Position numbers and translations under genes: made by a program. DNA of 54,341 nucleotides, from positions 1 through 54,341 of IMG/VR virus record IMGVR_UViG_3300013126_001949. One strand, given 5' to 3'. Under the pieces are notes generated by a model, which worked only from the letters and a program-made list of their open reading frames with translations, was not told where the DNA came from and searched no databases. Of the stretch, positions 1 through 54,341 are shown piece after piece; position 1 is the stretch's first letter, and the number at the start of each line of letters is the position of its first letter. The stretch is from a virus.

Positions 1-111
1 GAAACTATGAAAATTTTGGATCTATGCCACAAGATTGAAAAAGAACAACAAGACGAAGATACCGAAATGATGTGTCGTTTGATCAAGATCCGCGAAAGTC
101 TTTGGACTTAA
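1..111 (+). CDS. 3' end of an unidentified gene (partial)
   Basis: Frame 1 is open from the window edge to a TAA, encoding a charged, helical C-terminus rich in Glu, Lys and Asp that ends in RIKIRESLWT. The true start is outside the window or at the ATG at position 7; neither can be decided here. The stop overlaps the ATG of the next gene (TAATG), so the two are probably translationally coupled. No family is recognised. Confidence 0.45.
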   Translation, partial: ETMKILDLCHKIEKEQQDEDTEMMCRLIKIRESLWT

Positions 112-857
112 TGCACCCGTATAATATATTACTAATAGGTGATAGTTGTGTAGACCGTTATGTCTACGGCAGTGTCAAGCGTATTAGCCCTGAAGCACCT
201 ATTCCCATACTAGCCATAGAACGGGAGGAAAGTAAACCTGGTATGACTCTAAACGTGGAGGCCAACCTAAAAAGTTTGGGATGTACTGTAGAAGTTATTA
301 CCAATACTCAAACTATTACTAAAACAAGATTTATTGATAGTAGAGGTTATCAATTACTAAGAACAGATGATGAACCCGAATTAGATCCTTGGGATATGGA
401 CTTACCTAAGATTAATAATATTGATGCAGTTGTAATCAGTGATTATAATAAAGGGTTTATGAGTTATAATGCTATCGAGCATATAATAAAATCATTCAAA
501 GGACCTGTCTTTATTGATACTAAAAAACAAGATTTGGCTAGATTTGAGGGTGCCTATGTAAAAGTCAATAGAGATGAATGTCATTTAGCCAAATCCTATA
601 ATTCAAACTTAATAGTAACTTTAGGTAAAGACGGAGCTGGCTATAAGGGTAAGATATTCCCTACTCAAAATATTGAACTAACAGATGTATGTGGGGCAGG
701 GGATACTTTTTTGGCTTCGCTATGCTACCAATTTTTGAAAGTAAATGATATTGAAAAAGCAATAAAATTTGCCAATATAGCCGCTAGTATTACTGTTCAA
801 CATTTGGGCAACTATGCCCCTAACCTAAACGAAATACTTGACAACTACCACGAGTGA
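111..857 (+). CDS. PfkB-family sugar kinase, HldE/RfaE kinase-domain like
   Basis: The 248-residue product opens with the Rossmann-like strand and ligand loop typical of D-glycero-D-manno-heptose-7-phosphate kinases (ILLIGDSCVDRYVYGSV, then ISPEAPIP). Near the C-terminus it carries the PfkB anion-hole and catalytic motif VCGAGDTF. The family phosphorylates sugars with ATP; in HldE this feeds ADP-heptose for LPS. Here the nucleotidyltransferase half of HldE is absent, and about 25 residues of the lid region after the altered GG-N motif (PGMTLNVEAN) are missing, so the enzyme is compact and its substrate uncertain. I chose the ATG that overlaps the upstream stop (TAATG); an in-frame GTG at 72 would add 13 residues. 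It may supply a sugar to the nucleotide-sugar genes a few kilobases downstream, which is inference. Confidence 0.75.
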   Translation: MHPYNILLIGDSCVDRYVYGSVKRISPEAPIPILAIEREESKPGMTLNVEANLKSLGCTVEVITNTQTITKTRFIDSRGYQLLRTDDEPELDPWDMDLPKINNIDAVVISDYNKGFMSYNAIEHIIKSFKGPVFIDTKKQDLARFEGAYVKVNRDECHLAKSYNSNLIVTLGKDGAGYKGKIFPTQNIELTDVCGAGDTFLASLCYQFLKVNDIEKAIKFANIAASITVQHLGNYAPNLNEILDNYHE

Positions 858-866
858 CTATATAAT
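838..866 (+). promoter_or_regulatory. Consensus sigma70-type promoter
   Basis: TTGACA at 838-843 and TATAAT at 861-866 are separated by exactly 17 bases. Both hexamers are perfect. The promoter overlaps the end of the kinase gene and would start transcription about 25 bases before the next ATG, which has an AGGAG ribosome site. It looks like an early promoter read by the host polymerase. Confidence 0.8.
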
Positions 867-898
867 ACTAGTATTGCTTAACACAATAGGAGTAACAT

Positions 899-2059
899 AT
901 GGCCCGTAGTAAAATTGCTAAAAAATTGGCTAGTGCAGCCCCCAAGAAAGATAGTGCTCCAGTTTGGGATGGTCACGAAACTTGGACCACTGATGAATTT
1001 AGTCGTCGTTTCCGTGAGGCAATGCAATACTACAACCTTACCTACTCCAGTAAGGATCTTAAACCAGCAGTAGTAAAATGGATGTCAGATAATGGCTATA
1101 CCAAAAAACAAGTACAAGCCTTCAAGGAAACTAAAGATTGGCGTTGCCTTATTACCATGGGTGCTCTTGCCAGTTGTCTTACTCGCGGTATGCCATCTGT
1201 TAGGGAAGACTTTAATAGCGGGCGTGGATCGGATACTTGGCTTCGACAAGCCATAGACAAGGTTATGATTGAGGGCAAATACGACGCACCCCAAAAAGCG
1301 GAAAAGGTACAAGGTCCTGTGATCAGTATCCAAGATCGTGTGCGTGATGCTAGTATGGCCATGACCGCAGAGATTGAAGATGCTATTGAATTGTGGCACA
1401 CTGACCCTAACAGTTTTGACCCCAAGGCTTTTAAGATTAGTAGTATTCTACGGGGCAAGCAGGCCAAACCAGCTCATGCTCGTCACATCAAGGACTTTTA
1501 TGGTCGGTGGTTAGAGGAACTAACTGAACTGGCCAGTGGTAAAGCGGATGCGGATCTACGTGAAGCGCACAGTCATCTTGCTCGTAAAAATGTCAAAAAG
1601 ATTATTGAGTTCTTACAAGAGATTCAAAATGCCTGTACTATGCTTAACCAAGAAGCCAAAGTCACCCGTAAAGTACGCAAGCCTAAGACAGTTAGCAAGG
1701 AAAAATTAGTTGCCAAAATCAAGTACAAAAAGACTGATGAGGCGCTGAGACTAGTTAGTATTGATCCTGCGGAGATTATTGGTAGCAAGGAGCTATGGAT
1801 CTACAATACTAAGACCCGTAAGTTGGGCAAGTATGTGGCCGCAGAGTTTGCAGACTTGGGTATTAAAGGTACCACTATTACTGGATTCAACGAGGATCTT
1901 AGTGTACAAAAGACCATACGCAAACCCGAGGACAAACTAAAAGAGTTCAAGAGTGCGGGTAAGGTAGCTCTACGCAAGTTCTTAGACGAAATCAATGCTA
2001 CAGATACCAAGATGAATGGTCGTATTAATGAGGATACAGTACTATTAAAAGTAGCATAG
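899..2059 (+). CDS. Conserved phage protein of unknown function
   Basis: This 386-residue protein is basic and lysine-rich, with an Ala/Lys N-terminus, a central Trp- and Arg-containing region and a lysine-rich linker (KVRKPKTVSKEK) before a C-terminal domain of about 110 residues. It has no signal peptide or membrane segment. I believe related proteins occur in marine T4-like phages, but I know no function and see no catalytic motif. It has its own perfect sigma70 promoter and an AGGAG ribosome site 6 bases before the ATG, so early expression is likely. The basic character would suit nucleic-acid binding, but that is a guess. Confidence 0.75.
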   Translation: MARSKIAKKLASAAPKKDSAPVWDGHETWTTDEFSRRFREAMQYYNLTYSSKDLKPAVVKWMSDNGYTKKQVQAFKETKDWRCLITMGALASCLTRGMPSVREDFNSGRGSDTWLRQAIDKVMIEGKYDAPQKAEKVQGPVISIQDRVRDASMAMTAEIEDAIELWHTDPNSFDPKAFKISSILRGKQAKPAHARHIKDFYGRWLEELTELASGKADADLREAHSHLARKNVKKIIEFLQEIQNACTMLNQEAKVTRKVRKPKTVSKEKLVAKIKYKKTDEALRLVSIDPAEIIGSKELWIYNTKTRKLGKYVAAEFADLGIKGTTITGFNEDLSVQKTIRKPEDKLKEFKSAGKVALRKFLDEINATDTKMNGRINEDTVLLKVA

Positions 2060-2065
2060 ATTGAC

Positions 2066-2106
2066 TGGGGTTTTGACAATGTCTTTTGATAAATATCAAA
2101 ACCCCA
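2066..2106 (+). promoter_or_regulatory. Late promoter octamer inside a perfect inverted repeat
   Basis: GATAAATA at 2088-2095 matches the T4 late promoter (TATAAATA) except for the first base, as do most late sites in this window. It lies 20 bases before the ATG of the next gene. Arms TGGGGTTTTGA (2066-2076) and TCAAAACCCCA (2096-2106) are perfect 11-base complements, so the octamer occupies the end of the 19-base loop. There is no T-run after the second arm, so this is not a standard terminator. Confidence 0.65.
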
Positions 2107-2115
2107 GGAAATCTT

Positions 2116-3570
2116 ATGAATCAACTACTCAGCATTGTCGACGATAGTCTAGTAATTAAAAAACTCAGTGTTCAAACACTAGAAGGCCCTGTTCAGGCCA
2201 CAGATAACTTTAGTGTAAAAGGTAGTCTCTCAGTTGATAGAGATATTAGAACTAGTAAGAACCTCGAGGTTAAAGGTATGCTTACTGTTGACACACTGAA
2301 AGTCAAAAATCTTATTGCCGAAGACCAATCAAATACGGGTGCGGATTCTGCTAAAGATTATACATTCCGTGCTAGAAATGAAGCACAGCTACAAGATAAG
2401 GGCTTAACTTTTGTAGATGAAAATGGAGCTAAACAATTTGTCTACAGACAAGGCAATAGAATGTATAGTAGTATGAATATAGATTTGGAAAACAATAACT
2501 CGTTCCAAATTAATAAAATACCAGTTTTGAGCCAAACTACATTAGGTCCCAGTGTAACAAACAGTAACTTGAGAAAAATTGGCAAGCTAAATGAACTTAC
2601 CGTAAATGGCCCTGTAGTTTTTGATGATTGGGTATTCTTTAACAATAACTTAAATAGGTTTGGCATTAACACAGAAAGTCCAAACGGCACAGTTGGCATA
2701 GCTTTAGAAAATGCTGCTGAATTCACTATAGATGATAGAGATAATGCAGTTGCCATAGGTACATTAACCAGTAATGACCTTAATATATTAACTGATAATG
2801 TTTCAAGAATCAGTATTAAGAACACAGGCGACATACATATAGGCAGTGAAAAATTTAAAAATGCTAGAGTTAAGATTAATGGTATTTTAGAAGTAGATCA
2901 GTTAATTACTAGCGGTCAAGATAATGCACTTCTTCCTATAATTTTTTCTACTAATGATATAAGCACTATAAACGGAACTGGATTTTTATGGAAGCACGGT
3001 AGTAAAAATAGGCAATTTACCTATGCCCTAAACCCAGATAGAATATATACCAGTGAAATAATAGATTTGAAAAATGGTAAATGGTACAGTATTGACCAAT
3101 CTATGGTGTTAAGTAGAACAACATTGGGTAATAGTGTAACAGAAAGTAACTTAGAAAAACTAGGCCAACTTCGTGAATTGAATGTTTCAGGCCCTAGTCA
3201 TTTAGAAGATATTAGTGCAAATAGTTTATCAACTGCCAATATTAAAACAGATAGCAATCTTAAAATTACAGTAGGAAATATAGATGAGATTACGATTGAG
3301 GATATGGGAAGTATAGTCCTTGGTCACAATGAAAATACACAGCGAGAAATAATACTAAATGGGCAAGTCAATATTAAAGGTGCATTAAGCATCAATAGTA
3401 AACAAATCATTTATAGTAATTCTAAACCTAATACTGGCACTTTTAAAAATGGAGATATCTGTTTTAATGATGAGCCAAGTATAGGAAATTATGTTGGTTG
3501 GGTCTGTGTTCAATCAGGTACTCCTGGTCGTTGGGCTCCTTTTGGTAATATTATTAATGATAGAACCTAA
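2116..3570 (+). CDS. Tail-fibre-like structural protein with internal repeats
   Basis: The 484-residue product is rich in Asn, Ser, Thr and short beta-strand repeats (NLEVKGMLTVDTLKVKN and similar), as in trimeric phage fibres. Two segments of about 60 residues (107-166 and 300-360) are related: both contain a YSS/YTS turn, a V-L-S-[QR]-T-T-L-G core and end in a V-x-G-P motif, suggesting an internal duplication. The C-terminus contains the GDICFND and GWVCVQSGTPGRW motifs common at the ends of marine phage fibres. I chose the ATG 10 codons inside the longest frame because AGGAAA lies just before it and because the upstream ATG lies in the late promoter region. It is followed by an early promoter, so it forms a single-gene late unit. 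Confidence 0.75.
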   Translation: MNQLLSIVDDSLVIKKLSVQTLEGPVQATDNFSVKGSLSVDRDIRTSKNLEVKGMLTVDTLKVKNLIAEDQSNTGADSAKDYTFRARNEAQLQDKGLTFVDENGAKQFVYRQGNRMYSSMNIDLENNNSFQINKIPVLSQTTLGPSVTNSNLRKIGKLNELTVNGPVVFDDWVFFNNNLNRFGINTESPNGTVGIALENAAEFTIDDRDNAVAIGTLTSNDLNILTDNVSRISIKNTGDIHIGSEKFKNARVKINGILEVDQLITSGQDNALLPIIFSTNDISTINGTGFLWKHGSKNRQFTYALNPDRIYTSEIIDLKNGKWYSIDQSMVLSRTTLGNSVTESNLEKLGQLRELNVSGPSHLEDISANSLSTANIKTDSNLKITVGNIDEITIEDMGSIVLGHNENTQREIILNGQVNIKGALSINSKQIIYSNSKPNTGTFKNGDICFNDEPSIGNYVGWVCVQSGTPGRWAPFGNIINDRT

Positions 3571-3577
3571 ATAATTC

Positions 3578-3605
3578 TTGACAGCATAAAAAAATAATAT
3601 ATAAT
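3578..3605 (+). promoter_or_regulatory. Consensus sigma70-type promoter
   Basis: Perfect TTGACA (3578-3583) and perfect TATAAT (3600-3605) with a 16-base spacer. Transcription would begin near 3612, giving a leader of about 74 bases before the pterin synthase-like gene. The leader begins with a short stem (AGAGG at 3613, CCTCT at 3633) and ends in a very strong GGGAGGAGG ribosome site. The whole nucleotide-sugar cassette follows on the same strand without an obvious further promoter. Confidence 0.8.
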
Positions 3606-3685
3606 TACAGTTAGAGGACTAAGACGTTCATCCCTCTTTAAATACTCTGCATGTCATCACACTTACTCAAGGGAGGAGGCAAGAG

Positions 3686-4162
3686 ATGGCAAAATATATT
3701 TCAACTAAGACTTACAATCAAATTGGTCCTGTAGCATATCGTCAGTGGCGTGCTGATAGTCATTGTAGATTAATACACGGATACGCACTAAGTTTTCATT
3801 TTGAATTCGAATGCGATACACTAGATGCTCGTAACTGGTGTATGGACTTTGGTGGACTTAAGGACTTAAAATTTAAACTGGAAGATTGGTTTGATCATAC
3901 TCTGTTAGTAGCAGAAGATGATCCCCAAAAGGAAACCCTAATAGATCTAGGCAAGAAAGGTTTGGCCAAGATCACAATGGTAGAGAAAACAGGCTGCGAA
4001 GGTATTGCAGACTTTTTATACGAGTATGTTAACACTATCTACTTACCAGCATTTGGCAAGGGCGAGGCTGAGCGTGTATGGTGCTGTAAGGTAGAGGTAC
4101 GTGAAACAAACAGTAATATGGCTATGCGTGTAGGACACCGGAGTGATCTTGAATTTGTATAG
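3686..4162 (+). CDS. 6-pyruvoyl/6-carboxy-tetrahydropterin synthase-like protein (QueD/PTPS family)
   Basis: The 158-residue protein has the family's active-site order: Cys27 and His31 in HCRLIHGY, the Asp70-His71 pair in FDHTLL, Glu105, and Glu140 in VEVRET. Family members convert dihydroneopterin triphosphate to pyruvoyl- or carboxy-tetrahydropterin; the bacterial QueD product feeds 7-deazaguanine synthesis. The usual HGH metal motif reads HGY here (Tyr33), and the first metal His (His26) sits directly before Cys27, so the metal site is altered. I recall similar marine phage versions. No other queuosine gene is visible in the window, so a role in deazaguanine DNA or tRNA modification is not shown. 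It is the first gene after a perfect early promoter. Confidence 0.8.
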   Translation: MAKYISTKTYNQIGPVAYRQWRADSHCRLIHGYALSFHFEFECDTLDARNWCMDFGGLKDLKFKLEDWFDHTLLVAEDDPQKETLIDLGKKGLAKITMVEKTGCEGIADFLYEYVNTIYLPAFGKGEAERVWCCKVEVRETNSNMAMRVGHRSDLEFV

Positions 4163-4171
4163 AAGGATCTG

Positions 4172-4870
4172 ATGCTCAATGTTATTTGTGTAAAACACGG
4201 AACAAAGTATAACCAAGTCCACGTAAATAAGTTGTACAATATGGTCAGTAGACATCTGACCATACCCTTTCGTTTTACCTGCTTTACTGAAAACCCAATA
4301 GATCTAAACCCAAACATTGATATCATTAAGTTACCATATAACAATAGTATATTAGGATGGTGGTGGAAAACCTATATCTTTTCTAAAGAGCATTTTAATA
4401 ATTCTGATACTAATTTGTATTTTGATTTAGATATGGTCATAGTAAAAAACATAGATAAATTAATCACCTACAAACAAAGTAAGTTTATAGGATTGGAGGA
4501 CGTTGGAAGGGTATTCGGTAATAAAGGTAAACTCGGCAGTGCAGTTATGCGTTGGCAAGGTCACATGTATTCAAATATTTGGGATACATTTATTTCTAAT
4601 CCTGAGATAGCTAAAAAATATCCTACGGGTGATCAGGCTTATATTTGGGACTTGCAAAAATCTAACATAGAATTTTTTCCTACTAAATGGATAATGAGTT
4701 ATAAATGGGAAGTTCGTAGTACAAAAGAACTAACTAGAGTGAACAAGAAATGGATATTTTCAAACACGAGAAATCCTGAAATAGATACTGAAACATCAGT
4801 ACTAGCTTTTCATGGAACTCCAAGTTTGGAAGATGTACAAGATAAAATAATAGTGGAGAATTGGCAGTGA
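4172..4870 (+). CDS. Glycosyltransferase-like protein with a DxD motif
   Basis: The 232-residue protein has a GT-A style core: a WWWKTYIF helix, then the strand and metal-binding motif [13 protein letters not shown] (DLD at about residue 88), then a GDQAY motif typical of GT8-like and related phage transferases. Such enzymes transfer a sugar from a nucleotide donor. It has no membrane segment. The ribosome site is AAGGATCTG. It overlaps the start of the UDP-sugar decarboxylase gene, so donor synthesis and transfer are probably coordinated. The acceptor (DNA, host lipopolysaccharide or virion protein) cannot be told from the sequence. Confidence 0.75.
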
Positions 4871-5793
4871 AAAAAATATTAGTAACAGGTGGTGCAGGCT
4901 TTTTAGGCAGTTGGTTATGTGATCGTCTAATCAAAGAAGGTAATCATGTCTTATGTGTAGACAATTACTTTACAGGCAGTAAACGTAATATAGACTACAT
5001 GATATCTAATCCATATTTTGAAGTTATTAGACAGGATATTTGTCAACCCTTACATGTAGAAGTAGATGAGATATATAACCTAGCCTGTCCAGCAAGCCCT
5101 AAGTATTACCAACAAGATCCTATTCAAACAATGAAGACTAGCATATTAGGCACTTTCAATATGCTTGGATTAGCCAAACGCACGGGTGCGAAAATCCTAC
5201 ATACTAGCACTAGTGAAATATATGGTGACCCAAAAGAACATCCACAAAATGAAGAATACTGGGGTAATGTTAATCCAATTGGTATACGTGCCTGTTATGA
5301 TGAAGGTAAACGTGCTGCGGAAACGCTGTGTTTTGATTATTATAGACAACACAATGTTGATGTAAAAGTGGTTAGAATATTCAATACATATGGTCCACGT
5401 ATGGCCAAGGATGATGGTAGAGTGGTCAGTAACTTTATTGTACAGGCATTGAGTGGTGAACCTATTACCATATATGGTGATGGTAGTCAAACACGTAGTT
5501 TCTGCTATGTAGATGATATGATCAATGGATTAACCAGTATGATGGCCAGTAACATTACAGGGCCCGTTAATTTAGGTAATCCTAATGAATTTACGGTAAA
5601 AGAATTAGCCATGGAGATATTGCATTTAACACACAGTTCAAGTAAAATAGAATATGAAACACTGCCATCTGATGACCCTAAACAGCGTAGGCCAGACATT
5701 AGCCTAGCTAACAATGAATTGAATTGGCAACCAAACATTCAACTTAAAAAAGGTTTGGAACGAACTATAGAGTATTTTAAACATAGGATTTGA
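4867..5793 (+). CDS. UDP-glucuronate decarboxylase-like (UDP-xylose synthase type) short-chain dehydrogenase
   Basis: This extended SDR of 308 residues begins with the NAD-binding motif [11 protein letters not shown]. It has the family-specific SPKYYQ segment and the active-site helix [11 protein letters not shown], where Tyr and Lys form the YxxxK pair, plus the substrate segment [10 protein letters not shown]. These features together fit UDP-glucuronic acid decarboxylase, which makes UDP-xylose, rather than a 4-epimerase. I chose the GTG start because GGAGA lies 7 bases upstream; a TTG two codons earlier is possible. It overlaps the glycosyltransferase gene by 4 bases and lies 1 base before rmlB. 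Confidence 0.85.
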
Positions 5794-5794
5794 A

Positions 5795-6742
5795 ATGATA
5801 TTAGTAACTGGTGGTGCAGGTTTCATTGGCAGCAACTTTATTAGGCTCATGCTTAACAAATACACGGAAAATATTATCAATTTGGATGCACTTACTTATG
5901 CTGGAAATAAAAACAATTTGCCCAGCAATCATAAACATTTGTTCTTTAAAACAGATATAAGGAATTATGAACAGGTAGTTAATTATGTAAAACTACAACC
6001 AAGAGTTATTGTACACTTTGCCGCTGAAAGTCATGTTGATAACAGCATTGAGGGTCCAAGAGTATTTGTTGATACAAATGTAATAGGTACTTTTAATCTG
6101 TTGGAGGCAGTTAGACAGCACAGCCCAGATACATTGTTCATACACATAAGCACAGATGAAGTATTTGGTAGTTTAGGTTTTGATGATTCTGCTTTTACAG
6201 AGACTCATCCCTACAAACCAAATAGTCCTTACAGTGCCAGCAAAGCAGCCAGTGATCATTTGGTGCGTAGTTATCATGAAACATATGGATTGATGACTAT
6301 AATAACTAACTGTAGCAATAATTATGGCCCTTACCAACATAAGGAAAAACTCATTCCCAAGGTCATAGAGCGTGCATTATTGAATCAACCTATACCTGTA
6401 TATGGTGATGGTATGAATCGTAGGGATTGGATACATGTTCAAGACCATTGCTCTGCTATTGACTACTTAATTTCAAAAGGCACTCCTGGTGAAACTTATA
6501 ACATAGGAACCATGTGTGAAGTTGCTAACATTGATATGGTCACACACATATGTAACAGATTAGATATGTTCGTACCGCAAGAGAAAAAATATGAAACTAA
6601 TATTACCTTTGTTAAAGATAGATTAGGACACGATCTTAGATATGCTATTGATAATTCAAAACTAGTTAATTTAGGTTGGAAGCCCACTATTCAATTTAAT
6701 CAAGGGTTAGATGAAGTAATTAAATTTTATATAGGACAATAA
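5795..6742 (+). CDS. rmlB: dTDP-glucose 4,6-dehydratase (RmlB-like)
   Basis: At 315 residues it is close to the usual family length. It shows TGGAGFIGSNF at the N-terminus, LDALTYAGN for NAD binding, STDEVFGSLG containing the Thr-Asp-Glu dehydratase residues, YSASKAASDHLV with the catalytic Tyr and Lys, and NCSNNYGPYQ. The enzyme oxidises, dehydrates and reduces a glucose nucleotide to the 4-keto-6-deoxy sugar, the first committed step to rhamnose. The donor could be dTDP- or UDP-glucose; the sequence does not settle this. The following gene is an epimerase/reductase that would use this product. Confidence 0.9.
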   Translation: MILVTGGAGFIGSNFIRLMLNKYTENIINLDALTYAGNKNNLPSNHKHLFFKTDIRNYEQVVNYVKLQPRVIVHFAAESHVDNSIEGPRVFVDTNVIGTFNLLEAVRQHSPDTLFIHISTDEVFGSLGFDDSAFTETHPYKPNSPYSASKAASDHLVRSYHETYGLMTIITNCSNNYGPYQHKEKLIPKVIERALLNQPIPVYGDGMNRRDWIHVQDHCSAIDYLISKGTPGETYNIGTMCEVANIDMVTHICNRLDMFVPQEKKYETNITFVKDRLGHDLRYAIDNSKLVNLGWKPTIQFNQGLDEVIKFYIGQ

Positions 6743-6743
6743 A

Positions 6744-7526
6744 ATGATCACACTGATTGGCCACGGTTATGTTGGCGAAATTATAGCAAGAGAACTATTT
6801 AAGGCAGGACTACAGTATCATTGGATACATCATACTGATCTAATTCCATTGGACACTGACTTTATTATCAATGCTGCTGGATATACTGGATCACCAAATG
6901 TAGATGCCTGTGAGATATATCGTCAAGAATGTATTGATGGTAATGTAGTTTGGCCTTTGGCATTGGAACGTGCCAATCATCAAACACCAATTATTCACAT
7001 TAGTAGTGGTTGTGTATATGGTGGATATCCAGAAGGTGGGTATACTGAAGATGATGAGCCAGACTTTACCTTCAAGACTGGTAGTTTTTACAGTGGCAGT
7101 AAGGCACTGGCTCAAACTGTACTAAGTCCATATATGGATAAGAGTTATTTGTTTAGGATTCGTATGCCTTTTGGTCGTTTACGTCATCCCAAAAACTTTT
7201 TAACCAAGATGGAAAAGTATCAAAAGTTGATTAGTTTTGAAAACAGTCTAACCCTAGTTGATGATGTTGGTCGTGCCTGTGTTCATTTTTACTTGACTAA
7301 ACCGGCTACTGGCATTTATAATGTATGTAATCCAGGTAGCAGCAATGCTAGAGAGATTGCAGCAATGATGAAGTTAGAAAAAGAATGGTTCACCATTGAA
7401 GAATTTAAGGCAGCAACCACAGCACCACGCAGTAATTGTGTTCTTAGTACCAAGAAGTTAGAAAGTGTATTTGATATCAAACCCATCCAAGAAACCCTTT
7501 ATGAAGTTATAGCAGACTACAAATGA
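6744..7526 (+). CDS. UER1/NRS-ER-like nucleotide-4-keto-6-deoxyglucose 3,5-epimerase/4-reductase
   Basis: The 260-residue SDR has a GHGYVG nucleotide-binding turn, YTGSPNVDACE, SSGCVYGG with Cys90, FYSGSK with the Tyr116/Lys120 pair, RIRMP, NFLTK with Lys155, and a late APRSN motif. This series matches, from memory, the plant bifunctional enzyme UER1 and the C-terminal half of plant RHM proteins, and the related mimivirus enzyme, more closely than bacterial RmlD. In those enzymes a Cys and a Lys at the equivalent positions do the epimerisation and YxxxK does the reduction. Together with the upstream dehydratase it could make an activated L-rhamnose without separate RmlC and RmlD. The assignment is by motif comparison only. 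Confidence 0.75.
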   Translation: MITLIGHGYVGEIIARELFKAGLQYHWIHHTDLIPLDTDFIINAAGYTGSPNVDACEIYRQECIDGNVVWPLALERANHQTPIIHISSGCVYGGYPEGGYTEDDEPDFTFKTGSFYSGSKALAQTVLSPYMDKSYLFRIRMPFGRLRHPKNFLTKMEKYQKLISFENSLTLVDDVGRACVHFYLTKPATGIYNVCNPGSSNAREIAAMMKLEKEWFTIEEFKAATTAPRSNCVLSTKKLESVFDIKPIQETLYEVIADYK

Positions 7527-8539
7527 AACGAATTGGCTTTGCCTGTAAGTGGATAGATTACCCTCATCAAGTAGATGGTATTCATCCTCGAGATGATTGT
7601 AAAAAATACAACACCGGGGCAACTACAGTGTCCTGGCTTAACCGTCAAACAAAGGATAAGGCAGTAGAAAAATTATGGTCACTAGTCAAACAAAATATAC
7701 TAGCAGCACGAACATTAGTGGAAAAGGTAGGCACTCTTGATGGAGAACTTAGAATGGTTCGTTTATCAAGTGATCTCTTACCAGTATATACAGAGCCTAC
7801 TTGGAGTTGGTTTTGGCGTGAGCCTGACGTTGTTAGCTATGCTGAAAAACACTTTGCCGAGGTTGGTAGCATTGCTAGGCAGCGTGATGTGCGTCTCAGC
7901 TTTCATCCAGGTCAATTCACAGTTTTGGCTTCAGCTGATGATGACATTGTTAACCGTAGCATAGAAGAATTTGAATATCACGCTGATATGGCTCGCTGGA
8001 TGGGCTATGGACGTGAATTTCAAGACTTTAAAATTAATGTACACATTAGTGGTCGTCGTGGTCCAGACGGTGTGCTAGCAGCCTATAAACGCTTAAGCCT
8101 AGAAGCACGTAATTGTATCACTATCGAAAATGAGGAGATTAGTTATGGACTCGATGATTGCCTTCAACTTAGCAATGTTATTCCTATTGTTCTTGACATA
8201 CATCATCATTGGATTCGTGAAGGAGAGTATATCCAAAGAGGAGATGATCGTGTTAAGAGGGTTATCGATAGTTGGCGCGGCCGGCGCCCTGTTTGCCATT
8301 ATAGCGTTAGTCGCGAAAATATTCTAACAGAACACTGTGATAAGACTAAGCCAGACCTAGCACAGTTACTAGAGTCTGGTCATAAAAGGCAAAAATTACG
8401 GGCACATAGTGATTTTATGTGGAACACTGCCGTAAATGATTGGGCCTACACTCACTGGCAGTGGGCCGATCTTATGGTAGAGAGTAAAGCTAAAAACTTG
8501 GCTAGTTTTAAACTACACCAGCACTTTAAACAGCTTTAG
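7523..8539 (+). CDS. uvsE: UV DNA damage endonuclease (UvdE/UvsE family)
   Basis: This is a full-length 338-residue TIM-barrel protein with family motifs: GFACKW at the N-terminus, RLSFHPGQF, the metal-ligand strand ITIENEE, and VLDIHHHW. UvdE nicks DNA 5' to pyrimidine dimers and other lesions, starting repair independent of photolyase. It overlaps the sugar gene by 4 bases (ATGA), so translation is coupled to the nucleotide-sugar operon although the function is unrelated. It meets the next gene tail to tail with a 14-base overlap and no visible terminator between. Confidence 0.9.
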   Translation: MKRIGFACKWIDYPHQVDGIHPRDDCKKYNTGATTVSWLNRQTKDKAVEKLWSLVKQNILAARTLVEKVGTLDGELRMVRLSSDLLPVYTEPTWSWFWREPDVVSYAEKHFAEVGSIARQRDVRLSFHPGQFTVLASADDDIVNRSIEEFEYHADMARWMGYGREFQDFKINVHISGRRGPDGVLAAYKRLSLEARNCITIENEEISYGLDDCLQLSNVIPIVLDIHHHWIREGEYIQRGDDRVKRVIDSWRGRRPVCHYSVSRENILTEHCDKTKPDLAQLLESGHKRQKLRAHSDFMWNTAVNDWAYTHWQWADLMVESKAKNLASFKLHQHFKQL

Positions 8540-8804
8540 GCTTTCTTGTTCTTTTAGGTGCAGCAGCCTCTACTTTAGGGGCTGTCTTTTTGACTGCTTT
8601 TTTTACAGGTGCTTTCTCTGCTACTACCTTAGGCTTAGGTGTTCTTTTAGCCTTAGGTTTGGCTTCAACTTCTGGCTTATCACTTGTTGGAAAAGCAAAA
8701 ATATTATCTGCTACTGGGGCTGGTACAGACTTAACTTCTTCTTTAGCTGCTGCTTTTTCTTGTTCTGTAGGGAAGCCAAAAATTTCTTTAAGTTTCTTTA
8801 ACAT
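8526..8804 (-). CDS. Small Lys/Ala/Pro-rich basic protein, histone H1-tail like
   Basis: The 92-residue product starts with a short amphipathic segment (MLKKLKEIFGFPTEQEK). It continues as a long low-complexity tail of Lys, Ala, Pro and Val, including KPKAKRTPKPK and KKAVKKTAPK. The composition resembles histone H1 C-terminal tails and suggests nucleic-acid binding or a disordered virion component; no catalytic domain is present. An AAGGAG ribosome site lies correctly before the ATG on the minus strand, which supports a real gene. It is downstream of another minus-strand gene and probably shares its transcript. Confidence 0.7.
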   Translation of the reverse strand: MLKKLKEIFGFPTEQEKAAAKEEVKSVPAPVADNIFAFPTSDKPEVEAKPKAKRTPKPKVVAEKAPVKKAVKKTAPKVEAAAPKRTRKPKAV

Positions 8805-8843
8805 CTTAATCTCCTTGAATGGATATAGTAGTATATATCTATT

Positions 8844-9131
8844 TTATAATTTGCTAATATCTTCTAGGCTACTAGCCTTCATATCCCATATTTGTGTTTT
8901 CTGCATACGTTTTTTCTGTGCAAATCGTTTACTGTCACAACGATTACATACATGAAAATAATTATTGTTTAACCGTTTTGGGTCCATTGATCCACGAACT
9001 CTAGTAAAAACTTCATTACAATTATCACACCGTAATACCACAATAGCACGTTTTTTTACGTATTCGTGAATCCTACCTGTTTTACTAGGCCTACTATAAG
9101 TATTATTCTCATATATGATCTTAATAAACAT
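8844..9131 (-). CDS. Small zinc-binding (double CxxC) protein
   Basis: The 95-residue product carries two CxxC pairs, Cys35/Cys38 (CDNC) and Cys62/Cys65 (CNRC), with a His at 60, in a strongly basic context. This suits a treble-clef or zinc-ribbon domain as in HNH-like or DNA-binding proteins. The HNH catalytic residues are not evident, so I do not call it a nuclease. A TATAAT at 9158-9153 on the minus strand is a possible -10 element, but no good -35 is visible. It and its downstream neighbour form a two-gene island opposite to the surrounding genes. Confidence 0.65.
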   Translation of the reverse strand: MFIKIIYENNTYSRPSKTGRIHEYVKKRAIVVLRCDNCNEVFTRVRGSMDPKRLNNNYFHVCNRCDSKRFAQKKRMQKTQIWDMKASSLEDISKL

Positions 9132-9168
9132 ACATTATTTACTTGCATTAAGATTATAAAAACCTTTT

Positions 9169-9176
9169 GATAAATA
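9169..9176 (+). promoter_or_regulatory. T4 late-type promoter octamer
   Basis: GATAAATA lies only 5 bases before the ATG of the Fe-S protein gene. Two minus-strand genes lie immediately upstream, so plus-strand transcription must restart near here. With usual T4 late spacing the RNA would begin at or within the start codon, implying a leaderless message or initiation from an unseen upstream site. Confidence 0.5.
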
Positions 9177-9181
9177 AAATT

Positions 9182-9541
9182 ATGATAAACATTAGCGATT
9201 CAGCACGTATTAAAATAGAACAACTTCTATTAGAGGAAAACAATCCTAACCTGTTCTTAAGAACATTTGTACAAGGTGGTGGTTGCAGTGGGTTTAGCTA
9301 TGGCTTTACTTTTGATGAAGATCAATCAGATGATGATTTTGAATTTCCCATAGGATCAACTAGAGTACTTGTTGATGCAATGAGTATGCAATATCTAAAT
9401 GGTGCTGAAATAGACTATAAAGAAAGTCTAGAAGGTGAGTCATTTGTTATTCGTAATCCTAATGCACAAACTACCTGTGGTTGTGGATCAAGCTTTAATG
9501 TCAGTGATGACTTTTATGATGGCATAGACTATAATGGCTAG
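9182..9541 (+). CDS. A-type iron-sulfur cluster carrier (IscA/ErpA/HesB-like)
   Basis: The 119-residue protein is full length for the family and has the three conserved cysteines: Cys35 in GGGCSGF and Cys99 and Cys101 in [10 protein letters not shown]-type carriers hold and deliver Fe-S clusters to apoproteins in the cytoplasm. Homologues are frequent in marine T4-like phages, where the client is unknown. I start at the internal ATG because the longer frame begins at a TTG inside the late promoter octamer. No Shine-Dalgarno sequence precedes this ATG. The end overlaps the giant fibre gene by 8 bases, which suggests co-transcription with virion genes. Confidence 0.88.
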
Positions 9542-12500
9542 AAGAGAAATTGATATCGGTATTGTTGGCAACGATGGTACTGGTGATAGTATTCGTGAAG
9601 CTTTTAGGAAAGTTAATGATAACTTTAAAGAAATGTATGCGGTCTTTGGCCAAGGTGGCAATATAAAGCTTCAAGACTTAGACAATGTAGTAATAGAAGG
9701 CCGTGCTATATTTACTGGTATCACTACTGCTAGTGGATTGATGTTAGCCACAATCACTCCTAATGACGGAAGTGCATCATTTACTAGGCAAGTCAATGCC
9801 ACTGATAATGTAACTAATCAAATAACTTGTGATAGCACAATTAATTTTAGTGTAAATGATAAAATTGTTTTTACTGGCAGTGTATTCGGTAATGTTGATA
9901 GTGGAGACACTTACTATATTAATAGTGTAATTGACACTAACAATTTTACAATATCATTAACTCAAGATGGTTTAGGTATCAATAGAGTATTAACATCTGA
10001 TAATACTGGACAAACTGTTAGACCTAGAGTAATGGTAAGTGGTCCTGGTATTGCTATTGATATGGCTGAACAGGATAAAATTACTATTAGTAATATTGGT
10101 GGTACACTGTCTGCTGATGGCACTCCTACTCTACAAGTACCACTTAATGCTGGTGGTAATATTATAGCTAACTTAGGAGCACCTACACAGGCCAAGGTTG
10201 ATAGTTTTAATAGTTTATATGGTAATGCTGAAAATGGCGGTGTTTTTATTACTTTAAACGATGTGGCTATAACTAAAGGCTACGGTGATAAAAACTATAT
10301 TAGAAAAACTGGTGGTGGTGCTAGTGGACAAATTAGAGCTAGAAGTGAACCTCTAAACAAAAACGAATATACTATAACAATAGATGAATACAGTAATACA
10401 GGAAATATTGTTGTAGAGAATCATGGTTATGATAGTGGCATAGATGGTGCTGCATATACATATACATCATCTACCGTAGATGCTACTGGTTTAAAAACTT
10501 TAATCTACACTACAGATTCTACATTTCAAGCAGGTAAAAGTTATAAAATATTAAATATTGGTACCACTAATTTTACACTATTGGGAGCTAAATCTAATAG
10601 TGTAGGCGAAGTTTTTGTTGCTACTACATCCACAGGAGCAGGTACTGGCCAAGTCAAACCTGTATACTTTTTAAGATTTGTAGATGAAGATAGCTTTAGC
10701 GTACACTATACTTCAGATGATGCTAATGATAATAAAAATAAAATATTAATAACAGCCATTGATCCAGATGCTGTAGAAACTTTGACAGACGCTTACTTAC
10801 TAGATTATTTACAAGGTAATTGGGTAAGTACTGAGGTATTGCCTAGAATAAGTGTAGTACGCCGTCAAGGTGATGATATGACGGGTCCGCTTACTTTACA
10901 CGATCACCCAGATCCTTTTGAAGGAATTGGTACACCAAATGGGCCAAATGATTTACAAGCAGCAACCAAATATTATGTAGATAATAGTAGCTTTGCTAGT
11001 AAGCTTAATCTATATGTTACTACTAATGGTAGTGATTTGCAAAGTAATACCCCACCAGGTAAAGAAGGTAGAAGTTGGGCATATGCTTTTGCTAGTATAG
11101 GTAAAGCCTGTGAACGTGCAGAGTACTTAATGAGTATAGCAGAAGTTGAAACAGGTCCTTATAGACAACTTATTGCATATAATAATGGAGCAAGTTTAAG
11201 CGTAGTGAGTTCATATATACCAGCAAGTCCTGGATCTTTAGCCACTATTAAGTTTACTAATAATGCAGGCGACGAGGTAGATCAAGGTGCATCAAATGAT
11301 ATCAGCCCTGGTAAATTATTAGTGGGAAGATTAAGTGGTGCTAAAGGTATTGTTACTCAATATTATGGAGATGATGGCACTGGACAAGGCTTGGATTATC
11401 TTGAACTTAAAGATGTAGCAGGCACATACATTCCTGGTGAAAATTTAGAATTTGGTAACAGAGTTCGTAACTTACATATTACTATTCACGTGGAAAGTGG
11501 AGTATACGAAGAAGATTATCCAATCAAACTACCACCTAATACTGCTATAGTTGGTGATGAATTTAGAAGAGTATTAGTAAGACCACGAGATCGTATCAGT
11601 CAAAGCCCATGGGTAGATACTTGGTTCTTTAGAAATACACAATTTGATGGATTAAGTATTGTTAATTTTAATAATCCTGAACCAAAAGTACACTTTGTAG
11701 ACACTAATCTACAAGGATGGTTTAGTCATCATTATTACAAGAAACCTGGACTTCCATTAAATCCAGGACCTAAATATGATAATCTCGGTAACTATACACA
11801 AGCTGCCAATTTAATATCTAACAAGAAACAAGAAATCCAAGATGCTGTAGTTTTTCAAATTAATACTTTATTAGGTGCAGGTAACGCTTTAAATTCTATT
11901 AATGAAGCAAAAAGTAAAAGAGATACTGGATTTATCATTGATGCTATTGTATCCGATTTGATAGAAGGTGGCAATGAAAAAATTGTAAACCTACAGGAAG
12001 TCTTTAGTCAAGTAACTACATTAAGTACAATATGTAAACAAGGTATTTTATATATAGCTACTTATATTAACACAAACATAATAAGCACTAGACCCACGGC
12101 AGAAAAAACTCTTATAACAAATATGATCAATAGATTATATTTTGGATTTAATTCAGCATATAATACTCCAAAAAATAATAAAGATATGGATGTATTCTTA
12201 TGTAACGATGCTACTATTGTAAGACAAATTACTTGTCAAGGTCATGGCGGATTTATGATGGTACTTGACCCTGCTGGCCAAATATTAACAAAGAGCCCAT
12301 ATTGTCAACAAAGTGGTAGTTTTAGCGGCAGTTTGAACAAACATGCCTTTAGAGGTGGGCAATATATAGATGGTTTTTGTGGCAACTTAAAACCAACAGT
12401 AGTTGAAAAGCTTAGTGATTATAGATTAAAGATTACTGATATTCCACGTGAACCTGAAATGCCTACTTCATTTTTTATAAATGGAGAACGATTTAAAGTT

Positions 12501-12857
12501 AATAGTTGGTTACCTAGTAATACTGCTAAAGTAAATGCAGGTGAGATTATGCGTTTGAATAAAAATTTTGTTCAAGCACAAACAATAAGCTACCTTAATA
12601 CCTTAAACGTAAAATATAGCTTAAGTGAATTTACCATATATATTAATAGAATTATAGAAGCTTTAATATTTGATACTACCTATGTAGGAAATATTAAAAC
12701 TACTATGGCAGCAAGAAAGCTTTTCAAATTAGACGATTTAAGCCTAAGAATAGCACCTAATCAAAAAATACTTTTACTATCTTTAATTAACTATATTAAA
12801 AGTAGCTACATTACTATATTGGCCAATGATGTTGACGCAACGGTAACAACTAATTAA
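9534..12857 (+). CDS. Giant virion fibre/baseplate protein, N-terminal part (ends at an in-frame TAA)
   Basis: The 1107 residues begin with a short adaptor-like motif [19 protein letters not shown] that recurs in other fibre genes here. There follow beta-rich repeats, a [13 protein letters not shown] segment often seen in phage fibres, and a pectin-lyase-like stretch around residues 490-700 ([18 protein letters not shown]). The reading frame stops at TAA 12855-12857. It then continues open in the same frame for 25 codons to the ATG of the next frame and on to 16649. Both halves look like one fibre protein of about 2370 residues. Either the gene is genuinely split or the stop is a mutation or assembly error. 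Confidence 0.8.
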
Positions 12858-12932
12858 GATATATTTGATCAAGTTATAGAACCTTCATTAAGTGTAGAAA
12901 CTAATGACGCAAGAACTATTGTTACTAATCTA
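12855..12932 (+). other. In-frame TAA and open linker joining the two fibre frames
   Basis: The TAA and the next 25 sense codons are in the frame of both the upstream and downstream fibre ORFs. The linker translates to a natural-looking sequence (starting DIFDQVIEPSL) with no further stops. No Shine-Dalgarno sequence is present before the ATG at 12933. TAA is one base from CAA, GAA, AAA, TCA and TTA. Confidence 0.75.
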
Positions 12933-15900
12933 ATGGATAATTTATATGATATAGTCGATGATGGCATAGAAGTTGCTGATGATTTAGATTATCCAGAATT
13001 TATACTACAATTAGAAGCTAACTCACTATTTGCCAGTATTAACCCTAGCACTATTACGCTAATAACCCCTGGTAATACCAGTATGTTAAGTAATGACTTT
13101 ACACAGGTTAATGACTTAGGTTATGGTATTGTAACTAATAATAAAGGTCTGGCAGAATGTGTTAGTGTATTCAGTTACTATACATATACCAGTATGTTCA
13201 GTGCTAATGGGGGACAGATACGTAGTTTAAATAGCAGTAGTGCTAATGGTGAATATGGTCTAGTAGCCTTAGGATCAGATCCGTTAGAAGTTCCTGATAC
13301 TGTTAACCTAGCTGATAATTTAATTCAAGTTGCTAAAGTAGTAAAGACTGGTCCATATATTAACTCAGGATTAGAAACAACATTACAATTTTACATAGAT
13401 AACTTTCAATATGCACCATATAATGTTAGTGTAGTTGAAATTGATCACGGTGGTGAGATAGGTGCTGTTAGATATGAAATGAGTAATGTATCTGTGGCAG
13501 AAACTGATGGTAGTGGCAACCCAACTATACTCAAAGTAAACTTAAATACCAGCGGCAATAATGAAAGTTCCACAAGTGGCTTGAAAGCAGACTTAACTGA
13601 TAATCAAAATGTTATTATCAGATCAGGACAAAACTTACGATTCCTAAATGTTTTAGAGACTAACCCAGTTAGACCAAGTACAGCACTAACATTTGAAGGT
13701 GATCCAGACTTAGCAAATGCTCCTGTGTATAGAGTAATAGCATATAATACTACGAGTCCTATCGGTGAGCCGTTAAATCCGCCAGCACCAGCCTTACAAG
13801 ATGAAGCTATATTAACTACTGATACAACATATAACTACATAGCTTTAGTTATAGATCTTGCAAGAACTGGATTTTCGGATCTATCTAACCCTGGTAAAAC
13901 TTTAGGTGCCACGGCTGGTGATATACGTATAGCCATTGAACAAATAGCAACCCCCACTACCCTAGCTAGACTTAATACAGGCCAAATGATTACTGCATGG
14001 GACGGTAAAATGCATCGTGTTGTAAGCTATACAAGTGCTATAGATAATATTCCATCAACTCCTGTAAATTATGGTATAGTTGAACTAGCTGAACTAGCAA
14101 CACCAATAAACATTAATACTAGCCCAGTGGCTAGTGGTATACAAAGCCCTCTTACTACTACAGTGACCGATGGAACCGTAAGACTACGTTGTGGATTGGC
14201 GGCGGGCGAGCAGGCCAATATTAGAGTAAGAATTAGTACATTAAGAGCTACAGGTCACGACTTTTTAGATATAGGCACTGGTGGTTATAATAGTAGTAAC
14301 TATCCTACTAAAATATTTGGAAATCCAACACCACCTAGTCAAGCTAGAGAAGTAGAAGAAAGAACCAGTGGTCGTGTATTTTATGTTAGTACAGATCAAA
14401 ACGGTTTCTTTAGAGTAGGTAGATTCTTTACCGTAGACCAAGGTACTGGTACTGTTAAGTTTGCTGCCAGTATTGCTCTAAGCAATTTAGATGGTTTAGG
14501 TTTTAAGAAAGGTACTGAGATTAGTGAATTTAGTGACGATGATAGATTTACAGATGTTGCTAATGATGCAGTACCTACAGAGTTTGCTACTGATGGATAT
14601 ATCAGTTATAGACTAGGACTTACACGTAATAATGGCATTATACCACCTGCGCAAAGAATTGGTCCAGGATATTTACCATTGAATGGAACAATTGGTCCTA
14701 TAAATGATATTAGTTGGGGTGGATATAAAATAACAAGTTTAGGTGATCCTAATAATTTATCCGATGCAGCTAACAAAGGATATATTGATGATTTAGTTAG
14801 TAGCTTTGATAGCTTAAGCAAAAAAATAGATGTAATCACTACTAGTGCTGAAAAAGGAGATGTTTTAGTTAGCTTTGGAAATATTATTGGTAGTGAAATA
14901 ATTAAAGGATTTGCAAGTGCCAAAGTTGCAGGAGACTTAGAATCAAGCATAACTAGTGGAGCGACAAGTACATTGACCGTGGCTATACCAGCTACTGGAT
15001 CTATTAATGAAATAACTTTAGTTAATGCTAGTGATTTCCCAGTTGACGGATATGTATTAATAGATGAAGAAGTTTTCTATTACGGTAATAAGACTGGCAA
15101 TGATCTTCAAATAGTAACTAGGTTAAGTTTAGAAGATAACGACATCAATGCTAAGTTTAACAATGGATTTACAAGACCACACAGTACAGGTGCTACTGTT
15201 ATTAGTTTAAACAAACTAGAACTAAATCAACAAATTCGTGCAGGATCTATAGTTAATGCTGATGTAAATGTCAATGCCGGTATATTACAAAGCAAATTAT
15301 CAATGAGGCTAGCTGAAACTTTTCCAGAATCTGATCCTATTAATGGTTGGGCTAAAACTGATAAAGATCAAGAAGATTGTGGATTGTCTAACTTTAGTGA
15401 TCTTAACTTTGAAGTAGATCGCGGATTTGTTAGAATAAAAAGTAAGGGTATAGCACACAGTGATATAGATAATGTTGCCGCAAGATCAGTACTAGGGAAT
15501 GAAACTAGCACTGCTAGCTCTCCAACTAGTATACCATTCGCTACAGTGTTTCAAAAAGGTGTTAGAGATAGTTTAACTAATGCTGGTGTAACACCTGCTA
15601 AAAGATATGTATGGGGCAGTTTACAATTAGCGGCTGAAGAAGATAGTACTCAAGCTGCTGTAGAATATACTACAAATGCTACAGGTAATACAATAGTTCA
15701 AAGAAAAAATAATGGACGTACCCAGCTAACTGGCATAGAAACAGATGGTGAAATACCTGTAATTACATTTAGTGGTAGTGTTAAAACGTCTACTCCTGTT
15801 GTATATATGGGTCAATGGACTGCTGGAGATAGTGCTAGTCTACATGCTACCAGTGCTACAAGTGCAAATAATATTAACGGTGGTGTACAAGGTTCATTAT

Positions 15901-16649
15901 TATATCAATCAGCTGCTAATACTACTGCATTACTGGCTCCAGGTACATCAGGTCAAATTCTTAAAACTAATGGAGCTAATAGTAATCCAAGTTGGGCCAA
16001 TGTTAGTGACCTAAGCGTGGGTACTGCGGCTAGTCTGGCCAATTCTTTAACATTTAGTAATAATGGATCTGGTGCGAGTAGTGGTTCATCATTTAATGGT
16101 TCTAGTGCTGTAACCATAAGTTATAATAGTCTAGGAGCTGCTAGTGCAGGACATACTCATACTAGTTTAACAAGTTTAACAGAAATAAGTACAGGTGGAT
16201 CAAGTATAGCTGGTATTATTACGGGCGCTTGGACTCTAACTAGTGGTAGTAGTTTACAGGCCACCTACGCTGACTTGGCAGAATGGTATACTAGTGATGG
16301 AAAATATGAACCAGGTGTAGTATTAATATTTGGTGGTTCTAGAGAAACTACTAGTACAAACATATTTGCTGACACAAGAGTAGCAGGTATAGTGACTACT
16401 GACCCTGCTTATACTATGAATAACAAACTTGCTGACCAGCCTAATACAGTATGTATAGCATTACAGGGTAGGGTGCCTTGTCGTGTAATAGGTAGGATAA
16501 GAAAAGGAGACCTACTTACTACTAGTGCCACTGCTGGATATGCTATTAAAGCTAGTAGCCCAATAGTAGGATCAATTATAGGTAAAGCTCTTGAAGATAA
16601 AGATAGCTTAGGCACAGGTGTTATTGAAGTGGCTGTAGGGAGAATGTAA
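12933..16649 (+). CDS. Giant virion fibre protein, C-terminal part
   Basis: The 1238 residues are beta-rich and Asn/Ser/Thr/Gly-rich. Towards the middle comes the fibre segment GYLPLNGTIGPINDISWGG followed by LGDPNNLSDAANKGYID, a motif common in marine phage fibres. Near the C-terminus lie Gly/Ser-rich repeats with HTHTSLTSL and then a terminal domain starting YADLAEWY, followed by YEPGVVLIFGG, which caps many tailed-phage fibres. There is no ribosome site before the ATG, and the frame runs back in register into the upstream fibre gene, so independent translation is doubtful. The stop overlaps the next gene (TAATG). Confidence 0.78.
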   Translation: MDNLYDIVDDGIEVADDLDYPEFILQLEANSLFASINPSTITLITPGNTSMLSNDFTQVNDLGYGIVTNNKGLAECVSVFSYYTYTSMFSANGGQIRSLNSSSANGEYGLVALGSDPLEVPDTVNLADNLIQVAKVVKTGPYINSGLETTLQFYIDNFQYAPYNVSVVEIDHGGEIGAVRYEMSNVSVAETDGSGNPTILKVNLNTSGNNESSTSGLKADLTDNQNVIIRSGQNLRFLNVLETNPVRPSTALTFEGDPDLANAPVYRVIAYNTTSPIGEPLNPPAPALQDEAILTTDTTYNYIALVIDLARTGFSDLSNPGKTLGATAGDIRIAIEQIATPTTLARLNTGQMITAWDGKMHRVVSYTSAIDNIPSTPVNYGIVELAELATPININTSPVASGIQSPLTTTVTDGTVRLRCGLAAGEQANIRVRISTLRATGHDFLDIGTGGYNSSNYPTKIFGNPTPPSQAREVEERTSGRVFYVSTDQNGFFRVGRFFTVDQGTGTVKFAASIALSNLDGLGFKKGTEISEFSDDDRFTDVANDAVPTEFATDGYISYRLGLTRNNGIIPPAQRIGPGYLPLNGTIGPINDISWGGYKITSLGDPNNLSDAANKGYIDDLVSSFDSLSKKIDVITTSAEKGDVLVSFGNIIGSEIIKGFASAKVAGDLESSITSGATSTLTVAIPATGSINEITLVNASDFPVDGYVLIDEEVFYYGNKTGNDLQIVTRLSLEDNDINAKFNNGFTRPHSTGATVISLNKLELNQQIRAGSIVNADVNVNAGILQSKLSMRLAETFPESDPINGWAKTDKDQEDCGLSNFSDLNFEVDRGFVRIKSKGIAHSDIDNVAARSVLGNETSTASSPTSIPFATVFQKGVRDSLTNAGVTPAKRYVWGSLQLAAEEDSTQAAVEYTTNATGNTIVQRKNNGRTQLTGIETDGEIPVITFSGSVKTSTPVVYMGQWTAGDSASLHATSATSANNINGGVQGSLLYQSAANTTALLAPGTSGQILKTNGANSNPSWANVSDLSVGTAASLANSLTFSNNGSGASSGSSFNGSSAVTISYNSLGAASAGHTHTSLTSLTEISTGGSSIAGIITGAWTLTSGSSLQATYADLAEWYTSDGKYEPGVVLIFGGSRETTSTNIFADTRVAGIVTTDPAYTMNNKLADQPNTVCIALQGRVPCRVIGRIRKGDLLTTSATAGYAIKASSPIVGSIIGKALEDKDSLGTGVIEVAVGRM

Positions 16650-16945
16650 TGACCATAAGAATAGTTAATATTGGACAGGCTGATAAGGGTAACGGGGATC
16701 CAATTCGTACAGCATTTGATAAAATTAATAAGAACTTTCAAGACTTAGATAATATTGTAGAAGATTTAACCTTTAATGTTGCTGCCATAAATGGTGCTAA
16801 CAGTGTAAACGAGTTTGATTTTGGAAAAATACAGCTTAATAATATAACAAGCCCTTTACAATTATTATTTTTAACAAGTACTATAGACTTAGGCTATATT
16901 ACAGATCCTACTTTAATAGACTATGATGCAGGCAATATAGAGTAA
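16649..16945 (+). CDS. Small fibre-associated protein with the NGD/AF-K-N-NF adaptor motif
   Basis: The 98-residue product starts with VNIGQADKGNGDPIRTAFDK and INKNF. This is the same short motif that opens the giant fibre gene and two other genes in this cluster. The remainder (about 65 residues) has no recognised domain and ends acidic. The start ATG overlaps the stop of the giant fibre (TAATG), so it is almost certainly co-translated. It may attach to the same site as the larger fibres or act as a trimming subunit; that is inference. Confidence 0.7.
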   Translation: MTIRIVNIGQADKGNGDPIRTAFDKINKNFQDLDNIVEDLTFNVAAINGANSVNEFDFGKIQLNNITSPLQLLFLTSTIDLGYITDPTLIDYDAGNIE

Positions 16946-16953
16946 ATATTAAA

Positions 16954-17517
16954 ATGGCCAATTTAATACAACTAAGACGAGATTCATCAATTGCTTGGAA
17001 CAATGTTAATCCTGTTCTAAGTCAAGGTGAACCTGGTTTTGAAATTGATAGTGGTAGGGTAAAAATTGGTGACGGTATTAATACTTGGAGTGATCTTCCT
17101 TACATAAAAACTTTAGAATTACCACCTAACGCCGAAGGATACTTAGCCAATGATGGTGATGGCAATATAAGTTGGAATATTATACCAGAACGCTTTAGTG
17201 GTGATTATGCAGACCTAACTGGTAAGCCTAACTTCGCCAATGTGGCCACTAGTGGAAATTATAATGATTTAAACAATAAACCATTTATACCAACAGATTT
17301 AAGCCAAATAACTGATACTACCGATCAATTAGGCATTGTAAGACAATTTAATTCGATTGCTGAAAGTTTAATTGGTTTTGATTTTGGTACTATAATAGGT
17401 ACTAATGTAGCAACAAAAATAGAATGGATATTATTATCAATTGATATTGATAATGGAACTATAACTCAACCTGTAAACATTAACCACGATGCAGGTCCAA
17501 TTGATTTAGGGAGCTAG
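16954..17517 (+). CDS. Short tail-fibre protein with tropism-determinant-like N-terminus
   Basis: The 187-residue product opens with the widespread fibre module IQLRRDSSIAWNNVNPVL, then GEPGFEIDSGRVKIGDG and W-x-x-L-P-Y, which resembles the N-terminal domain of the Bordetella phage major tropism determinant. Two YxDLxxKP repeats follow (YADLTGKP and YNDLNNKP), typical of phage fibre shafts. The C-terminal 55 residues resemble the tail of the preceding small protein (FDFGTIIG, NHDAG), hinting at paralogy. It lies 8 bases after the previous gene in the same late cluster. Confidence 0.75.
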   Translation: MANLIQLRRDSSIAWNNVNPVLSQGEPGFEIDSGRVKIGDGINTWSDLPYIKTLELPPNAEGYLANDGDGNISWNIIPERFSGDYADLTGKPNFANVATSGNYNDLNNKPFIPTDLSQITDTTDQLGIVRQFNSIAESLIGFDFGTIIGTNVATKIEWILLSIDIDNGTITQPVNINHDAGPIDLGS

Positions 17518-17519
17518 AA

Positions 17520-20297
17520 ATGGCATTTAAAATAAGACGCGGAACAGATGCAGAACGATTAACAATAACTCCTGCCGAAGGTGAGTTAATTTATACAACA
17601 GATACTAAAAAAATATATGTAGGTGATGGTACTACAGTAGGTGGAAAACCAGTTGATAGTGAACTACCTATAAGTGAATTAGGAGATGATCTAATTATAT
17701 CACCTGATAGATATACAATTATTGGTGATAGAGATAATAATAAGGATGCTAAAATATTATTATGGTCTCAAACATATAACAATAGCTTATTTCAAGGTCC
17801 TATAAATTATTTACAATCACATAATAATACTGATAGTAATAATATATCCTTTTATAGAACAAGAGGTACATCACTTGCTCCAACTGTAGTTCAAAACGGA
17901 GATAAAATTATTGACATCAATTTACAAGCTTGGGATGGAAACAGTGTAGAAATGGTAGCAAATATTGAAGCCAGTGTCTTTGGTACTGTTAGCGACAATA
18001 TTGTTCCAGGTCTATTAAGATTTAGAGTACATGATAAAATAACTAGTGGAATTGCAGGATTAGTAACTGTAGCTGAAATGGATAGTGATCTCTATCTAAG
18101 AACTAACAAAATAGCCAGTGTAACTGCTAATACCGATTTAAGTATAGAATCTAATGGTACAGGCCGCATTAAGATTAATAACTTAAATTGGCCCACCAGT
18201 GATGGAAGTAGCGGCAATTACTTGACAACAAATGGTTCAGGTGAACTACAATGGAGTGCTCCACTTAATTTAACTGGATATGCAACAACAACTTATGTTG
18301 ATAGTGCTATTAGTAATATCATTGATGGTGCTCCAAACTTACTAAACACACTAAATGAGTTAGCTGCTGCTATAGCTGATGATGCTAATTTTGCAACTAC
18401 AACTACTACAGCCTTAGGTAATAGAGTAAGATTTGATGATGTACAAACACTAACACCTACACAAAAACTAGTAGCACAGAGTAATATCGGTCTAACTCCA
18501 TCTGCTCTACAAAGTGATTGGACGCAAAGTGATAATACTGCTAGTGACTTTATTAAGAATAAGCCAACTATTCCTGCTGCTCAAGTGGCCAGTGATTGGA
18601 ATGCAACTACTGGTGTTTCAGCTATTGCCAACAAACCAACTATACCTAGTTTCTCAGCAGTTGGGCAAGACATACTACCTACTACAGACGTAACATATGA
18701 CTTAGGTAGTCCAAGTAAAAGATTTAGAGACTTATATCTAAGTGGTAGTACTATTGATTTAGGTGGTAAAACACTGAGTATTAATAACAATACCCTTAGC
18801 ATAGGTGGTAACAAGTTTGGTGAAAGTGGTAATGTAGTTGGAGTGGCCATTACACAATTGTATAACAACACTGTTTATATTAGATTAGATGTTGGTAGTG
18901 CTGCTGAAACTATAGCAAATAATATTATAGCTGGTGATATTCTTAAATTAGATCCGGCTGTAGGTCTTATAACACAACTTACAGTGGTCAGCAATGATGG
19001 TGGTGTAGTAGATATAAACAATACAGCATTTAAAGATTACGAAATTACAGTGGCTGAAACAGGCCCATCTGATGCAGCAAATATTTTCTTTGACCTAGTT
19101 AAACCAATAGCCACTGATGTAAAACAACTTCAAGACAGTGAAGGGTTACTTGATCGTACCAGTATTAGTTCAGGACCTACAGCTCCTGGTAGTGCTGCTG
19201 TGGCCAATAACAACGATGTCAGCATTAACTTTAGCGATGCTGTAGGTACCAAGTTTAAATTCAATCGTGATGGTAAAATTGACTTTCCTGCTGCTCAATA
19301 TGGATCAAGTGTTAGCACAATGTTTGCTGAATATGGCTTTAGGTTTAGACCAACTTGGAACGGTGTAGGCACTGGTCCTGAATTAGCCATAAGTTGGAAT
19401 GACGGTATAGAACTAACACCTGTTACCAATGATCATTTCACTGTAGGCAATAAGGCTACTCCTTTCTTTTTACAGGGTACATATACCGATCAAGCAGGTA
19501 AATTACCAGGTGACGTATGGGTCGATGGTGGTCGCAACGGTCCAACTAATACTAACGGTATAGTGAATATTGGTCGCGGAAATACTAGTGCTGTTAATAT
19601 TGGAAAGAGTGGAACTGCTACAACTATTACATTTAATGATGGTACTAGCTTAAGTAGCACTACTGGTTTAGGTGGTGCAAACACTGGTGACTTTACCTTC
19701 ACTGCTAATACAATAGAAACTGATAATGGTGCAGCAGCAGTAGTTGTTAGTATTAATGGTCCTGACGGTGCTCCTACTCCAGCATTAATACAAAGAAAGT
19801 GGAGTTTTGCCACAGATGGTAGCATAAACTTTTTAGATCCATTAATAAACACTGCTGATGCCAGCATAACAACTACCAAGGTAGGTAACTGGGATACTGC
19901 TTATGGCTGGGGTGACCATAGCACTGAAGGATATTTAACAGCAGTTCCAGATGATGGATTTGAAGCAAAGAGCACTGCTACAGGTGTAGTTACTCATGAT
20001 TGTGCTACTAATAAAGTATTTGTTCACAGTTCAATTAGTGCTAACTTTACTGCTAACTTGACCAATTTAAACTTGGCTGCTGGTACGGCCACTAACATTA
20101 CATTGGTATTAAATCAAGATGCTACTGCTTATATCTGTAACGCATTACAAATAGGCGGTGTAGCACAAACTATAAACTGGCAAGGTAGTAGCAGTGCCCC
20201 AACGGGTAATAGTAGTAAGAAAGATGTAATGAGCTTTAGTATATTAAATGTAGCAGGAACTTATACTATATTAGGTCAATTGGTAAGCTTTGGTTAA
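17520..20297 (+). CDS. Long tail-fibre protein
   Basis: The 925-residue product starts with the fibre module KIRRGTDAERLTITPAEGEL and KIYVGDGTTVGG, a relative of the N-terminus of the gene before it. The middle contains shaft repeats of the type SDWTQSDNTASDFIKNKPTIP-like (two tandem copies ending in NKPTIP), a DLGSPSKRFRDLYLSG segment used in many marine phage fibres, and LGGANTGDFTF. The C-terminus (about the last 110 residues) is a compact domain found at the tip of cyanophage fibres. A GGGAG ribosome site precedes the ATG. Its likely role is receptor binding or fibre-shaft formation. Confidence 0.8.
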   Translation: MAFKIRRGTDAERLTITPAEGELIYTTDTKKIYVGDGTTVGGKPVDSELPISELGDDLIISPDRYTIIGDRDNNKDAKILLWSQTYNNSLFQGPINYLQSHNNTDSNNISFYRTRGTSLAPTVVQNGDKIIDINLQAWDGNSVEMVANIEASVFGTVSDNIVPGLLRFRVHDKITSGIAGLVTVAEMDSDLYLRTNKIASVTANTDLSIESNGTGRIKINNLNWPTSDGSSGNYLTTNGSGELQWSAPLNLTGYATTTYVDSAISNIIDGAPNLLNTLNELAAAIADDANFATTTTTALGNRVRFDDVQTLTPTQKLVAQSNIGLTPSALQSDWTQSDNTASDFIKNKPTIPAAQVASDWNATTGVSAIANKPTIPSFSAVGQDILPTTDVTYDLGSPSKRFRDLYLSGSTIDLGGKTLSINNNTLSIGGNKFGESGNVVGVAITQLYNNTVYIRLDVGSAAETIANNIIAGDILKLDPAVGLITQLTVVSNDGGVVDINNTAFKDYEITVAETGPSDAANIFFDLVKPIATDVKQLQDSEGLLDRTSISSGPTAPGSAAVANNNDVSINFSDAVGTKFKFNRDGKIDFPAAQYGSSVSTMFAEYGFRFRPTWNGVGTGPELAISWNDGIELTPVTNDHFTVGNKATPFFLQGTYTDQAGKLPGDVWVDGGRNGPTNTNGIVNIGRGNTSAVNIGKSGTATTITFNDGTSLSSTTGLGGANTGDFTFTANTIETDNGAAAVVVSINGPDGAPTPALIQRKWSFATDGSINFLDPLINTADASITTTKVGNWDTAYGWGDHSTEGYLTAVPDDGFEAKSTATGVVTHDCATNKVFVHSSISANFTANLTNLNLAAGTATNITLVLNQDATAYICNALQIGGVAQTINWQGSSSAPTGNSSKKDVMSFSILNVAGTYTILGQLVSFG

Positions 20298-21010
20298 TGT
20301 TTAGATTATTTAAATCAGTGAGGGCAAATAGTAGTAGAATGATAAAGCCTACTATAGCAGGATTTATTAGTAATGGCCTAACACTATACTTGGATGCTAA
20401 CGATAGCGCAAGTTATAGTGGCAGTGGCTCTACTTGGACTGATCTTGCCGGTGGAGATAGTAATATTACTTTGGTAAATTCACCTACATTTACATCTGGC
20501 TCACCTTCTTACTTTACATTTAACGGAGTAAACCAATATGGTACAGGCAGCAATGCTAACGTAGTTCCAACTACAACCTATACCAAATCAGTTTGGTTTT
20601 ATCTAAATAGCTATAATGATAATAACTTAGTTAGTGGCGATGGTCACTTTTTGTTTATGGGCGCAGCCACTAATAGATTATATGCAGGACACGCCAATTG
20701 GAGCGCATTGGGCGGTAATTATGTAGAATATCCCAGCACAGCAATTATTAATTTAAACACTTGGTATCATGCCTGCGTTACATTTAGCACTACAAATGGG
20801 TTCACTCTATATATTAACGGTGTTCAAGATAGCACATATACAGCGAGAAAGACTGCTCATGCTGGAACAGGAACCGTTAACATTGCCACATTTAACGGAG
20901 GTAATACTCTAAACGGTCGTATTAGTAAAGTATGGTGCCACAATAGAGAACTCACTAGCAGTGAAGTAGCACAGAATTTTAATGCACATAGATCATTATA
21001 TGGGTTATAA
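20297..21010 (+). CDS. LamG-like (concanavalin-fold) adhesin
   Basis: The 237 residues hold a single laminin-G/concanavalin-like jelly-roll domain. Recognisable elements are LYLDANDSASYSGSG with W-x-D-L, FNGVNQYGTG, the W-Y-H-A-C-V-T-F strand, and YINGVQD. It ends with SSEVAQNFNAHRSLYGL. Such domains bind carbohydrates, and in phages they sit at fibre tips. The N-terminal 25 residues are short and basic and match the start of the next gene, suggesting a shared attachment peptide. The ATG overlaps the stop of the long fibre (TAATG). Confidence 0.8.
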   Translation: MFRLFKSVRANSSRMIKPTIAGFISNGLTLYLDANDSASYSGSGSTWTDLAGGDSNITLVNSPTFTSGSPSYFTFNGVNQYGTGSNANVVPTTTYTKSVWFYLNSYNDNNLVSGDGHFLFMGAATNRLYAGHANWSALGGNYVEYPSTAIINLNTWYHACVTFSTTNGFTLYINGVQDSTYTARKTAHAGTGTVNIATFNGGNTLNGRISKVWCHNRELTSSEVAQNFNAHRSLYGL

Positions 21011-21012
21011 TA

Positions 21013-22422
21013 ATGTTTAGAAATTTTCGTATCATAGGTGGTTCATTTGGTCGTAGGCCAAAAATATCAGCAGGTATACCCGTGACTAATGCTAATATGT
21101 TATTGTATCTTGATGCTAACATTACAAGTAGCTATTCAGGATCTGGATTTAATTGGAATGATATTAGTGGTAATGCTAATAATACTACAGGATATACAGC
21201 AGTATCATTTAGCAATGATCAAGAAGGCAAGTATTTTAATTTTAATGGTAGTAGTAGCGTATTCACTACAGATACTGCCAAATATAATACAACATATACG
21301 GGTAAGACAGTATTCATAGCTGCTAAGATGACATCAGCGATGACTAATAGCACATTTCGTTGTCTATTTGGTAGTGGTAATGGCCCAAGAAATTTTAACT
21401 TTTACCTAAACCGTGACGTCAGTGGAGTATATAAATTACATTATAGTTCAGGTGGCGTAGGTGGATTTAGTAATAATATTTCAGTAACCGTTGGATCTTG
21501 GTTTACTGCTGCTGTTACACATACTACTGACGGTGTAGTAACCTACTATTTTAACGGTGGAGCAGCGGGATCCAATAGTGCAACCTTCTTCCAATATCAA
21601 AGTAGCACTAATGAACAGATAGGTGCAAGTGATAACTTTTGGCATGGTGGTATAAGTACTGTATTAGTATATGGATCAGCACTATCATCATCACAGATAG
21701 TAAGCTGTCATCTCACTGCATCAAATAATGCACCGGCTCATATATCTAATAACAACTTGATCCTACACTATGACCCCAGTAACCCATTAAGTTATCCTGG
21801 TAGTGGCACAACAATTAACAATTTGGCCAACTCAAGTCATACTGGAACTATGAGCAACATTACTGCCAGTGCTAATTACTTTACTTACAATGGTACAAGT
21901 AGTCAAATAAGTATACCTGATAACAGTGCTTTAGAACCTGGTAGTGGTGCTTGGACTATAGAAGTTTGGGTCAAACAAATTGTAGCAGGTAATGATGTAG
22001 TATTAGGTAAGTTTGATAATGGTGGAAATTCACAAAATGTAGGCTATAGTGTAAGAACTACTAGTAATTCTTATTTTGCCCAATATGCTAGTGGTAGTGG
22101 CAGTGGATCCACTCTATATCAAAACAGCACAAGTCACTCTGCTACATTAAACACTTGGCGTCAATTAGCCTATGTTTGGAAAAACGGTGAAACTAAAACC
22201 TTTGAAACATTTGTTAATGGTACCAGTATAGGTTCAGTAAATCATAGTTTAGCCAGTATATTGAATACTACTACTAACTTATATATAGGCAGTTATAACG
22301 GTGGAGAGTATGCACAATGGTTTGACGGACAGATTGGTATAGTGAGAATATATAATACATCATTGACTAGTGCAGAAGTATTACAGAACTATAACGCCAA
22401 CAAAGCCAAATATGGGCTATGA
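21013..22422 (+). CDS. Double LamG-like adhesin
   Basis: This 469-residue protein contains two LamG-like domains. The first (about residues 25-240) starts LLYLDANITSSYSGSG and the second (about 245-469) starts LILHYDPSNPLSYPGSG, with W-T-I-E-V-W-V and F-V-N-G-T strands. Both the N-terminal peptide and the C-terminal SAEVLQNYNANKAKYGL are related to the preceding single-domain gene, so the pair arose by duplication. The role is probably carbohydrate recognition on the host surface. The stop overlaps a late promoter octamer that drives the next unit. Confidence 0.8.
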   Translation: MFRNFRIIGGSFGRRPKISAGIPVTNANMLLYLDANITSSYSGSGFNWNDISGNANNTTGYTAVSFSNDQEGKYFNFNGSSSVFTTDTAKYNTTYTGKTVFIAAKMTSAMTNSTFRCLFGSGNGPRNFNFYLNRDVSGVYKLHYSSGGVGGFSNNISVTVGSWFTAAVTHTTDGVVTYYFNGGAAGSNSATFFQYQSSTNEQIGASDNFWHGGISTVLVYGSALSSSQIVSCHLTASNNAPAHISNNNLILHYDPSNPLSYPGSGTTINNLANSSHTGTMSNITASANYFTYNGTSSQISIPDNSALEPGSGAWTIEVWVKQIVAGNDVVLGKFDNGGNSQNVGYSVRTTSNSYFAQYASGSGSGSTLYQNSTSHSATLNTWRQLAYVWKNGETKTFETFVNGTSIGSVNHSLASILNTTTNLYIGSYNGGEYAQWFDGQIGIVRIYNTSLTSAEVLQNYNANKAKYGL

Positions 22423-22428
22423 TAAATA
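22421..22428 (+). promoter_or_regulatory. T4 late-type promoter octamer
   Basis: GATAAATA overlaps the TGA of the adhesin gene and lies 15 bases before the next ATG, with a GGGAG ribosome site between. A similar GGGAGCGAAT leader recurs before the membrane-protein gene at 34465. Confidence 0.7.
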
Positions 22429-22443
22429 CTATGGGAGCGAATT

Positions 22444-22935
22444 ATGCCACAAATCACACTACAACAAGTTAACTTAGGTGACTATGCTAATGATGGTACA
22501 GGTGATGACCTACGCACAGCATTTGAAAAAGTAAATGCTAACTTTGGCCTAATTCAAGAAGCATTGCCTAGTAGCCTAGCAGAGGATACTAATCCTACTT
22601 TAGGTGGTAATTTAAACTTAAACGGTAAGAATTTATATAGCAGTAGCCCTGTCACATTAAATACTAGCAAGTTTACAGTAACAGGTGCCTTACAAGCTAC
22701 TAGTTTTATTGGTCAGATAACTGATATTAGCAATCATAGCTTAGAAGGATTAAGCGATGTTATATATGATCAACCACCAAGTAGTGGTGACGGTCTTGTA
22801 TTTAAAGATGGTATATGGCAACCTGGACCTGTAAATGCAGCATTTAGCACATTAGATGGTGGCGCTGCATCAGCAATTTTTATCCTAGATGATGGTGCTA
22901 TAATCGACGGAGGATATGCTGACAATAGTTTATAA
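22444..22935 (+). CDS. Short fibre/baseplate-associated protein with the NDGTGD adaptor motif
   Basis: The 163-residue protein opens with NLGDYANDGTGDDLRTAFEK and VNANF, the clearest copy of the adaptor motif shared with three other genes here. A short shaft follows (NPTLGGNLNLNGKNL and VTGALQATSF), then LSDVIYDQPPSSGDGLVFK, a motif common in marine phage fibres. The acidic Asp/Gly-rich C-terminus has no recognised fold. It has its own late promoter and a strong ribosome site. It is probably a small structural protein on the tail. Confidence 0.72.
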   Translation: MPQITLQQVNLGDYANDGTGDDLRTAFEKVNANFGLIQEALPSSLAEDTNPTLGGNLNLNGKNLYSSSPVTLNTSKFTVTGALQATSFIGQITDISNHSLEGLSDVIYDQPPSSGDGLVFKDGIWQPGPVNAAFSTLDGGAASAIFILDDGAIIDGGYADNSL

Positions 22936-22946
22936 TTGGAGGCAGG

Positions 22947-23621
22947 TTGAAAGTAGCAGTAATAACCAGTTTATCAGGACTTAATTCCACTCTACGTGAT
23001 CCCAGTAACGCTGGGTTTGAAGGTGTAGACTATTATGCCTATGTAGATAGACTACACGACGTTAAGGTATGGCGACAGCGTCCTATAATAGAATTCAGTA
23101 AAGATCCAGTATACGCAGCAAGACGTAATGCTAAACTACCTAAAGTATTAGGGTTTATGATGATACCAGGGTATGATTATTATATTTGGCATGATCATTA
23201 CTGTGAACTACAAACTGATCCAAAACTAATTATAGAACAAATTGGTGACAATGATATGGGAGTATTCAAACACGCCCGTAGAGATTGTGTATATGAAGAA
23301 ATACATATTGTAGCATTAAGTAAGTTTGATACTGTGGAAAGTTTAAATGCTATGCACGATGTATTTCGTCGATGTAACTGGCCTGCTCATGCTGGATTAT
23401 ATGAGATGACTAGCTTTATATATCGTAATAGTCCTCGAGTACAGGCTGCTATGTTAAATTGGTGGGATATTATAGTACAAAGTAGTAGTAGAGATCAACT
23501 TAGTTTTCCTTTAGCAGCAGGAATGAATGATCTTAAACTACATATATTACCAGGAAGTGCTCAACCATATGGCGGAAACAACGTGTTCATGCCCAGTATA
23601 CGGAGTAAAGTAGACAGCTAG
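22947..23621 (+). CDS. DUF616/TOD1-like glycosyltransferase
   Basis: The 224-residue protein matches the DUF616 pattern by memory: a conserved ARRNAKLPKVLGF segment, an acidic-aromatic DYYIWHDHYCEL strand in the place of a metal-binding motif, and FKHARRDCVYEE. This family is found in plants, bacteria and phages and is classed as glycosyltransferase-like. I start at TTG because GGAGG lies 4 bases before it and no ATG is nearby. It sits alone among virion genes and shares the late transcript, so its target could be a virion protein; that is inference. Confidence 0.7.
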   Translation: MKVAVITSLSGLNSTLRDPSNAGFEGVDYYAYVDRLHDVKVWRQRPIIEFSKDPVYAARRNAKLPKVLGFMMIPGYDYYIWHDHYCELQTDPKLIIEQIGDNDMGVFKHARRDCVYEEIHIVALSKFDTVESLNAMHDVFRRCNWPAHAGLYEMTSFIYRNSPRVQAAMLNWWDIIVQSSSRDQLSFPLAAGMNDLKLHILPGSAQPYGGNNVFMPSIRSKVDS

Positions 23622-23622
23622 A

Positions 23623-23645
23623 ATCCTATAAATATACTATAGGAT
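23623..23645 (+). promoter_or_regulatory. Late promoter octamer (TATAAATA) within an inverted repeat
   Basis: TATAAATA at 23627-23634 is a perfect match to the T4 late promoter and lies 17 bases before the next ATG. ATCCTATA (23623-23630) and TATAGGAT (23638-23645) form a perfect 8-base inverted repeat, with the octamer starting in the first arm. A palindromic AGGATCCT follows at 23641-23648. Confidence 0.7.
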
Positions 23646-23651
23646 CCTAAA

Positions 23652-26090
23652 ATGCTCAATGTTTGGACACAACTTAGTGGTTATACTTTTGGAACACATC
23701 AAGAAAATGTTCCTCTAAACTTGCCTTTACCTTTAAATTCTAATATTACAGGTGTAAAATTTGAGATAATAAGTGGTAAATTACCTGCTGGCCTTAGGTT
23801 GGAAAGCAATAGTATAAAAGGCAGTGCCAAAGAAGTTGTTGAACCTAAAACATTTAAGTTTGTTATAAGGGCAAGTAAAAACAATTTAATATCTGATAGA
23901 AGCTTTTTTATTACAATAGAAGGTGCTGATGAGCCAGAAATCATAACTCCACCTGATCTTTTACCTGTAGGACCTAATCAAACATTTTTTGTATTAGATA
24001 GAACGCCTGTAGAATTTCAAATACAAGCTATAGACTTTGACACAGCAGCAGGTCAAGAACTACGCTATTTTATTAGTAGCGGAGATGGTGAGCTACCACC
24101 TGGACTTGAACTAAGCAATAGCGGAAAGATCACTGGGCTAATAGATCCTTTACTCAGTGTGTTTATTAAAGATCGTAATGGTGGATATGATAGTAATAGA
24201 TTTGATGGATACGGTTTTGATTATGGCATCATCACTGATAATGGATTTGATACCTTTAACTATGATGTTATAACCTTTGATTATTTTGAACCACTACGTG
24301 TTCCAAAAAAATTAAACAGAAATTATGAATTCATTATTACAGTGAGTGATGGACACACTACTCCAAAAAAACGAAAATTTAGAATATATGTAGTAGGTGA
24401 AGACTTTTTAAAAGCAGATAATACACTTACTAAAGCAGGAACAAACTTTTATCGTGCAGATAATACTGATGTAAGAACACCAATTTGGATTACTCCTGCT
24501 AATTTAGGCGTAATAAGAGCCAATAACTATCATATAATTAAACTAGATATTGTTGATATGATAGCATATGGCAGCGTACAATATTATTTAGAACCTAATT
24601 TAACACCAAATGATTTAACCAGTCCTAAAAGTCAACTACCACTTGGAATGAAGCTGGATATACGCAGCGGTGAAGTATTTGGTATAATCCCTTATCAATC
24701 TGATTATATAAAAACGTATCAATTCACAATTACTGCAACTAGGTTTGGCAGAGTTGAAACTGGTGGCATAAGTAGAACCTTTACCATACAAACATTAGGC
24801 GAAGTGGATAGCAATATGACTTGGCTCAGTGATAGTGACTTAGGTATATTAGATGTTAACCTAATAAGTACACTAAAAATTCAAGCAACAACCAGTATAG
24901 CAAATGCTAGAATAGATTATAGACTGATCGGTGGAACTTTACCTCCAGGATTAACATTATTGAACAACGGTGAAATCATAGGAAAAATAAACCAATATCC
25001 TAATAATACCGCACTAGGCCTAACCACATTTTATGACGTGGTAAATGGACAACGTGTAAGCAACCTAACATTTGATAATAATCAAACCACTGTAGATAAG
25101 GTTTATAAGTTTATTGTTAGAGCCACAGATCAGAGTATATACAGTGCTATTGATCAAGAATTTACCTTAGAAATTGGAACCCCAGATAATAAACTTTATA
25201 GTAATATATATGTTACTACCTATATGCCACAAACTAAGAGACAATATTTTAGTGACTTTATCAATAATGAAGGTATATTTCCTAAAGATTTAATCTACAG
25301 ACAAAACGATGTAAACTTTGGAATCAGAAAAGATCTTAGAATGTTGATGTTTGCTGGTATAGAAACTATAGATGCTAGCCAATATATCAGTATGATTGGC
25401 CTAAATCACAAAAGAAAACGTTTTAGATTTGGTGATGTAAGGACAGCACAGGCCAAGATTCCAGGAACCAATGATGTTGTATATGAAGTTGTTTATATCC
25501 AAATGGTAGATCATCAAGACTTTAAAGATGATAAACTACCTTTAAATTTAACTATAGACGATTTTAACAAAAGAAACCTAGATCTAAAAATTAAATTAAG
25601 CAAAGCTAATAATGTTATTAGTACAGATGCTAGTAATTATATTTGGCGCAGTGATGAAGAAGAACTTTTTATTAAGGATAAAGAACCATATAGTAGAAGA
25701 CCTATAGAACGTATAACAATTGATCGTACTGATTTACAGGTCAGTGACTTTAAATCTAGAAATAGATATCCAAACACATATACTAATTGGCGTAGACGAA
25801 TCAAAGGTTATACTAGCCCTAATGGTGAGAATGTAGTATATCAACCAAAGTATCTTCCATTATGGATGCGTAGTTTTCAAGATAATAGACAGGAACTAGG
25901 ATTTGTATTAGCCATGCCATTATGCTATTGCATTGAAGGTGCTGCCAGTGAAATAGCACTAAACATTAAAAACAGTGAGTTTAATTTCAAACTATTAGAC
26001 TATACTGTAGATAGATATATCATCGATAGTGTAAATGGCTATAGTGAAGACAAATATTTAGTATTTAAAGACAAAGAGGTAGTATTATGA
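23652..26090 (+). CDS. Large virion protein with putative Ig/cadherin-like (He_PIG type) repeats
   Basis: The 812-residue product has several beta-sandwich repeats whose signature is a LPxGLxL turn followed by G-x-I-x-G: KLPAGLRLE, ELPPGLELS, QLPLGMKLD and TLPPGLTLL. These are typical of putative Ig-like domains in surface and virion proteins. The last 300 residues lack the repeat and look like an independent domain. The TATAAATA upstream indicates late expression. It overlaps the next gene by 4 bases (ATGA). The likely role is a tail or baseplate-associated surface protein. Confidence 0.72.
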   Translation: MLNVWTQLSGYTFGTHQENVPLNLPLPLNSNITGVKFEIISGKLPAGLRLESNSIKGSAKEVVEPKTFKFVIRASKNNLISDRSFFITIEGADEPEIITPPDLLPVGPNQTFFVLDRTPVEFQIQAIDFDTAAGQELRYFISSGDGELPPGLELSNSGKITGLIDPLLSVFIKDRNGGYDSNRFDGYGFDYGIITDNGFDTFNYDVITFDYFEPLRVPKKLNRNYEFIITVSDGHTTPKKRKFRIYVVGEDFLKADNTLTKAGTNFYRADNTDVRTPIWITPANLGVIRANNYHIIKLDIVDMIAYGSVQYYLEPNLTPNDLTSPKSQLPLGMKLDIRSGEVFGIIPYQSDYIKTYQFTITATRFGRVETGGISRTFTIQTLGEVDSNMTWLSDSDLGILDVNLISTLKIQATTSIANARIDYRLIGGTLPPGLTLLNNGEIIGKINQYPNNTALGLTTFYDVVNGQRVSNLTFDNNQTTVDKVYKFIVRATDQSIYSAIDQEFTLEIGTPDNKLYSNIYVTTYMPQTKRQYFSDFINNEGIFPKDLIYRQNDVNFGIRKDLRMLMFAGIETIDASQYISMIGLNHKRKRFRFGDVRTAQAKIPGTNDVVYEVVYIQMVDHQDFKDDKLPLNLTIDDFNKRNLDLKIKLSKANNVISTDASNYIWRSDEEELFIKDKEPYSRRPIERITIDRTDLQVSDFKSRNRYPNTYTNWRRRIKGYTSPNGENVVYQPKYLPLWMRSFQDNRQELGFVLAMPLCYCIEGAASEIALNIKNSEFNFKLLDYTVDRYIIDSVNGYSEDKYLVFKDKEVVL

Positions 26091-26761
26091 GTAATATAAA
26101 TTATGCAGTAATAGATGAAAATTTTCCTGTACTAGGTGAGGACAATCCTAGCCAAGGGTTTAGAGATAATTTTTTAGCTATTAAGAATGCTCTAAATGTT
26201 GCAAGAACAGAAATTGAAAATTTAGAATCATCAACTGCTCAGGGTGTCACAATAGTTGAGGACAACCTACTGTATAATGACTTTCAGGGCAATGTAATCA
26301 GAGATAGCATTATTGATTATTCTGGACAAAGTTATTTTAACGGTCAGCAAAATCTATCAGGATCACAAGTCATAGTCAATCTCCAAAACGGTATGGCACA
26401 AAAAATAGGCATTATAGGTAACACTACTTTAAAATTTACTAATTGGCCTGAAACTACTACTCAAGGAAGATTTCAAAAATTAATATTACATGTAGTCTTT
26501 AATATTGACTATACTGATCCTAATAAATTTAATTATAGACTAAACTTTGCTACAGAAGTGGGTGGTATTATAAAAGGTGCTAGCCCATTAGAATATGAAT
26601 TCAATGTACTCACTAATAAATATATTTGGTTTTTGAGACCTAGTATTATTGTAGATCTAAGCGAAAATCTAAATGATTATGAACATGTTTTAGAAGTTTG
26701 GAGTTACGATGGAGGGTTAACAGTATTCGTGAACTATATTAATAAATTTATAGGTGTATAA
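26087..26761 (+). CDS. Virion structural protein, unknown
   Basis: The 224-residue product begins with a divergent copy of the adaptor motif found elsewhere here (FPVLGEDNPSQGFRDNFLAI), followed by a short coiled region and a beta-rich domain of about 150 residues (ending FVNYINKFIGV). No enzyme motif is visible. It overlaps both neighbours at start and stop (ATGA and TAATG), so it belongs to the same late transcript as the Ig-like protein. Confidence 0.68.
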   Translation: MSNINYAVIDENFPVLGEDNPSQGFRDNFLAIKNALNVARTEIENLESSTAQGVTIVEDNLLYNDFQGNVIRDSIIDYSGQSYFNGQQNLSGSQVIVNLQNGMAQKIGIIGNTTLKFTNWPETTTQGRFQKLILHVVFNIDYTDPNKFNYRLNFATEVGGIIKGASPLEYEFNVLTNKYIWFLRPSIIVDLSENLNDYEHVLEVWSYDGGLTVFVNYINKFIGV

Positions 26762-26991
26762 TGAATCCATTAGTAGACTTAACCAAATTAACAGATAATC
26801 AATTAGAAGATAAAATACAGGAATTAAGTAGAAAGTATTTTATGCCAATGAGTGGAGAACTAAAGTATCAAATTATTCAACTAATTGATTTGCATAAAAT
26901 GGAATTACAAGAGCGCAGAATGCGAACTTACGAAGAACAATTTAAGAAAAATAGTGATAAAGGACTTGACAATTTAATCAGTGTAAACTAA
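26761..26991 (+). CDS. Small conserved phage protein, helical
   Basis: The 76-residue product is highly charged and predicted helical (LTDNQLEDKIQELSRKYF, then QLIDLHKMELQERRMRTYEE). I recall similar small proteins next to the DnaE-like fragment in marine T4-like phages, but no function. The start overlaps the previous stop (TAATG). The 3' end contains the -35 box of a candidate promoter. Confidence 0.65.
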   Translation: MNPLVDLTKLTDNQLEDKIQELSRKYFMPMSGELKYQIIQLIDLHKMELQERRMRTYEEQFKKNSDKGLDNLISVN

Positions 26992-26994
26992 AAT
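26966..26994 (+). promoter_or_regulatory. Candidate sigma70-type promoter
   Basis: TTGACA (26966-26971) and TAAAAT (26989-26994) are spaced by 17 bases; the -10 has one mismatch. Transcription would start at or just after the ATG at 27000, so the first gene might be leaderless and the promoter may mainly serve the genes after it (GroES and others). Confidence 0.5.
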
Positions 26995-26999
26995 ATAGT

Positions 27000-27494
27000 A
27001 TGAAAACTGATAAATTTGGTCACTGCATCTACGAAGAACAGGATCTATTAGAGCTTGTTTATCAAAATAAAACTGATCTAATAAAACTAGTTTACACAGA
27101 TAATAAACTAGAAATTTTAGGCACTGAGACTAAAACTATTGATAATTCATTATATGAAATCAATATCGAAGACTATGATAGTATTTGTCAAAGCGAATGG
27201 ATAATGCCTGATAAGTATAAAGAAATGGATATAGAAGCTTGGTTGTACAATCAAATTCCCCCTTGGGATGATCGTAACCAAAGACTTAGAGATGAATTGT
27301 TTGAGTTTGAAGTAAGGAATATGATGGATTTATTACGTTGGCTCAAGTACTTTGTTGATACAGCAAGAGCTAACAATATAGTTTGGGGTGTAGGTCGAGG
27401 AAGCAGTGTAGCCAGTTATGTTTTATACTTAATAGGTATACATAAAATTGATCCAATTAAATATGATTTAGATTGGTGGGAATTTTTAAGATAA
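27000..27494 (+). CDS. Orphan DNA polymerase III alpha (DnaE)-like fragment
   Basis: The last 40 residues (NIVWGVGRGSSVASYVLYL, then GIHKIDPIKYDLDWWEFLR) match the DnaE palm entry segment, which in bacteria reads G-x-GRGS-x-x-G-S-L-V-x-Y and then L-D-P-x-x-Y-D-L-x-F-E-R-F-L-N. The preceding 120 residues are not recognisable. The gene stops just before the part of DnaE that contains the catalytic aspartates, so it cannot be a polymerase by itself. Similar short DnaE-like proteins occur in marine T4-like phages. Its role could be to interact with host replisome partners, which is inference. Confidence 0.75.
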   Translation: MKTDKFGHCIYEEQDLLELVYQNKTDLIKLVYTDNKLEILGTETKTIDNSLYEINIEDYDSICQSEWIMPDKYKEMDIEAWLYNQIPPWDDRNQRLRDELFEFEVRNMMDLLRWLKYFVDTARANNIVWGVGRGSSVASYVLYLIGIHKIDPIKYDLDWWEFLR

Positions 27495-27504
27495 GGAGAA
27501 TACT

Positions 27505-27705
27505 ATGAAAGAAGGTCCAAAAAAAGTTTATAGAAGTATGCAGGGTAGAGAAGTTGATATGGAAAAACTTCGTACTATGAATGAGAACACTGTGGCTGTA
27601 GGTAATGCCAAAATGAATGCTCGAGGTGACGAACTTGGTCCAGGTGGCAAAATTGTTCGTCGTAGAGAGGAAATTCAAGATCAATACTACAAAGGAACTA
27701 ACTAA
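27505..27705 (+). CDS. Small conserved basic phage protein
   Basis: The 66-residue product is hydrophilic and basic (REVDMEKLRTMNENTVAVGN and GPGGKIVRRREE), with no membrane segment or recognised domain. I recall similar sequences in marine T4-like phages in the same place. A GGAGA ribosome site precedes the ATG. It lies between the DnaE fragment and the GroES gene, probably on one transcript. Confidence 0.65.
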   Translation: MKEGPKKVYRSMQGREVDMEKLRTMNENTVAVGNAKMNARGDELGPGGKIVRRREEIQDQYYKGTN

Positions 27706-27714
27706 GAGGCACTT

Positions 27715-28035
27715 ATGATTAAAGGAAAAATTACTCCAATTCGTGATAATGTACTAGTATCCAATATGGATTTTGATAATAGAACTACCAGTACTGGAAT
27801 TCTTTTATTAAATGATGATGGAAAAACAGAAGGCATTAGACCAAGATGGGGTCGTGTTTGGGCTGTGGGTGATGAACAGCAAGATGTCAAAATTGGTGAT
27901 TGGGTTCTAGTTGAACACGGCCGTTGGACTCGAGGCATTAATGTTGAAACTGCCAATGGAGAGGAAACTGTAATTCGTCGTATTGATAATGATTGTATTT
28001 TGGCTGTAGCTGATGAGCGACCCTCAGAGTTTTAA
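27715..28035 (+). CDS. GroES-type co-chaperonin (gp31-like)
   Basis: The 106-residue protein has the 10-kDa chaperonin layout: an N-terminal PIRDNVLVSNMDF strand, a mobile-loop region (NRTTSTGILLLND) with the hydrophobic Ile-Leu-Leu needed to dock on GroEL, a W-x-V-G-x-x-x-x-D-V-K-I-G-D-W-V-L-V-E-H beta core, and a terminal ILAVADE strand. T4 gp31 replaces host GroES so that the capsid protein gp23 can fold. An AGAGG ribosome site precedes it. The end overlaps a small zinc-finger gene. Confidence 0.85.
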   Translation: MIKGKITPIRDNVLVSNMDFDNRTTSTGILLLNDDGKTEGIRPRWGRVWAVGDEQQDVKIGDWVLVEHGRWTRGINVETANGEETVIRRIDNDCILAVADERPSEF

Positions 28036-28177
28036 ATGTAATATTTGCCGTAAGGAATATAGCCCTGCCTGTGATTATAGGCAGGGAAGATGCCCACATC
28101 ATCCAAGTTTTCTTGACAATCATCACTTAAGATTTTATAATTTATTCACTGCTGTTAAAAACTTTTTTAAGAGGTAA
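28013..28177 (+). CDS. Small zinc-finger protein (54 aa)
   Basis: This short frame was found by reading between groES and gp44. It encodes FKCNICRKEYSPACDYRQGR followed by CPHHPSFLDNHH and a basic tail ending FFKR. Two CxxC-like pairs and the C-D-Y-x-Q-G-R-C-P-H-H-P motif resemble small zinc proteins I recall from cyanophages. It overlaps groES by 23 bases in another frame and has no strong ribosome site, so it may rely on coupling. Its coding region contains a perfect sigma70 promoter for gp44. The stop lies 2 bases before the gp44 ATG and the end of the gene supplies the gp44 ribosome site (GAGG). Confidence 0.65.
   Translation: MSDPQSFKCNICRKEYSPACDYRQGRCPHHPSFLDNHHLRFYNLFTAVKNFFKR
28113..28141 (+). 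promoter_or_regulatory. Consensus sigma70-type promoter
   Basis: Perfect TTGACA (28113-28118) and perfect TATAAT (28136-28141), 17 bases apart, within the zinc-finger gene. It would start gp44 transcription about 30 bases before its ATG. Confidence 0.78.
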
Positions 28178-28179
28178 TT

Positions 28180-29100
28180 ATGCGTGAACTTTGGGTAGAA
28201 AAATATAGACCACGTACTCTTTCTGAGTACGTTTTCAGAGATGATCATCAACGTAAACAAGTTGAAACTTGGGTTAAAGATCGTACTATTCCACATCTAT
28301 TATTCAGTGGTAATGCTGGTATTGGTAAAACTACATTGGCTAAAATCTTATTGAATGAATTAGAAATAAATGATTTAGATATTTTAGAAATCAACGCTAG
28401 TCGTGTTAATAGCGTAGATGATGTTCGTGGACGTATTGTTAACTTTGCACAAATGATTCCATTTGGTGATTTTAAGGTTATACTGCTTGATGAGGCTGAC
28501 TACTTAAGTGTTAACGCACAGGCAGCTCTACGTGGTGTAATGGAGGAATATCATACCACAGCAAGATTTATTTTAACCTGTAATTATCCTAATCGTGTTA
28601 TTCCTGCTCTACACAGTCGTTGTCAAGGCTTTCATATTGAACGCATAGATCAAACAGAATTTACAGCTAGGGTAGCCACAATTCTTGTTGAAGAAAATAT
28701 AGAATTTGAACTAGATACTTTAGATACTATAGTAAAGGCTTCATATCCTGACTTGCGAAAATGTATTAACAGTGTACAAATGAATTGTATTAATAATGTA
28801 TTACTGCCACCAGATACAGATGACAATACTGAATCTGACTATAAAATAGAAATGGTACAATTATTTAAAGCAGGTAAAATCGGTGACGCTCGTAAACTAG
28901 TTTGTAGCCAAGCTAGACCAGAGGAAATGGAAGATATCTATCGTTGGCTTTATGATAATATTGAACTATTTGGTGATGATGCTAAACAAGAAAAAGCAAT
29001 TTTAATTATTAAACAGGGACTTGTTGATCATACACTGGTTAGCGATCCTGAAATTAATCTTGCTGCTACATTGATTAGACTGGCTCATGTTAATGACTGA
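28180..29100 (+). CDS. 44: Sliding clamp loader large subunit (gp44-like)
   Basis: The 306-residue AAA+ protein resembles T4 gp44 and RFC small subunits: WVEKYRPRTL at the start, Walker A GNAGIGKTT (about residues 44-52), Walker B ILLDEADYL, sensor-1 ILTCNYPNR and the SRC arginine-finger motif HSRCQGF. It uses ATP to open the gp45 clamp and load it at primer-template junctions. The partner gp62 is not recognised in this window; the next gene is DUF2452-like. GAGG precedes the ATG and a perfect early promoter lies just upstream. Confidence 0.9.
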   Translation: MRELWVEKYRPRTLSEYVFRDDHQRKQVETWVKDRTIPHLLFSGNAGIGKTTLAKILLNELEINDLDILEINASRVNSVDDVRGRIVNFAQMIPFGDFKVILLDEADYLSVNAQAALRGVMEEYHTTARFILTCNYPNRVIPALHSRCQGFHIERIDQTEFTARVATILVEENIEFELDTLDTIVKASYPDLRKCINSVQMNCINNVLLPPDTDDNTESDYKIEMVQLFKAGKIGDARKLVCSQARPEEMEDIYRWLYDNIELFGDDAKQEKAILIIKQGLVDHTLVSDPEINLAATLIRLAHVND

Positions 29101-29581
29101 TAAACCAAATAGTGCCAAGGGACGTACAAGTTTTGATGCAGAGTTAGGCACAGGACTTGTAAACTTTTTTAACAAAAATGTAACTCCTTATCCTACTGAT
29201 GTGGGTGCTCCTGCTTTTGATCTTGTTCCTGTTGAGAAACAAAAAGACATAATGCTTAATGTAGCACGTCTACATGCTCAACAAGAATATCAACGTATTA
29301 TGGATCTTGTGGCAGTGTTACAAAAACAGGCTGATCAAATCAAGCGTAGATTAGAACTTACTGATGCTGTACATGCTGCCAAGTATCAGTTTCAGATTGC
29401 TCATGGGAATACGTATTGGCTCTTGTACGACACAAAAGATCAGTGTACAAGATTAAGTATACTGGGTCCTAACGATTGGAGTAGCGGACCTCCAGTACAA
29501 TATGAATATATGACTAGGATGAAATGGATGGGCGACTATTCTTGGATAGAAGTAGACGCCCAAAATCAACCTATTAATTAA
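29093..29581 (+). CDS. DUF2452-family conserved phage protein
   Basis: The protein has the family's characteristic opening KGRTSFDAELGTGLVNFFN, then PYPTDVGAPAFDLVPVE, a helical segment (QQEYQRIMDLVAVLQKQADQ) and a C-terminal W-rich beta part (W-L-L-Y-D and DWSSGPPVQYEY). The family is common in marine T4-like phages and bacteria and its function is unknown. The ATG overlaps the end of gp44; another ATG two codons upstream is also possible. It meets phoH tail to tail, overlapping by 4 bases. Confidence 0.75.
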   Translation: MTDKPNSAKGRTSFDAELGTGLVNFFNKNVTPYPTDVGAPAFDLVPVEKQKDIMLNVARLHAQQEYQRIMDLVAVLQKQADQIKRRLELTDAVHAAKYQFQIAHGNTYWLLYDTKDQCTRLSILGPNDWSSGPPVQYEYMTRMKWMGDYSWIEVDAQNQPIN

Positions 29582-30294
29582 TCACCGTATATCTCTAATA
29601 CCTCCTTTACGGCTTGATGACGTTCGATATCCTTGGCTTCAAATCTAACGATATCGATGTGTTCTGTTTTTTTGCGATTTCCCAGTAGGTTGCAAAATTC
29701 GATCAAACCGTTGTCAGCAAGACGATCTGCTTGTGCCAAATCTCCTGTGACTACCATACGGCTTTGATCTCCCAATCTTGTTAGCAGCATTTTCATTTGA
29801 TTTGCTGTAGCATTCTGCATCTCATCGGCTATAATCCAGGAACGTTTGAAAGTGCGTCCTCTCATATAGGCCAAGGGGCTGATCTCTATAACTCCTTCAC
29901 TTAACATTTCTACTATATCTCTTTGACTATAATATTCTCCTAAAACGTCAAATATAGGCTTAGTCCATGGCTCCATCTTTTGATTTAATGTGCCAGGCAA
30001 AAAGCCAAGATCTTCATCTACACTAACGGCGGGTCTTGTAACTATGAGCTTGTCTACCTTGCCCTCTTGAAAAAACTTTATTCCAGCTTGAACTGCTAGC
30101 AGAGTTTTGCCTGTACCTGCTGGTCCTATGGCAAATAATATACTATTATCTTCATTCTGTAGTTTTTGAATATATGTTTTTTGTGCTTCATTGCGAGGGT
30201 AAAGATGTACTCTGCAATTTTTTTGCGGGATGAATGTGGCAAAATCAATCACATTCACATTTGAGGTAAAGCGTTTTTTCACTCTTTTGCTCAT
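29578..30294 (-). CDS. phoH: PhoH-like ATPase
   Basis: The 238-residue protein is a compact PhoH: Walker A GPAGTGKTLL (residues 57-66), TRPAVSVDEDLGFLPG, the Walker B-like strand IIADEMQNAT and TGDLAQADR. PhoH is a P-loop ATPase related to the ATPase part of RNA helicases. It is very frequent in marine phages, and its role is unsettled (phosphate stress or RNA metabolism). It is transcribed opposite to its neighbours and preceded by a structured leader whose last hairpin covers the GGAG ribosome site. Confidence 0.92.
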   Translation of the reverse strand: MSKRVKKRFTSNVNVIDFATFIPQKNCRVHLYPRNEAQKTYIQKLQNEDNSILFAIGPAGTGKTLLAVQAGIKFFQEGKVDKLIVTRPAVSVDEDLGFLPGTLNQKMEPWTKPIFDVLGEYYSQRDIVEMLSEGVIEISPLAYMRGRTFKRSWIIADEMQNATANQMKMLLTRLGDQSRMVVTGDLAQADRLADNGLIEFCNLLGNRKKTEHIDIVRFEAKDIERHQAVKEVLEIYGD

Positions 30295-30296
30295 CC

Positions 30297-30357
30297 AGTA
30301 ACTCCTACTTAGAAAAGTAGGACTTGTAGTACCGCCCGATATCTACAGAGGTCCTAC
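30297..30357 (-). promoter_or_regulatory. Structured phoH leader with two mutually exclusive hairpins
   Basis: Read on the minus strand, the leader holds arm A GTAGGAC (30357-30351), arm B GTCCTACTT (30323-30310 region, with the core GTCCTAC at 30323-30317) and arm C AAGTAGG (30310-30304). A can pair with B over 7 bases, with an inner TGTAG/CTACA stem. B can instead pair with C through CCTACTT/AAGTAGG around a TTCT tetraloop. Arm C overlaps the GGAG ribosome site of phoH. A conserved phoH RNA motif has been described from marine metagenomes in phoH leaders; whether this is a member needs a covariance search. Confidence 0.6.
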
Positions 30358-30412
30358 AATTTTATTTAACCTTCTACCTAATTATCATAAGGTTACACTA
30401 GAATTTTAACAC

Positions 30413-30420
30413 GATAAATA
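30413..30420 (+). promoter_or_regulatory. T4 late-type promoter octamer
   Basis: GATAAATA lies 23 bases before the ATG of the next plus-strand gene and is divergent from phoH. It would open the late transcript that continues through the lysis genes to the terminator at 35516. Confidence 0.68.
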
Positions 30421-30443
30421 ATATAGTAAATTCTGGGCCCATT

Positions 30444-31028
30444 ATGAAAGATATTTTAGACGTCATTCGCAACGTAGATACCATCTATAACAACAATAGT
30501 ACTTTGGCTGTGCTTAAAGACTTTGAAAGAGTACTGGATGAAATGGATATCTACGTATATAAAAACTGGTTAGATGGTGAATTACTCAGCGGTCCCAAGA
30601 TAAGTAGACATTGGGTTAGTGCTGAATTCATGTGGCCAAAGAATAAAATGCCTGATCCAGATGGTGCTAAACGTCTTATGGAAATAGGCTGTAGAGTAAA
30701 GTTTACTCGAGATGAACTAATAGAGCCACGTAAAATACGCACTCCAGATGATTTTAGACCAGGTACTAAAAAGGGTAAACTAGACGCACATCCTGTATGG
30801 GTTGTAAAAATACTAATGCCTAAAAAATTAGTATTTGATATCTTTAATAGTTACATGGACCGTATCAGAGAAGAACGTAAAGGCGACCAAAAGAAACAAC
30901 AGCCTACACCAATGGCTCCACCAATGCAACCAGGTATGATGCCAGCTCAACCAGGTATGATGCCAGCTCAACCAGGTATGGCACCAGCAGCACCTATGGC
31001 AGCACCAGTAGCAGGAGCACCAATGTAA
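30444..31028 (+). CDS. Conserved phage protein with Pro/Met-rich repeat tail
   Basis: The 194-residue protein has a globular N-terminal part of about 150 residues (DVIRNVDTIYNNNSTLAVLK, later WVVKILMPKKLVFDIF) and a C-terminal low-complexity tail of Pro, Gly, Met, Ala and Gln. The tail contains PGMMPAQ repeated in tandem. I recall homologues in marine T4-like phages near tail and baseplate genes, but no function is known. It follows a late promoter and overlaps the next start (TAATG). There is no clear Shine-Dalgarno sequence. Confidence 0.68.
   Translation: MKDILDVIRNVDTIYNNNSTLAVLKDFERVLDEMDIYVYKNWLDGELLSGPKISRHWVSAEFMWPKNKMPDPDGAKRLMEIGCRVKFTRDELIEPRKIRTPDDFRPGTKKGKLDAHPVWVVKILMPKKLVFDIFNSYMDRIREERKGDQKKQQPTPMAPPMQPGMMPAQPGMMPAQPGMAPAAPMAAPVAGAPM
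30927..30989 (+). repeat. 21-base tandem repeat, three copies
   Basis: A 21-base unit starting CAACCAGGTATG is repeated at 30927, 30948 and 30969. The first two copies are identical and the third is diverged in its second half. It encodes the QPGMMPA repeats in the tail of the gene above, so copy number can change without shifting the frame. Confidence 0.8.
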
Positions 31029-31762
31029 TGCAGATCAATGAAACATTACTGGCAGGTGATCTTAAACTATTAGTCAGCAGCGTAGTTGAAATAGACAGTT
31101 ATAAAAGTAAAATTGGTGACGATGAAAAAATGGTCGTACTCAGTTTTAATGTAGATGATAAAGAACCTGCAGATGATCTGGCACGTTTTTTAGAACTTGG
31201 ATTTGATTGGGTAGTGGATGCTGATGCCACTGATGGGCCTATTGATACTGGCAAATATAAAGTATTTGTAGAACTTGAGCGTGACAAACATATTCCAGAG
31301 CGTTTGATAGAACTATTAGATGCTGTAAAAAAATTAACTAATATAGAAAATTTTAGATTTAGGTACTATAAAAGTTTTAGAACACAACCAGCAGATGAAC
31401 AAAATATTAGAAATACTGTACCATTAGATAAGGATGCTTACTCAATAAGTATTAAGGAAAATAGATTAAACAACTTTAGCAATTTTTTTAGTCGTAGTTA
31501 TGTAGACAATATAGAAGTGTTAGAAGATGATATAACATTCCATAAAATGTTTGCTGAAAGTGTAATTATGCGTATTAAAGACTTTGGTCCAACTAATGAA
31601 GTATATCAACGATTAGGTGGACGTATTGACATTGGTACTAGAGCTATTAGTGAAAGTATTTTTTATACAAAATATTTAGGAAATTATAACATAACCAAGG
31701 TCAACGATGTTTATGTATTTGAAAATGAAAATCGTGCCCTTGTACTGGAGAGAGCGAGATGA
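31028..31762 (+). CDS. Conserved virion-type protein, unknown
   Basis: The 244-residue product has no signal peptide or membrane segment. It shows mixed alpha/beta character with a central FRFRYYKSFRTQPADEQN segment and a C-terminal half starting FSNFFSRSYVDNIE. No catalytic motif is evident. It overlaps both neighbours (TAATG before, ATGA after), placing it on the late transcript between a repeat-tailed protein and the endolysin. I recall marine phage homologues of unknown role. Confidence 0.65.
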   Translation: MQINETLLAGDLKLLVSSVVEIDSYKSKIGDDEKMVVLSFNVDDKEPADDLARFLELGFDWVVDADATDGPIDTGKYKVFVELERDKHIPERLIELLDAVKKLTNIENFRFRYYKSFRTQPADEQNIRNTVPLDKDAYSISIKENRLNNFSNFFSRSYVDNIEVLEDDITFHKMFAESVIMRIKDFGPTNEVYQRLGGRIDIGTRAISESIFYTKYLGNYNITKVNDVYVFENENRALVLERAR

Positions 31763-32388
31763 GTTTTACTTTTGACTTTACAAAAGAACAATTAAAACAA
31801 ATGATACCAGGTAACCCTTACACTGAGTATTGGTACAATGCCTTACATACTATACTACCTGAATATCAAATTAATACCCCACAACGAGTAGCAGCCTTCA
31901 TTGCTCAATGCGCTCACGAGAGTGGTGGCTTTAAATTTCTCAAAGAAAACTTAAACTATAAAGCAGCTAGTCTACGCAAAGTATTCCCAAAATACTTTAC
32001 AGATGATGCCACTGCTGCTGCCTATGCTAACAAGCCAGAAAAGATTGCTAATCGTGTATATGCTAATCGTATGGGCAACGGTGATGAGGCTAGTGGAGAC
32101 GGTTATAGGTATTGTGGCAGAGGACTAATACAACTTACTGGTAAGAACAATTATATTTTCTTTGCTGGAAGTTTGGATATTCCAGTTGAAGAAGCCAGCG
32201 AATATTTAGAAACATTTGAAGGTGCTGTACAGAGTGGCTGCTTCTTTTGGGAGATGAACAATCTTAACACTTGGGCTGACCAAGGTGATATACTAACATT
32301 AACTAAAAAGATCAACGGTGGTACTATTGGTCTAGCAGATCGTGAAAAGCACTATAAACATGCCTTGCATGTATTCGGAGTAGCATGA
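31759..32388 (+). CDS. Endolysin, glycoside hydrolase family 19 (chitinase-like)
   Basis: The 209-residue enzyme shows the GH19 core: FIAQCAHESGGFKF with the catalytic Glu54, LRKVFPKYF, IANRVYANRMGNGDEASGDG, and the substrate-cleft motif YRYCGRGLIQLTGKNNY. GH19 phage lysins cut the N-acetylmuramic acid to N-acetylglucosamine bonds of peptidoglycan. There is no signal peptide, so it needs a holin for release. It is the first gene of a lysis module: an Rz-like protein, lipoproteins and small membrane proteins follow with overlaps. Confidence 0.88.
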   Translation: MSFTFDFTKEQLKQMIPGNPYTEYWYNALHTILPEYQINTPQRVAAFIAQCAHESGGFKFLKENLNYKAASLRKVFPKYFTDDATAAAYANKPEKIANRVYANRMGNGDEASGDGYRYCGRGLIQLTGKNNYIFFAGSLDIPVEEASEYLETFEGAVQSGCFFWEMNNLNTWADQGDILTLTKKINGGTIGLADREKHYKHALHVFGVA

Positions 32389-32999
32389 TGTTAATGTGGC
32401 TTGTAGAACATTGGTTACTTAATTTACCTGGTGATTTTTGGATACTATTGGCCATAGTTGGATTTGTAGCATTTTTCTTTGCCAGTGTATTCAGTTATAT
32501 TCCAGCGCTACGTCCTTATATGATGTTTGTCAAACCCGTTGGTGGACTAGTAATAATAGGCAGCGTTTTTATGTATGGTGGCACTGCTATAAATGATATA
32601 TGGCAGGATAGGATAGAAACAGCTAGGCTAGAGGCTGAAAAGAAAGATAAAGAGCTAGAAGAAAAAAATATCAAGTTGGCACAGGCTCAACAAAAAGCTG
32701 CTGATGACTTAAAAGCTGCTAATGATAAAAGAAACAAAGATATAGGTCAACTTGATGCTGCTCTAAAAGAAGCACTAAAGAAAGGGAATAGCAGTGGAAC
32801 ACCACCTACTCCTCAGGTTGTAATACAAAATCTAAGTGATGAAGAACGTAAAAAATACGAAAATATGAGCGAAGATAAGAAAAAAGAATACGAAGGTCAG
32901 ATAAATGAATTGTTAGATTCACTTAAGAATTGTCCTATACCAAAAAGAGTAATAGATGAAATTAATCAGGCAGTACAGGCTAAAGGAGCTAAAAAGTGA
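32385..32999 (+). CDS. Inner-membrane coiled-coil protein, i-spanin (Rz) candidate
   Basis: The 204-residue protein has two hydrophobic segments (about residues 18-39 and 47-65) and then a long charged region predicted as coiled coil (ETARLEAEKKDKELEEKN and so on to about residue 135), ending with a soluble tail. This fits an i-spanin or a related lysis membrane protein, although classic Rz has a single membrane segment. The next gene overlaps it by 4 bases (GTGA) and encodes an outer-membrane lipoprotein, as in Rz/Rz1 pairs. A holin role for the membrane part is possible. Confidence 0.68.
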   Translation: MMLMWLVEHWLLNLPGDFWILLAIVGFVAFFFASVFSYIPALRPYMMFVKPVGGLVIIGSVFMYGGTAINDIWQDRIETARLEAEKKDKELEEKNIKLAQAQQKAADDLKAANDKRNKDIGQLDAALKEALKKGNSSGTPPTPQVVIQNLSDEERKKYENMSEDKKKEYEGQINELLDSLKNCPIPKRVIDEINQAVQAKGAKK

Positions 33000-33286
33000 A
33001 AAAAATAACATTAGCTCTAGCATGTTTGATACTGACCAGCTGTGCCAGTATGACACAATATTTGCCCACATGGCGCAAGTTTCCTGAACAAAAAAATACC
33101 ACATTACTACAACCTTGTCCAGATCTTGAAACTATTCAAGGTGATAAGGTTGCAGTAACAGAACTATTACAATCAATAGTAAAAAATTATGGTTTATACT
33201 ATGAATGTAGTTTAAAAAATGATCAATGGAAAGAATGGTACGAATTAAATCGTAAGGAATGGCAAACTCATAAATGGAAGGATTAA
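32996..33286 (+). CDS. Lipoprotein, o-spanin (Rz1-like) candidate
   Basis: The 96-residue product has a lipoprotein signal ending in the lipobox LTSC, with acylation at Cys16. The mature part contains CPDLETIQGDKVAVTELLQS, then NYGLYYECSLKN and W-x-x-W, resembling phage lysis lipoproteins with two conserved cysteines. Serine and alanine follow the lipobox cysteine, compatible with outer-membrane sorting. It starts at GTG with AAGGAG upstream. With the coiled-coil protein before it, it probably spans the periplasm and fuses the membranes at lysis. Confidence 0.72.
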   Translation: MKKITLALACLILTSCASMTQYLPTWRKFPEQKNTTLLQPCPDLETIQGDKVAVTELLQSIVKNYGLYYECSLKNDQWKEWYELNRKEWQTHKWKD

Positions 33287-33287
33287 T

Positions 33288-34202
33288 ATGAAAAAGTCAA
33301 TTTTAGTTCTCGGAACCACATTATTATTGGCCAGCTGTGCTTCTGGTCCAAGCTCATATCAACTTTATGCAGATACCCAGGCTAAAATTGCACAGGCCAA
33401 TGCTATTGCAGATACAGCAAGATATAATGCACTACTTGAAATAGCCAAGAACGGTGATAGTGCTGCCAAAGTAGCCGCAGTATTAAGTATACAAATGGGA
33501 CAGGGTGGTGCAGGATCAAGACCACAGCAACAGGTGGCTGCTCCAGAAGATTGGGATACAAAACTTCTTAAATGGGCAGGTGTACTATTACCAAGTGTTA
33601 CACAAATTTATGGCATACACAGTCAAAGACAAATAGCAGTCACACAAAGTAATAATGCCGCTGCTACTGCTCAAAGCACTAATAATACATTTGCTACTAT
33701 GAGTACAAATATGGCCAACAGTAATACAAATATTGCTAAGGCTGGTTTTGATGCAGTAGGTGCTGCTAACACTGCTATTACAACCATAGCAAACAGTTCA
33801 ATGACCTCAGTAACCAATGTGGCTAATAATGGTATTACCGGTGTTACAAGTACATCTAAAGAAGGATTATCGGCAGCTACAAGCATAAGTACAGCAGGTA
33901 TCACAGGTGTTAATAATGCTGCTAATGCTGGACTTACTGCTACCACTAATTTAGGCACGACTAGTATAAATGGACTTATTACTGCTACTAACAATGCTAA
34001 CACTACTATAACTAGTCTTGGCACACAGGCTAGTAATAATATTACTACTGTAACTGGCGGATACCGTAGTGCTTTAGATACAGCAATAAGTAAGCTAAGT
34101 GGTACGACTACTACAACTACTACTACAACTACCAATACTACCAGCACTAATAATAATGTATGCCCGGTAAGTCAACTTTTAACTAACGGTATATGTCAGT
34201 AA
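33288..34202 (+). CDS. Lipoprotein with long Asn/Thr/Ala-rich repeat region
   Basis: The 304-residue product has a lipoprotein signal with lipobox LASC (Cys17). A helical region follows (QAKIAQANAIADTARYNALL), then a long low-complexity region of Asn, Thr, Ala and Ser in short quasi-repeats (NNAA, TNLG, ANAG). It includes a run of ten Thr codons and ends with a short Cys-containing tail (VCPVSQLLTNGICQ). The function is unknown; as a surface lipoprotein made late it might aid lysis or change the host envelope. It directly follows the o-spanin candidate. Confidence 0.68.
   Translation: MKKSILVLGTTLLLASCASGPSSYQLYADTQAKIAQANAIADTARYNALLEIAKNGDSAAKVAAVLSIQMGQGGAGSRPQQQVAAPEDWDTKLLKWAGVLLPSVTQIYGIHSQRQIAVTQSNNAAATAQSTNNTFATMSTNMANSNTNIAKAGFDAVGAANTAITTIANSSMTSVTNVANNGITGVTSTSKEGLSAATSISTAGITGVNNAANAGLTATTNLGTTSINGLITATNNANTTITSLGTQASNNITTVTGGYRSALDTAISKLSGTTTTTTTTTTNTTSTNNNVCPVSQLLTNGICQ
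34104..34133 (+). repeat. Threonine-codon microsatellite
   Basis: Ten consecutive Thr codons (mostly ACT with ACA and ACC) form a trinucleotide-like tract near the end of the lipoprotein gene. Length changes in units of three would keep the frame. Confidence 0.7.
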
Positions 34203-34203
34203 T

Positions 34204-34443
34204 ATGTTTGAAACTTTACTAAACTTATTTTTAAGTCCTGAACGTAGAGCACGTTATGCTATAGCAGAGTTTGATCGTATTAGACGGGAACTAGGGCAAG
34301 CACAGGCTAAGGCACTAGTTCAAATAGAACGGGCCTACGAACGAGATATAAAACGGGCTGAGAAATCTTCTGATCGTGATATGGACTTATTAGCAGCAGA
34401 ACACAAGTATAACGACCTTAAAGATAGTGTAGAAATAAAGTAA
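34204..34443 (+). CDS. Small highly charged helical protein
   Basis: The 79-residue product is almost wholly alpha-helical in composition, with alternating acidic and basic residues (FDRIRRELGQAQAKALVQIE, then RAYERDIKRAEKSS). It has only a short hydrophobic N-terminus (FETLLNLFL). No domain is recognised. It sits between the lipoprotein and a small membrane protein on the late lysis transcript, so it may be an accessory lysis or envelope protein; that is inference from context. Confidence 0.62.
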   Translation: MFETLLNLFLSPERRARYAIAEFDRIRRELGQAQAKALVQIERAYERDIKRAEKSSDRDMDLLAAEHKYNDLKDSVEIK

Positions 34444-34464
34444 ATACATTATTGGGAGCGAATA

Positions 34465-34761
34465 ATGGCAGAGGATAAAAAGTTATTTAAATGGTTAGGA
34501 CTACTGATATTTTTACCGGTTGGACTAGCAGCATTTGGTGGAGACAGGTTTCGATATCCCTGTCAAGATCCACAAAATTGGGATAAACCAATATGCCAAT
34601 TACCACAATGCGATGTAACAAGAACTTGCCCAGAACACGTATTTAAAGGTCAAATAGACCCAAGAACTTTAGGAAAAAAAGATGGCAGTCAAATCCCTAA
34701 TCTCGGTCCTACAACGCCTGTTTGGGGGACGAACACACAAGGAGGTAATTGTGGAAAGTAA
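34465..34761 (+). CDS. Small single-span membrane protein with periplasmic cysteines
   Basis: The 98-residue product has one hydrophobic segment (about residues 8-25, FKWLGLLIFLPVGLAAF). After it come RYPCQDPQNWDKPICQLPQC and a further Cys-containing region (Cys33, 44, 49, 55), suggesting a disulfide-stabilised exported domain. I recall the RYPCQDP-NW pattern in other marine phage proteins, but no function. A GGGAG ribosome site precedes it, in a leader resembling that before the gene at 22444. It overlaps the next gene's chosen start by 11 bases. Confidence 0.65.
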   Translation: MAEDKKLFKWLGLLIFLPVGLAAFGGDRFRYPCQDPQNWDKPICQLPQCDVTRTCPEHVFKGQIDPRTLGKKDGSQIPNLGPTTPVWGTNTQGGNCGK

Positions 34762-35233
34762 AGAACCACTGATTTATACAGAAGAACAATTGATGGCTAG
34801 ACTCAAATTCTTCATCGGAATTTGTTTGAGTCTGACACTAACTGGTATTGTGTTTGTAGTATTGTATAGTTTGATATTTGTAACACAGCCACTCAACGCT
34901 ATAAGCCCAATTGATCAAAAGTTTTTTGAATTGATTGTGCCTATTGCTACATTTTTAACAGGTACACTGAGTGGTATAATGCTAGCAGGTAACGATAAGG
35001 ACTTAAAGGCCAAGGCACTAGAAGCAGCCAACAAGCCTCCACCAGTGAGCCCGCCGCCTACTACAATGAGCACAACTACTACAACATTTAGTGGAGGTGG
35101 GTTTGGAGCATCTCCACAGTTTGGTACGCCTCCTGCTTTTGGGGCAATGCCACAACCAGATGCTTGGGGTCAAGTAAGCAATAGCAGTCGAGGTAAACCA
35201 ATGCCTGGTCAACCTCCATTTCCAGAACTATAA
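34751..35233 (+). CDS. Two-span membrane protein, holin candidate
   Basis: With a GTG start the product has 160 residues: a short charged N-terminus, two hydrophobic segments (about 20-44 and 59-79) and a Pro/Gly/Thr-rich C-terminal tail (GGGFGASPQFGTPPAFGAM). A longer frame begins at an ATG at 34682. I prefer the GTG because a full AAGGAGG ribosome site lies 5 bases before it and the longer version would overlap its neighbour by 80 bases. Two spans, a charged end and a position in the lysis cluster make it the best holin candidate, but no holin family is recognised. Confidence 0.65.
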   Translation: MESKEPLIYTEEQLMARLKFFIGICLSLTLTGIVFVVLYSLIFVTQPLNAISPIDQKFFELIVPIATFLTGTLSGIMLAGNDKDLKAKALEAANKPPPVSPPPTTMSTTTTTFSGGGFGASPQFGTPPAFGAMPQPDAWGQVSNSSRGKPMPGQPPFPEL

Positions 35234-35242
35234 GGAGCGATT

Positions 35243-35488
35243 ATGAAACAATTTTTAACAGCATTTGTATTAGGTCTAGCACTAACTATCCCTGCCTACG
35301 CAGCAGATAAGAAGGATGATGCTAAACCAGAAACACGTAAAGTATGTGTTGATGTACAGGGTAAAGATGGTAAGCCAGTAATGGACCCAAAAACTAACAA
35401 GCCTAAACAACAATGTAAGGAAGTTAAGGCCCATAAAAAGCACGAAGCTACTAAAATTGAAGATGCTAAAAAAGACGCAAAAAAATAA
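35243..35488 (+). CDS. Small secreted lysine-rich protein
   Basis: The 81-residue product has a clear Sec signal peptide (MKQFLTAFVLGLALTIPAYA) with a likely cut after AYA. The mature peptide is about 61 residues, very rich in Lys and Asp, with two cysteines that could form a disulfide (KVCVDVQGKDG and KQQCKEV). An AAGGAG ribosome site precedes it. It would act in the periplasm or outside the cell; a role in lysis, envelope binding or host modification is open. It is the last gene before a strong terminator. Confidence 0.65.
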   Translation: MKQFLTAFVLGLALTIPAYAADKKDDAKPETRKVCVDVQGKDGKPVMDPKTNKPKQQCKEVKAHKKHEATKIEDAKKDAKK

Positions 35489-35515
35489 CACAAACTTAAT
35501 CTAGTAGGTTAAATA

Positions 35516-35545
35516 TTAAGGCTGCTACACACAGCCTTAATTTTT
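35516..35545 (+). terminator. Rho-independent terminator
   Basis: A perfect 9-base stem TTAAGGCTG/CAGCCTTAA (35516-35524 and 35532-35540) with a CTACACA loop is followed by TTTTT (35541-35545). It would end the late lysis transcript. It stands out because the T-run directly abuts the ATG of dnaJ, leaving no room for a ribosome site. Confidence 0.82.
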
Positions 35546-36388
35546 ATGAACTACTACGACATATTAGGCGTTAGCCGAGAAGCAACAGCACAAGATATAA
35601 AAACAGCCTATCGTAAATTGGCCATGGAACATCACCCAGATAGAGGTGGTGATGAAAGCCACTTCCAAAAAATTAGTCAAGCCTACGATACGTTAGGTGA
35701 CCCAAATAAACGTAATAGATACGACAGTGAAATCAATGTTAAACAAAACTTTAATGGAAACTTTAGAAGTTTTGAAGATATACACGACGTATTTAATGAT
35801 ATGTTTAGAGGACGGGCAGGGTTTGATTTTGGTCGTAGACATGTAAGAAATAAAAATTTAGATCTTAATATCAAGTGTAAGATTACTCTACTTGATAGTT
35901 TTATTGGCAAGGAAATTGAAGCTAGTTATGCTTTACCTTCTGGACGTAAGGAAACAGTGGTAATTAATATACCACCTGGAATTGAAAGTGGACATATACT
36001 AAAATTTAAAGGTATGGGTGATGACACATATCCTCAATTGGCTCGTGGGGATTTAAATGTTAGTATCTTGGTAGCAGAGGATTTAAATTTTACTAGAAGA
36101 AATAACGACATAACTACTATCATAGAAATTGATGCTATTGAAGCTATGATAGGATGTAATAAACCAGTGGAAACAATAGATGGTCGATTATTAAATATCA
36201 AAATTCGTCCAGGAATGACACACGGTGGTGAATATTCATCTAAAGGATTAGGATTCACAAATATTACTACTGGACAACAGGGAGATTTTGTAATTATAAT
36301 TTACATTAAAATTCCTACAATACACGATGAAAAGATAAAGAAAAAATTATTGGATATAAAAAATGAACTTAATAACCTTTCCAAATGA
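35546..36388 (+). CDS. DnaJ/CbpA-like J-domain co-chaperone
   Basis: The 280-residue protein has a complete J domain (YYDILGVSREATAQDIKTAY, HHPDRGG with His30-Pro31-Asp32), then a short Gly/Phe-containing linker, then two DnaJ C-terminal substrate-binding domains (LDLNIKCKITLLDSF, LPSGRKETVVINIPPGIESG, and so on). The Cys-rich zinc domain of classic DnaJ is missing, as in CbpA. It would stimulate host DnaK. No Shine-Dalgarno sequence is present, because a terminator hairpin ends one base before the ATG. Its end overlaps the deformylase gene by 26 bases. Confidence 0.9.
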   Translation: MNYYDILGVSREATAQDIKTAYRKLAMEHHPDRGGDESHFQKISQAYDTLGDPNKRNRYDSEINVKQNFNGNFRSFEDIHDVFNDMFRGRAGFDFGRRHVRNKNLDLNIKCKITLLDSFIGKEIEASYALPSGRKETVVINIPPGIESGHILKFKGMGDDTYPQLARGDLNVSILVAEDLNFTRRNNDITTIIEIDAIEAMIGCNKPVETIDGRLLNIKIRPGMTHGGEYSSKGLGFTNITTGQQGDFVIIIYIKIPTIHDEKIKKKLLDIKNELNNLSK

Positions 36389-36890
36389 CATACTAAGAGA
36401 ACAAATGCCTGATTTTGATTTTGAGAATCCCATAATGGATCCAAAACAAATTGAAAAAGAAATGATAGAACTAATGGTTAAAGAAAGAGGTATAGGTCTT
36501 AGTGGAAATCAAGTTGGGCTTAGAGCTAGAGTAATTACTATCTTTCCTAGAGACATTAGTTTAGAAACAGGACCATTTGCCATGTTTAACCCAAGGCTAC
36601 AGGCAGCAAGTGATCAATTATTGGAGTCAATTGAAGGATGTTTGAGCTTTCCTAAAATGCTTATTCCAGTTAAAAGACCAAAAATTGTTGTTGCCGAGTA
36701 TCTTGACAGCGATGGCAATAATTGTGTAATATCACTACATGACATAGATGCTAAATGTTTTTTACATGAACTAGATCATTTAGATGGTATCTGTTTTACA
36801 GATCGTGTAAGTAAACTCAAGCAAAGTATGGCTATGAAAAAATTCGACAAAATAAGGAAAAAATATGGTAGAGCCCAGCGACAATCTTAA
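36363..36890 (+). CDS. def: Peptide deformylase
   Basis: The 175-residue enzyme has the three deformylase motifs: GIGLSGNQ (residues 43-50), EGCLS with metal ligand Cys93, and HELDH with metal ligands His135 and His139 and catalytic Glu136. It removes the formyl group from nascent proteins. Phage deformylases are known from cyanophages, where they are linked to rapid processing of photosystem proteins; here no photosystem gene is in view. It overlaps both dnaJ and clpA by 26 bases, so the three are one translational unit. Confidence 0.9.
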   Translation: MNLITFPNDILREQMPDFDFENPIMDPKQIEKEMIELMVKERGIGLSGNQVGLRARVITIFPRDISLETGPFAMFNPRLQAASDQLLESIEGCLSFPKMLIPVKRPKIVVAEYLDSDGNNCVISLHDIDAKCFLHELDHLDGICFTDRVSKLKQSMAMKKFDKIRKKYGRAQRQS

Positions 36891-39129
36891 AAAAGTTTTT
36901 GAACAGGCCATCGAACTAGCTAAAAATTATAAACATGAATACTTAACATTAGAACATTTATTATACTCAATGTTAGGTGAAGAGCATTTTGTTAATACTA
37001 TACAAACATATGGCGCTGATTCAGAATACATTAAAAAGAATTTAGAGCACTACTTAAAGAATAAACTTGATGATATTATTAAAGAAGAAGCCACTAAACC
37101 AAAAAAGACACAGGCAGTAGAACGTGTGCTTAATCGTGCCTTTACACAGGCTCTTTTCAATGGTCGACAAACTATGGAACTAAGTGATGTATTCCTAAGT
37201 ATTATGAGTGAGAAGCGTAGCTATGCCAGTTATTATATTCAACAGGCTGGGGTAGATAAGAATAAGTTTGCAGATTATCTCAATAGTGAAGTACAAACTG
37301 AAGAAGAGGAAGTCACTGATCATCAAGTAGATCGTGCCCTAAAAGCATTTACCACAAATTTGAATGATCTTGTCAAACGTAATAAAGTTGATCCAGTGGT
37401 AGGCAGAGTCACTGAACTGGAAAATATTGCCTTAGCCATGGGTCGTCGTAATAAAAATAATGTTATGCTAGTCGGTGATCCAGGTGTTGGCAAAACTGCT
37501 ATTGCAGAAGGACTGGCTTTTAATATTGAAAAAGGTCATGTACCGGAATTTTTAAAGGATTACAAGGTTTATAGTTTAGATATTAGCAGCATGTTAGCTG
37601 GTAGTAAATATCGTGGAGATTTTGAAGAACGTTTTAAACTAGTGCTCAAAGGCCTACAGACCAAGGGTAAAACAATATTGTTTATTGATGAAGCTCATAT
37701 GATCAGCGGAGCAGGCAGTGCAGGTAATAGTGCTAATGACCTTGCTAACATGATGAAACCTGCTCTAAGCAAGGGTAATATCAAAGTAGTGGCCAGTACA
37801 ACTTGGGAAGAGTACCGCAAGTACTTTGAAAAAGATCGTGCTCTAATGCGTAGGTTCCAACGTATCACGGTGGATGAACCAACATACGATGTAACTATTC
37901 AAATCCTTAAAGGTGTTAAAAAATACTACGAGCAGTTCCATAAAGTTAAAATTACAGATGATGCTATTCAAGCTGCTATAAAACTCAGTGTAAAATATCA
38001 AACAGATAAAAAATTACCTGATAAAGCAATTGACCTTATTGATTGCGCCTGTAGTCGTTTCAATCTTAAATTAGATCAGGAACGTATTATTGGTGAACAC
38101 GAAATTCAATTTGAGCTAAGTCAGGCTATTCAAATGCCTGAAGAACAAATTGCTGAAACAGAGAGCAATAACTTGGCTAATCTTGAAAAGCAAATCAATG
38201 ATGAAGTATTTGGGCAGAATGATGCTGTTACAGAACTTGTAGATAAAATACTAGTCGCTCGTGCTGGTCTTAAGCCTGAAAACAAGCCTATTGGATCATT
38301 TGTTTTTATGGGGCCAACTGGATGTGGTAAAACAGAAACAGCTAAGACTTTGGCCAAACATCTTGGTGTAAAACTTATACGCTTTGATATGAGTGAGTAT
38401 CAAGAAAAACACAGCGTAAGCAAGTTGATTGGGAGTCCTCCAGGATATGTTGGATTTGAGGAAAACGCAGGTCTACTTATTACTCAATTACAAGAGAATC
38501 CATATTGTGTATTATTATTTGACGAAGTAGAAAAGAGTCATCCAGATGTTAGTACAATCCTATTACAGATGATGGACAATGGTTTTGTAACTGGCAGCAA
38601 TGGTAAGAAAGCAGATTGTAGAAATATTATCCTAATCCTTACTACAAATGCTGGTGCTCAGGCTGCTGAAAAGAATCAAATTGGTTTTGGAAAACAGGAA
38701 AAGGACTATGATGATAAGGATCTAAAAAAGTTCTTTGCTCCTGAGTTTAGAAATCGTTTAGATGCTATAATCACATTTACTAAGTTGAATAAGGATACAA
38801 TGTATAAAGTTGTTGTTAAGTTTATTGATGAACTTAAACGACAAGTATCAGACAAGGGCATTCGCATACGTATTAACGATGCTGCTATAAATCACTTGAT
38901 TGAAAAGGGGTTTGATAGTAAAATGGGTGCCCGTCCACTACAACGTGTTATAGACAAGGAGATCAAACGTCCTCTAAGTCGTATGATGCTGTTTGGTGAA
39001 CTTAAGGATGGTGGTTCGGCAGTAATTGGTTTGGAGAATGATCAAATCACCGTGACAAAACGTGTAAGAGCTAGTAAAGTAACTGAAAATGAATCACCTG
39101 ATATTATTACCCACGAAGAGAACCAATAA
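36865..39129 (+). CDS. clpA: ClpA-like ATP-dependent protease ATPase subunit
   Basis: The 754-residue protein has the ClpA plan: an N-domain (HEYLTLEHLLYSML), a first AAA+ module with Walker A GDPGVGKTA (about residue 204) and FIDEAHMISGAG, and a second with GPTGCGKTE (about 482), LLFDEVEKSHPDV and FAPEFRNRLD. There is no ClpB-type middle coiled coil. The IGF tripeptide (about residue 605, in NQIGFGKQ) sits where ClpA carries its ClpP-docking IGL loop, so it may work with host ClpP. No ClpP gene is seen here. AAGGAAA precedes the ATG. Confidence 0.9.
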   Translation: MVEPSDNLKKVFEQAIELAKNYKHEYLTLEHLLYSMLGEEHFVNTIQTYGADSEYIKKNLEHYLKNKLDDIIKEEATKPKKTQAVERVLNRAFTQALFNGRQTMELSDVFLSIMSEKRSYASYYIQQAGVDKNKFADYLNSEVQTEEEEVTDHQVDRALKAFTTNLNDLVKRNKVDPVVGRVTELENIALAMGRRNKNNVMLVGDPGVGKTAIAEGLAFNIEKGHVPEFLKDYKVYSLDISSMLAGSKYRGDFEERFKLVLKGLQTKGKTILFIDEAHMISGAGSAGNSANDLANMMKPALSKGNIKVVASTTWEEYRKYFEKDRALMRRFQRITVDEPTYDVTIQILKGVKKYYEQFHKVKITDDAIQAAIKLSVKYQTDKKLPDKAIDLIDCACSRFNLKLDQERIIGEHEIQFELSQAIQMPEEQIAETESNNLANLEKQINDEVFGQNDAVTELVDKILVARAGLKPENKPIGSFVFMGPTGCGKTETAKTLAKHLGVKLIRFDMSEYQEKHSVSKLIGSPPGYVGFEENAGLLITQLQENPYCVLLFDEVEKSHPDVSTILLQMMDNGFVTGSNGKKADCRNIILILTTNAGAQAAEKNQIGFGKQEKDYDDKDLKKFFAPEFRNRLDAIITFTKLNKDTMYKVVVKFIDELKRQVSDKGIRIRINDAAINHLIEKGFDSKMGARPLQRVIDKEIKRPLSRMMLFGELKDGGSAVIGLENDQITVTKRVRASKVTENESPDIITHEENQ

Positions 39130-39736
39130 ACTATTCCTAGACAAATATAGGTACAAAATAGTTCTTGTAACTAAATTTGCGCCTATGTTTAGGAATAAGG
39201 ATATGGAATCAATTGTTAGTAAAATATTATATTGGAAAAGTGTGGACAAATTTCCTCCCTATATTTGGAGTGGAGAGAAGTCAGACTATGATACATCATT
39301 GCTAATAGCAAGAACTTTTCAGACTGCTGGCCACGAATATAAAGTAATGGTCAGTAGTCCTTTTGTAAGTTATTATACAGATAGCTACGATGATTTTTAT
39401 TCAGTTAGCAAAAATCTTAAAAATCAAATTAAATATATTAGTATCCCTTCTGAAACTACTCCAGTTTTAGAAAAGAATACAATATATCTTAAACGCATTA
39501 ACTATGACTATAAAGTGACCATTAGTAATCGTATAGATAATAACGAAAGCTTTTTTAATTGGTGTAGGGATAATGACAAAATTCGTATGCCAGAACGCTG
39601 TCAACGCCACGTAAAGCGTGGTTATAGGGTAGGCGATAGCTACTTTTATGTTAAAGATGCTAAGAGCTTAAGTATGGTACAGATGTTTATTGGCTCAAAT
39701 ATACAGCGTATAGATCGAGTCGTCAGCGAAAAATAG
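39089..39736 (+). CDS. Conserved protein of unknown function
   Basis: The 215-residue product contains YWKSVDKFPPYIWSG and YDTSLLIARTFQTAGHEYK, then a basic C-terminal part with CRDNDKIRMPERCQRHVKRG. No family is recognised, and there is no signal peptide or membrane segment. The chosen ATG overlaps clpA by 41 bases and lacks a Shine-Dalgarno sequence. An ATG at 39203, preceded by AAGGAT, would give a shorter protein, but the residues between look coding. It ends the proteostasis operon and may be unrelated to it. Confidence 0.6.
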   Translation: MNHLILLPTKRTNKLFLDKYRYKIVLVTKFAPMFRNKDMESIVSKILYWKSVDKFPPYIWSGEKSDYDTSLLIARTFQTAGHEYKVMVSSPFVSYYTDSYDDFYSVSKNLKNQIKYISIPSETTPVLEKNTIYLKRINYDYKVTISNRIDNNESFFNWCRDNDKIRMPERCQRHVKRGYRVGDSYFYVKDAKSLSMVQMFIGSNIQRIDRVVSEK

Positions 39737-39758
39737 ACATTCCCAATAAACAAACATT

Positions 39759-39799
39759 GATAAATATTAAGTAAGACTGGCTATGGTTATTAACATAGC
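39759..39799 (+). promoter_or_regulatory. T4 late-type promoter octamer with downstream leader hairpin
   Basis: GATAAATA at 39759-39766 begins a leader of about 45 bases, the longest of the late units here. A 6-base stem GCTATG/CATAGC (39780-39785 and 39794-39799) with an 8-base loop lies in the leader. The ribosome site before the next ATG is weak (AAGGCTTGG). Confidence 0.6.
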
Positions 39800-39817
39800 A
39801 TAATAAGGCTTGGTGAT

Positions 39818-40204
39818 ATGAAACTATTTGAAATGTTTGGGAATCGGGAAATGCCCATTGAGGACATGTTAAACACTGGTCCCAGTAAAATTATTAAAGA
39901 TGATCAAGGTAAGTACGAGTTTGATCTAGCAGAAGATCTTGTATTTTTCATGCATCATAATGATGACTTTTATCGTCGTCACTTTTTTCCTATATTAAAA
40001 ACCTGTAAAGCACAATATGAAAGTGGTGGAGAATTTAGCCACAGAGTATTTAAAAAAGTTATCGAAAAAGCCTACGATGAATATAAAAAAGAGTTTCCAG
40101 TAAGAGAACTAGATGATAATTTAGAAGAAGATTTTAAAGAGCAAGTAGCACATCATATTTACGAAACTGAAATACAAAATATTAAGGATGGTTTATATAA
40201 ATGA
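39818..40204 (+). CDS. Conserved small phage protein, late
   Basis: The 128-residue product starts MKLFEMFGNREMPIEDML, a hydrophobic/acidic peptide similar to those that open the following genes. The rest is acidic and helical (DLVFFMHHNDDFYRRHFFPI, then FKKVIEKAYDEYKKEF). I recall similar proteins in marine T4-like phages, without a function. The stop overlaps the next ATG (TAAATGA context), so it heads a late operon of six or more genes. Confidence 0.65.
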   Translation: MKLFEMFGNREMPIEDMLNTGPSKIIKDDQGKYEFDLAEDLVFFMHHNDDFYRRHFFPILKTCKAQYESGGEFSHRVFKKVIEKAYDEYKKEFPVRELDDNLEEDFKEQVAHHIYETEIQNIKDGLYK

Positions 40205-42081
40205 TCCTTCGTGAACTATTTGCTAGGCCACTTAAGGAAGGTGGTAATATTTGGGACGATGTTGAACCATTTGACCAAAGTCTAGCACCTAGGTTAGAAA
40301 CAGAATTAGAACGTTACCTACAGGGTACAGGCATCAAACTGTATCGTATAGGTAGTGGAGCAACACCTACACCAGGAGTTATGAGTGGTGATCTTGATGT
40401 TATGGCTGATGCAAATGTAGCTGCCAAAGTATTTCAACAACAAGATGCAAAGGGCGTTAGAGTAGAATTAGAAAGATTCCTACAAGGTAAAGGACTTGAT
40501 ACTAAAAAGAGTGGTACACAGGTCCATGTTAAATTACCATTTGGTCGTAGTTTTCATCAGGTAGATATAAAAGTTGTGCCCAATGCACAACAGGTACACA
40601 GATACCATGTTCATAGCATACCAAAAGATAGTCCTTATAAAGGTGTACACAAACAGATGGTTATGAATGCTCTCGCTAGCAGTCAAGGTATGTTATGGAG
40701 TCCAGATGAAGGTTTATTTGCTAGAGACGATAAAGGTAAAAAAGCTAACCTAATATCAACTGATATGGACGAGATAGCACAGAGATTATTGGGTCCAAGA
40801 GCAAGTAGTCAGGATTTAGGCAGTGTAGAAAGTATAATGAATGCATTACCTATAACGCAACGTGAAAAGATTTATAGCTTGGCTAGTAGTGGACAAAGTT
40901 GGAAAAGTGCGCCATTAAAAGGTCCAGAGAAGAAGTTCTTCGAAGCAGCAGCACCAACAATAGGTCGCAAGTATCAACATATTGAAGATCTAGTTTTTAC
41001 TAATGGTGCCAAGGGTGGTCTACATGCTGTAGAACGACTTCGTTATATGAGTACACAAGGTGGTAATATAGAACTTAAGTGGGATGGTAGCCCTGTAGTA
41101 TATTGGGGCAAACAGGATGGTGAGTTTATGATGATTCCTAAAAATGCTTGGGAATATCTTAAACGTGGCAAAACAGAATTACAAAATGGCATAAGCACCA
41201 TACCCCGCAGTGCAGAAGAAGTACAAAAGTTCCTAATGGGTACAGGTAAAGCTGATCCTGATCAAATAGCACAACGACGTCAATATGCCAAACAATTGGC
41301 CAGCCTTTGGCCCTTCTTTGAACAGGCCAGTCCAGATGATGGATTCCTAGAAGGTGGATTATTATTTTATCCAGGTACTAAACCAGATGGACAAAGTGCC
41401 AAACCAATACTTAATCCAAAAACGCAAGAGTATGAGTTCACTCCAAATATTACTACATTCCATATAGGAAAAAATAGTGATCTTGGTCGTAAGATTCGCA
41501 ATGCCAAAGTTATGGTGGCTGCTACAGGGTTCTATGAAAGTTTGGGCAGCAGCGATGAAGGACGTTATCCAGACCCAGAAAGCTTGAGCACCCCATATAC
41601 CATAGTGCAGGGTACAACGTATACTGAACAAACTCCACAATTTACAGAAAATAGTTTAGATAGTGTTCAATCATATATACAGGAAAATGCCAATCTAATC
41701 AATAACTTCCTAGCTCCTAAGCCTGGACTAAGTAAACCAGGTGATGTATTGTACAAATTTTATAATCAAAACCTACGTATTCCAGGAGTTAAACAAAAAT
41801 TTATTGATTGGGTCACTGCTAATACCAGTTCAAAACAAGCAGATATGATACTGAAAGATCGTGCTGGTATGGATGCTGTATTAACTGCTGTAGAATTACT
41901 AACTAGGGCTAAACTGGAAATGATTCAAAATTTAAGCAGTGGAACACATAATGGTATAAGACAGACCAAGCCAGAAGGATATGTTAGTGCTCATCCTGGT
42001 GTAGCATTTCAAAATGACTTACCTGGACAATTTGTCAAAGCAATTGACCAAGCTAATTGGGCTCCAAGGAAAGGCGAATGA
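40201..42081 (+). CDS. Double nucleotidyltransferase: pol beta-like domain plus ligase-like KxDG domain
   Basis: The 626-residue protein starts MILRELFARPLKEGG, a peptide shared with neighbours. Residues 47-125 show a pol beta-type nucleotidyltransferase signature: GSG at 51-53, Asp64 and Asp66 in GDLDV, and Asp122 in HQVDIKVV, so the catalytic acid triad is intact. Around residue 293 comes ELKWDGSPVVYWG, matching motif I (KxDG) of DNA and RNA ligases and capping enzymes, with DGFLEGGLLFYPG further on as a possible later motif. Related proteins exist in marine T4-like phages. The substrate of either domain is unknown. It overlaps both neighbours by 4 bases. Confidence 0.72.
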   Translation: MILRELFARPLKEGGNIWDDVEPFDQSLAPRLETELERYLQGTGIKLYRIGSGATPTPGVMSGDLDVMADANVAAKVFQQQDAKGVRVELERFLQGKGLDTKKSGTQVHVKLPFGRSFHQVDIKVVPNAQQVHRYHVHSIPKDSPYKGVHKQMVMNALASSQGMLWSPDEGLFARDDKGKKANLISTDMDEIAQRLLGPRASSQDLGSVESIMNALPITQREKIYSLASSGQSWKSAPLKGPEKKFFEAAAPTIGRKYQHIEDLVFTNGAKGGLHAVERLRYMSTQGGNIELKWDGSPVVYWGKQDGEFMMIPKNAWEYLKRGKTELQNGISTIPRSAEEVQKFLMGTGKADPDQIAQRRQYAKQLASLWPFFEQASPDDGFLEGGLLFYPGTKPDGQSAKPILNPKTQEYEFTPNITTFHIGKNSDLGRKIRNAKVMVAATGFYESLGSSDEGRYPDPESLSTPYTIVQGTTYTEQTPQFTENSLDSVQSYIQENANLINNFLAPKPGLSKPGDVLYKFYNQNLRIPGVKQKFIDWVTANTSSKQADMILKDRAGMDAVLTAVELLTRAKLEMIQNLSSGTHNGIRQTKPEGYVSAHPGVAFQNDLPGQFVKAIDQANWAPRKGE

Positions 42082-43439
42082 GGCTTAGACAATTATTTGA
42101 ACTTGATCGTACAGGAGAAGGATCAACTGCTGTGGTAGGTTGGGGCAGAGGTATGGGGCATAAGGGTCATATGATGTTGGCCAGTAGTGTTATAACCTAT
42201 GCTGACAAGATGGGCGGTGATCCATACTTTGTAGTGAGTAGAACTTATGGTCCAGATGATCCCTTACAACCTGAAGAAAAATTGGCCATATACAAAAAGG
42301 TATTCCCAGAACAAGGGCATATATTTCAAACTGCTACAGATGAACTACCTGATCTAACAAGAGTATTGACTAATCTTAATCAACAAGGTTATAATAATGT
42401 CACAGTGGTTGTTGGTGCTGATCAAAAACAGGCATTTCAATATCTTAAACAATATAACGGTAAACCTAATAAGGCAGGCGACATTCCATTCAAGTTTGAT
42501 AACTTGGATGTTATAGCCCGTCAAGAAACAGGTGACCCCAGTGCTGGTGAAGAAGGCCCACGTGCTACACCAATGCGTCAAGTATTGACAGATCCCACTA
42601 AGAGTGAACAAGAACAATTTGCAGTATGGCGTGATGCTATGAGTCCAGAAATAGATGATGATCAAGTTATGGATCTTATGCGTAAGGCCAAGGAGCGTAT
42701 GGGACAATTCGCTGCTGCTAAACCAAAAAAGAAGGCTAAAGAAATGAGACTATATGAATTAGAACAGCCCAGTGGTACACTATATATTATATTCAAACTA
42801 AACCCAAGAACTAATCTAATACAGGTTATAGGTGACTTTGCTACGTTCCCAGAAGAAGTAGTACAGCGTAGTCAAAATGTAGGCATTAGAGATAAGAAGG
42901 GCGGCAAAGGTCGTCCACTTAGAGTGAACTTTGAATTTACCGATGCCAGCAGTGCTCTTGGTGACTTAGAAGATGCTATACGTGATGTGGACTTTATTGG
43001 CGGTGAGGCTGCTGAACTTGTATTCCCTCTCAGTTCTCTACGCAGTGACTTTGGTCCAGAACTAAAAGAATTAAAAAGCCTTATAGGTAGTGGTGCTGAT
43101 GAACGTTTTAAACTGTATAAAGGTAAAGATGCTGGAGTAGAACCAGAAACTAAACCTAAAGGTGTAGATCATTTTATCGTTGGTCTAGATGGTAAACGAC
43201 GTCGTGCGCCCATACCTGGTAAACCAAATAGCCAAATGGGTGGTCATGCTGTGGCACAACCAGATGTATTTAGGTACAAATTATTGGCCACTGACCTAAT
43301 GCCTAAACTAAGAGATATGGGCTACAAGTTTGATAATGGTATGATTGTACTTAGAGCAGATCAACGTGATAAATTAAAAAATATGTTAGGTGATAAGTTT
43401 GGCCAGGTGTTTGGCTCTAAGGATATATTCAAGCAATGA
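42078..43439 (+). CDS. HxGH adenylyl/cytidylyltransferase-like protein with C-terminal extension
   Basis: From the ATG overlapping the upstream stop (ATGA), the product has 453 residues and starts MRLRQLFELDRTGEGS. Residues 18-170 look like a nucleotidylyltransferase: GWGRGMGHKGH supplies the HxGH motif (His28, His31), VVGADQKQAF the middle strand, and RATPMR (162-167) the xxATxMR motif seen in NMN and phosphopantetheine adenylyltransferases. At residue 223 a second MRLYELEQPSG begins, resembling the N-terminal peptides of this gene family, and the C-terminal 230 residues have no recognised fold. The gene could be a fusion, or it could contain an internal start at 42744. Confidence 0.72.
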   Translation: MRLRQLFELDRTGEGSTAVVGWGRGMGHKGHMMLASSVITYADKMGGDPYFVVSRTYGPDDPLQPEEKLAIYKKVFPEQGHIFQTATDELPDLTRVLTNLNQQGYNNVTVVVGADQKQAFQYLKQYNGKPNKAGDIPFKFDNLDVIARQETGDPSAGEEGPRATPMRQVLTDPTKSEQEQFAVWRDAMSPEIDDDQVMDLMRKAKERMGQFAAAKPKKKAKEMRLYELEQPSGTLYIIFKLNPRTNLIQVIGDFATFPEEVVQRSQNVGIRDKKGGKGRPLRVNFEFTDASSALGDLEDAIRDVDFIGGEAAELVFPLSSLRSDFGPELKELKSLIGSGADERFKLYKGKDAGVEPETKPKGVDHFIVGLDGKRRRAPIPGKPNSQMGGHAVAQPDVFRYKLLATDLMPKLRDMGYKFDNGMIVLRADQRDKLKNMLGDKFGQVFGSKDIFKQ

Positions 43440-43813
43440 AGATTAGAGAAATACTGGCCGAGCGTAAACAAGGTAAATTGACTAGACGTCAAAAAGAATC
43501 CACACGCGGTGTAAGCATTTATAGTGATGCAGAAAGAGCCAATAGCGACTACGTGGCTTTTAAGTTAGGACAGGCTATGGCCAGTACTGATGGAAAAAGT
43601 GTTCCTGACATAGATGCCAAAAGTTGGTTTGGTAAAAAGAAAACCATACATCCTTATACAGAAGTAGAACATGAAATGTTTGTTAAAGCCAGTAAAGCAG
43701 TAGGTGCCAAATACAAAGATTTAAACAAAGGTGACATGCGAAGTTTAGAACTTAAAAGCACTAATAAAGTAAGTCCTGTGGCAAAAATTAAACGTAATCA
43801 ATATGGAGTATAA
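43436..43813 (+). CDS. Small basic protein with capsid-targeting-like N-terminus
   Basis: The 125-residue product is strongly basic. It starts MKIREILAERKQGKLTRRQK and contains VPDIDAKSWFGKKKTIHPY, with no recognised domain. The first nine residues (MKIREILAE) fit the pattern of the surrounding genes and contain a Leu-Ala-Glu that would suit a T4 gp21-type prohead protease. It overlaps the previous gene by 4 bases (ATGA) and abuts the next. The basic composition suggests DNA or RNA association, which is inference. Confidence 0.65.
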   Translation: MKIREILAERKQGKLTRRQKESTRGVSIYSDAERANSDYVAFKLGQAMASTDGKSVPDIDAKSWFGKKKTIHPYTEVEHEMFVKASKAVGAKYKDLNKGDMRSLELKSTNKVSPVAKIKRNQYGV

Positions 43814-44020
43814 ATGAGACTAAGGGAACTATATGAAACAGCAAGCGGAGGAGCTACCAGTGCTGGTAATGTAGTTACCATAGCCAACCCACATATAACT
43901 AATAAAGGCGGAAAACCAAAATTAGTTAAAATAGAAACATTAAAAAATAAAAATGGAACAGCCAAAAATGCACTAGATAGTGATATTAGCTTATTTGGCG
44001 GAACAATATTAAAACGATAA
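43814..44020 (+). CDS. Small late protein with capsid-targeting-like N-terminus
   Basis: The 68-residue product starts MRLRELYETASGGATSAGN, the closest relative of the peptide opening the HxGH protein. The remainder is Lys/Asn/Gly-rich (KGGKPKLVKIETLKNKN) with no known domain. The ATG follows the previous stop directly. The stop overlaps the late promoter of the next unit. It is either a small internal virion protein or a remnant; the intact frame and spacing favour a real gene. Confidence 0.6.
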   Translation: MRLRELYETASGGATSAGNVVTIANPHITNKGGKPKLVKIETLKNKNGTAKNALDSDISLFGGTILKR

Positions 44021-44023
44021 ATA
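44016..44023 (+). promoter_or_regulatory. T4 late-type promoter octamer
   Basis: GATAAATA overlaps the stop of the previous gene and lies 20 bases before the next ATG, with a CGGAG ribosome site between. It starts the transcript for the large lysine-rich and Pro/Ala-rich proteins that follow. Confidence 0.7.
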
Positions 44024-44043
44024 TTACAAATTCGGAGTAACTT

Positions 44044-45255
44044 ATGGATCCTATTATGCAGGGCAGTTTGCCCGCCCCAGAGAATGAAGATGAAGGTAAA
44101 ATGGCCAAGGCTGACCTTTATAAAACTGCTAGATACGCATTAAAACTATTTAAAATGATGGATGATAATGCCCAACTAGAAGGGTGGATACAAGCTAAAA
44201 TTACTAAAGCCGCAGACTATATGGCTAGCGTATATCACTATTTAGAATATGAGATGAAGTTCAATGAATATGGACAAAAACTTGAAATGAGTGATATGTA
44301 CACTACTGAAGAAAAACGTATCCTTAGAAACAGACTAATGGAAGCCAAAGACAAAATGAAAGCCCTTAAAAAGGCCCAGGCTGAAAAGATGAAGAAAAAG
44401 GATGAAAAGGTAGATGAGGCCACTGGCTTTACTGCTAAAGATAAACGTAAGGGCAAAGTTGATACCAGTACTAGGAGTCAGTACAGTGTAAAACTTATGC
44501 ACAAAGATGGTAATAAATCTAAAAACGTACACTATGATGCAGATGAAGGTGAAAGCGAAGGCGAAGTAAGAGATCGTGCAGGTCGTGATCATAAGAGTCA
44601 AGGCTACAGCGTAGATAGCATACGTAAGAAAACTAGTGAAAATACTATGGCACAACCAAAGCCCACTAATAAACTATATCCTAAAGGTGGCGTAACTGGT
44701 AATGTTCCAAGTCCTCCAGATGGTGCTAGTGCTCCACCTCCAGGTAAAAATGTAAAAACTAGAGAAGGTCAGAAACTATCCAAAAAAGATTATGATGGTG
44801 ATGGCAAGAAAGAAAGTCCTAAAGATGAAGTTTGGGGCAGTCGTGCTAAGGCAGCAGCCAAATCAGGTAAGCCATTTGAAGAAGGCAAAAAGGCTAAACC
44901 AGACTTTTTAGATATGGACAAGGATGGTAATAAAAAAGAGCCAATGAAGAAGGCTGTAAAAGATAAAAAAGTTAGTGAATCAGCCAAGTGTAATCATACA
45001 GCCAAAGGTAAAAGTTGTCCAGTACACGGTATGAAAGAATGTAGTATGGAGGAAGCATTTAATCCGTTAAAGCACGTAAAGAATCCAACAAAGGGTGAAA
45101 AGGATGCTGCTAAAGATGTTAAGCGTGGCAGTTATAAAGATCGAGCAGCTCTGTTAAAGAGTGCTGAGCGAGATGGTCGTTTAAAAACAGAAGCACAAAA
45201 TGCTAAACAACAGGCCGCTATTGCCATTGCTAAAAAGAAGAAAGCAGCAGCATAA
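44044..45255 (+). CDS. Lysine-rich late protein with two DxDxDG loops and a Cys-His motif
   Basis: The 403-residue product has an N-terminal helical domain (DLYKTARYALKLFKMMDDNA, then WIQAKITKAADYMASVYHYL) and a long charged, flexible remainder. Two calcium-loop-like motifs, DYDGDG (residue 249) and DMDKDG (residue 290), are 41 residues apart. A CNH...SCPVHGMKEC motif from residue 316 could bind zinc. The end is very basic (KKKKAAA). Similar proteins occur in marine T4-like phages without assigned function. Its own late promoter and neighbours suggest a virion or prohead component. Confidence 0.65.
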   Translation: MDPIMQGSLPAPENEDEGKMAKADLYKTARYALKLFKMMDDNAQLEGWIQAKITKAADYMASVYHYLEYEMKFNEYGQKLEMSDMYTTEEKRILRNRLMEAKDKMKALKKAQAEKMKKKDEKVDEATGFTAKDKRKGKVDTSTRSQYSVKLMHKDGNKSKNVHYDADEGESEGEVRDRAGRDHKSQGYSVDSIRKKTSENTMAQPKPTNKLYPKGGVTGNVPSPPDGASAPPPGKNVKTREGQKLSKKDYDGDGKKESPKDEVWGSRAKAAAKSGKPFEEGKKAKPDFLDMDKDGNKKEPMKKAVKDKKVSESAKCNHTAKGKSCPVHGMKECSMEEAFNPLKHVKNPTKGEKDAAKDVKRGSYKDRAALLKSAERDGRLKTEAQNAKQQAAIAIAKKKKAAA

Positions 45256-47594
45256 TGACTATTAAAAACTTCATCCAACTAGTTGAGCAGGCTGACATTC
45301 CCAATATGCAAATGTTAGGGCAGTTGGGTGATGGCTTTGCTTATATACAATATAATGGTATGGCTGGCGTATTAGATCAACAAAGTAATAAAATGATCTT
45401 GATTAGTCAAAAAGTACCCGATGCTTATCAAATAGTCACTGTCGCTGGTGGTAGAGAAATGACTGAATATGTAGGTGCTGATCGAATTGGCCCTGCCACA
45501 CGGAAGGCACTGGATAGCATTATTCCAAGACAACGTCCACGACCACCTGCCCCTCTACCCGTACAAGAAACTTACGAAAGTAACGATCAGGTTCGTAGTA
45601 TTGTACAACGTATGATGGAGGATACTCGTGTTCCACAAAAGCCAAGACAGGGTCCACTACGTCCACAAACTGGAGCAGGTAAGCATAAGGACAAAAAGAA
45701 AGATCAAAAGCAGGGTAAAGAAAAACATAAAGGTAAAAACTTAGATGAAAATAGTATACCTTTTGCTGGTTTAGGTAAACACAAAATTGGACAGGCTGGA
45801 CAATTACGTAGTCCAGGACCAACAGGTTATCCCAAGGGCAAACTGGTAGGTGGCGCAGCAGAGAGTAGGTTTGGTCGTGATAGAGATGATCAATTTAGCC
45901 TCGGTGGTCGTATGCCACGCACTGATCGTATAGATAGAGACGGTCCAAATGATCAAGACTTTAGTAATAAAATGAAACAACAGACTATTAATCGTTTGTT
46001 AGACAAATATCCGAATCTAAAGCCTGCTAGTCTTAAAGGGAAATCATTACCAGAACTTATTCAAATGCTTAGAGAGGCTGTGAAAAAACCTAATGCTACT
46101 ACTCGTCATTTGAGAGACTATCCAGTAAGTGATAAGGATGTGGCTAAACCTGTTAAGCCTGAGAAGAAGAAGAAGGATGAAAAGAAAGCAGTGGTGGAAG
46201 TCACAGGCGACAAAAAGTTTGACGCTATGATGGGCAATATAAAGACATCTACCCCAGTTCCTGTGTCAGGATATGTAGCAGTGACTTATGCTAGCGAAAA
46301 TAATTCAAATAAAATCAAAGGTGTCACATACAATGGCAAGCCTATGCCAACTTCTATTGACGATCCTGAAGAATTGACTGGTCGAATAGAATTTACACCA
46401 GACCGCATCGAACAACATCTTATAGAAATTGGCCAAGACAATGGATGGGATAATATTGATCCCGGGCATGGAAGAGGTTTCTCGGAATTGTTTTTTGATA
46501 CCAACGCTAATTATACATCAAATACTCAGAGTCTTCTGGCAAAAAATATTGTTAATACAGTAAACCAAATCAACAATTTTTTCAATAACATGAACAATGA
46601 TTTACAATCTATTGGACTGCCAGGGTATAAGGTTGATGTATGGCAAGAGATATCATCATCAAATGGTCAAAAAATTGGAGATTTAAATCAAATCAAAAAA
46701 ATTGCTGTTAGTAAAATAATGCAGGCTCCCAATGATGCCGGAGAACAAATTGGTAAAGTAATCCTGCGTGAGTTGCCCAAATGGGAAGCAGATGATGAGC
46801 TTGGTTATGATCCTGAAGATTTTGCATGGGCCAGAAAGGTTGCTAAAATTTATATCACTAAAGGAGAGCGTGCTGGGCTGAAGGCACAGGCCCACACAAG
46901 GGCAAGAATGAGTCATGTAAGTGACATGATTGATCAATTACTTGGCGACGCCGGAGCAACTAAACTAAGAACTATAAAGGATTTAGATGAACAAGGTATG
47001 GAGGAAGGCTCTTCATATGAAACCGATAGTATGGTATCACATATTTCTCAAATAATTACGGACATATATCCACAGGGCGGTGATAAAAATACCTATATGA
47101 AACTTGTGGCCAGAAAGCTGCCACGTATTGTTAAAAACGATCCTAAATTATTTAGACGAGCATTTGGTATAGCCTATGATAGATTCTTTCATATAGACCA
47201 AGATGATGACGATGACTTTGACTATACAGATTATTCTATGCGTCAGGGTGAATTAGGCAATCCTGATAGAAGTGTAGGAGAAGCACATCCAAATAGCAAA
47301 ATATACGACAAATGCTGGAGTGGATATAAAAAGGTTCCAGGTAAAAAGCGCGGCGAAGCAGGTTCATGCAAAAAGATGGAAAGCATTAGTGAAGGTATAC
47401 TGGCCAGTTACGGACTGATGGAAAAAAGCCCACCTGGTTTTAAGGGCACGGTAAAGGCTATGAAAAAACATCCTGAACTAACCAAGGGTAAAACTAAGGA
47501 TGGTAAGGAAAAGAACCCATGGGCATTGGCCTGGCATATGAAAAACAAAGGCTATAAGAGTCATAAAAAGGCCGATGGATCAGATAAGGATTAA
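45255..47594 (+). CDS. Large late protein, lysine-rich, of unknown function
   Basis: The 779-residue product starts MTIKNFIQLVEQADIPNMQ. A beta-rich N-terminal domain (to about residue 100) is followed by a long Lys/Pro/Gly-rich linker, a folded central domain of about 270 residues (EFTPDRIEQHLIEIGQDNGW and so on), and a C-terminal part with CWSGYKKVPGKKRGEAGSC and KSPPGFKGTVKAMKKHPEL. These last two motifs recur in many marine phage structural proteins. The central domain uses more G/C-ending codons than the flanks by eye. The ATG overlaps the previous stop (TAATG). No enzymatic motif is recognised. Confidence 0.65.
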   Translation: MTIKNFIQLVEQADIPNMQMLGQLGDGFAYIQYNGMAGVLDQQSNKMILISQKVPDAYQIVTVAGGREMTEYVGADRIGPATRKALDSIIPRQRPRPPAPLPVQETYESNDQVRSIVQRMMEDTRVPQKPRQGPLRPQTGAGKHKDKKKDQKQGKEKHKGKNLDENSIPFAGLGKHKIGQAGQLRSPGPTGYPKGKLVGGAAESRFGRDRDDQFSLGGRMPRTDRIDRDGPNDQDFSNKMKQQTINRLLDKYPNLKPASLKGKSLPELIQMLREAVKKPNATTRHLRDYPVSDKDVAKPVKPEKKKKDEKKAVVEVTGDKKFDAMMGNIKTSTPVPVSGYVAVTYASENNSNKIKGVTYNGKPMPTSIDDPEELTGRIEFTPDRIEQHLIEIGQDNGWDNIDPGHGRGFSELFFDTNANYTSNTQSLLAKNIVNTVNQINNFFNNMNNDLQSIGLPGYKVDVWQEISSSNGQKIGDLNQIKKIAVSKIMQAPNDAGEQIGKVILRELPKWEADDELGYDPEDFAWARKVAKIYITKGERAGLKAQAHTRARMSHVSDMIDQLLGDAGATKLRTIKDLDEQGMEEGSSYETDSMVSHISQIITDIYPQGGDKNTYMKLVARKLPRIVKNDPKLFRRAFGIAYDRFFHIDQDDDDDFDYTDYSMRQGELGNPDRSVGEAHPNSKIYDKCWSGYKKVPGKKRGEAGSCKKMESISEGILASYGLMEKSPPGFKGTVKAMKKHPELTKGKTKDGKEKNPWALAWHMKNKGYKSHKKADGSDKD

Positions 47595-47597
47595 AAT

Positions 47598-48551
47598 ATG
47601 AGTATGAAAAATCTAATAGCACAGATGGATGCTATTGAACAAGGTAAAAAGTTTATAGCTGAATCAGCAGCTACAGTGGTTGAATACAAAGGCGGTACTG
47701 ATCAGGAAAAAATCAAAAACTGGCAAGATCATATTAAAAACTTTGATAATTTTCCCAAGGCACAGGATGATGCTAGACAGGCTGCTAAAAAGGCACAACC
47801 AGGTGCTAAGTTTTATAAGACTGATGACAAGCCTAAAAAAGAAGGTATGGGCAGTATAGCCCGTGCTCTAATGCAGGATATGGGTATTGAGGAAGAAGGC
47901 AATTATCCTTTAGACCAACAACAATATGTACAACGTGGTGATGTTCCAGCAGGTCCTGGTATGAGTGATCCAATGGCTGCACTAAAACACGCTTGGAAAT
48001 ATAGAACAGATCCTCAAGGAAATTTGATTGGTAGCAGAGCTAAGGCTCAATTAGATAATCCTGATCCTGCTACAAGCGGTGACGCTAATATAGGAGGAGC
48101 AGCTAATGCAGGAGCAGCACCAGCAGCCGCAGAACCAGATGTAGGTACTCCAGAATTAAACATTGGTCAAGGTGCAACTCCAGCACCAGCACCAACACCA
48201 GCAGTTACTAATCCTGCAACAGACCCAAATACTAATCCTGGTAAACCTACAACTGGTAGTGAAATGGACACTCCTGCTCCTGCAGGAATTACTCCAGCTA
48301 GTAGTGGTGCAGCAAGTGCTCAACCACCTAATAGAGATACTATGCCATTTGGTAAAGCGTTTGCTGATGCAAAGGCCAAAGGTGAAAAAGTGTTTACATG
48401 GAAAGGTAAGCAGTATGCTGTAAAAATGGCAAATGCACCAAAATCAGGAAGTCCAGCAGCGGCACCAGCGGCACCAGTCGCTGCTCCTCTTACACAAGGT
48501 CCAGTGGAGTCGGTAGACTTATCTATGATTAGAAAACTAGCTGGACTATAA
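47598..48551 (+). CDS. Pro/Ala-rich late protein with a KGEKVFTWKGKQY motif
   Basis: The 317-residue product starts MSMKNLIAQMDAIEQGKKF and has a helical, Lys-rich first third, then about 150 residues of Ala, Pro, Thr, Gly and Asn (a probable disordered linker). Near the end is FGKAFADAKAKGEKVFTWKG, a short module (A-F-x-x-A-x-x-x-G-x-x-x-F-x-W-x-G-K-x-Y) that I recall from other marine phage virion proteins. It ends with LSMIRKLAGL. It lies 3 bases after the previous gene on the same late transcript. Confidence 0.62.
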   Translation: MSMKNLIAQMDAIEQGKKFIAESAATVVEYKGGTDQEKIKNWQDHIKNFDNFPKAQDDARQAAKKAQPGAKFYKTDDKPKKEGMGSIARALMQDMGIEEEGNYPLDQQQYVQRGDVPAGPGMSDPMAALKHAWKYRTDPQGNLIGSRAKAQLDNPDPATSGDANIGGAANAGAAPAAAEPDVGTPELNIGQGATPAPAPTPAVTNPATDPNTNPGKPTTGSEMDTPAPAGITPASSGAASAQPPNRDTMPFGKAFADAKAKGEKVFTWKGKQYAVKMANAPKSGSPAAAPAAPVAAPLTQGPVESVDLSMIRKLAGL

Positions 48552-48561
48552 GAGAATACAA

Positions 48562-50208
48562 ATGAGTACAGAACTTTTAAGAAGATATTTAGATATCATA
48601 TCAGAAGAAACTGATGATATGCGAGCAGGTATACCTCCAGAACCTGCTAGCTCTCCAACAACAACTACTCCTGCCCCTACAGCAGGTGGTCCATTAAAAG
48701 TTCCTAAACAAAATCCTAGTACTGAATGGTTAGATATACAAAAAGTAATACAGGCCCTATATCCAGATGCACTTCCTGAATATGGAGCAGATGGGTATAA
48801 TGGTCCAGAAACTAAGGCTGCTGTAGAAAAGTTTCAAACAGATAATAAATTAAATGTAGATGGATTAGTAGGTAATCAAACAATAACTGCCCTAAATCAA
48901 GCTATAGCAGATAAAAAGATACCATTCAAACCTAGCTCACCTACTGAAATTGCTGCTCCTAATCAACAACCTGGTGATTGGAAGAAGGGTAAAACAACTC
49001 CAACTACAACTCCACCAAAACAGGAACCGGCTCAGCAACCATCAACTGCACCATCAACTGCTCCTAATCAAACTGCTAAAGAACCAAATCCAGCCGAAGT
49101 GCAGAAGGCTAAGCAAACTGCGGATCAAGTCATTGGTAATATATTAAACACCCCACAGGTTAAAGAAAGTGCGGCTCAGCAATATAGAAGACTGGCAAAT
49201 ATACTACAAGAACTTACCACAGCTAATCATCCTGTAGGAACTATGGTTAAACATTCTAATGGTTTAGATTATCAGTGGAACGGAACTGAATGGCGTAGTG
49301 TACATCCTACAGACCCTGCATTAAATAATCGAAGAGCTCCACCTAGAATTATAAATGATTTAAACACTTTGGCTACTAACTCGACTCCCGCTCCTACGGC
49401 TAGTGCCAATACTACACCTAACACATCAACTGCACCTTCTAAAAAAACAAAAATGATGGGCTGGGAACCTACTCTAGGCAGACCACCTGAAGCAGGTGAA
49501 GTATTTAAGATTCCAAATAATCAACCAAAAAAATACGGAATATTTAGAGGAAAAGATGCATTAACTTGGGATGTGGGCCAAGCTAGATTTACCAGTACTG
49601 ATCCAGAATTAGACAAATTGCTTAGAAGAACAGAATATCAACAAAATTATCAAAAAGCATTTGCTGATTTTAGACAAGGTGGACGGCTTACTGATAAAAT
49701 AGTTAAAGGTGGCGATGCTGCTAGAGATATATCTAGAGCAGCAGATAAAGCTAAACCTTTATTGGGTAAAGGTATAAATGTAGGATTAAGAGCCGTAGAT
49801 TTAGGGTATAGTATTGACAGTGCAATAGATAATTCAAAGTTAGCCAGTAAAAACTTTGGTGCAGGTAATACTTGGACTGGTTGGGCATATAGTGCTGCTG
49901 CTCTAGCTAATGCAGCATCGGCTATTGCAGCCATTCATCCTGCTACTAAATTCACTGCTGGTGTTGGTATAGCAGTAGGAGCAGCTGGTTTGGAATTATT
50001 GGCTAATTGGTTCGAGGAGAAGGCCAATGAAATAGCACAAAAACCAGATATGAGTTATGCAGAGAAAGTTCAACTAAAACGTGAATATCAGGCTAAAATT
50101 GATGCATTGGAAAAGGCACTATCACAGCAGGACTGGAGTGCCGAAGATAAACAAAAATTTTTAGCAGCCATAAACAAACTTAAACAAGATATAGCGCAAT
50201 TACAATAA
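48562..50208 (+). CDS. Peptidoglycan-binding-domain virion protein with hydrophobic C-terminal region
   Basis: The 548-residue product starts MSTELLRRYLDIISEETDD. Residues 55-115 form a peptidoglycan-binding domain of the PG_binding_1 type (WLDIQKVIQALYPD, GYNGPETKAAVEKFQ, VDGLVGNQTITALN). Pro/Thr/Gln-rich linkers surround it. From about residue 434 a Gly/Ala-rich hydrophobic stretch (AAALANAASAIAAI and GVGIAVGAAGLELL) could insert in membranes, and the tail is a charged coiled coil. This layout suits a protein ejected with the DNA that helps cross the host envelope. No lytic catalytic residues are visible. Confidence 0.68.
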   Translation: MSTELLRRYLDIISEETDDMRAGIPPEPASSPTTTTPAPTAGGPLKVPKQNPSTEWLDIQKVIQALYPDALPEYGADGYNGPETKAAVEKFQTDNKLNVDGLVGNQTITALNQAIADKKIPFKPSSPTEIAAPNQQPGDWKKGKTTPTTTPPKQEPAQQPSTAPSTAPNQTAKEPNPAEVQKAKQTADQVIGNILNTPQVKESAAQQYRRLANILQELTTANHPVGTMVKHSNGLDYQWNGTEWRSVHPTDPALNNRRAPPRIINDLNTLATNSTPAPTASANTTPNTSTAPSKKTKMMGWEPTLGRPPEAGEVFKIPNNQPKKYGIFRGKDALTWDVGQARFTSTDPELDKLLRRTEYQQNYQKAFADFRQGGRLTDKIVKGGDAARDISRAADKAKPLLGKGINVGLRAVDLGYSIDSAIDNSKLASKNFGAGNTWTGWAYSAAALANAASAIAAIHPATKFTAGVGIAVGAAGLELLANWFEEKANEIAQKPDMSYAEKVQLKREYQAKIDALEKALSQQDWSAEDKQKFLAAINKLKQDIAQLQ

Positions 50209-50218
50209 ACCATATACC

Positions 50219-50247
50219 TTGACATTAATACTGTACTTGTTTATAAT
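50219..50247 (+). promoter_or_regulatory. Consensus sigma70-type promoter
   Basis: Perfect TTGACA (50219-50224) and perfect TATAAT (50242-50247), 17 bases apart, between the late block and dsbA. It opens an early transcript through dsbA and the membrane-protein gene and probably gp43. Confidence 0.82.
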
Positions 50248-50270
50248 CAGTGTATATTAGAGGACAACTA

Positions 50271-50528
50271 ATGAGCACAAGAATTTACGGACCCGAAGAA
50301 AAAGCAAAATTGGAAAAATTGATTAACGAAGGCAGCACTGTTCTTCGTGAAATTGAAGATCTCCAAGAAGGTCTAAAAGAAACCGTTAAAGCAGTAGCCG
50401 AAGAACTAAACGTAAAAACCAGTGTTATCAATCGTGCTATCAAAATCGCACATAAGGGTGATTGGAGCAACTACGATAATGATTGGAAAGAAGTAGAAGC
50501 AATTTTGGATATTACCAAAAAAATCTAA
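50271..50528 (+). CDS. dsbA: DsbA-like double-stranded DNA-binding protein
   Basis: The 85-residue product starts STRIYGPEEKAKLEKLINEG and continues with VLREIEDLQEGLKETVKAVA, which matches my memory of marine T4-like DsbA proteins. T4 DsbA binds double-stranded DNA near late promoters and enhances late transcription. I use the internal ATG with AGAGGA upstream; a GTG seven codons earlier would lie almost on the transcription start. It overlaps the next gene by one base (TAATG). Confidence 0.82.
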   Translation: MSTRIYGPEEKAKLEKLINEGSTVLREIEDLQEGLKETVKAVAEELNVKTSVINRAIKIAHKGDWSNYDNDWKEVEAILDITKKI

Positions 50529-50743
50529 TGCTGACAGCATTTGAGTGGCTCTGTACCATTGTATTACTAGCAGGTGTTGCTCTAACCAGTTTCAATATAT
50601 TTCCCTTAAACCTTTGGGTATTGTTGATAGGAAATCTTGGTTGGGTAATACTAGGTATAATATGGCGCAAGTGGAGCCTAACAGTAATGCAGATAGTTAT
50701 TACTTTAATATATGTAGTAGGCATAATTAAAGTATATGTGTAA
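50528..50743 (+). CDS. Small three-span membrane protein
   Basis: The 71-residue product is almost all hydrophobic, with three probable membrane segments (about residues 5-21, 26-45 and 50-70) separated by short polar turns (WRKWS). The ATG overlaps the stop of dsbA, which decides the start over a longer frame. No transporter or holin family is recognised. Similar small membrane proteins lie upstream of gp43 in some marine T4-like phages, as far as I recall. It is expressed from the early promoter. Confidence 0.68.
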   Translation: MLTAFEWLCTIVLLAGVALTSFNIFPLNLWVLLIGNLGWVILGIIWRKWSLTVMQIVITLIYVVGIIKVYV

Positions 50744-50748
50744 GGCCC

Positions 50749-50796
50749 AGTGAGCCATAAGTCACTACAATGGTATTTGTGAGCCCAAAATCACAA
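50749..50796 (+). promoter_or_regulatory. Tandem hairpins in the gp43 leader, candidate translational operator
   Basis: Two near-identical hairpins lie 29 bases apart. The first is AGTGA/TCACT (50749-50753 and 50762-50766) with an 8-base loop GCCATAAG. The second is TTGTGA/TCACAA (50777-50782 and 50791-50796) with an 8-base loop GCCCAAAA. The shared 16-base core GTGAGCC..AA.TCAC agrees at 13 positions. The second hairpin ends at the AGGGAG ribosome site of gp43. T4 gp43 represses its own translation by binding a hairpin with an 8-base loop that overlaps its ribosome site. Confidence 0.65.
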
Positions 50797-50807
50797 GGGA
50801 GATTATA

Positions 50808-53477
50808 ATGTATGTAGATGCCTATTTTGATCGGGACAATGATATTGTCAAGGTTGTGGAACGTGACCGCAAGGGTCAACGTGTTTTTAAAGAATATCCT
50901 GCAAAGTTCGTATTTTACTCGGACGATGCCAAAGGAAAATATACCAGTATATATGGAACCCCAGTAAGTAGAACTATTTGTAAAACACAAAAGGACTTCC
51001 ACAAAGAACTAAAAATTAATTCAAATAAACGTATCTATGAAGCAGATATTAATCAAGTGTTTGTCTGCCTCAGTGATCAATATCTCAATGCAGATGCGCC
51101 AAAACTCAATGTAGCATTTTTTGACATTGAAGTAGACTTTGATCCAGAACGTGGATATGCTAGCCCAGACGATGCCTTTATGCCAATAACTGCCATCAGT
51201 GTACACTTACAATGGCTTGATACACTAGTAACTCTAGCTATTCCACCTAAAGGCCTAAATATTAAAGAGGCAGAAAAGTTAGTCAAAGACTTTCCTAATA
51301 CACACCTCTTTGATAATGAAGCTGATATGTTGGATACTTTTTTAAACTTGATTGAAGATGCTGATGTACTAACAGGATGGAACAGTGAAGGATATGATAT
51401 CCCATACACTGTAAATCGTGTGACCAAAGTATTAAGTAAGGATGATACAAGACGCTTTTGTTTATGGAACCACTATCCCAAACGTAGAGAATATGAAAAG
51501 TTTGGAAAAACTGCTACAACCTATGACCTAGTTGGTCGAGTACATCTTGATAGTTTAGAACTTTATCGCAGATATACTTATGAAGAAAGACATACTTATA
51601 GACTAGATGCTATTGGTGAGATGGAAGTAGGTGAACGTAAGACAGTATATGAAGGTACACTGGATCAACTTTATAATACTGACTTTGCCAAGTTTATTGA
51701 ATACAATCGTCAAGACTGTGCTCTATTAGACAAGTTAGATAAAAAGTTAAGGTTTATTGACCTAGCCAATACACTGGCTCATGAAAATACTGTACTACTA
51801 CAAACTACAATGGGTGCTGTGGCAGTCACAGAACAGGCCATTATCAATGAAGCACATCGTAGAGGACTAGTAGTTCCCAATCGTACTAGAAAGGCTGAGC
51901 GTGATGATGGCAGTGCTGCTGGTGCTTATGTGGCTCATCCCAAAGAAGGTATACACGATTGGATAGGCAGTGTAGACATTAACAGTCTATACCCCAGTGC
52001 CATTCGTGCTCTTAACATGGGCCCAGAAACTATTATAGGTCAACTACGCCAAACGATGACTGATGCTTATATGAACGAGCAAATGGCCAAGGGTAAAAGC
52101 TTTGCTGGATCATGGGAAGGTCGTTTTGGCAGTATGGAATACGAAGCAGTAATGAATAAAGAGATAGGTACCGAAATTATTATTGACTGGGAAGAAGGTG
52201 GTCACGACATAGTAAGTGCTGCTGAAGCATATAAGTTAATCTTTGATAGCAATCAACCATGGATGTTAAGTGCTAACGGTACAATCTTTACTTATGAAAA
52301 AGAAGGCGTGATTCCAGGATTACTTGAACGTTGGTACAAAGAACGTAAGGAAATGCAGGCCAAACTTAAGGAGGCTATAAATGCTGGAAATAAAATTGAG
52401 GAAGAATACTGGGATAAACGACAGTTGGTTAAAAAGATTAACCTTAACAGTCTTTATGGCGCTATTCTTAATCCTGGGTGTAGGTTTTTTGATAAGCGTA
52501 TTGGGCAAAGTACTACCCTTAGTGGCAGGCAAATTACCAAGCACATGGCTGCTAAGATAAATGAAGTGATCACTGGAGAATATGACCACGTTGGTCGTAG
52601 CATAATTTATGGTGATACTGACAGTGCCTACTTCAGTGCTTATCGCACACTGAAAAAGGATATTGATAAAGGTATCATACCTTGGACCAAAGAAACTGTT
52701 ATACAATTGTATGATGGTGTAGCGGATGTAGTGAATACTTCATTCCCAGACTTTATGATGCAGGCCTTTCACTGCCCAAAATCAAGGGGCAGTGTAATTA
52801 AGGCAGGACGTGAACTAGTGGCCAGTAAGGGTTTATTCATTACCAAAAAACGCTATAGTGTACTGTACTATGACAAAGAAGGTAAACGACAGGATATAGA
52901 AGGTAAGCCTGGCAAGATCAAGGCCATGGGACTGGATCTTAAAAGATCTGATACTCCAGAATTCATACAGGACTTTTTAAGTCAAGTATTAGAGATGGTA
53001 CTTACTGGACACGATGAAACTAGTGTATTAGACTATATAAGTGAGTTTAGGCTAAACTTTAAACTACGACCAGGTTGGGAAAAGGGTAGCCCACGTCGTG
53101 CTAATAACATTACTGAATATGAGGCTAAAGAAAAGAAATTAGGTAAGGCCAATATGCCAGGACACGTTAGAGCTGCTATTAACTGGAATACTCTTAAACG
53201 TATGAATGGTGACAAATATTCAATGAATATCGTTGATGGTATGAAAGTAGTAGTATGTAAGCTAAAACCTAATCCATTAAATTATACCAGCGTAGCATAT
53301 CCTGTAGATGAATTAAGATTGCCACAATGGTTTAAGGAGTTACCTTTTGACCATGCTGCCATGGAAGACACCATTATAGATAGTAAATTAGAAAATCTTA
53401 TCGGTGTTCTAAAATGGAAGATTATAAACACGCAGGAATCGAACACATTCAATCAACTATTTGAATTTGAAGCTTGA
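50808..53477 (+). CDS. 43: DNA polymerase, family B (gp43-like)
   Basis: The 889-residue enzyme is close to T4 gp43 in length. It has the 3'-5' exonuclease ExoI motif FFDIEVD (Asp106, Glu108), the polymerase A motif DINSLYPSAI (about residue 389), the NSLYGA helix, and the catalytic YGDTDSAY (about 601-608). The C-terminal end (SNTFNQLFEFEA) resembles the clamp-binding tail of gp43. It replicates the phage genome with gp45 and gp44/62. The AGGGAG ribosome site lies at the base of a hairpin, suggesting autoregulation. The stop lies inside the promoter of gp45. Confidence 0.95.
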   Translation: MYVDAYFDRDNDIVKVVERDRKGQRVFKEYPAKFVFYSDDAKGKYTSIYGTPVSRTICKTQKDFHKELKINSNKRIYEADINQVFVCLSDQYLNADAPKLNVAFFDIEVDFDPERGYASPDDAFMPITAISVHLQWLDTLVTLAIPPKGLNIKEAEKLVKDFPNTHLFDNEADMLDTFLNLIEDADVLTGWNSEGYDIPYTVNRVTKVLSKDDTRRFCLWNHYPKRREYEKFGKTATTYDLVGRVHLDSLELYRRYTYEERHTYRLDAIGEMEVGERKTVYEGTLDQLYNTDFAKFIEYNRQDCALLDKLDKKLRFIDLANTLAHENTVLLQTTMGAVAVTEQAIINEAHRRGLVVPNRTRKAERDDGSAAGAYVAHPKEGIHDWIGSVDINSLYPSAIRALNMGPETIIGQLRQTMTDAYMNEQMAKGKSFAGSWEGRFGSMEYEAVMNKEIGTEIIIDWEEGGHDIVSAAEAYKLIFDSNQPWMLSANGTIFTYEKEGVIPGLLERWYKERKEMQAKLKEAINAGNKIEEEYWDKRQLVKKINLNSLYGAILNPGCRFFDKRIGQSTTLSGRQITKHMAAKINEVITGEYDHVGRSIIYGDTDSAYFSAYRTLKKDIDKGIIPWTKETVIQLYDGVADVVNTSFPDFMMQAFHCPKSRGSVIKAGRELVASKGLFITKKRYSVLYYDKEGKRQDIEGKPGKIKAMGLDLKRSDTPEFIQDFLSQVLEMVLTGHDETSVLDYISEFRLNFKLRPGWEKGSPRRANNITEYEAKEKKLGKANMPGHVRAAINWNTLKRMNGDKYSMNIVDGMKVVVCKLKPNPLNYTSVAYPVDELRLPQWFKELPFDHAAMEDTIIDSKLENLIGVLKWKIINTQESNTFNQLFEFEA

Positions 53478-53502
53478 CAAATAACATTTTTCTAAATATA
53501 AT
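53474..53502 (+). promoter_or_regulatory. Consensus sigma70-type promoter
   Basis: Perfect TTGACA (53474-53479) overlaps the stop codon of gp43. Perfect TATAAT (53497-53502) follows after 17 bases. It would start gp45 transcription a few bases before the GAAGGAGA ribosome site. Confidence 0.82.
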
Positions 53503-53516
53503 TAACGAAGGAGATA

Positions 53517-54254
53517 ATGATGATTAAAGACATTTTAACAGATATTGTAACACATACTCATAGTTTAGGATTTTTGCCCTTAGTAAAAATTACAGGTGAA
53601 GGTACAGATACTACTATTGAAAGTATGGCAGAAGATCGTAGCGTAATTTTAACAGCTAAAACACATAACCCAGTAGGTGATTTTCAAGGTATATTTGGTA
53701 TGCCTAACTTGGATAAACTTAATTTACTGTTAAAGAATCCAGAATATAAAGAAAATGCCAGTATTGATGTAGTTGTTAGCAACCGTAATGGAGAAGATAT
53801 TCCTACAGGCCTACACTTTGAAAATGAAGATAGAGACTATATTAATGACTATAGGTTTATGAGTACACAGATCATTAATGAAAAACTAAAAAGTGTAAAG
53901 TTTAAAGGATCAAGTTGGGATATTGAATTTACACCTAGCCTAAGTAGTACACAACGCCTTAAGCTACAGGCACAAGTTCATAATGAAGAAACTATTTTCC
54001 AAGTTAAAGTGGAGAATAAAGACCTTGTAGTAAGCTTTGGAGATGCTAGTACTCACGCAGGTAGTTTTGTTTTTCAACCTAAGGTCACAGGTAAACTTAA
54101 GCAAGAATGGAGTTGGCCAGTACAACAGGTTCTTAGTATCCTAAACTTAGACGGTGACATGACTATGAAAATCAGTGATCAAGGTGCTATGATGATTACT
54201 GTAGATAGTGGTATTGCCGAATACAACTATATCTTACCAGCACAGAGCAAATGA
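53517..54254 (+). CDS. 45: Sliding clamp (gp45-like)
   Basis: The 245-residue protein matches the T4-type processivity clamp in size and in its alternating beta/alpha character: LTDIVTHTHSLGFLPLVKI, then ESMAEDRSVILTAKT, FGMPNLDKLNLLL, and a C-terminal half starting WDIEFTPSLSSTQRLKLQ. As a trimeric ring it tethers gp43 to DNA and, in T4, activates late transcription. The start is a double ATG with AAGGAGA at optimal spacing. The end overlaps the following gene (ATGA). Confidence 0.88.
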   Translation: MMIKDILTDIVTHTHSLGFLPLVKITGEGTDTTIESMAEDRSVILTAKTHNPVGDFQGIFGMPNLDKLNLLLKNPEYKENASIDVVVSNRNGEDIPTGLHFENEDRDYINDYRFMSTQIINEKLKSVKFKGSSWDIEFTPSLSSTQRLKLQAQVHNEETIFQVKVENKDLVVSFGDASTHAGSFVFQPKVTGKLKQEWSWPVQQVLSILNLDGDMTMKISDQGAMMITVDSGIAEYNYILPAQSK

Positions 54255-54341
54255 TGGATCCTGTAATTAAAGAACAAGTAATCATGTTAAAATCTAAAAT
54301 ATCTGACATCAATCAGATATTATTGGATCTACACAAACAAA
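54251..54341 (+). CDS. 5' part of an unidentified gene (partial)
   Basis: An ATG overlapping the gp45 stop opens a frame that runs to the window edge and encodes MMDPVIKEQVIMLKSKISDI and a further helical stretch. No family is recognised. The ATG one codon later is equally possible. Its overlap with gp45 suggests translational coupling. Confidence 0.45.
   Translation, partial: MMDPVIKEQVIMLKSKISDINQILLDLHKQ

Follow-up and report, generated by a model that had tools for sequence, protein, structure and literature searches.

The phoH gene and its leader

The window, i.e. the whole viral DNA stretch of 54,341 nucleotides that was analyzed, carries phoH as a lone minus-strand gene, adjoined by a clamp-loader gene and neighbored also by genes for virion structural proteins (window 28180-31028). 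phoH is one of the most widespread auxiliary genes in aquatic phages and serves as a marker gene, and we know of no established role for it in phages. The gene is preceded by a leader of 66 nt (minus strand, 30357-30292), which reads from 30357: GTAGGAC CTC TGTAG A TATC GGGC GGTA CTACA A GTCCTAC TTTTCT AAGTAGGAG TTACTGG ATG. The features of the locus are as follows.

29578..30294, minus strand: phoH, 238 aa, a lone minus-strand gene (PHROG 170 PhoH-like, E 1.8e-70)
30302..30306, minus strand: Shine-Dalgarno sequence AGGAG, 7 nt upstream of the ATG (30294)
30303..30310, minus strand: arm C, AAGTAGGA, overlapping the ribosome site and forming hairpin P4 with arm B
30315..30323, minus strand: arm B, GTCCTACTT, partner of arm A (state 1) or arm C (state 2)
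30325..30329, minus strand: 3' side of inner helix P2, CTACA, to which arm A also pairs as its near arm when in state 2
30330..30341, minus strand: apical P3, TATC/GGTA with GGGC loop (in relatives ATC-N(0-3)-GGC-GGTC)
30343..30347, minus strand: 5' side of inner helix P2, TGTAG, from folding and alignment
30351..30357, minus strand: arm A, GTAGGAC, partner of arm B (state 1, P1) or of the inner 3' arm (state 2, P1')
30357, minus strand: putative transcription start at the first G of arm A, from T4 late promoter spacing applied to the promoter position
30363..30370, minus strand: T4-type late promoter element, GTTAAATA, 5 nt from arm A

A preliminary description of this DNA had proposed that arm B pairs either with arm A, which frees the ribosome site, or with arm C, which hides it, and all the elements that it described (arms A, B and C, the inner helix, and the loop) were located on the minus strand where it had placed them. 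State 1 consists of P1 (A/B), P2 (TGTAG/CTACA), and P3 (ATC/GGT, closing a loop whose last bases are GGC), and state 2 of P4 (B/C) and arm A on its near arm (P1'). Folded by itself, the A/B hairpin had a predicted energy of -17.9 kcal/mol (z = -3.4 vs shuffles), and the predicted fold of the entire leader favored the B/C state (-22.0 kcal/mol, z = -1.9 vs shuffles). Arm A is not idle in state 2: it takes the inner 3' arm as its new partner (GTAGGACC / GGTC-A-CTAC in most relatives; in the window, GTAG/CTAC plus ACC/GGT), and both states are thus complete folds. P4 as predicted covers the Shine-Dalgarno sequence in part, its last G remaining open. An intrinsic terminator was ruled out, as there is no U-run 3' of P4. 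The loop segment ATCGGGCGG at 30340-30332 has its sole exact copy here within the window, and the other late-promoter leaders of the window are short or fold more weakly, the phoH leader being the exception.

Transcription from T4 late promoters begins about six bases past TATAAATA, and this spacing puts the putative start at the first G of arm A and not downstream of that arm, the case that the preliminary description had regarded as incompatible with its proposal. An AAATA element preceded arm A (GTAGG) in 99 of 99 distinct leaders, 5 nt away in 92 and 4 nt away in 7; AAATA itself belonged to the search expression for these leaders, in which the spacing was left free (3-7 nt). The element appeared in relatives as TTAAATA/GTAAATA and at times as TAAGTA, the latter being found in the same position in further relatives. 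Each of the five longer contigs searched for the T4 late sigma factor gp55 encodes a homologue (31-34% identity, E ~1e-6), and there was no gp55 match in the 54-kb window, which is a fragment. With a TATAAATA-like promoter at a fixed distance and gp55 in relatives, the phoH RNA can be classed from its sequence context as a T4-type late transcript.

With respect to the surroundings, phoH is likewise inverted and close to the clamp loader in Pseudomonas phage Deifobo (L308), and close to the clamp loader but on the same strand in Atu_ph07 (L309). The window further encodes a GroES-like co-chaperonin/head morphogenesis protein (27715-28035; PHROG 931/3188), an ATP-dependent protease of 754 aa (36865-39129; PHROG 4871), and a 304-aa ORF with a lipoprotein-like start followed by long Thr/Asn/Ala-rich repeats (33288-34202).

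Distribution and conservation of the two folds

Three pattern scans over 2.9 million viral contigs gave at least 145 fetched loci carrying the leader pattern. PhoH was encoded directly downstream in 137 of them; the remaining eight reach the contig end, which falls after the opening phoH codons in seven and within the leader itself in one (L208). None of the viral matches listed (at least 145 loci) had the pattern before any gene other than phoH, and no second copy of the motif was present in the 2.4 Mb of fetched loci. Since the 26-base pattern has 0 expected occurrences in shuffled windows and recurs solely before phoH among the viral matches listed, the leader is not a chance occurrence. 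When phoH loci were collected by protein search, without use of the leader, it was found in 74 of 79 usable loci; four had the one-base variant GGCCGGT and one (L300) a diverged leader. A repeat of the protein-first search with another query also gave 74 of 79.

A DNA search of cultured phages with the leader gave no match, and no such motif is present in the phoH leaders of Phosso, Deifobo, and Atu_ph07, the closest relatives in culture. In 84,980 bacterial and archaeal genomes, the core pattern had no true copy, its four chance matches all lying in unrelated sequence. More than a hundred related uncultured phages share the arrangement with two alternative folds. Selecting loci by pattern biases how conserved arm A and the apical element look, and substitution rates were therefore taken from the protein-selected set.

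To state 1, the alignment assigned 98.7% paired cells. Along the phoH tree, 45 substitution events fell in P1, of which 41 left a standard pair in place. There was one double compensation (A-U to G-C, in L257), and every P1 pair was kept in the most diverged leaders, L300 (GCGGGAC/GTCCTGC, with a U-A replaced by C-G) and L425 (GTGGGGC/GTCCTGC). The covariation score of state 1 by itself was not above shuffles (353 of 500), as arm A hardly varies. Support for state 1 is thus drawn from the pattern of compatible substitutions and a few double changes.

In state 2, pairing was kept in 57 of 66 events in the first eight pairs of P4, which also displayed four independent double compensations (U-A to A-U and back), and none of 500 shuffles reached the covariation score of P4 and P1' combined. 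P1' hardly varies and was accordingly hardly put to the test by substitutions. The distal pair 52-64 of P4 gained no support from substitution events. Of the 39 transitions in arm B, 36 lay at the four positions in which a G-U pair can still form and 3 at the three that do not tolerate G-U (binomial p ~1e-6). The tolerated transitions retain pairing with both A and C, the pattern expected of an arm with two partners.

The alignment of the relatives' phoH leaders that the preliminary description had called for thus found both stems to be under pairing constraint. Its proposal of two mutually exclusive folds, one of which hides the ribosome site, agrees with the substitution patterns, the double compensations, and the modeled energies across the relatives. 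The covariation that it held to be decisive for the two stems was found in B/C; in A/B, pair-keeping and a double compensation were present, but not a score above shuffles.

In the apical element, GGCGGTC (alignment columns 26-32) had zero substitution events among 72 distinct leaders supplied by the searches that had not selected for the leader, the GGCCGGT variant and three diverged leaders having been set aside; in the phoH genes that follow these leaders, third codon positions had a mean of 13.9 events each. GGCGGTC is absent in L300 and L395 and shifted to GGCCGGT in L245-L249. The GGTC part can be accounted for by P1', but pairing does not account for GGC in every subtype: GGC persists where GAAC has replaced the CTCT that faces it. 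The invariance of the element suggests a trans-acting factor, and the element would be the expected candidate site for binding of a protein or ligand.

The covariance-model search that the preliminary description had proposed was run with Rfam 15, and neither the window nor eight relatives produced a hit at gathering score; at E up to 10, there were chance-level matches alone, mostly to snoRNAs. That a phoH RNA motif is already known from marine metagenomes could not be confirmed: besides the negative Rfam result, no such motif was found in the papers searched, and phoH is not mentioned in the 2010 list of 104 RNA motifs (PMC2864571).

Predicted folding order and possible control of the leader

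Folding models were used to compare the two states in 99 leaders. The difference between forced P1 and forced P4 was +0.96 +/- 2.1 kcal/mol at 37 C and lay within 4 kcal/mol in 92% of the leaders, so in the models the two states are nearly isoenergetic. In the ensemble of the growing transcript, P1' had a probability of 0.99 before arm B was made and P1 of 0.97 thereafter, and in that of the full leader P4 had 0.64 and P1 0.31. The barrier between P1 and P4, a heuristic direct-path estimate, averaged 13.9 kcal/mol (11.7 in the window, 9.9 to 17.9 among relatives). A 13-bp 5' hairpin in L300 and L395 is predicted to lock state 1, which means that switching is not essential in every relative; across the diverged leaders L300 and L394-L397, this hairpin appears to fix the form with a free ribosome site.

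From these models, we infer an order of folding. The RNA would start at the first base of arm A, from the T4-type late promoter, and arm A would pair first with its near arm (P1') as the RNA emerges. Once arm B appears, P1 together with the inner hairpin (P2/P3) would displace P1', and the ribosome site, transcribed next, would be free while P1 and P2/P3 hold. The finished leader could then refold into P4 plus P1', by which the ribosome site would be covered and phoH translation turned off. Given the small energy gap and the high predicted barrier, the decision between the states probably falls during transcription or depends on a factor, which would either hold the invariant apical element (ATC-N-GGC-GGTC) or actively refold the RNA.

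Sequence comparison demonstrated both folds, their conservation, the promoter position, and the exclusivity to phoH among the matches listed, and together with the models these make a two-state translational leader for phoH well supported. We regard the leader as a cis-acting, bistable translational element of a phage late mRNA, the choice being set during transcription or by a factor with PhoH as the prime suspect, and give this reading a probability of roughly 0.62. Since the element accompanies a single phage gene among the matches listed and has no true copy in the bacterial genomes scanned, we consider control by a factor from the phage more likely than a classical metabolite riboswitch. 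The most economical candidate would be a phage protein, above all PhoH, which would then exert feedback on its own synthesis. Mycobacterial PhoH2 carries ATP-dependent RNA helicase activity (PMC7390352), and the E. coli PhoH protein YbeZ was reportedly studied together with the 16S-processing factor YbeY (PMC5101352). These findings make PhoH a candidate regulator, and by analogy we favor control by a protein, possibly PhoH itself, whose family includes RNA helicases. The more specific proposal that PhoH, as a presumed RNA helicase, binds or remodels its own leader as its natural substrate, and that the unrelated class 2 leader described below evolved the same feedback independently, is tentative, and we would not count on it.

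Three other explanations, each of which we consider quite improbable, account for parts of the data. The invariant GGC-GGTC could bind a small molecule in state 1 and thereby expose the ribosome site. The apical nucleotides without a pairing explanation in all subtypes and the two-state architecture around the ribosome site would fit such a metabolite riboswitch, but an element confined to phoH of these phages among the matches listed, with no true copy in the bacterial and archaeal genomes and no Rfam match, would not, and neither would the small size of the aptamer (about 20 nt within an otherwise simple hairpin) or its loss in L300 and L395. The riboswitch label in the preliminary description is not supported, the element having one target gene, no true copy in the bacterial genomes, and no known ligand.

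The near-equal state energies, sequential folding, and high predicted barrier would suit a timer in which new mRNA is translatable in state 1 and shuts itself off by refolding, with neither ligand nor protein. We doubt this, as the invariance of GGCGGTC is left unexplained and barriers of 9.9 to 17.9 kcal/mol would make the timing vary by orders of magnitude among relatives. Finally, the leader could act as a 5'-terminal hairpin that protects the late mRNA from decay, with the complementarity between arm B and the ribosome site as a secondary feature. The hairpin does begin at the putative +1, the phoH mRNA of a sister group also opens with a hairpin, and L300 and L395 are predicted to keep the hairpin only; the argument against this low-probability explanation is that those bases of arm C which the ribosome site does not require (GT and the A/T-variable distal pairs) stay matched to arm B. 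It is very unlikely that the leader is an RNA thermometer, in which warming would melt the hairpin that contains the ribosome site, since the predicted accessibility of the site did not rise strongly and changed from just 0.30 to 0.38 between 5 and 45 C (mean of 99 leaders).

Relation to known regulatory RNAs and to other phoH leaders

Like translational riboswitches that sequester the ribosome site, the phoH leader has arms that exclude each other, the Shine-Dalgarno sequence being covered by one of them, and a conserved unpaired element; it differs from them in having one target gene, no bacterial copies, no match to an Rfam riboswitch, and no known ligand. Structured regulatory RNAs are also found in other T4-like phages, namely the cis-regulatory manA and wcaG motifs of cyanophages (PMC2864571) and a glnA-type element in the OM43 phage Melnitz (PMC9004378), from all of which the phoH leader differs in sequence and structure, with no covariance-model match. 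Moreover, manA and wcaG occur before several kinds of genes (PMC2864571), whereas the phoH leader occurs before phoH alone among the matches listed.

Autoregulated leaders are known for T4 proteins and ribosomal-protein operons. They share with the phoH leader the single gene, the phage- or operon-specific hairpin, and the invariant recognition element near the ribosome site, the difference being that the binding protein of the phoH leader is only putative.

Judged from sequence and models, phoH, which ranks among the commonest viral genes of unknown function, appears to have an on/off switch that has so far gone undescribed and that many uncultured phage contigs carry. That a conserved switch serves phoH alone suggests that the dose of the gene product is tightly controlled during infection, and the leader offers a concrete RNA for seeking the factor in control. 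Should PhoH turn out to be this factor, the leader would count as a first natural substrate of the protein.

A second class of leader, unrelated in sequence, lies 60-90 nt upstream of phoH in phages whose PhoH is about 60% identical (L314-L376). Its sequence runs GTGTTCGG..CGGACACTACGG..GTCCGTGCCTAACAC..AAGGAGGGCTAACC. As in the phoH leader of the window, there is a late promoter, a hairpin from +1, and a first arm that swaps between near and far partners. The first arm can pair with the near arm in 35-38 of 38 sequences (GTGTTC/GGACAC) and with the far arm in 33-38 of 38 (GTGT/ACAC), and the near arm has GTCCG as an alternative partner, with compensatory changes. The ribosome site is often within a mini-hairpin (AAGG..CCTT), which is followed by a conserved GGCTAACC. 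No Rfam match was obtained in the four class 2 loci tested (L046, L048, L052, and L076).

A third group of related phoH genes (L017-L045 and L377-L393) has a short leader, TGCAGGTCGATC..GGAGG, preceded by the same type of late promoter, and a TTG start is frequent in this group.

Follow-up and report, generated by a model that had tools for sequence, protein, structure and literature searches.

Our results suggest that the genes between positions 39818 and 50208 of a T4-like myovirus contig constitute a cargo module of a jumbo phage, in which tagged enzymes would be packaged into the head, cut, and ejected. We assign this reading a probability of roughly 85% on the basis of sequence patterns and of analogy to T4. 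The window, as the term is used here, is the entire virus contig of 54,341 bases. An earlier note on this DNA had proposed capsid targeting of the T4 type, and at the level of sequence this proposal is supported by the pattern of the sites, a protease gene in a near-identical relative, a match to the predicted maturation site of gp23, and tagged homologs in virions.

We propose that proteins that are otherwise unrelated (a polymerase-beta-type nucleotidyltransferase, DUF6267, a cytidylyl/NMN-adenylyltransferase, and a peptidoglycan binder) carry an N-terminal capsid-targeting propeptide, with DUF6267 as a putative KxDG (ligase-like) partner enzyme. As in T4, the propeptide would dock the protein into the prohead core, and a gp21-type protease would cut after (I/L)-x-Glu, a pattern that is observed at these sites, so that the mature enzyme would be freed inside the head. 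The 626-aa fusion protein, whose linker contains a further site in addition to the single tag, would be separated in the prohead, and the 68-aa gene would contribute a tagged copy of the N-terminal arm of the capsid protein itself. The enzymes would enter the host together with the DNA, as inferred from T4 Alt and IPI, and could then modulate NAD or modify host molecules by nucleotidylation at an early stage of infection. This reading turns unannotated genes into predicted packaged enzymes.

Genome context of the block

Apart from the block, the window harbors genes for a gp43-type DNA polymerase (50808, named from the sequence, read directly), a clamp loader (28180), a ClpA-like ATPase (36865), and a protein with a baseplate wedge/tail-fiber connector domain (22444). 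A single copy of the T4 late-promoter core TATAAATA is found in the window (23627) against 11 expected occurrences, which is uninformative for the block. The features of the block are as follows, with a slash marking the predicted cleavage position here and below.

39818 to 40204, + strand, 128-aa protein with the start MKLFEMFGN; tag-like peptide at 39818 to 39838
40201 to 42081, + strand, 626-aa two-domain protein, nucleotidyltransferase plus DUF6267
40201 to 40239, + strand, propeptide MILRELFARPLKE, capsid-targeting-like; E13/GGN as the predicted cut
40936 to 40944, + strand, predicted internal maturation site FFE248/AAAP in the interdomain linker
42078 to 43439, + strand, 453-aa cytidylyl/NMN-adenylyl-type transferase; tag MRLRQLFE at 42078 to 42101
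43436 to 43813, + strand, 125-aa basic protein; tag MKIREILAE at 43436 to 43462
43814 to 44020, + strand, 68-aa protein; tag MRLRELYE (43814 to 43837), then TASGGATSAGNVVTI (43838 to 43882)
44044 to 45255, + strand, 403-aa protein with the start MDPIMQ; untagged, and absent from the genes listed in the earlier note
45255 to 47594, + strand, 779-aa protein; tag MTIKNFIQLVE at 45255 to 45287
47598 to 48551, + strand, 317-aa Ala/Pro-rich protein with the start MSMKNLIAQMDAIEQGKKFIAE
48562 to 50208, + strand, 548-aa protein with the start MSTELLRRYLDIISE (48562 to 48606); weak tag match

The same block is present in a 399,796-base record, in which the 626-aa protein is identical. This near-identical relative (the 400-kb relative) was taken whole as the genome background for counts. 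It encodes a prohead protease of the gp21 family (PF03420, E = 3.5e-26), which the window fragment does not contain, and its head module is in T4 order, with counterparts of gp20, gp22, and gp23 present.

87259, portal-like protein (named from sequence and order)
88994, small tag-like protein
91575, prohead protease (PF03420)
92218, scaffold-like protein (named from sequence and order)
93329, gp23-type capsid protein (named from sequence and order)

A shared N-terminal peptide beyond chance

The starts and opening peptides described earlier for eight genes were all verified. The description of a short amphipathic peptide followed by (I/L)-x-Glu holds for seven of the nine block genes, but is weak for 39818 and 48562 and does not apply to 44044. 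The pattern (L/I)-x-E ending at residues 5 to 15 was found in 7/9 block genes, compared with 7/49 of the other genes in the window (P = 3e-4) and 79/463 genes in the 400-kb relative (P = 1.4e-4).

Because the earlier note had been made with the block sequences in view, we trained a position matrix outside the window, using solely the N-termini of DUF6267 proteins that other phages encode as a free-standing gene; the window has no such separate gene. When the window and the relative were searched with this out-of-sample profile, block genes came out on top, with ranks 1, 2, 3, 4, 5, 7, and 8 of 58 in the window (area under the curve [AUC] 0.83, P = 0.001) and ranks 1, 2, 4, and 7 of 472 in the 400-kb relative. 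This matrix and the site statistics were used because a leave-one-out matrix of the first 8 residues proved too strict for tags of unequal length and was dropped. Searches with regular expressions alone have a background of about 1.2%, and a peptide deformylase at 36363 was a false positive among their hits; the same patterns recovered the T4 controls IPII, IPIII, Alt, and gp24.

Individual members vary. The protein at 39818 has no convincing (I/L)xE cleavage site in its own clade, and its counterparts in other clades begin with MRIRELLE/G. The gene at 48562 ranks poorly with the matrix (44 of 58), although ISE15 is nonetheless present. Orthologs of 43436 display the sites ITE, LLE, ISE, and IAE, and 47598 has a long amphipathic start with IAE22/SAA (47598 to 47663).

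The tags are enriched at 39818 to 50208, but they are not confined to it: about eight further genes outside the block in the 400-kb relative bear tags, the candidates including 387024 (lysozyme domain), 387842, 388081, 319931, 264939, 81624, and 88994. Candidates are most closely packed in the block, but the set extends past it.

Conservation of the predicted cleavage site among relatives

We compared 80 loci across relatives, in which the nucleotidyltransferase and DUF6267 are fused in 26 and encoded by separate genes in 53. Wherever DUF6267 is a separate gene among these relatives, it has a tag of its own, such as MKIRELIIE/AAA, MRAREFILRE/AAP, MRLRQLFE/APP, or MLLNELFSNLKE/AAP. Among its distinct N-termini, P3 is Leu or Ile in 26/26, P1 is Glu in 26/26, and P1' is Ala in 23/26, while P2 is free. 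The nucleotidyltransferase displays (L/I)-x-E/GGN in 34/34 distinct N-termini, after a stretch of 5 to about 20 residues; as the sequences are related, the counts of 26/26 and 34/34 do not represent independent events. Two observations count against the cargo reading. In the split lineages the nucleotidyltransferase retains just a 5-residue MxLxE, which is short for targeting, and the cyanophage DUF6267 proteins that were examined carry no tag.

The (I/L)-x-E pattern with a Glu-Ala junction is the established specificity of T4 gp21. The T4 tag is cut between Glu and Ala, and roles have been described for its residues 4, 7, 8, and 10 (PMC9026906). The block resembles T4 IPI to IPIII and Alt in that a short amphipathic propeptide ends in (I/L)-x-E, a protease of the gp21 family is available, and unrelated cargo stands behind a common tag. 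It differs from the T4 internal proteins in its cargo, which comprises nucleotidyl- and cytidylyltransferases and two enzymes joined in one protein whose internal site is conserved, and in the tag itself, the commonest forms in the jumbo group being MRLRELFE or MKIRELLSE, in contrast to MKTYQEFIAE in T4. The Salmonella giant phage SPN3US, a phiKZ-like phage of a lineage other than the T4-like phages, also resembles what is proposed for the block, in that many of its head proteins are cleaved by a prohead protease and ejected.

Two other origins of the peptides can be weighed against these data. They might constitute a helix that sorts or docks the proteins to a target other than the head (for instance a chaperone, a membrane, or a replication compartment), with the Glu site incidental; amphipathic helices have many roles, and candidate tags are also found on genes distant from the head module. 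We regard this as improbable, since an invariant (L/I)-x-E/A with a free P2 and a variable spacer is the signature of a protease, virion-detected homologs are tagged, and 43814 reproduces the gp23 maturation site. Still more improbable, to the point of being nearly negligible, is that a single ancestral start was duplicated before neighboring genes and has persisted through drift or through a role in translation initiation. Neighboring tags are indeed alike (MRLRQLFE and MRLRELYE), and in relatives an identical string shifts from one family to another. However, the codons of the tags differ from gene to gene in the block, so that the likeness lies at the protein level, both the length and the type of the tags vary, and P1 and P3 are more constrained than P2 across orthologs. 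A shared origin would in any case be compatible with a targeting function.

Proposed cargo proteins and the 626-aa fusion

The earlier statement that the cargo is otherwise unrelated, with two types of nucleotidyltransferase and a peptidoglycan binder, is borne out by folds, motifs, and Pfam and phrog matches. The protein at 42078 matches phrog_3041 (E = 6e-22) and has the HxGH motif as HKGH at residue 28, and the protein at 48562 contains a PG_binding_1 domain at residues 55 to 111 (Pfam, E = 3e-12). The nucleotidyltransferase domain of the 626-aa protein has a DNA-polymerase-beta/lambda fold (Foldseek matches to polymerases lambda and beta, E about 1e-6), with the GS...DxD motif as GSG..DLD at residues 51 to 69. 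Its DUF6267 domain (PF19782; Pfam E = 4e-14, 53.1 bits versus a gathering score of 27) has the KxDG motif as KWDG at residue 293, and no ligase was found among the best 50 fold matches listed.

In the AlphaFold2 model, a low-confidence linker (residues 248 to 258, pLDDT < 50) begins exactly at the FFE248 site. Hydrophobic-x-E/A is kept in the linker of all fused forms, as FFE248/A in the window and as LQE, INE, VNE, or LLE elsewhere. Because the protein has one N-terminal tag and a second site in the linker, the fusion of nucleotidyltransferase and DUF6267 is probably a polyprotein that is separated in the prohead, as judged from the sequence and the model.

It is conceivable, though we consider it unlikely, that the proteins of the block are internal structural or scaffold-like components, which would be cut and would stay in the head rather than form an ejected kit. 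N-termini of this kind are also seen in T4 gp24, gp22, and gp21, the proteins of 47598 and 45255 are of low complexity, and 43814 mimics the capsid protein. On the other hand, three members have recognizable enzyme folds or motifs, and ejection has precedents in T4 Alt, IPI, and IPIII (PMC9026906 and PMC9391042).

Tagged homologs in cyanophage virions

Virion proteomics of cyanophages bears on the reading of the block as packaged cargo. Cytidylyl/NMN-adenylyltransferases were detected by mass spectrometry in virions of S-CREM2, S-SCSM1, S-CBWM1, and S-SZBM1, and the authors allow contamination of virion proteins as a possibility (PMC10665884 and PMC9602691). The virion homologs of the 42078 type begin with MKNFSSFLTE/ADEK in S-CREM2 (ORF154) and MKSFLQFLKE/AAES in S-SCSM1 (ORF91), close to T4 IPIII, MKTYQEFIAE/A, and starts of the same type are found in S-SM2 and DSL-LC02. 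These homologous HxGH transferases lie in a block of virion proteins and have a tag ending in FLxE, in likeness to the arrangement predicted for the window; most genes around ORF91 are annotated as virion proteins. The untagged 44044 protein and S-SCSM1 ORF92, a virion protein by mass spectrometry, have the stretch KPDFLDMDKDGNKKEPMKKA in common. Most of the neighboring genes in cyanomyoviruses have no homologs in the window.

Other virion proteins of S-CREM2 carry tags as well, among them a SAM hydrolase (MKDFDSFLEE), a kinase (VKRFDAFLTE), and ORF13 (MKDLHSFLTE). In the Cas9-like protein, RFASFMAE stands at a more internal position, and ORF156, also a virion protein, is a second nucleotidyltransferase. 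Neighboring S-CREM2 genes whose products were undetected in virions had no tags. Over the part of the genome that was covered, patterns fixed beforehand gave 3/26 virion proteins versus 1/61 others, a weak enrichment (P = 0.08), and a relaxed pattern gave P = 0.03. Loading by a tag, which the sections of the cyanophage papers drawn on here do not propose in describing virion NMNAT/cytidylyltransferases, would provide a mechanism for the recurrence of these enzymes in cyanophage virion proteomes. This raises the possibility that the tags form an address code by which cargo genes could be recognized in the genomes of large phages.

A small protein resembling the capsid arm

The 68-aa protein encoded at 43814, MRLRELYE/TASGGATSAGNV, serves as an internal positive control, since past its Glu it continues exactly like gp23 of the relative, which reads NTRKYLAE/TASAGTTSAGNV around the cut predicted for its maturation. 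The protein of the jumbo phage scored 57 against its own gp23 and 51 against the next protein, and one null shuffle reached 59. This small margin is strengthened by the profile result: when the proteins of five phages were searched with the profile of the 43814 family, the sole hits outside the family that passed the inclusion threshold were the gp23 proteins of two relatives (E = 1.6e-5 and 4.6e-5), with the alignment at E41 of gp23.

Corresponding matches were found in other phages. In S-SCSM1, the virion protein ORF97 scored 83 against its own gp23 (next protein, 42) and slightly higher, 88, against that of S-CREM2; in S-CREM2, the virion protein ORF160 scored 95 against its own gp23. P-HM1 ORF169 scored 111 (next of 19 neighbors, 36), and no mimic was found in HTVC008M. 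The arm sequences vary between phages, and each mimic tracks its own gp23, except for S-SCSM1 ORF97.

In T4, gp61.1 aligns without gaps to gp23 residues 56 to 93, with a score of 82 compared with 50 for the next T4 protein, and the Glu at which gp23 is cut falls opposite E10 of gp61.1. Like the 43814 protein, gp61.1 is small and tagged and repeats the gp23 arm right after the maturation Glu; the arm sequences differ, each corresponding to its own gp23, and the gene lies beside gene 61 in T4, whereas here it lies in the cargo block. A relationship at the level of the HMM was not reached (E = 1), and we link gp61.1 to 43814 because each protein matches its own gp23.

From this pattern, which was noticed after the fact, we put forward with evenly divided confidence that T4-like phages have a small head protein devoted to mimicry of the arm of their own gp23 just downstream of the maturation cut, that this design has been kept from T4 through cyanophages to the jumbo group, and that the protein serves the internal cargo as a capsid-lattice anchor or as an assembly regulator. 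A search of the available literature turned up no paper on the function of gp61.1. Through the mimicry, gene 61.1 of T4, which has received little study, would be tied to head assembly, a link that is directly testable in T4; relatives of gp61.1 are found in 1,381 phage records.

Capsid-arm mimics and further tagged proteins

Judged by sequence, the N-terminal arm of the major capsid protein gp23, directly past the maturation Glu, appears to be copied by small proteins of the same phage in T4, three cyanophages and the jumbo group:
window 43814-44020, jumbo group
L117:18966-19130, T4 gene 61.1
L121:15122-15307, cyanophage
L120:23343-24236, cyanophage
L104:20600-21304, cyanophage
In the public record of Klebsiella phage Miro (KT001919), a gp61.1-like gene at 16675-16764 bears the label "major capsid protein"; its gp23-like stretch is the probable reason.

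In records L030 and L041, the tag MNLNELFITE/D (slash, predicted cut) stands on another HxGH-type transferase, and a longer reading frame contains an internal gp23-arm-like stretch, LKE/SATAGATSSGNIAT, hinting at additional prohead polyproteins. In the 400-kb relative, three genes at L103 form a second tagged series. At L088 in that genome, an 80-aa protein opens with MILRELF, nearly identical to the tag of the 626-aa enzyme, and the homologue of this small protein in G004 opens with MFLREF. The four loci are:
L103:7024-7845, tagged, PG-binding plus phage lysozyme
L103:7842-8084, tagged, 80-aa protein
L103:8081-8377, tagged, DUF6321
L088:8994-9236, 80-aa protein (MILRELF), directly after the portal gene

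Other sequence motifs

Across the whole window, the T4 late-promoter core TATAAATA occurs once (23627), versus about 11 occurrences expected by chance. Several proteins share a second short motif, L-x-x-L-(R/K)-K-L-A-G-(I/L):
L005:12588-12818, start of small gene, relative
L013:8702-8941, start of small gene, relative
window 47598-48551, C-terminus of the encoded protein
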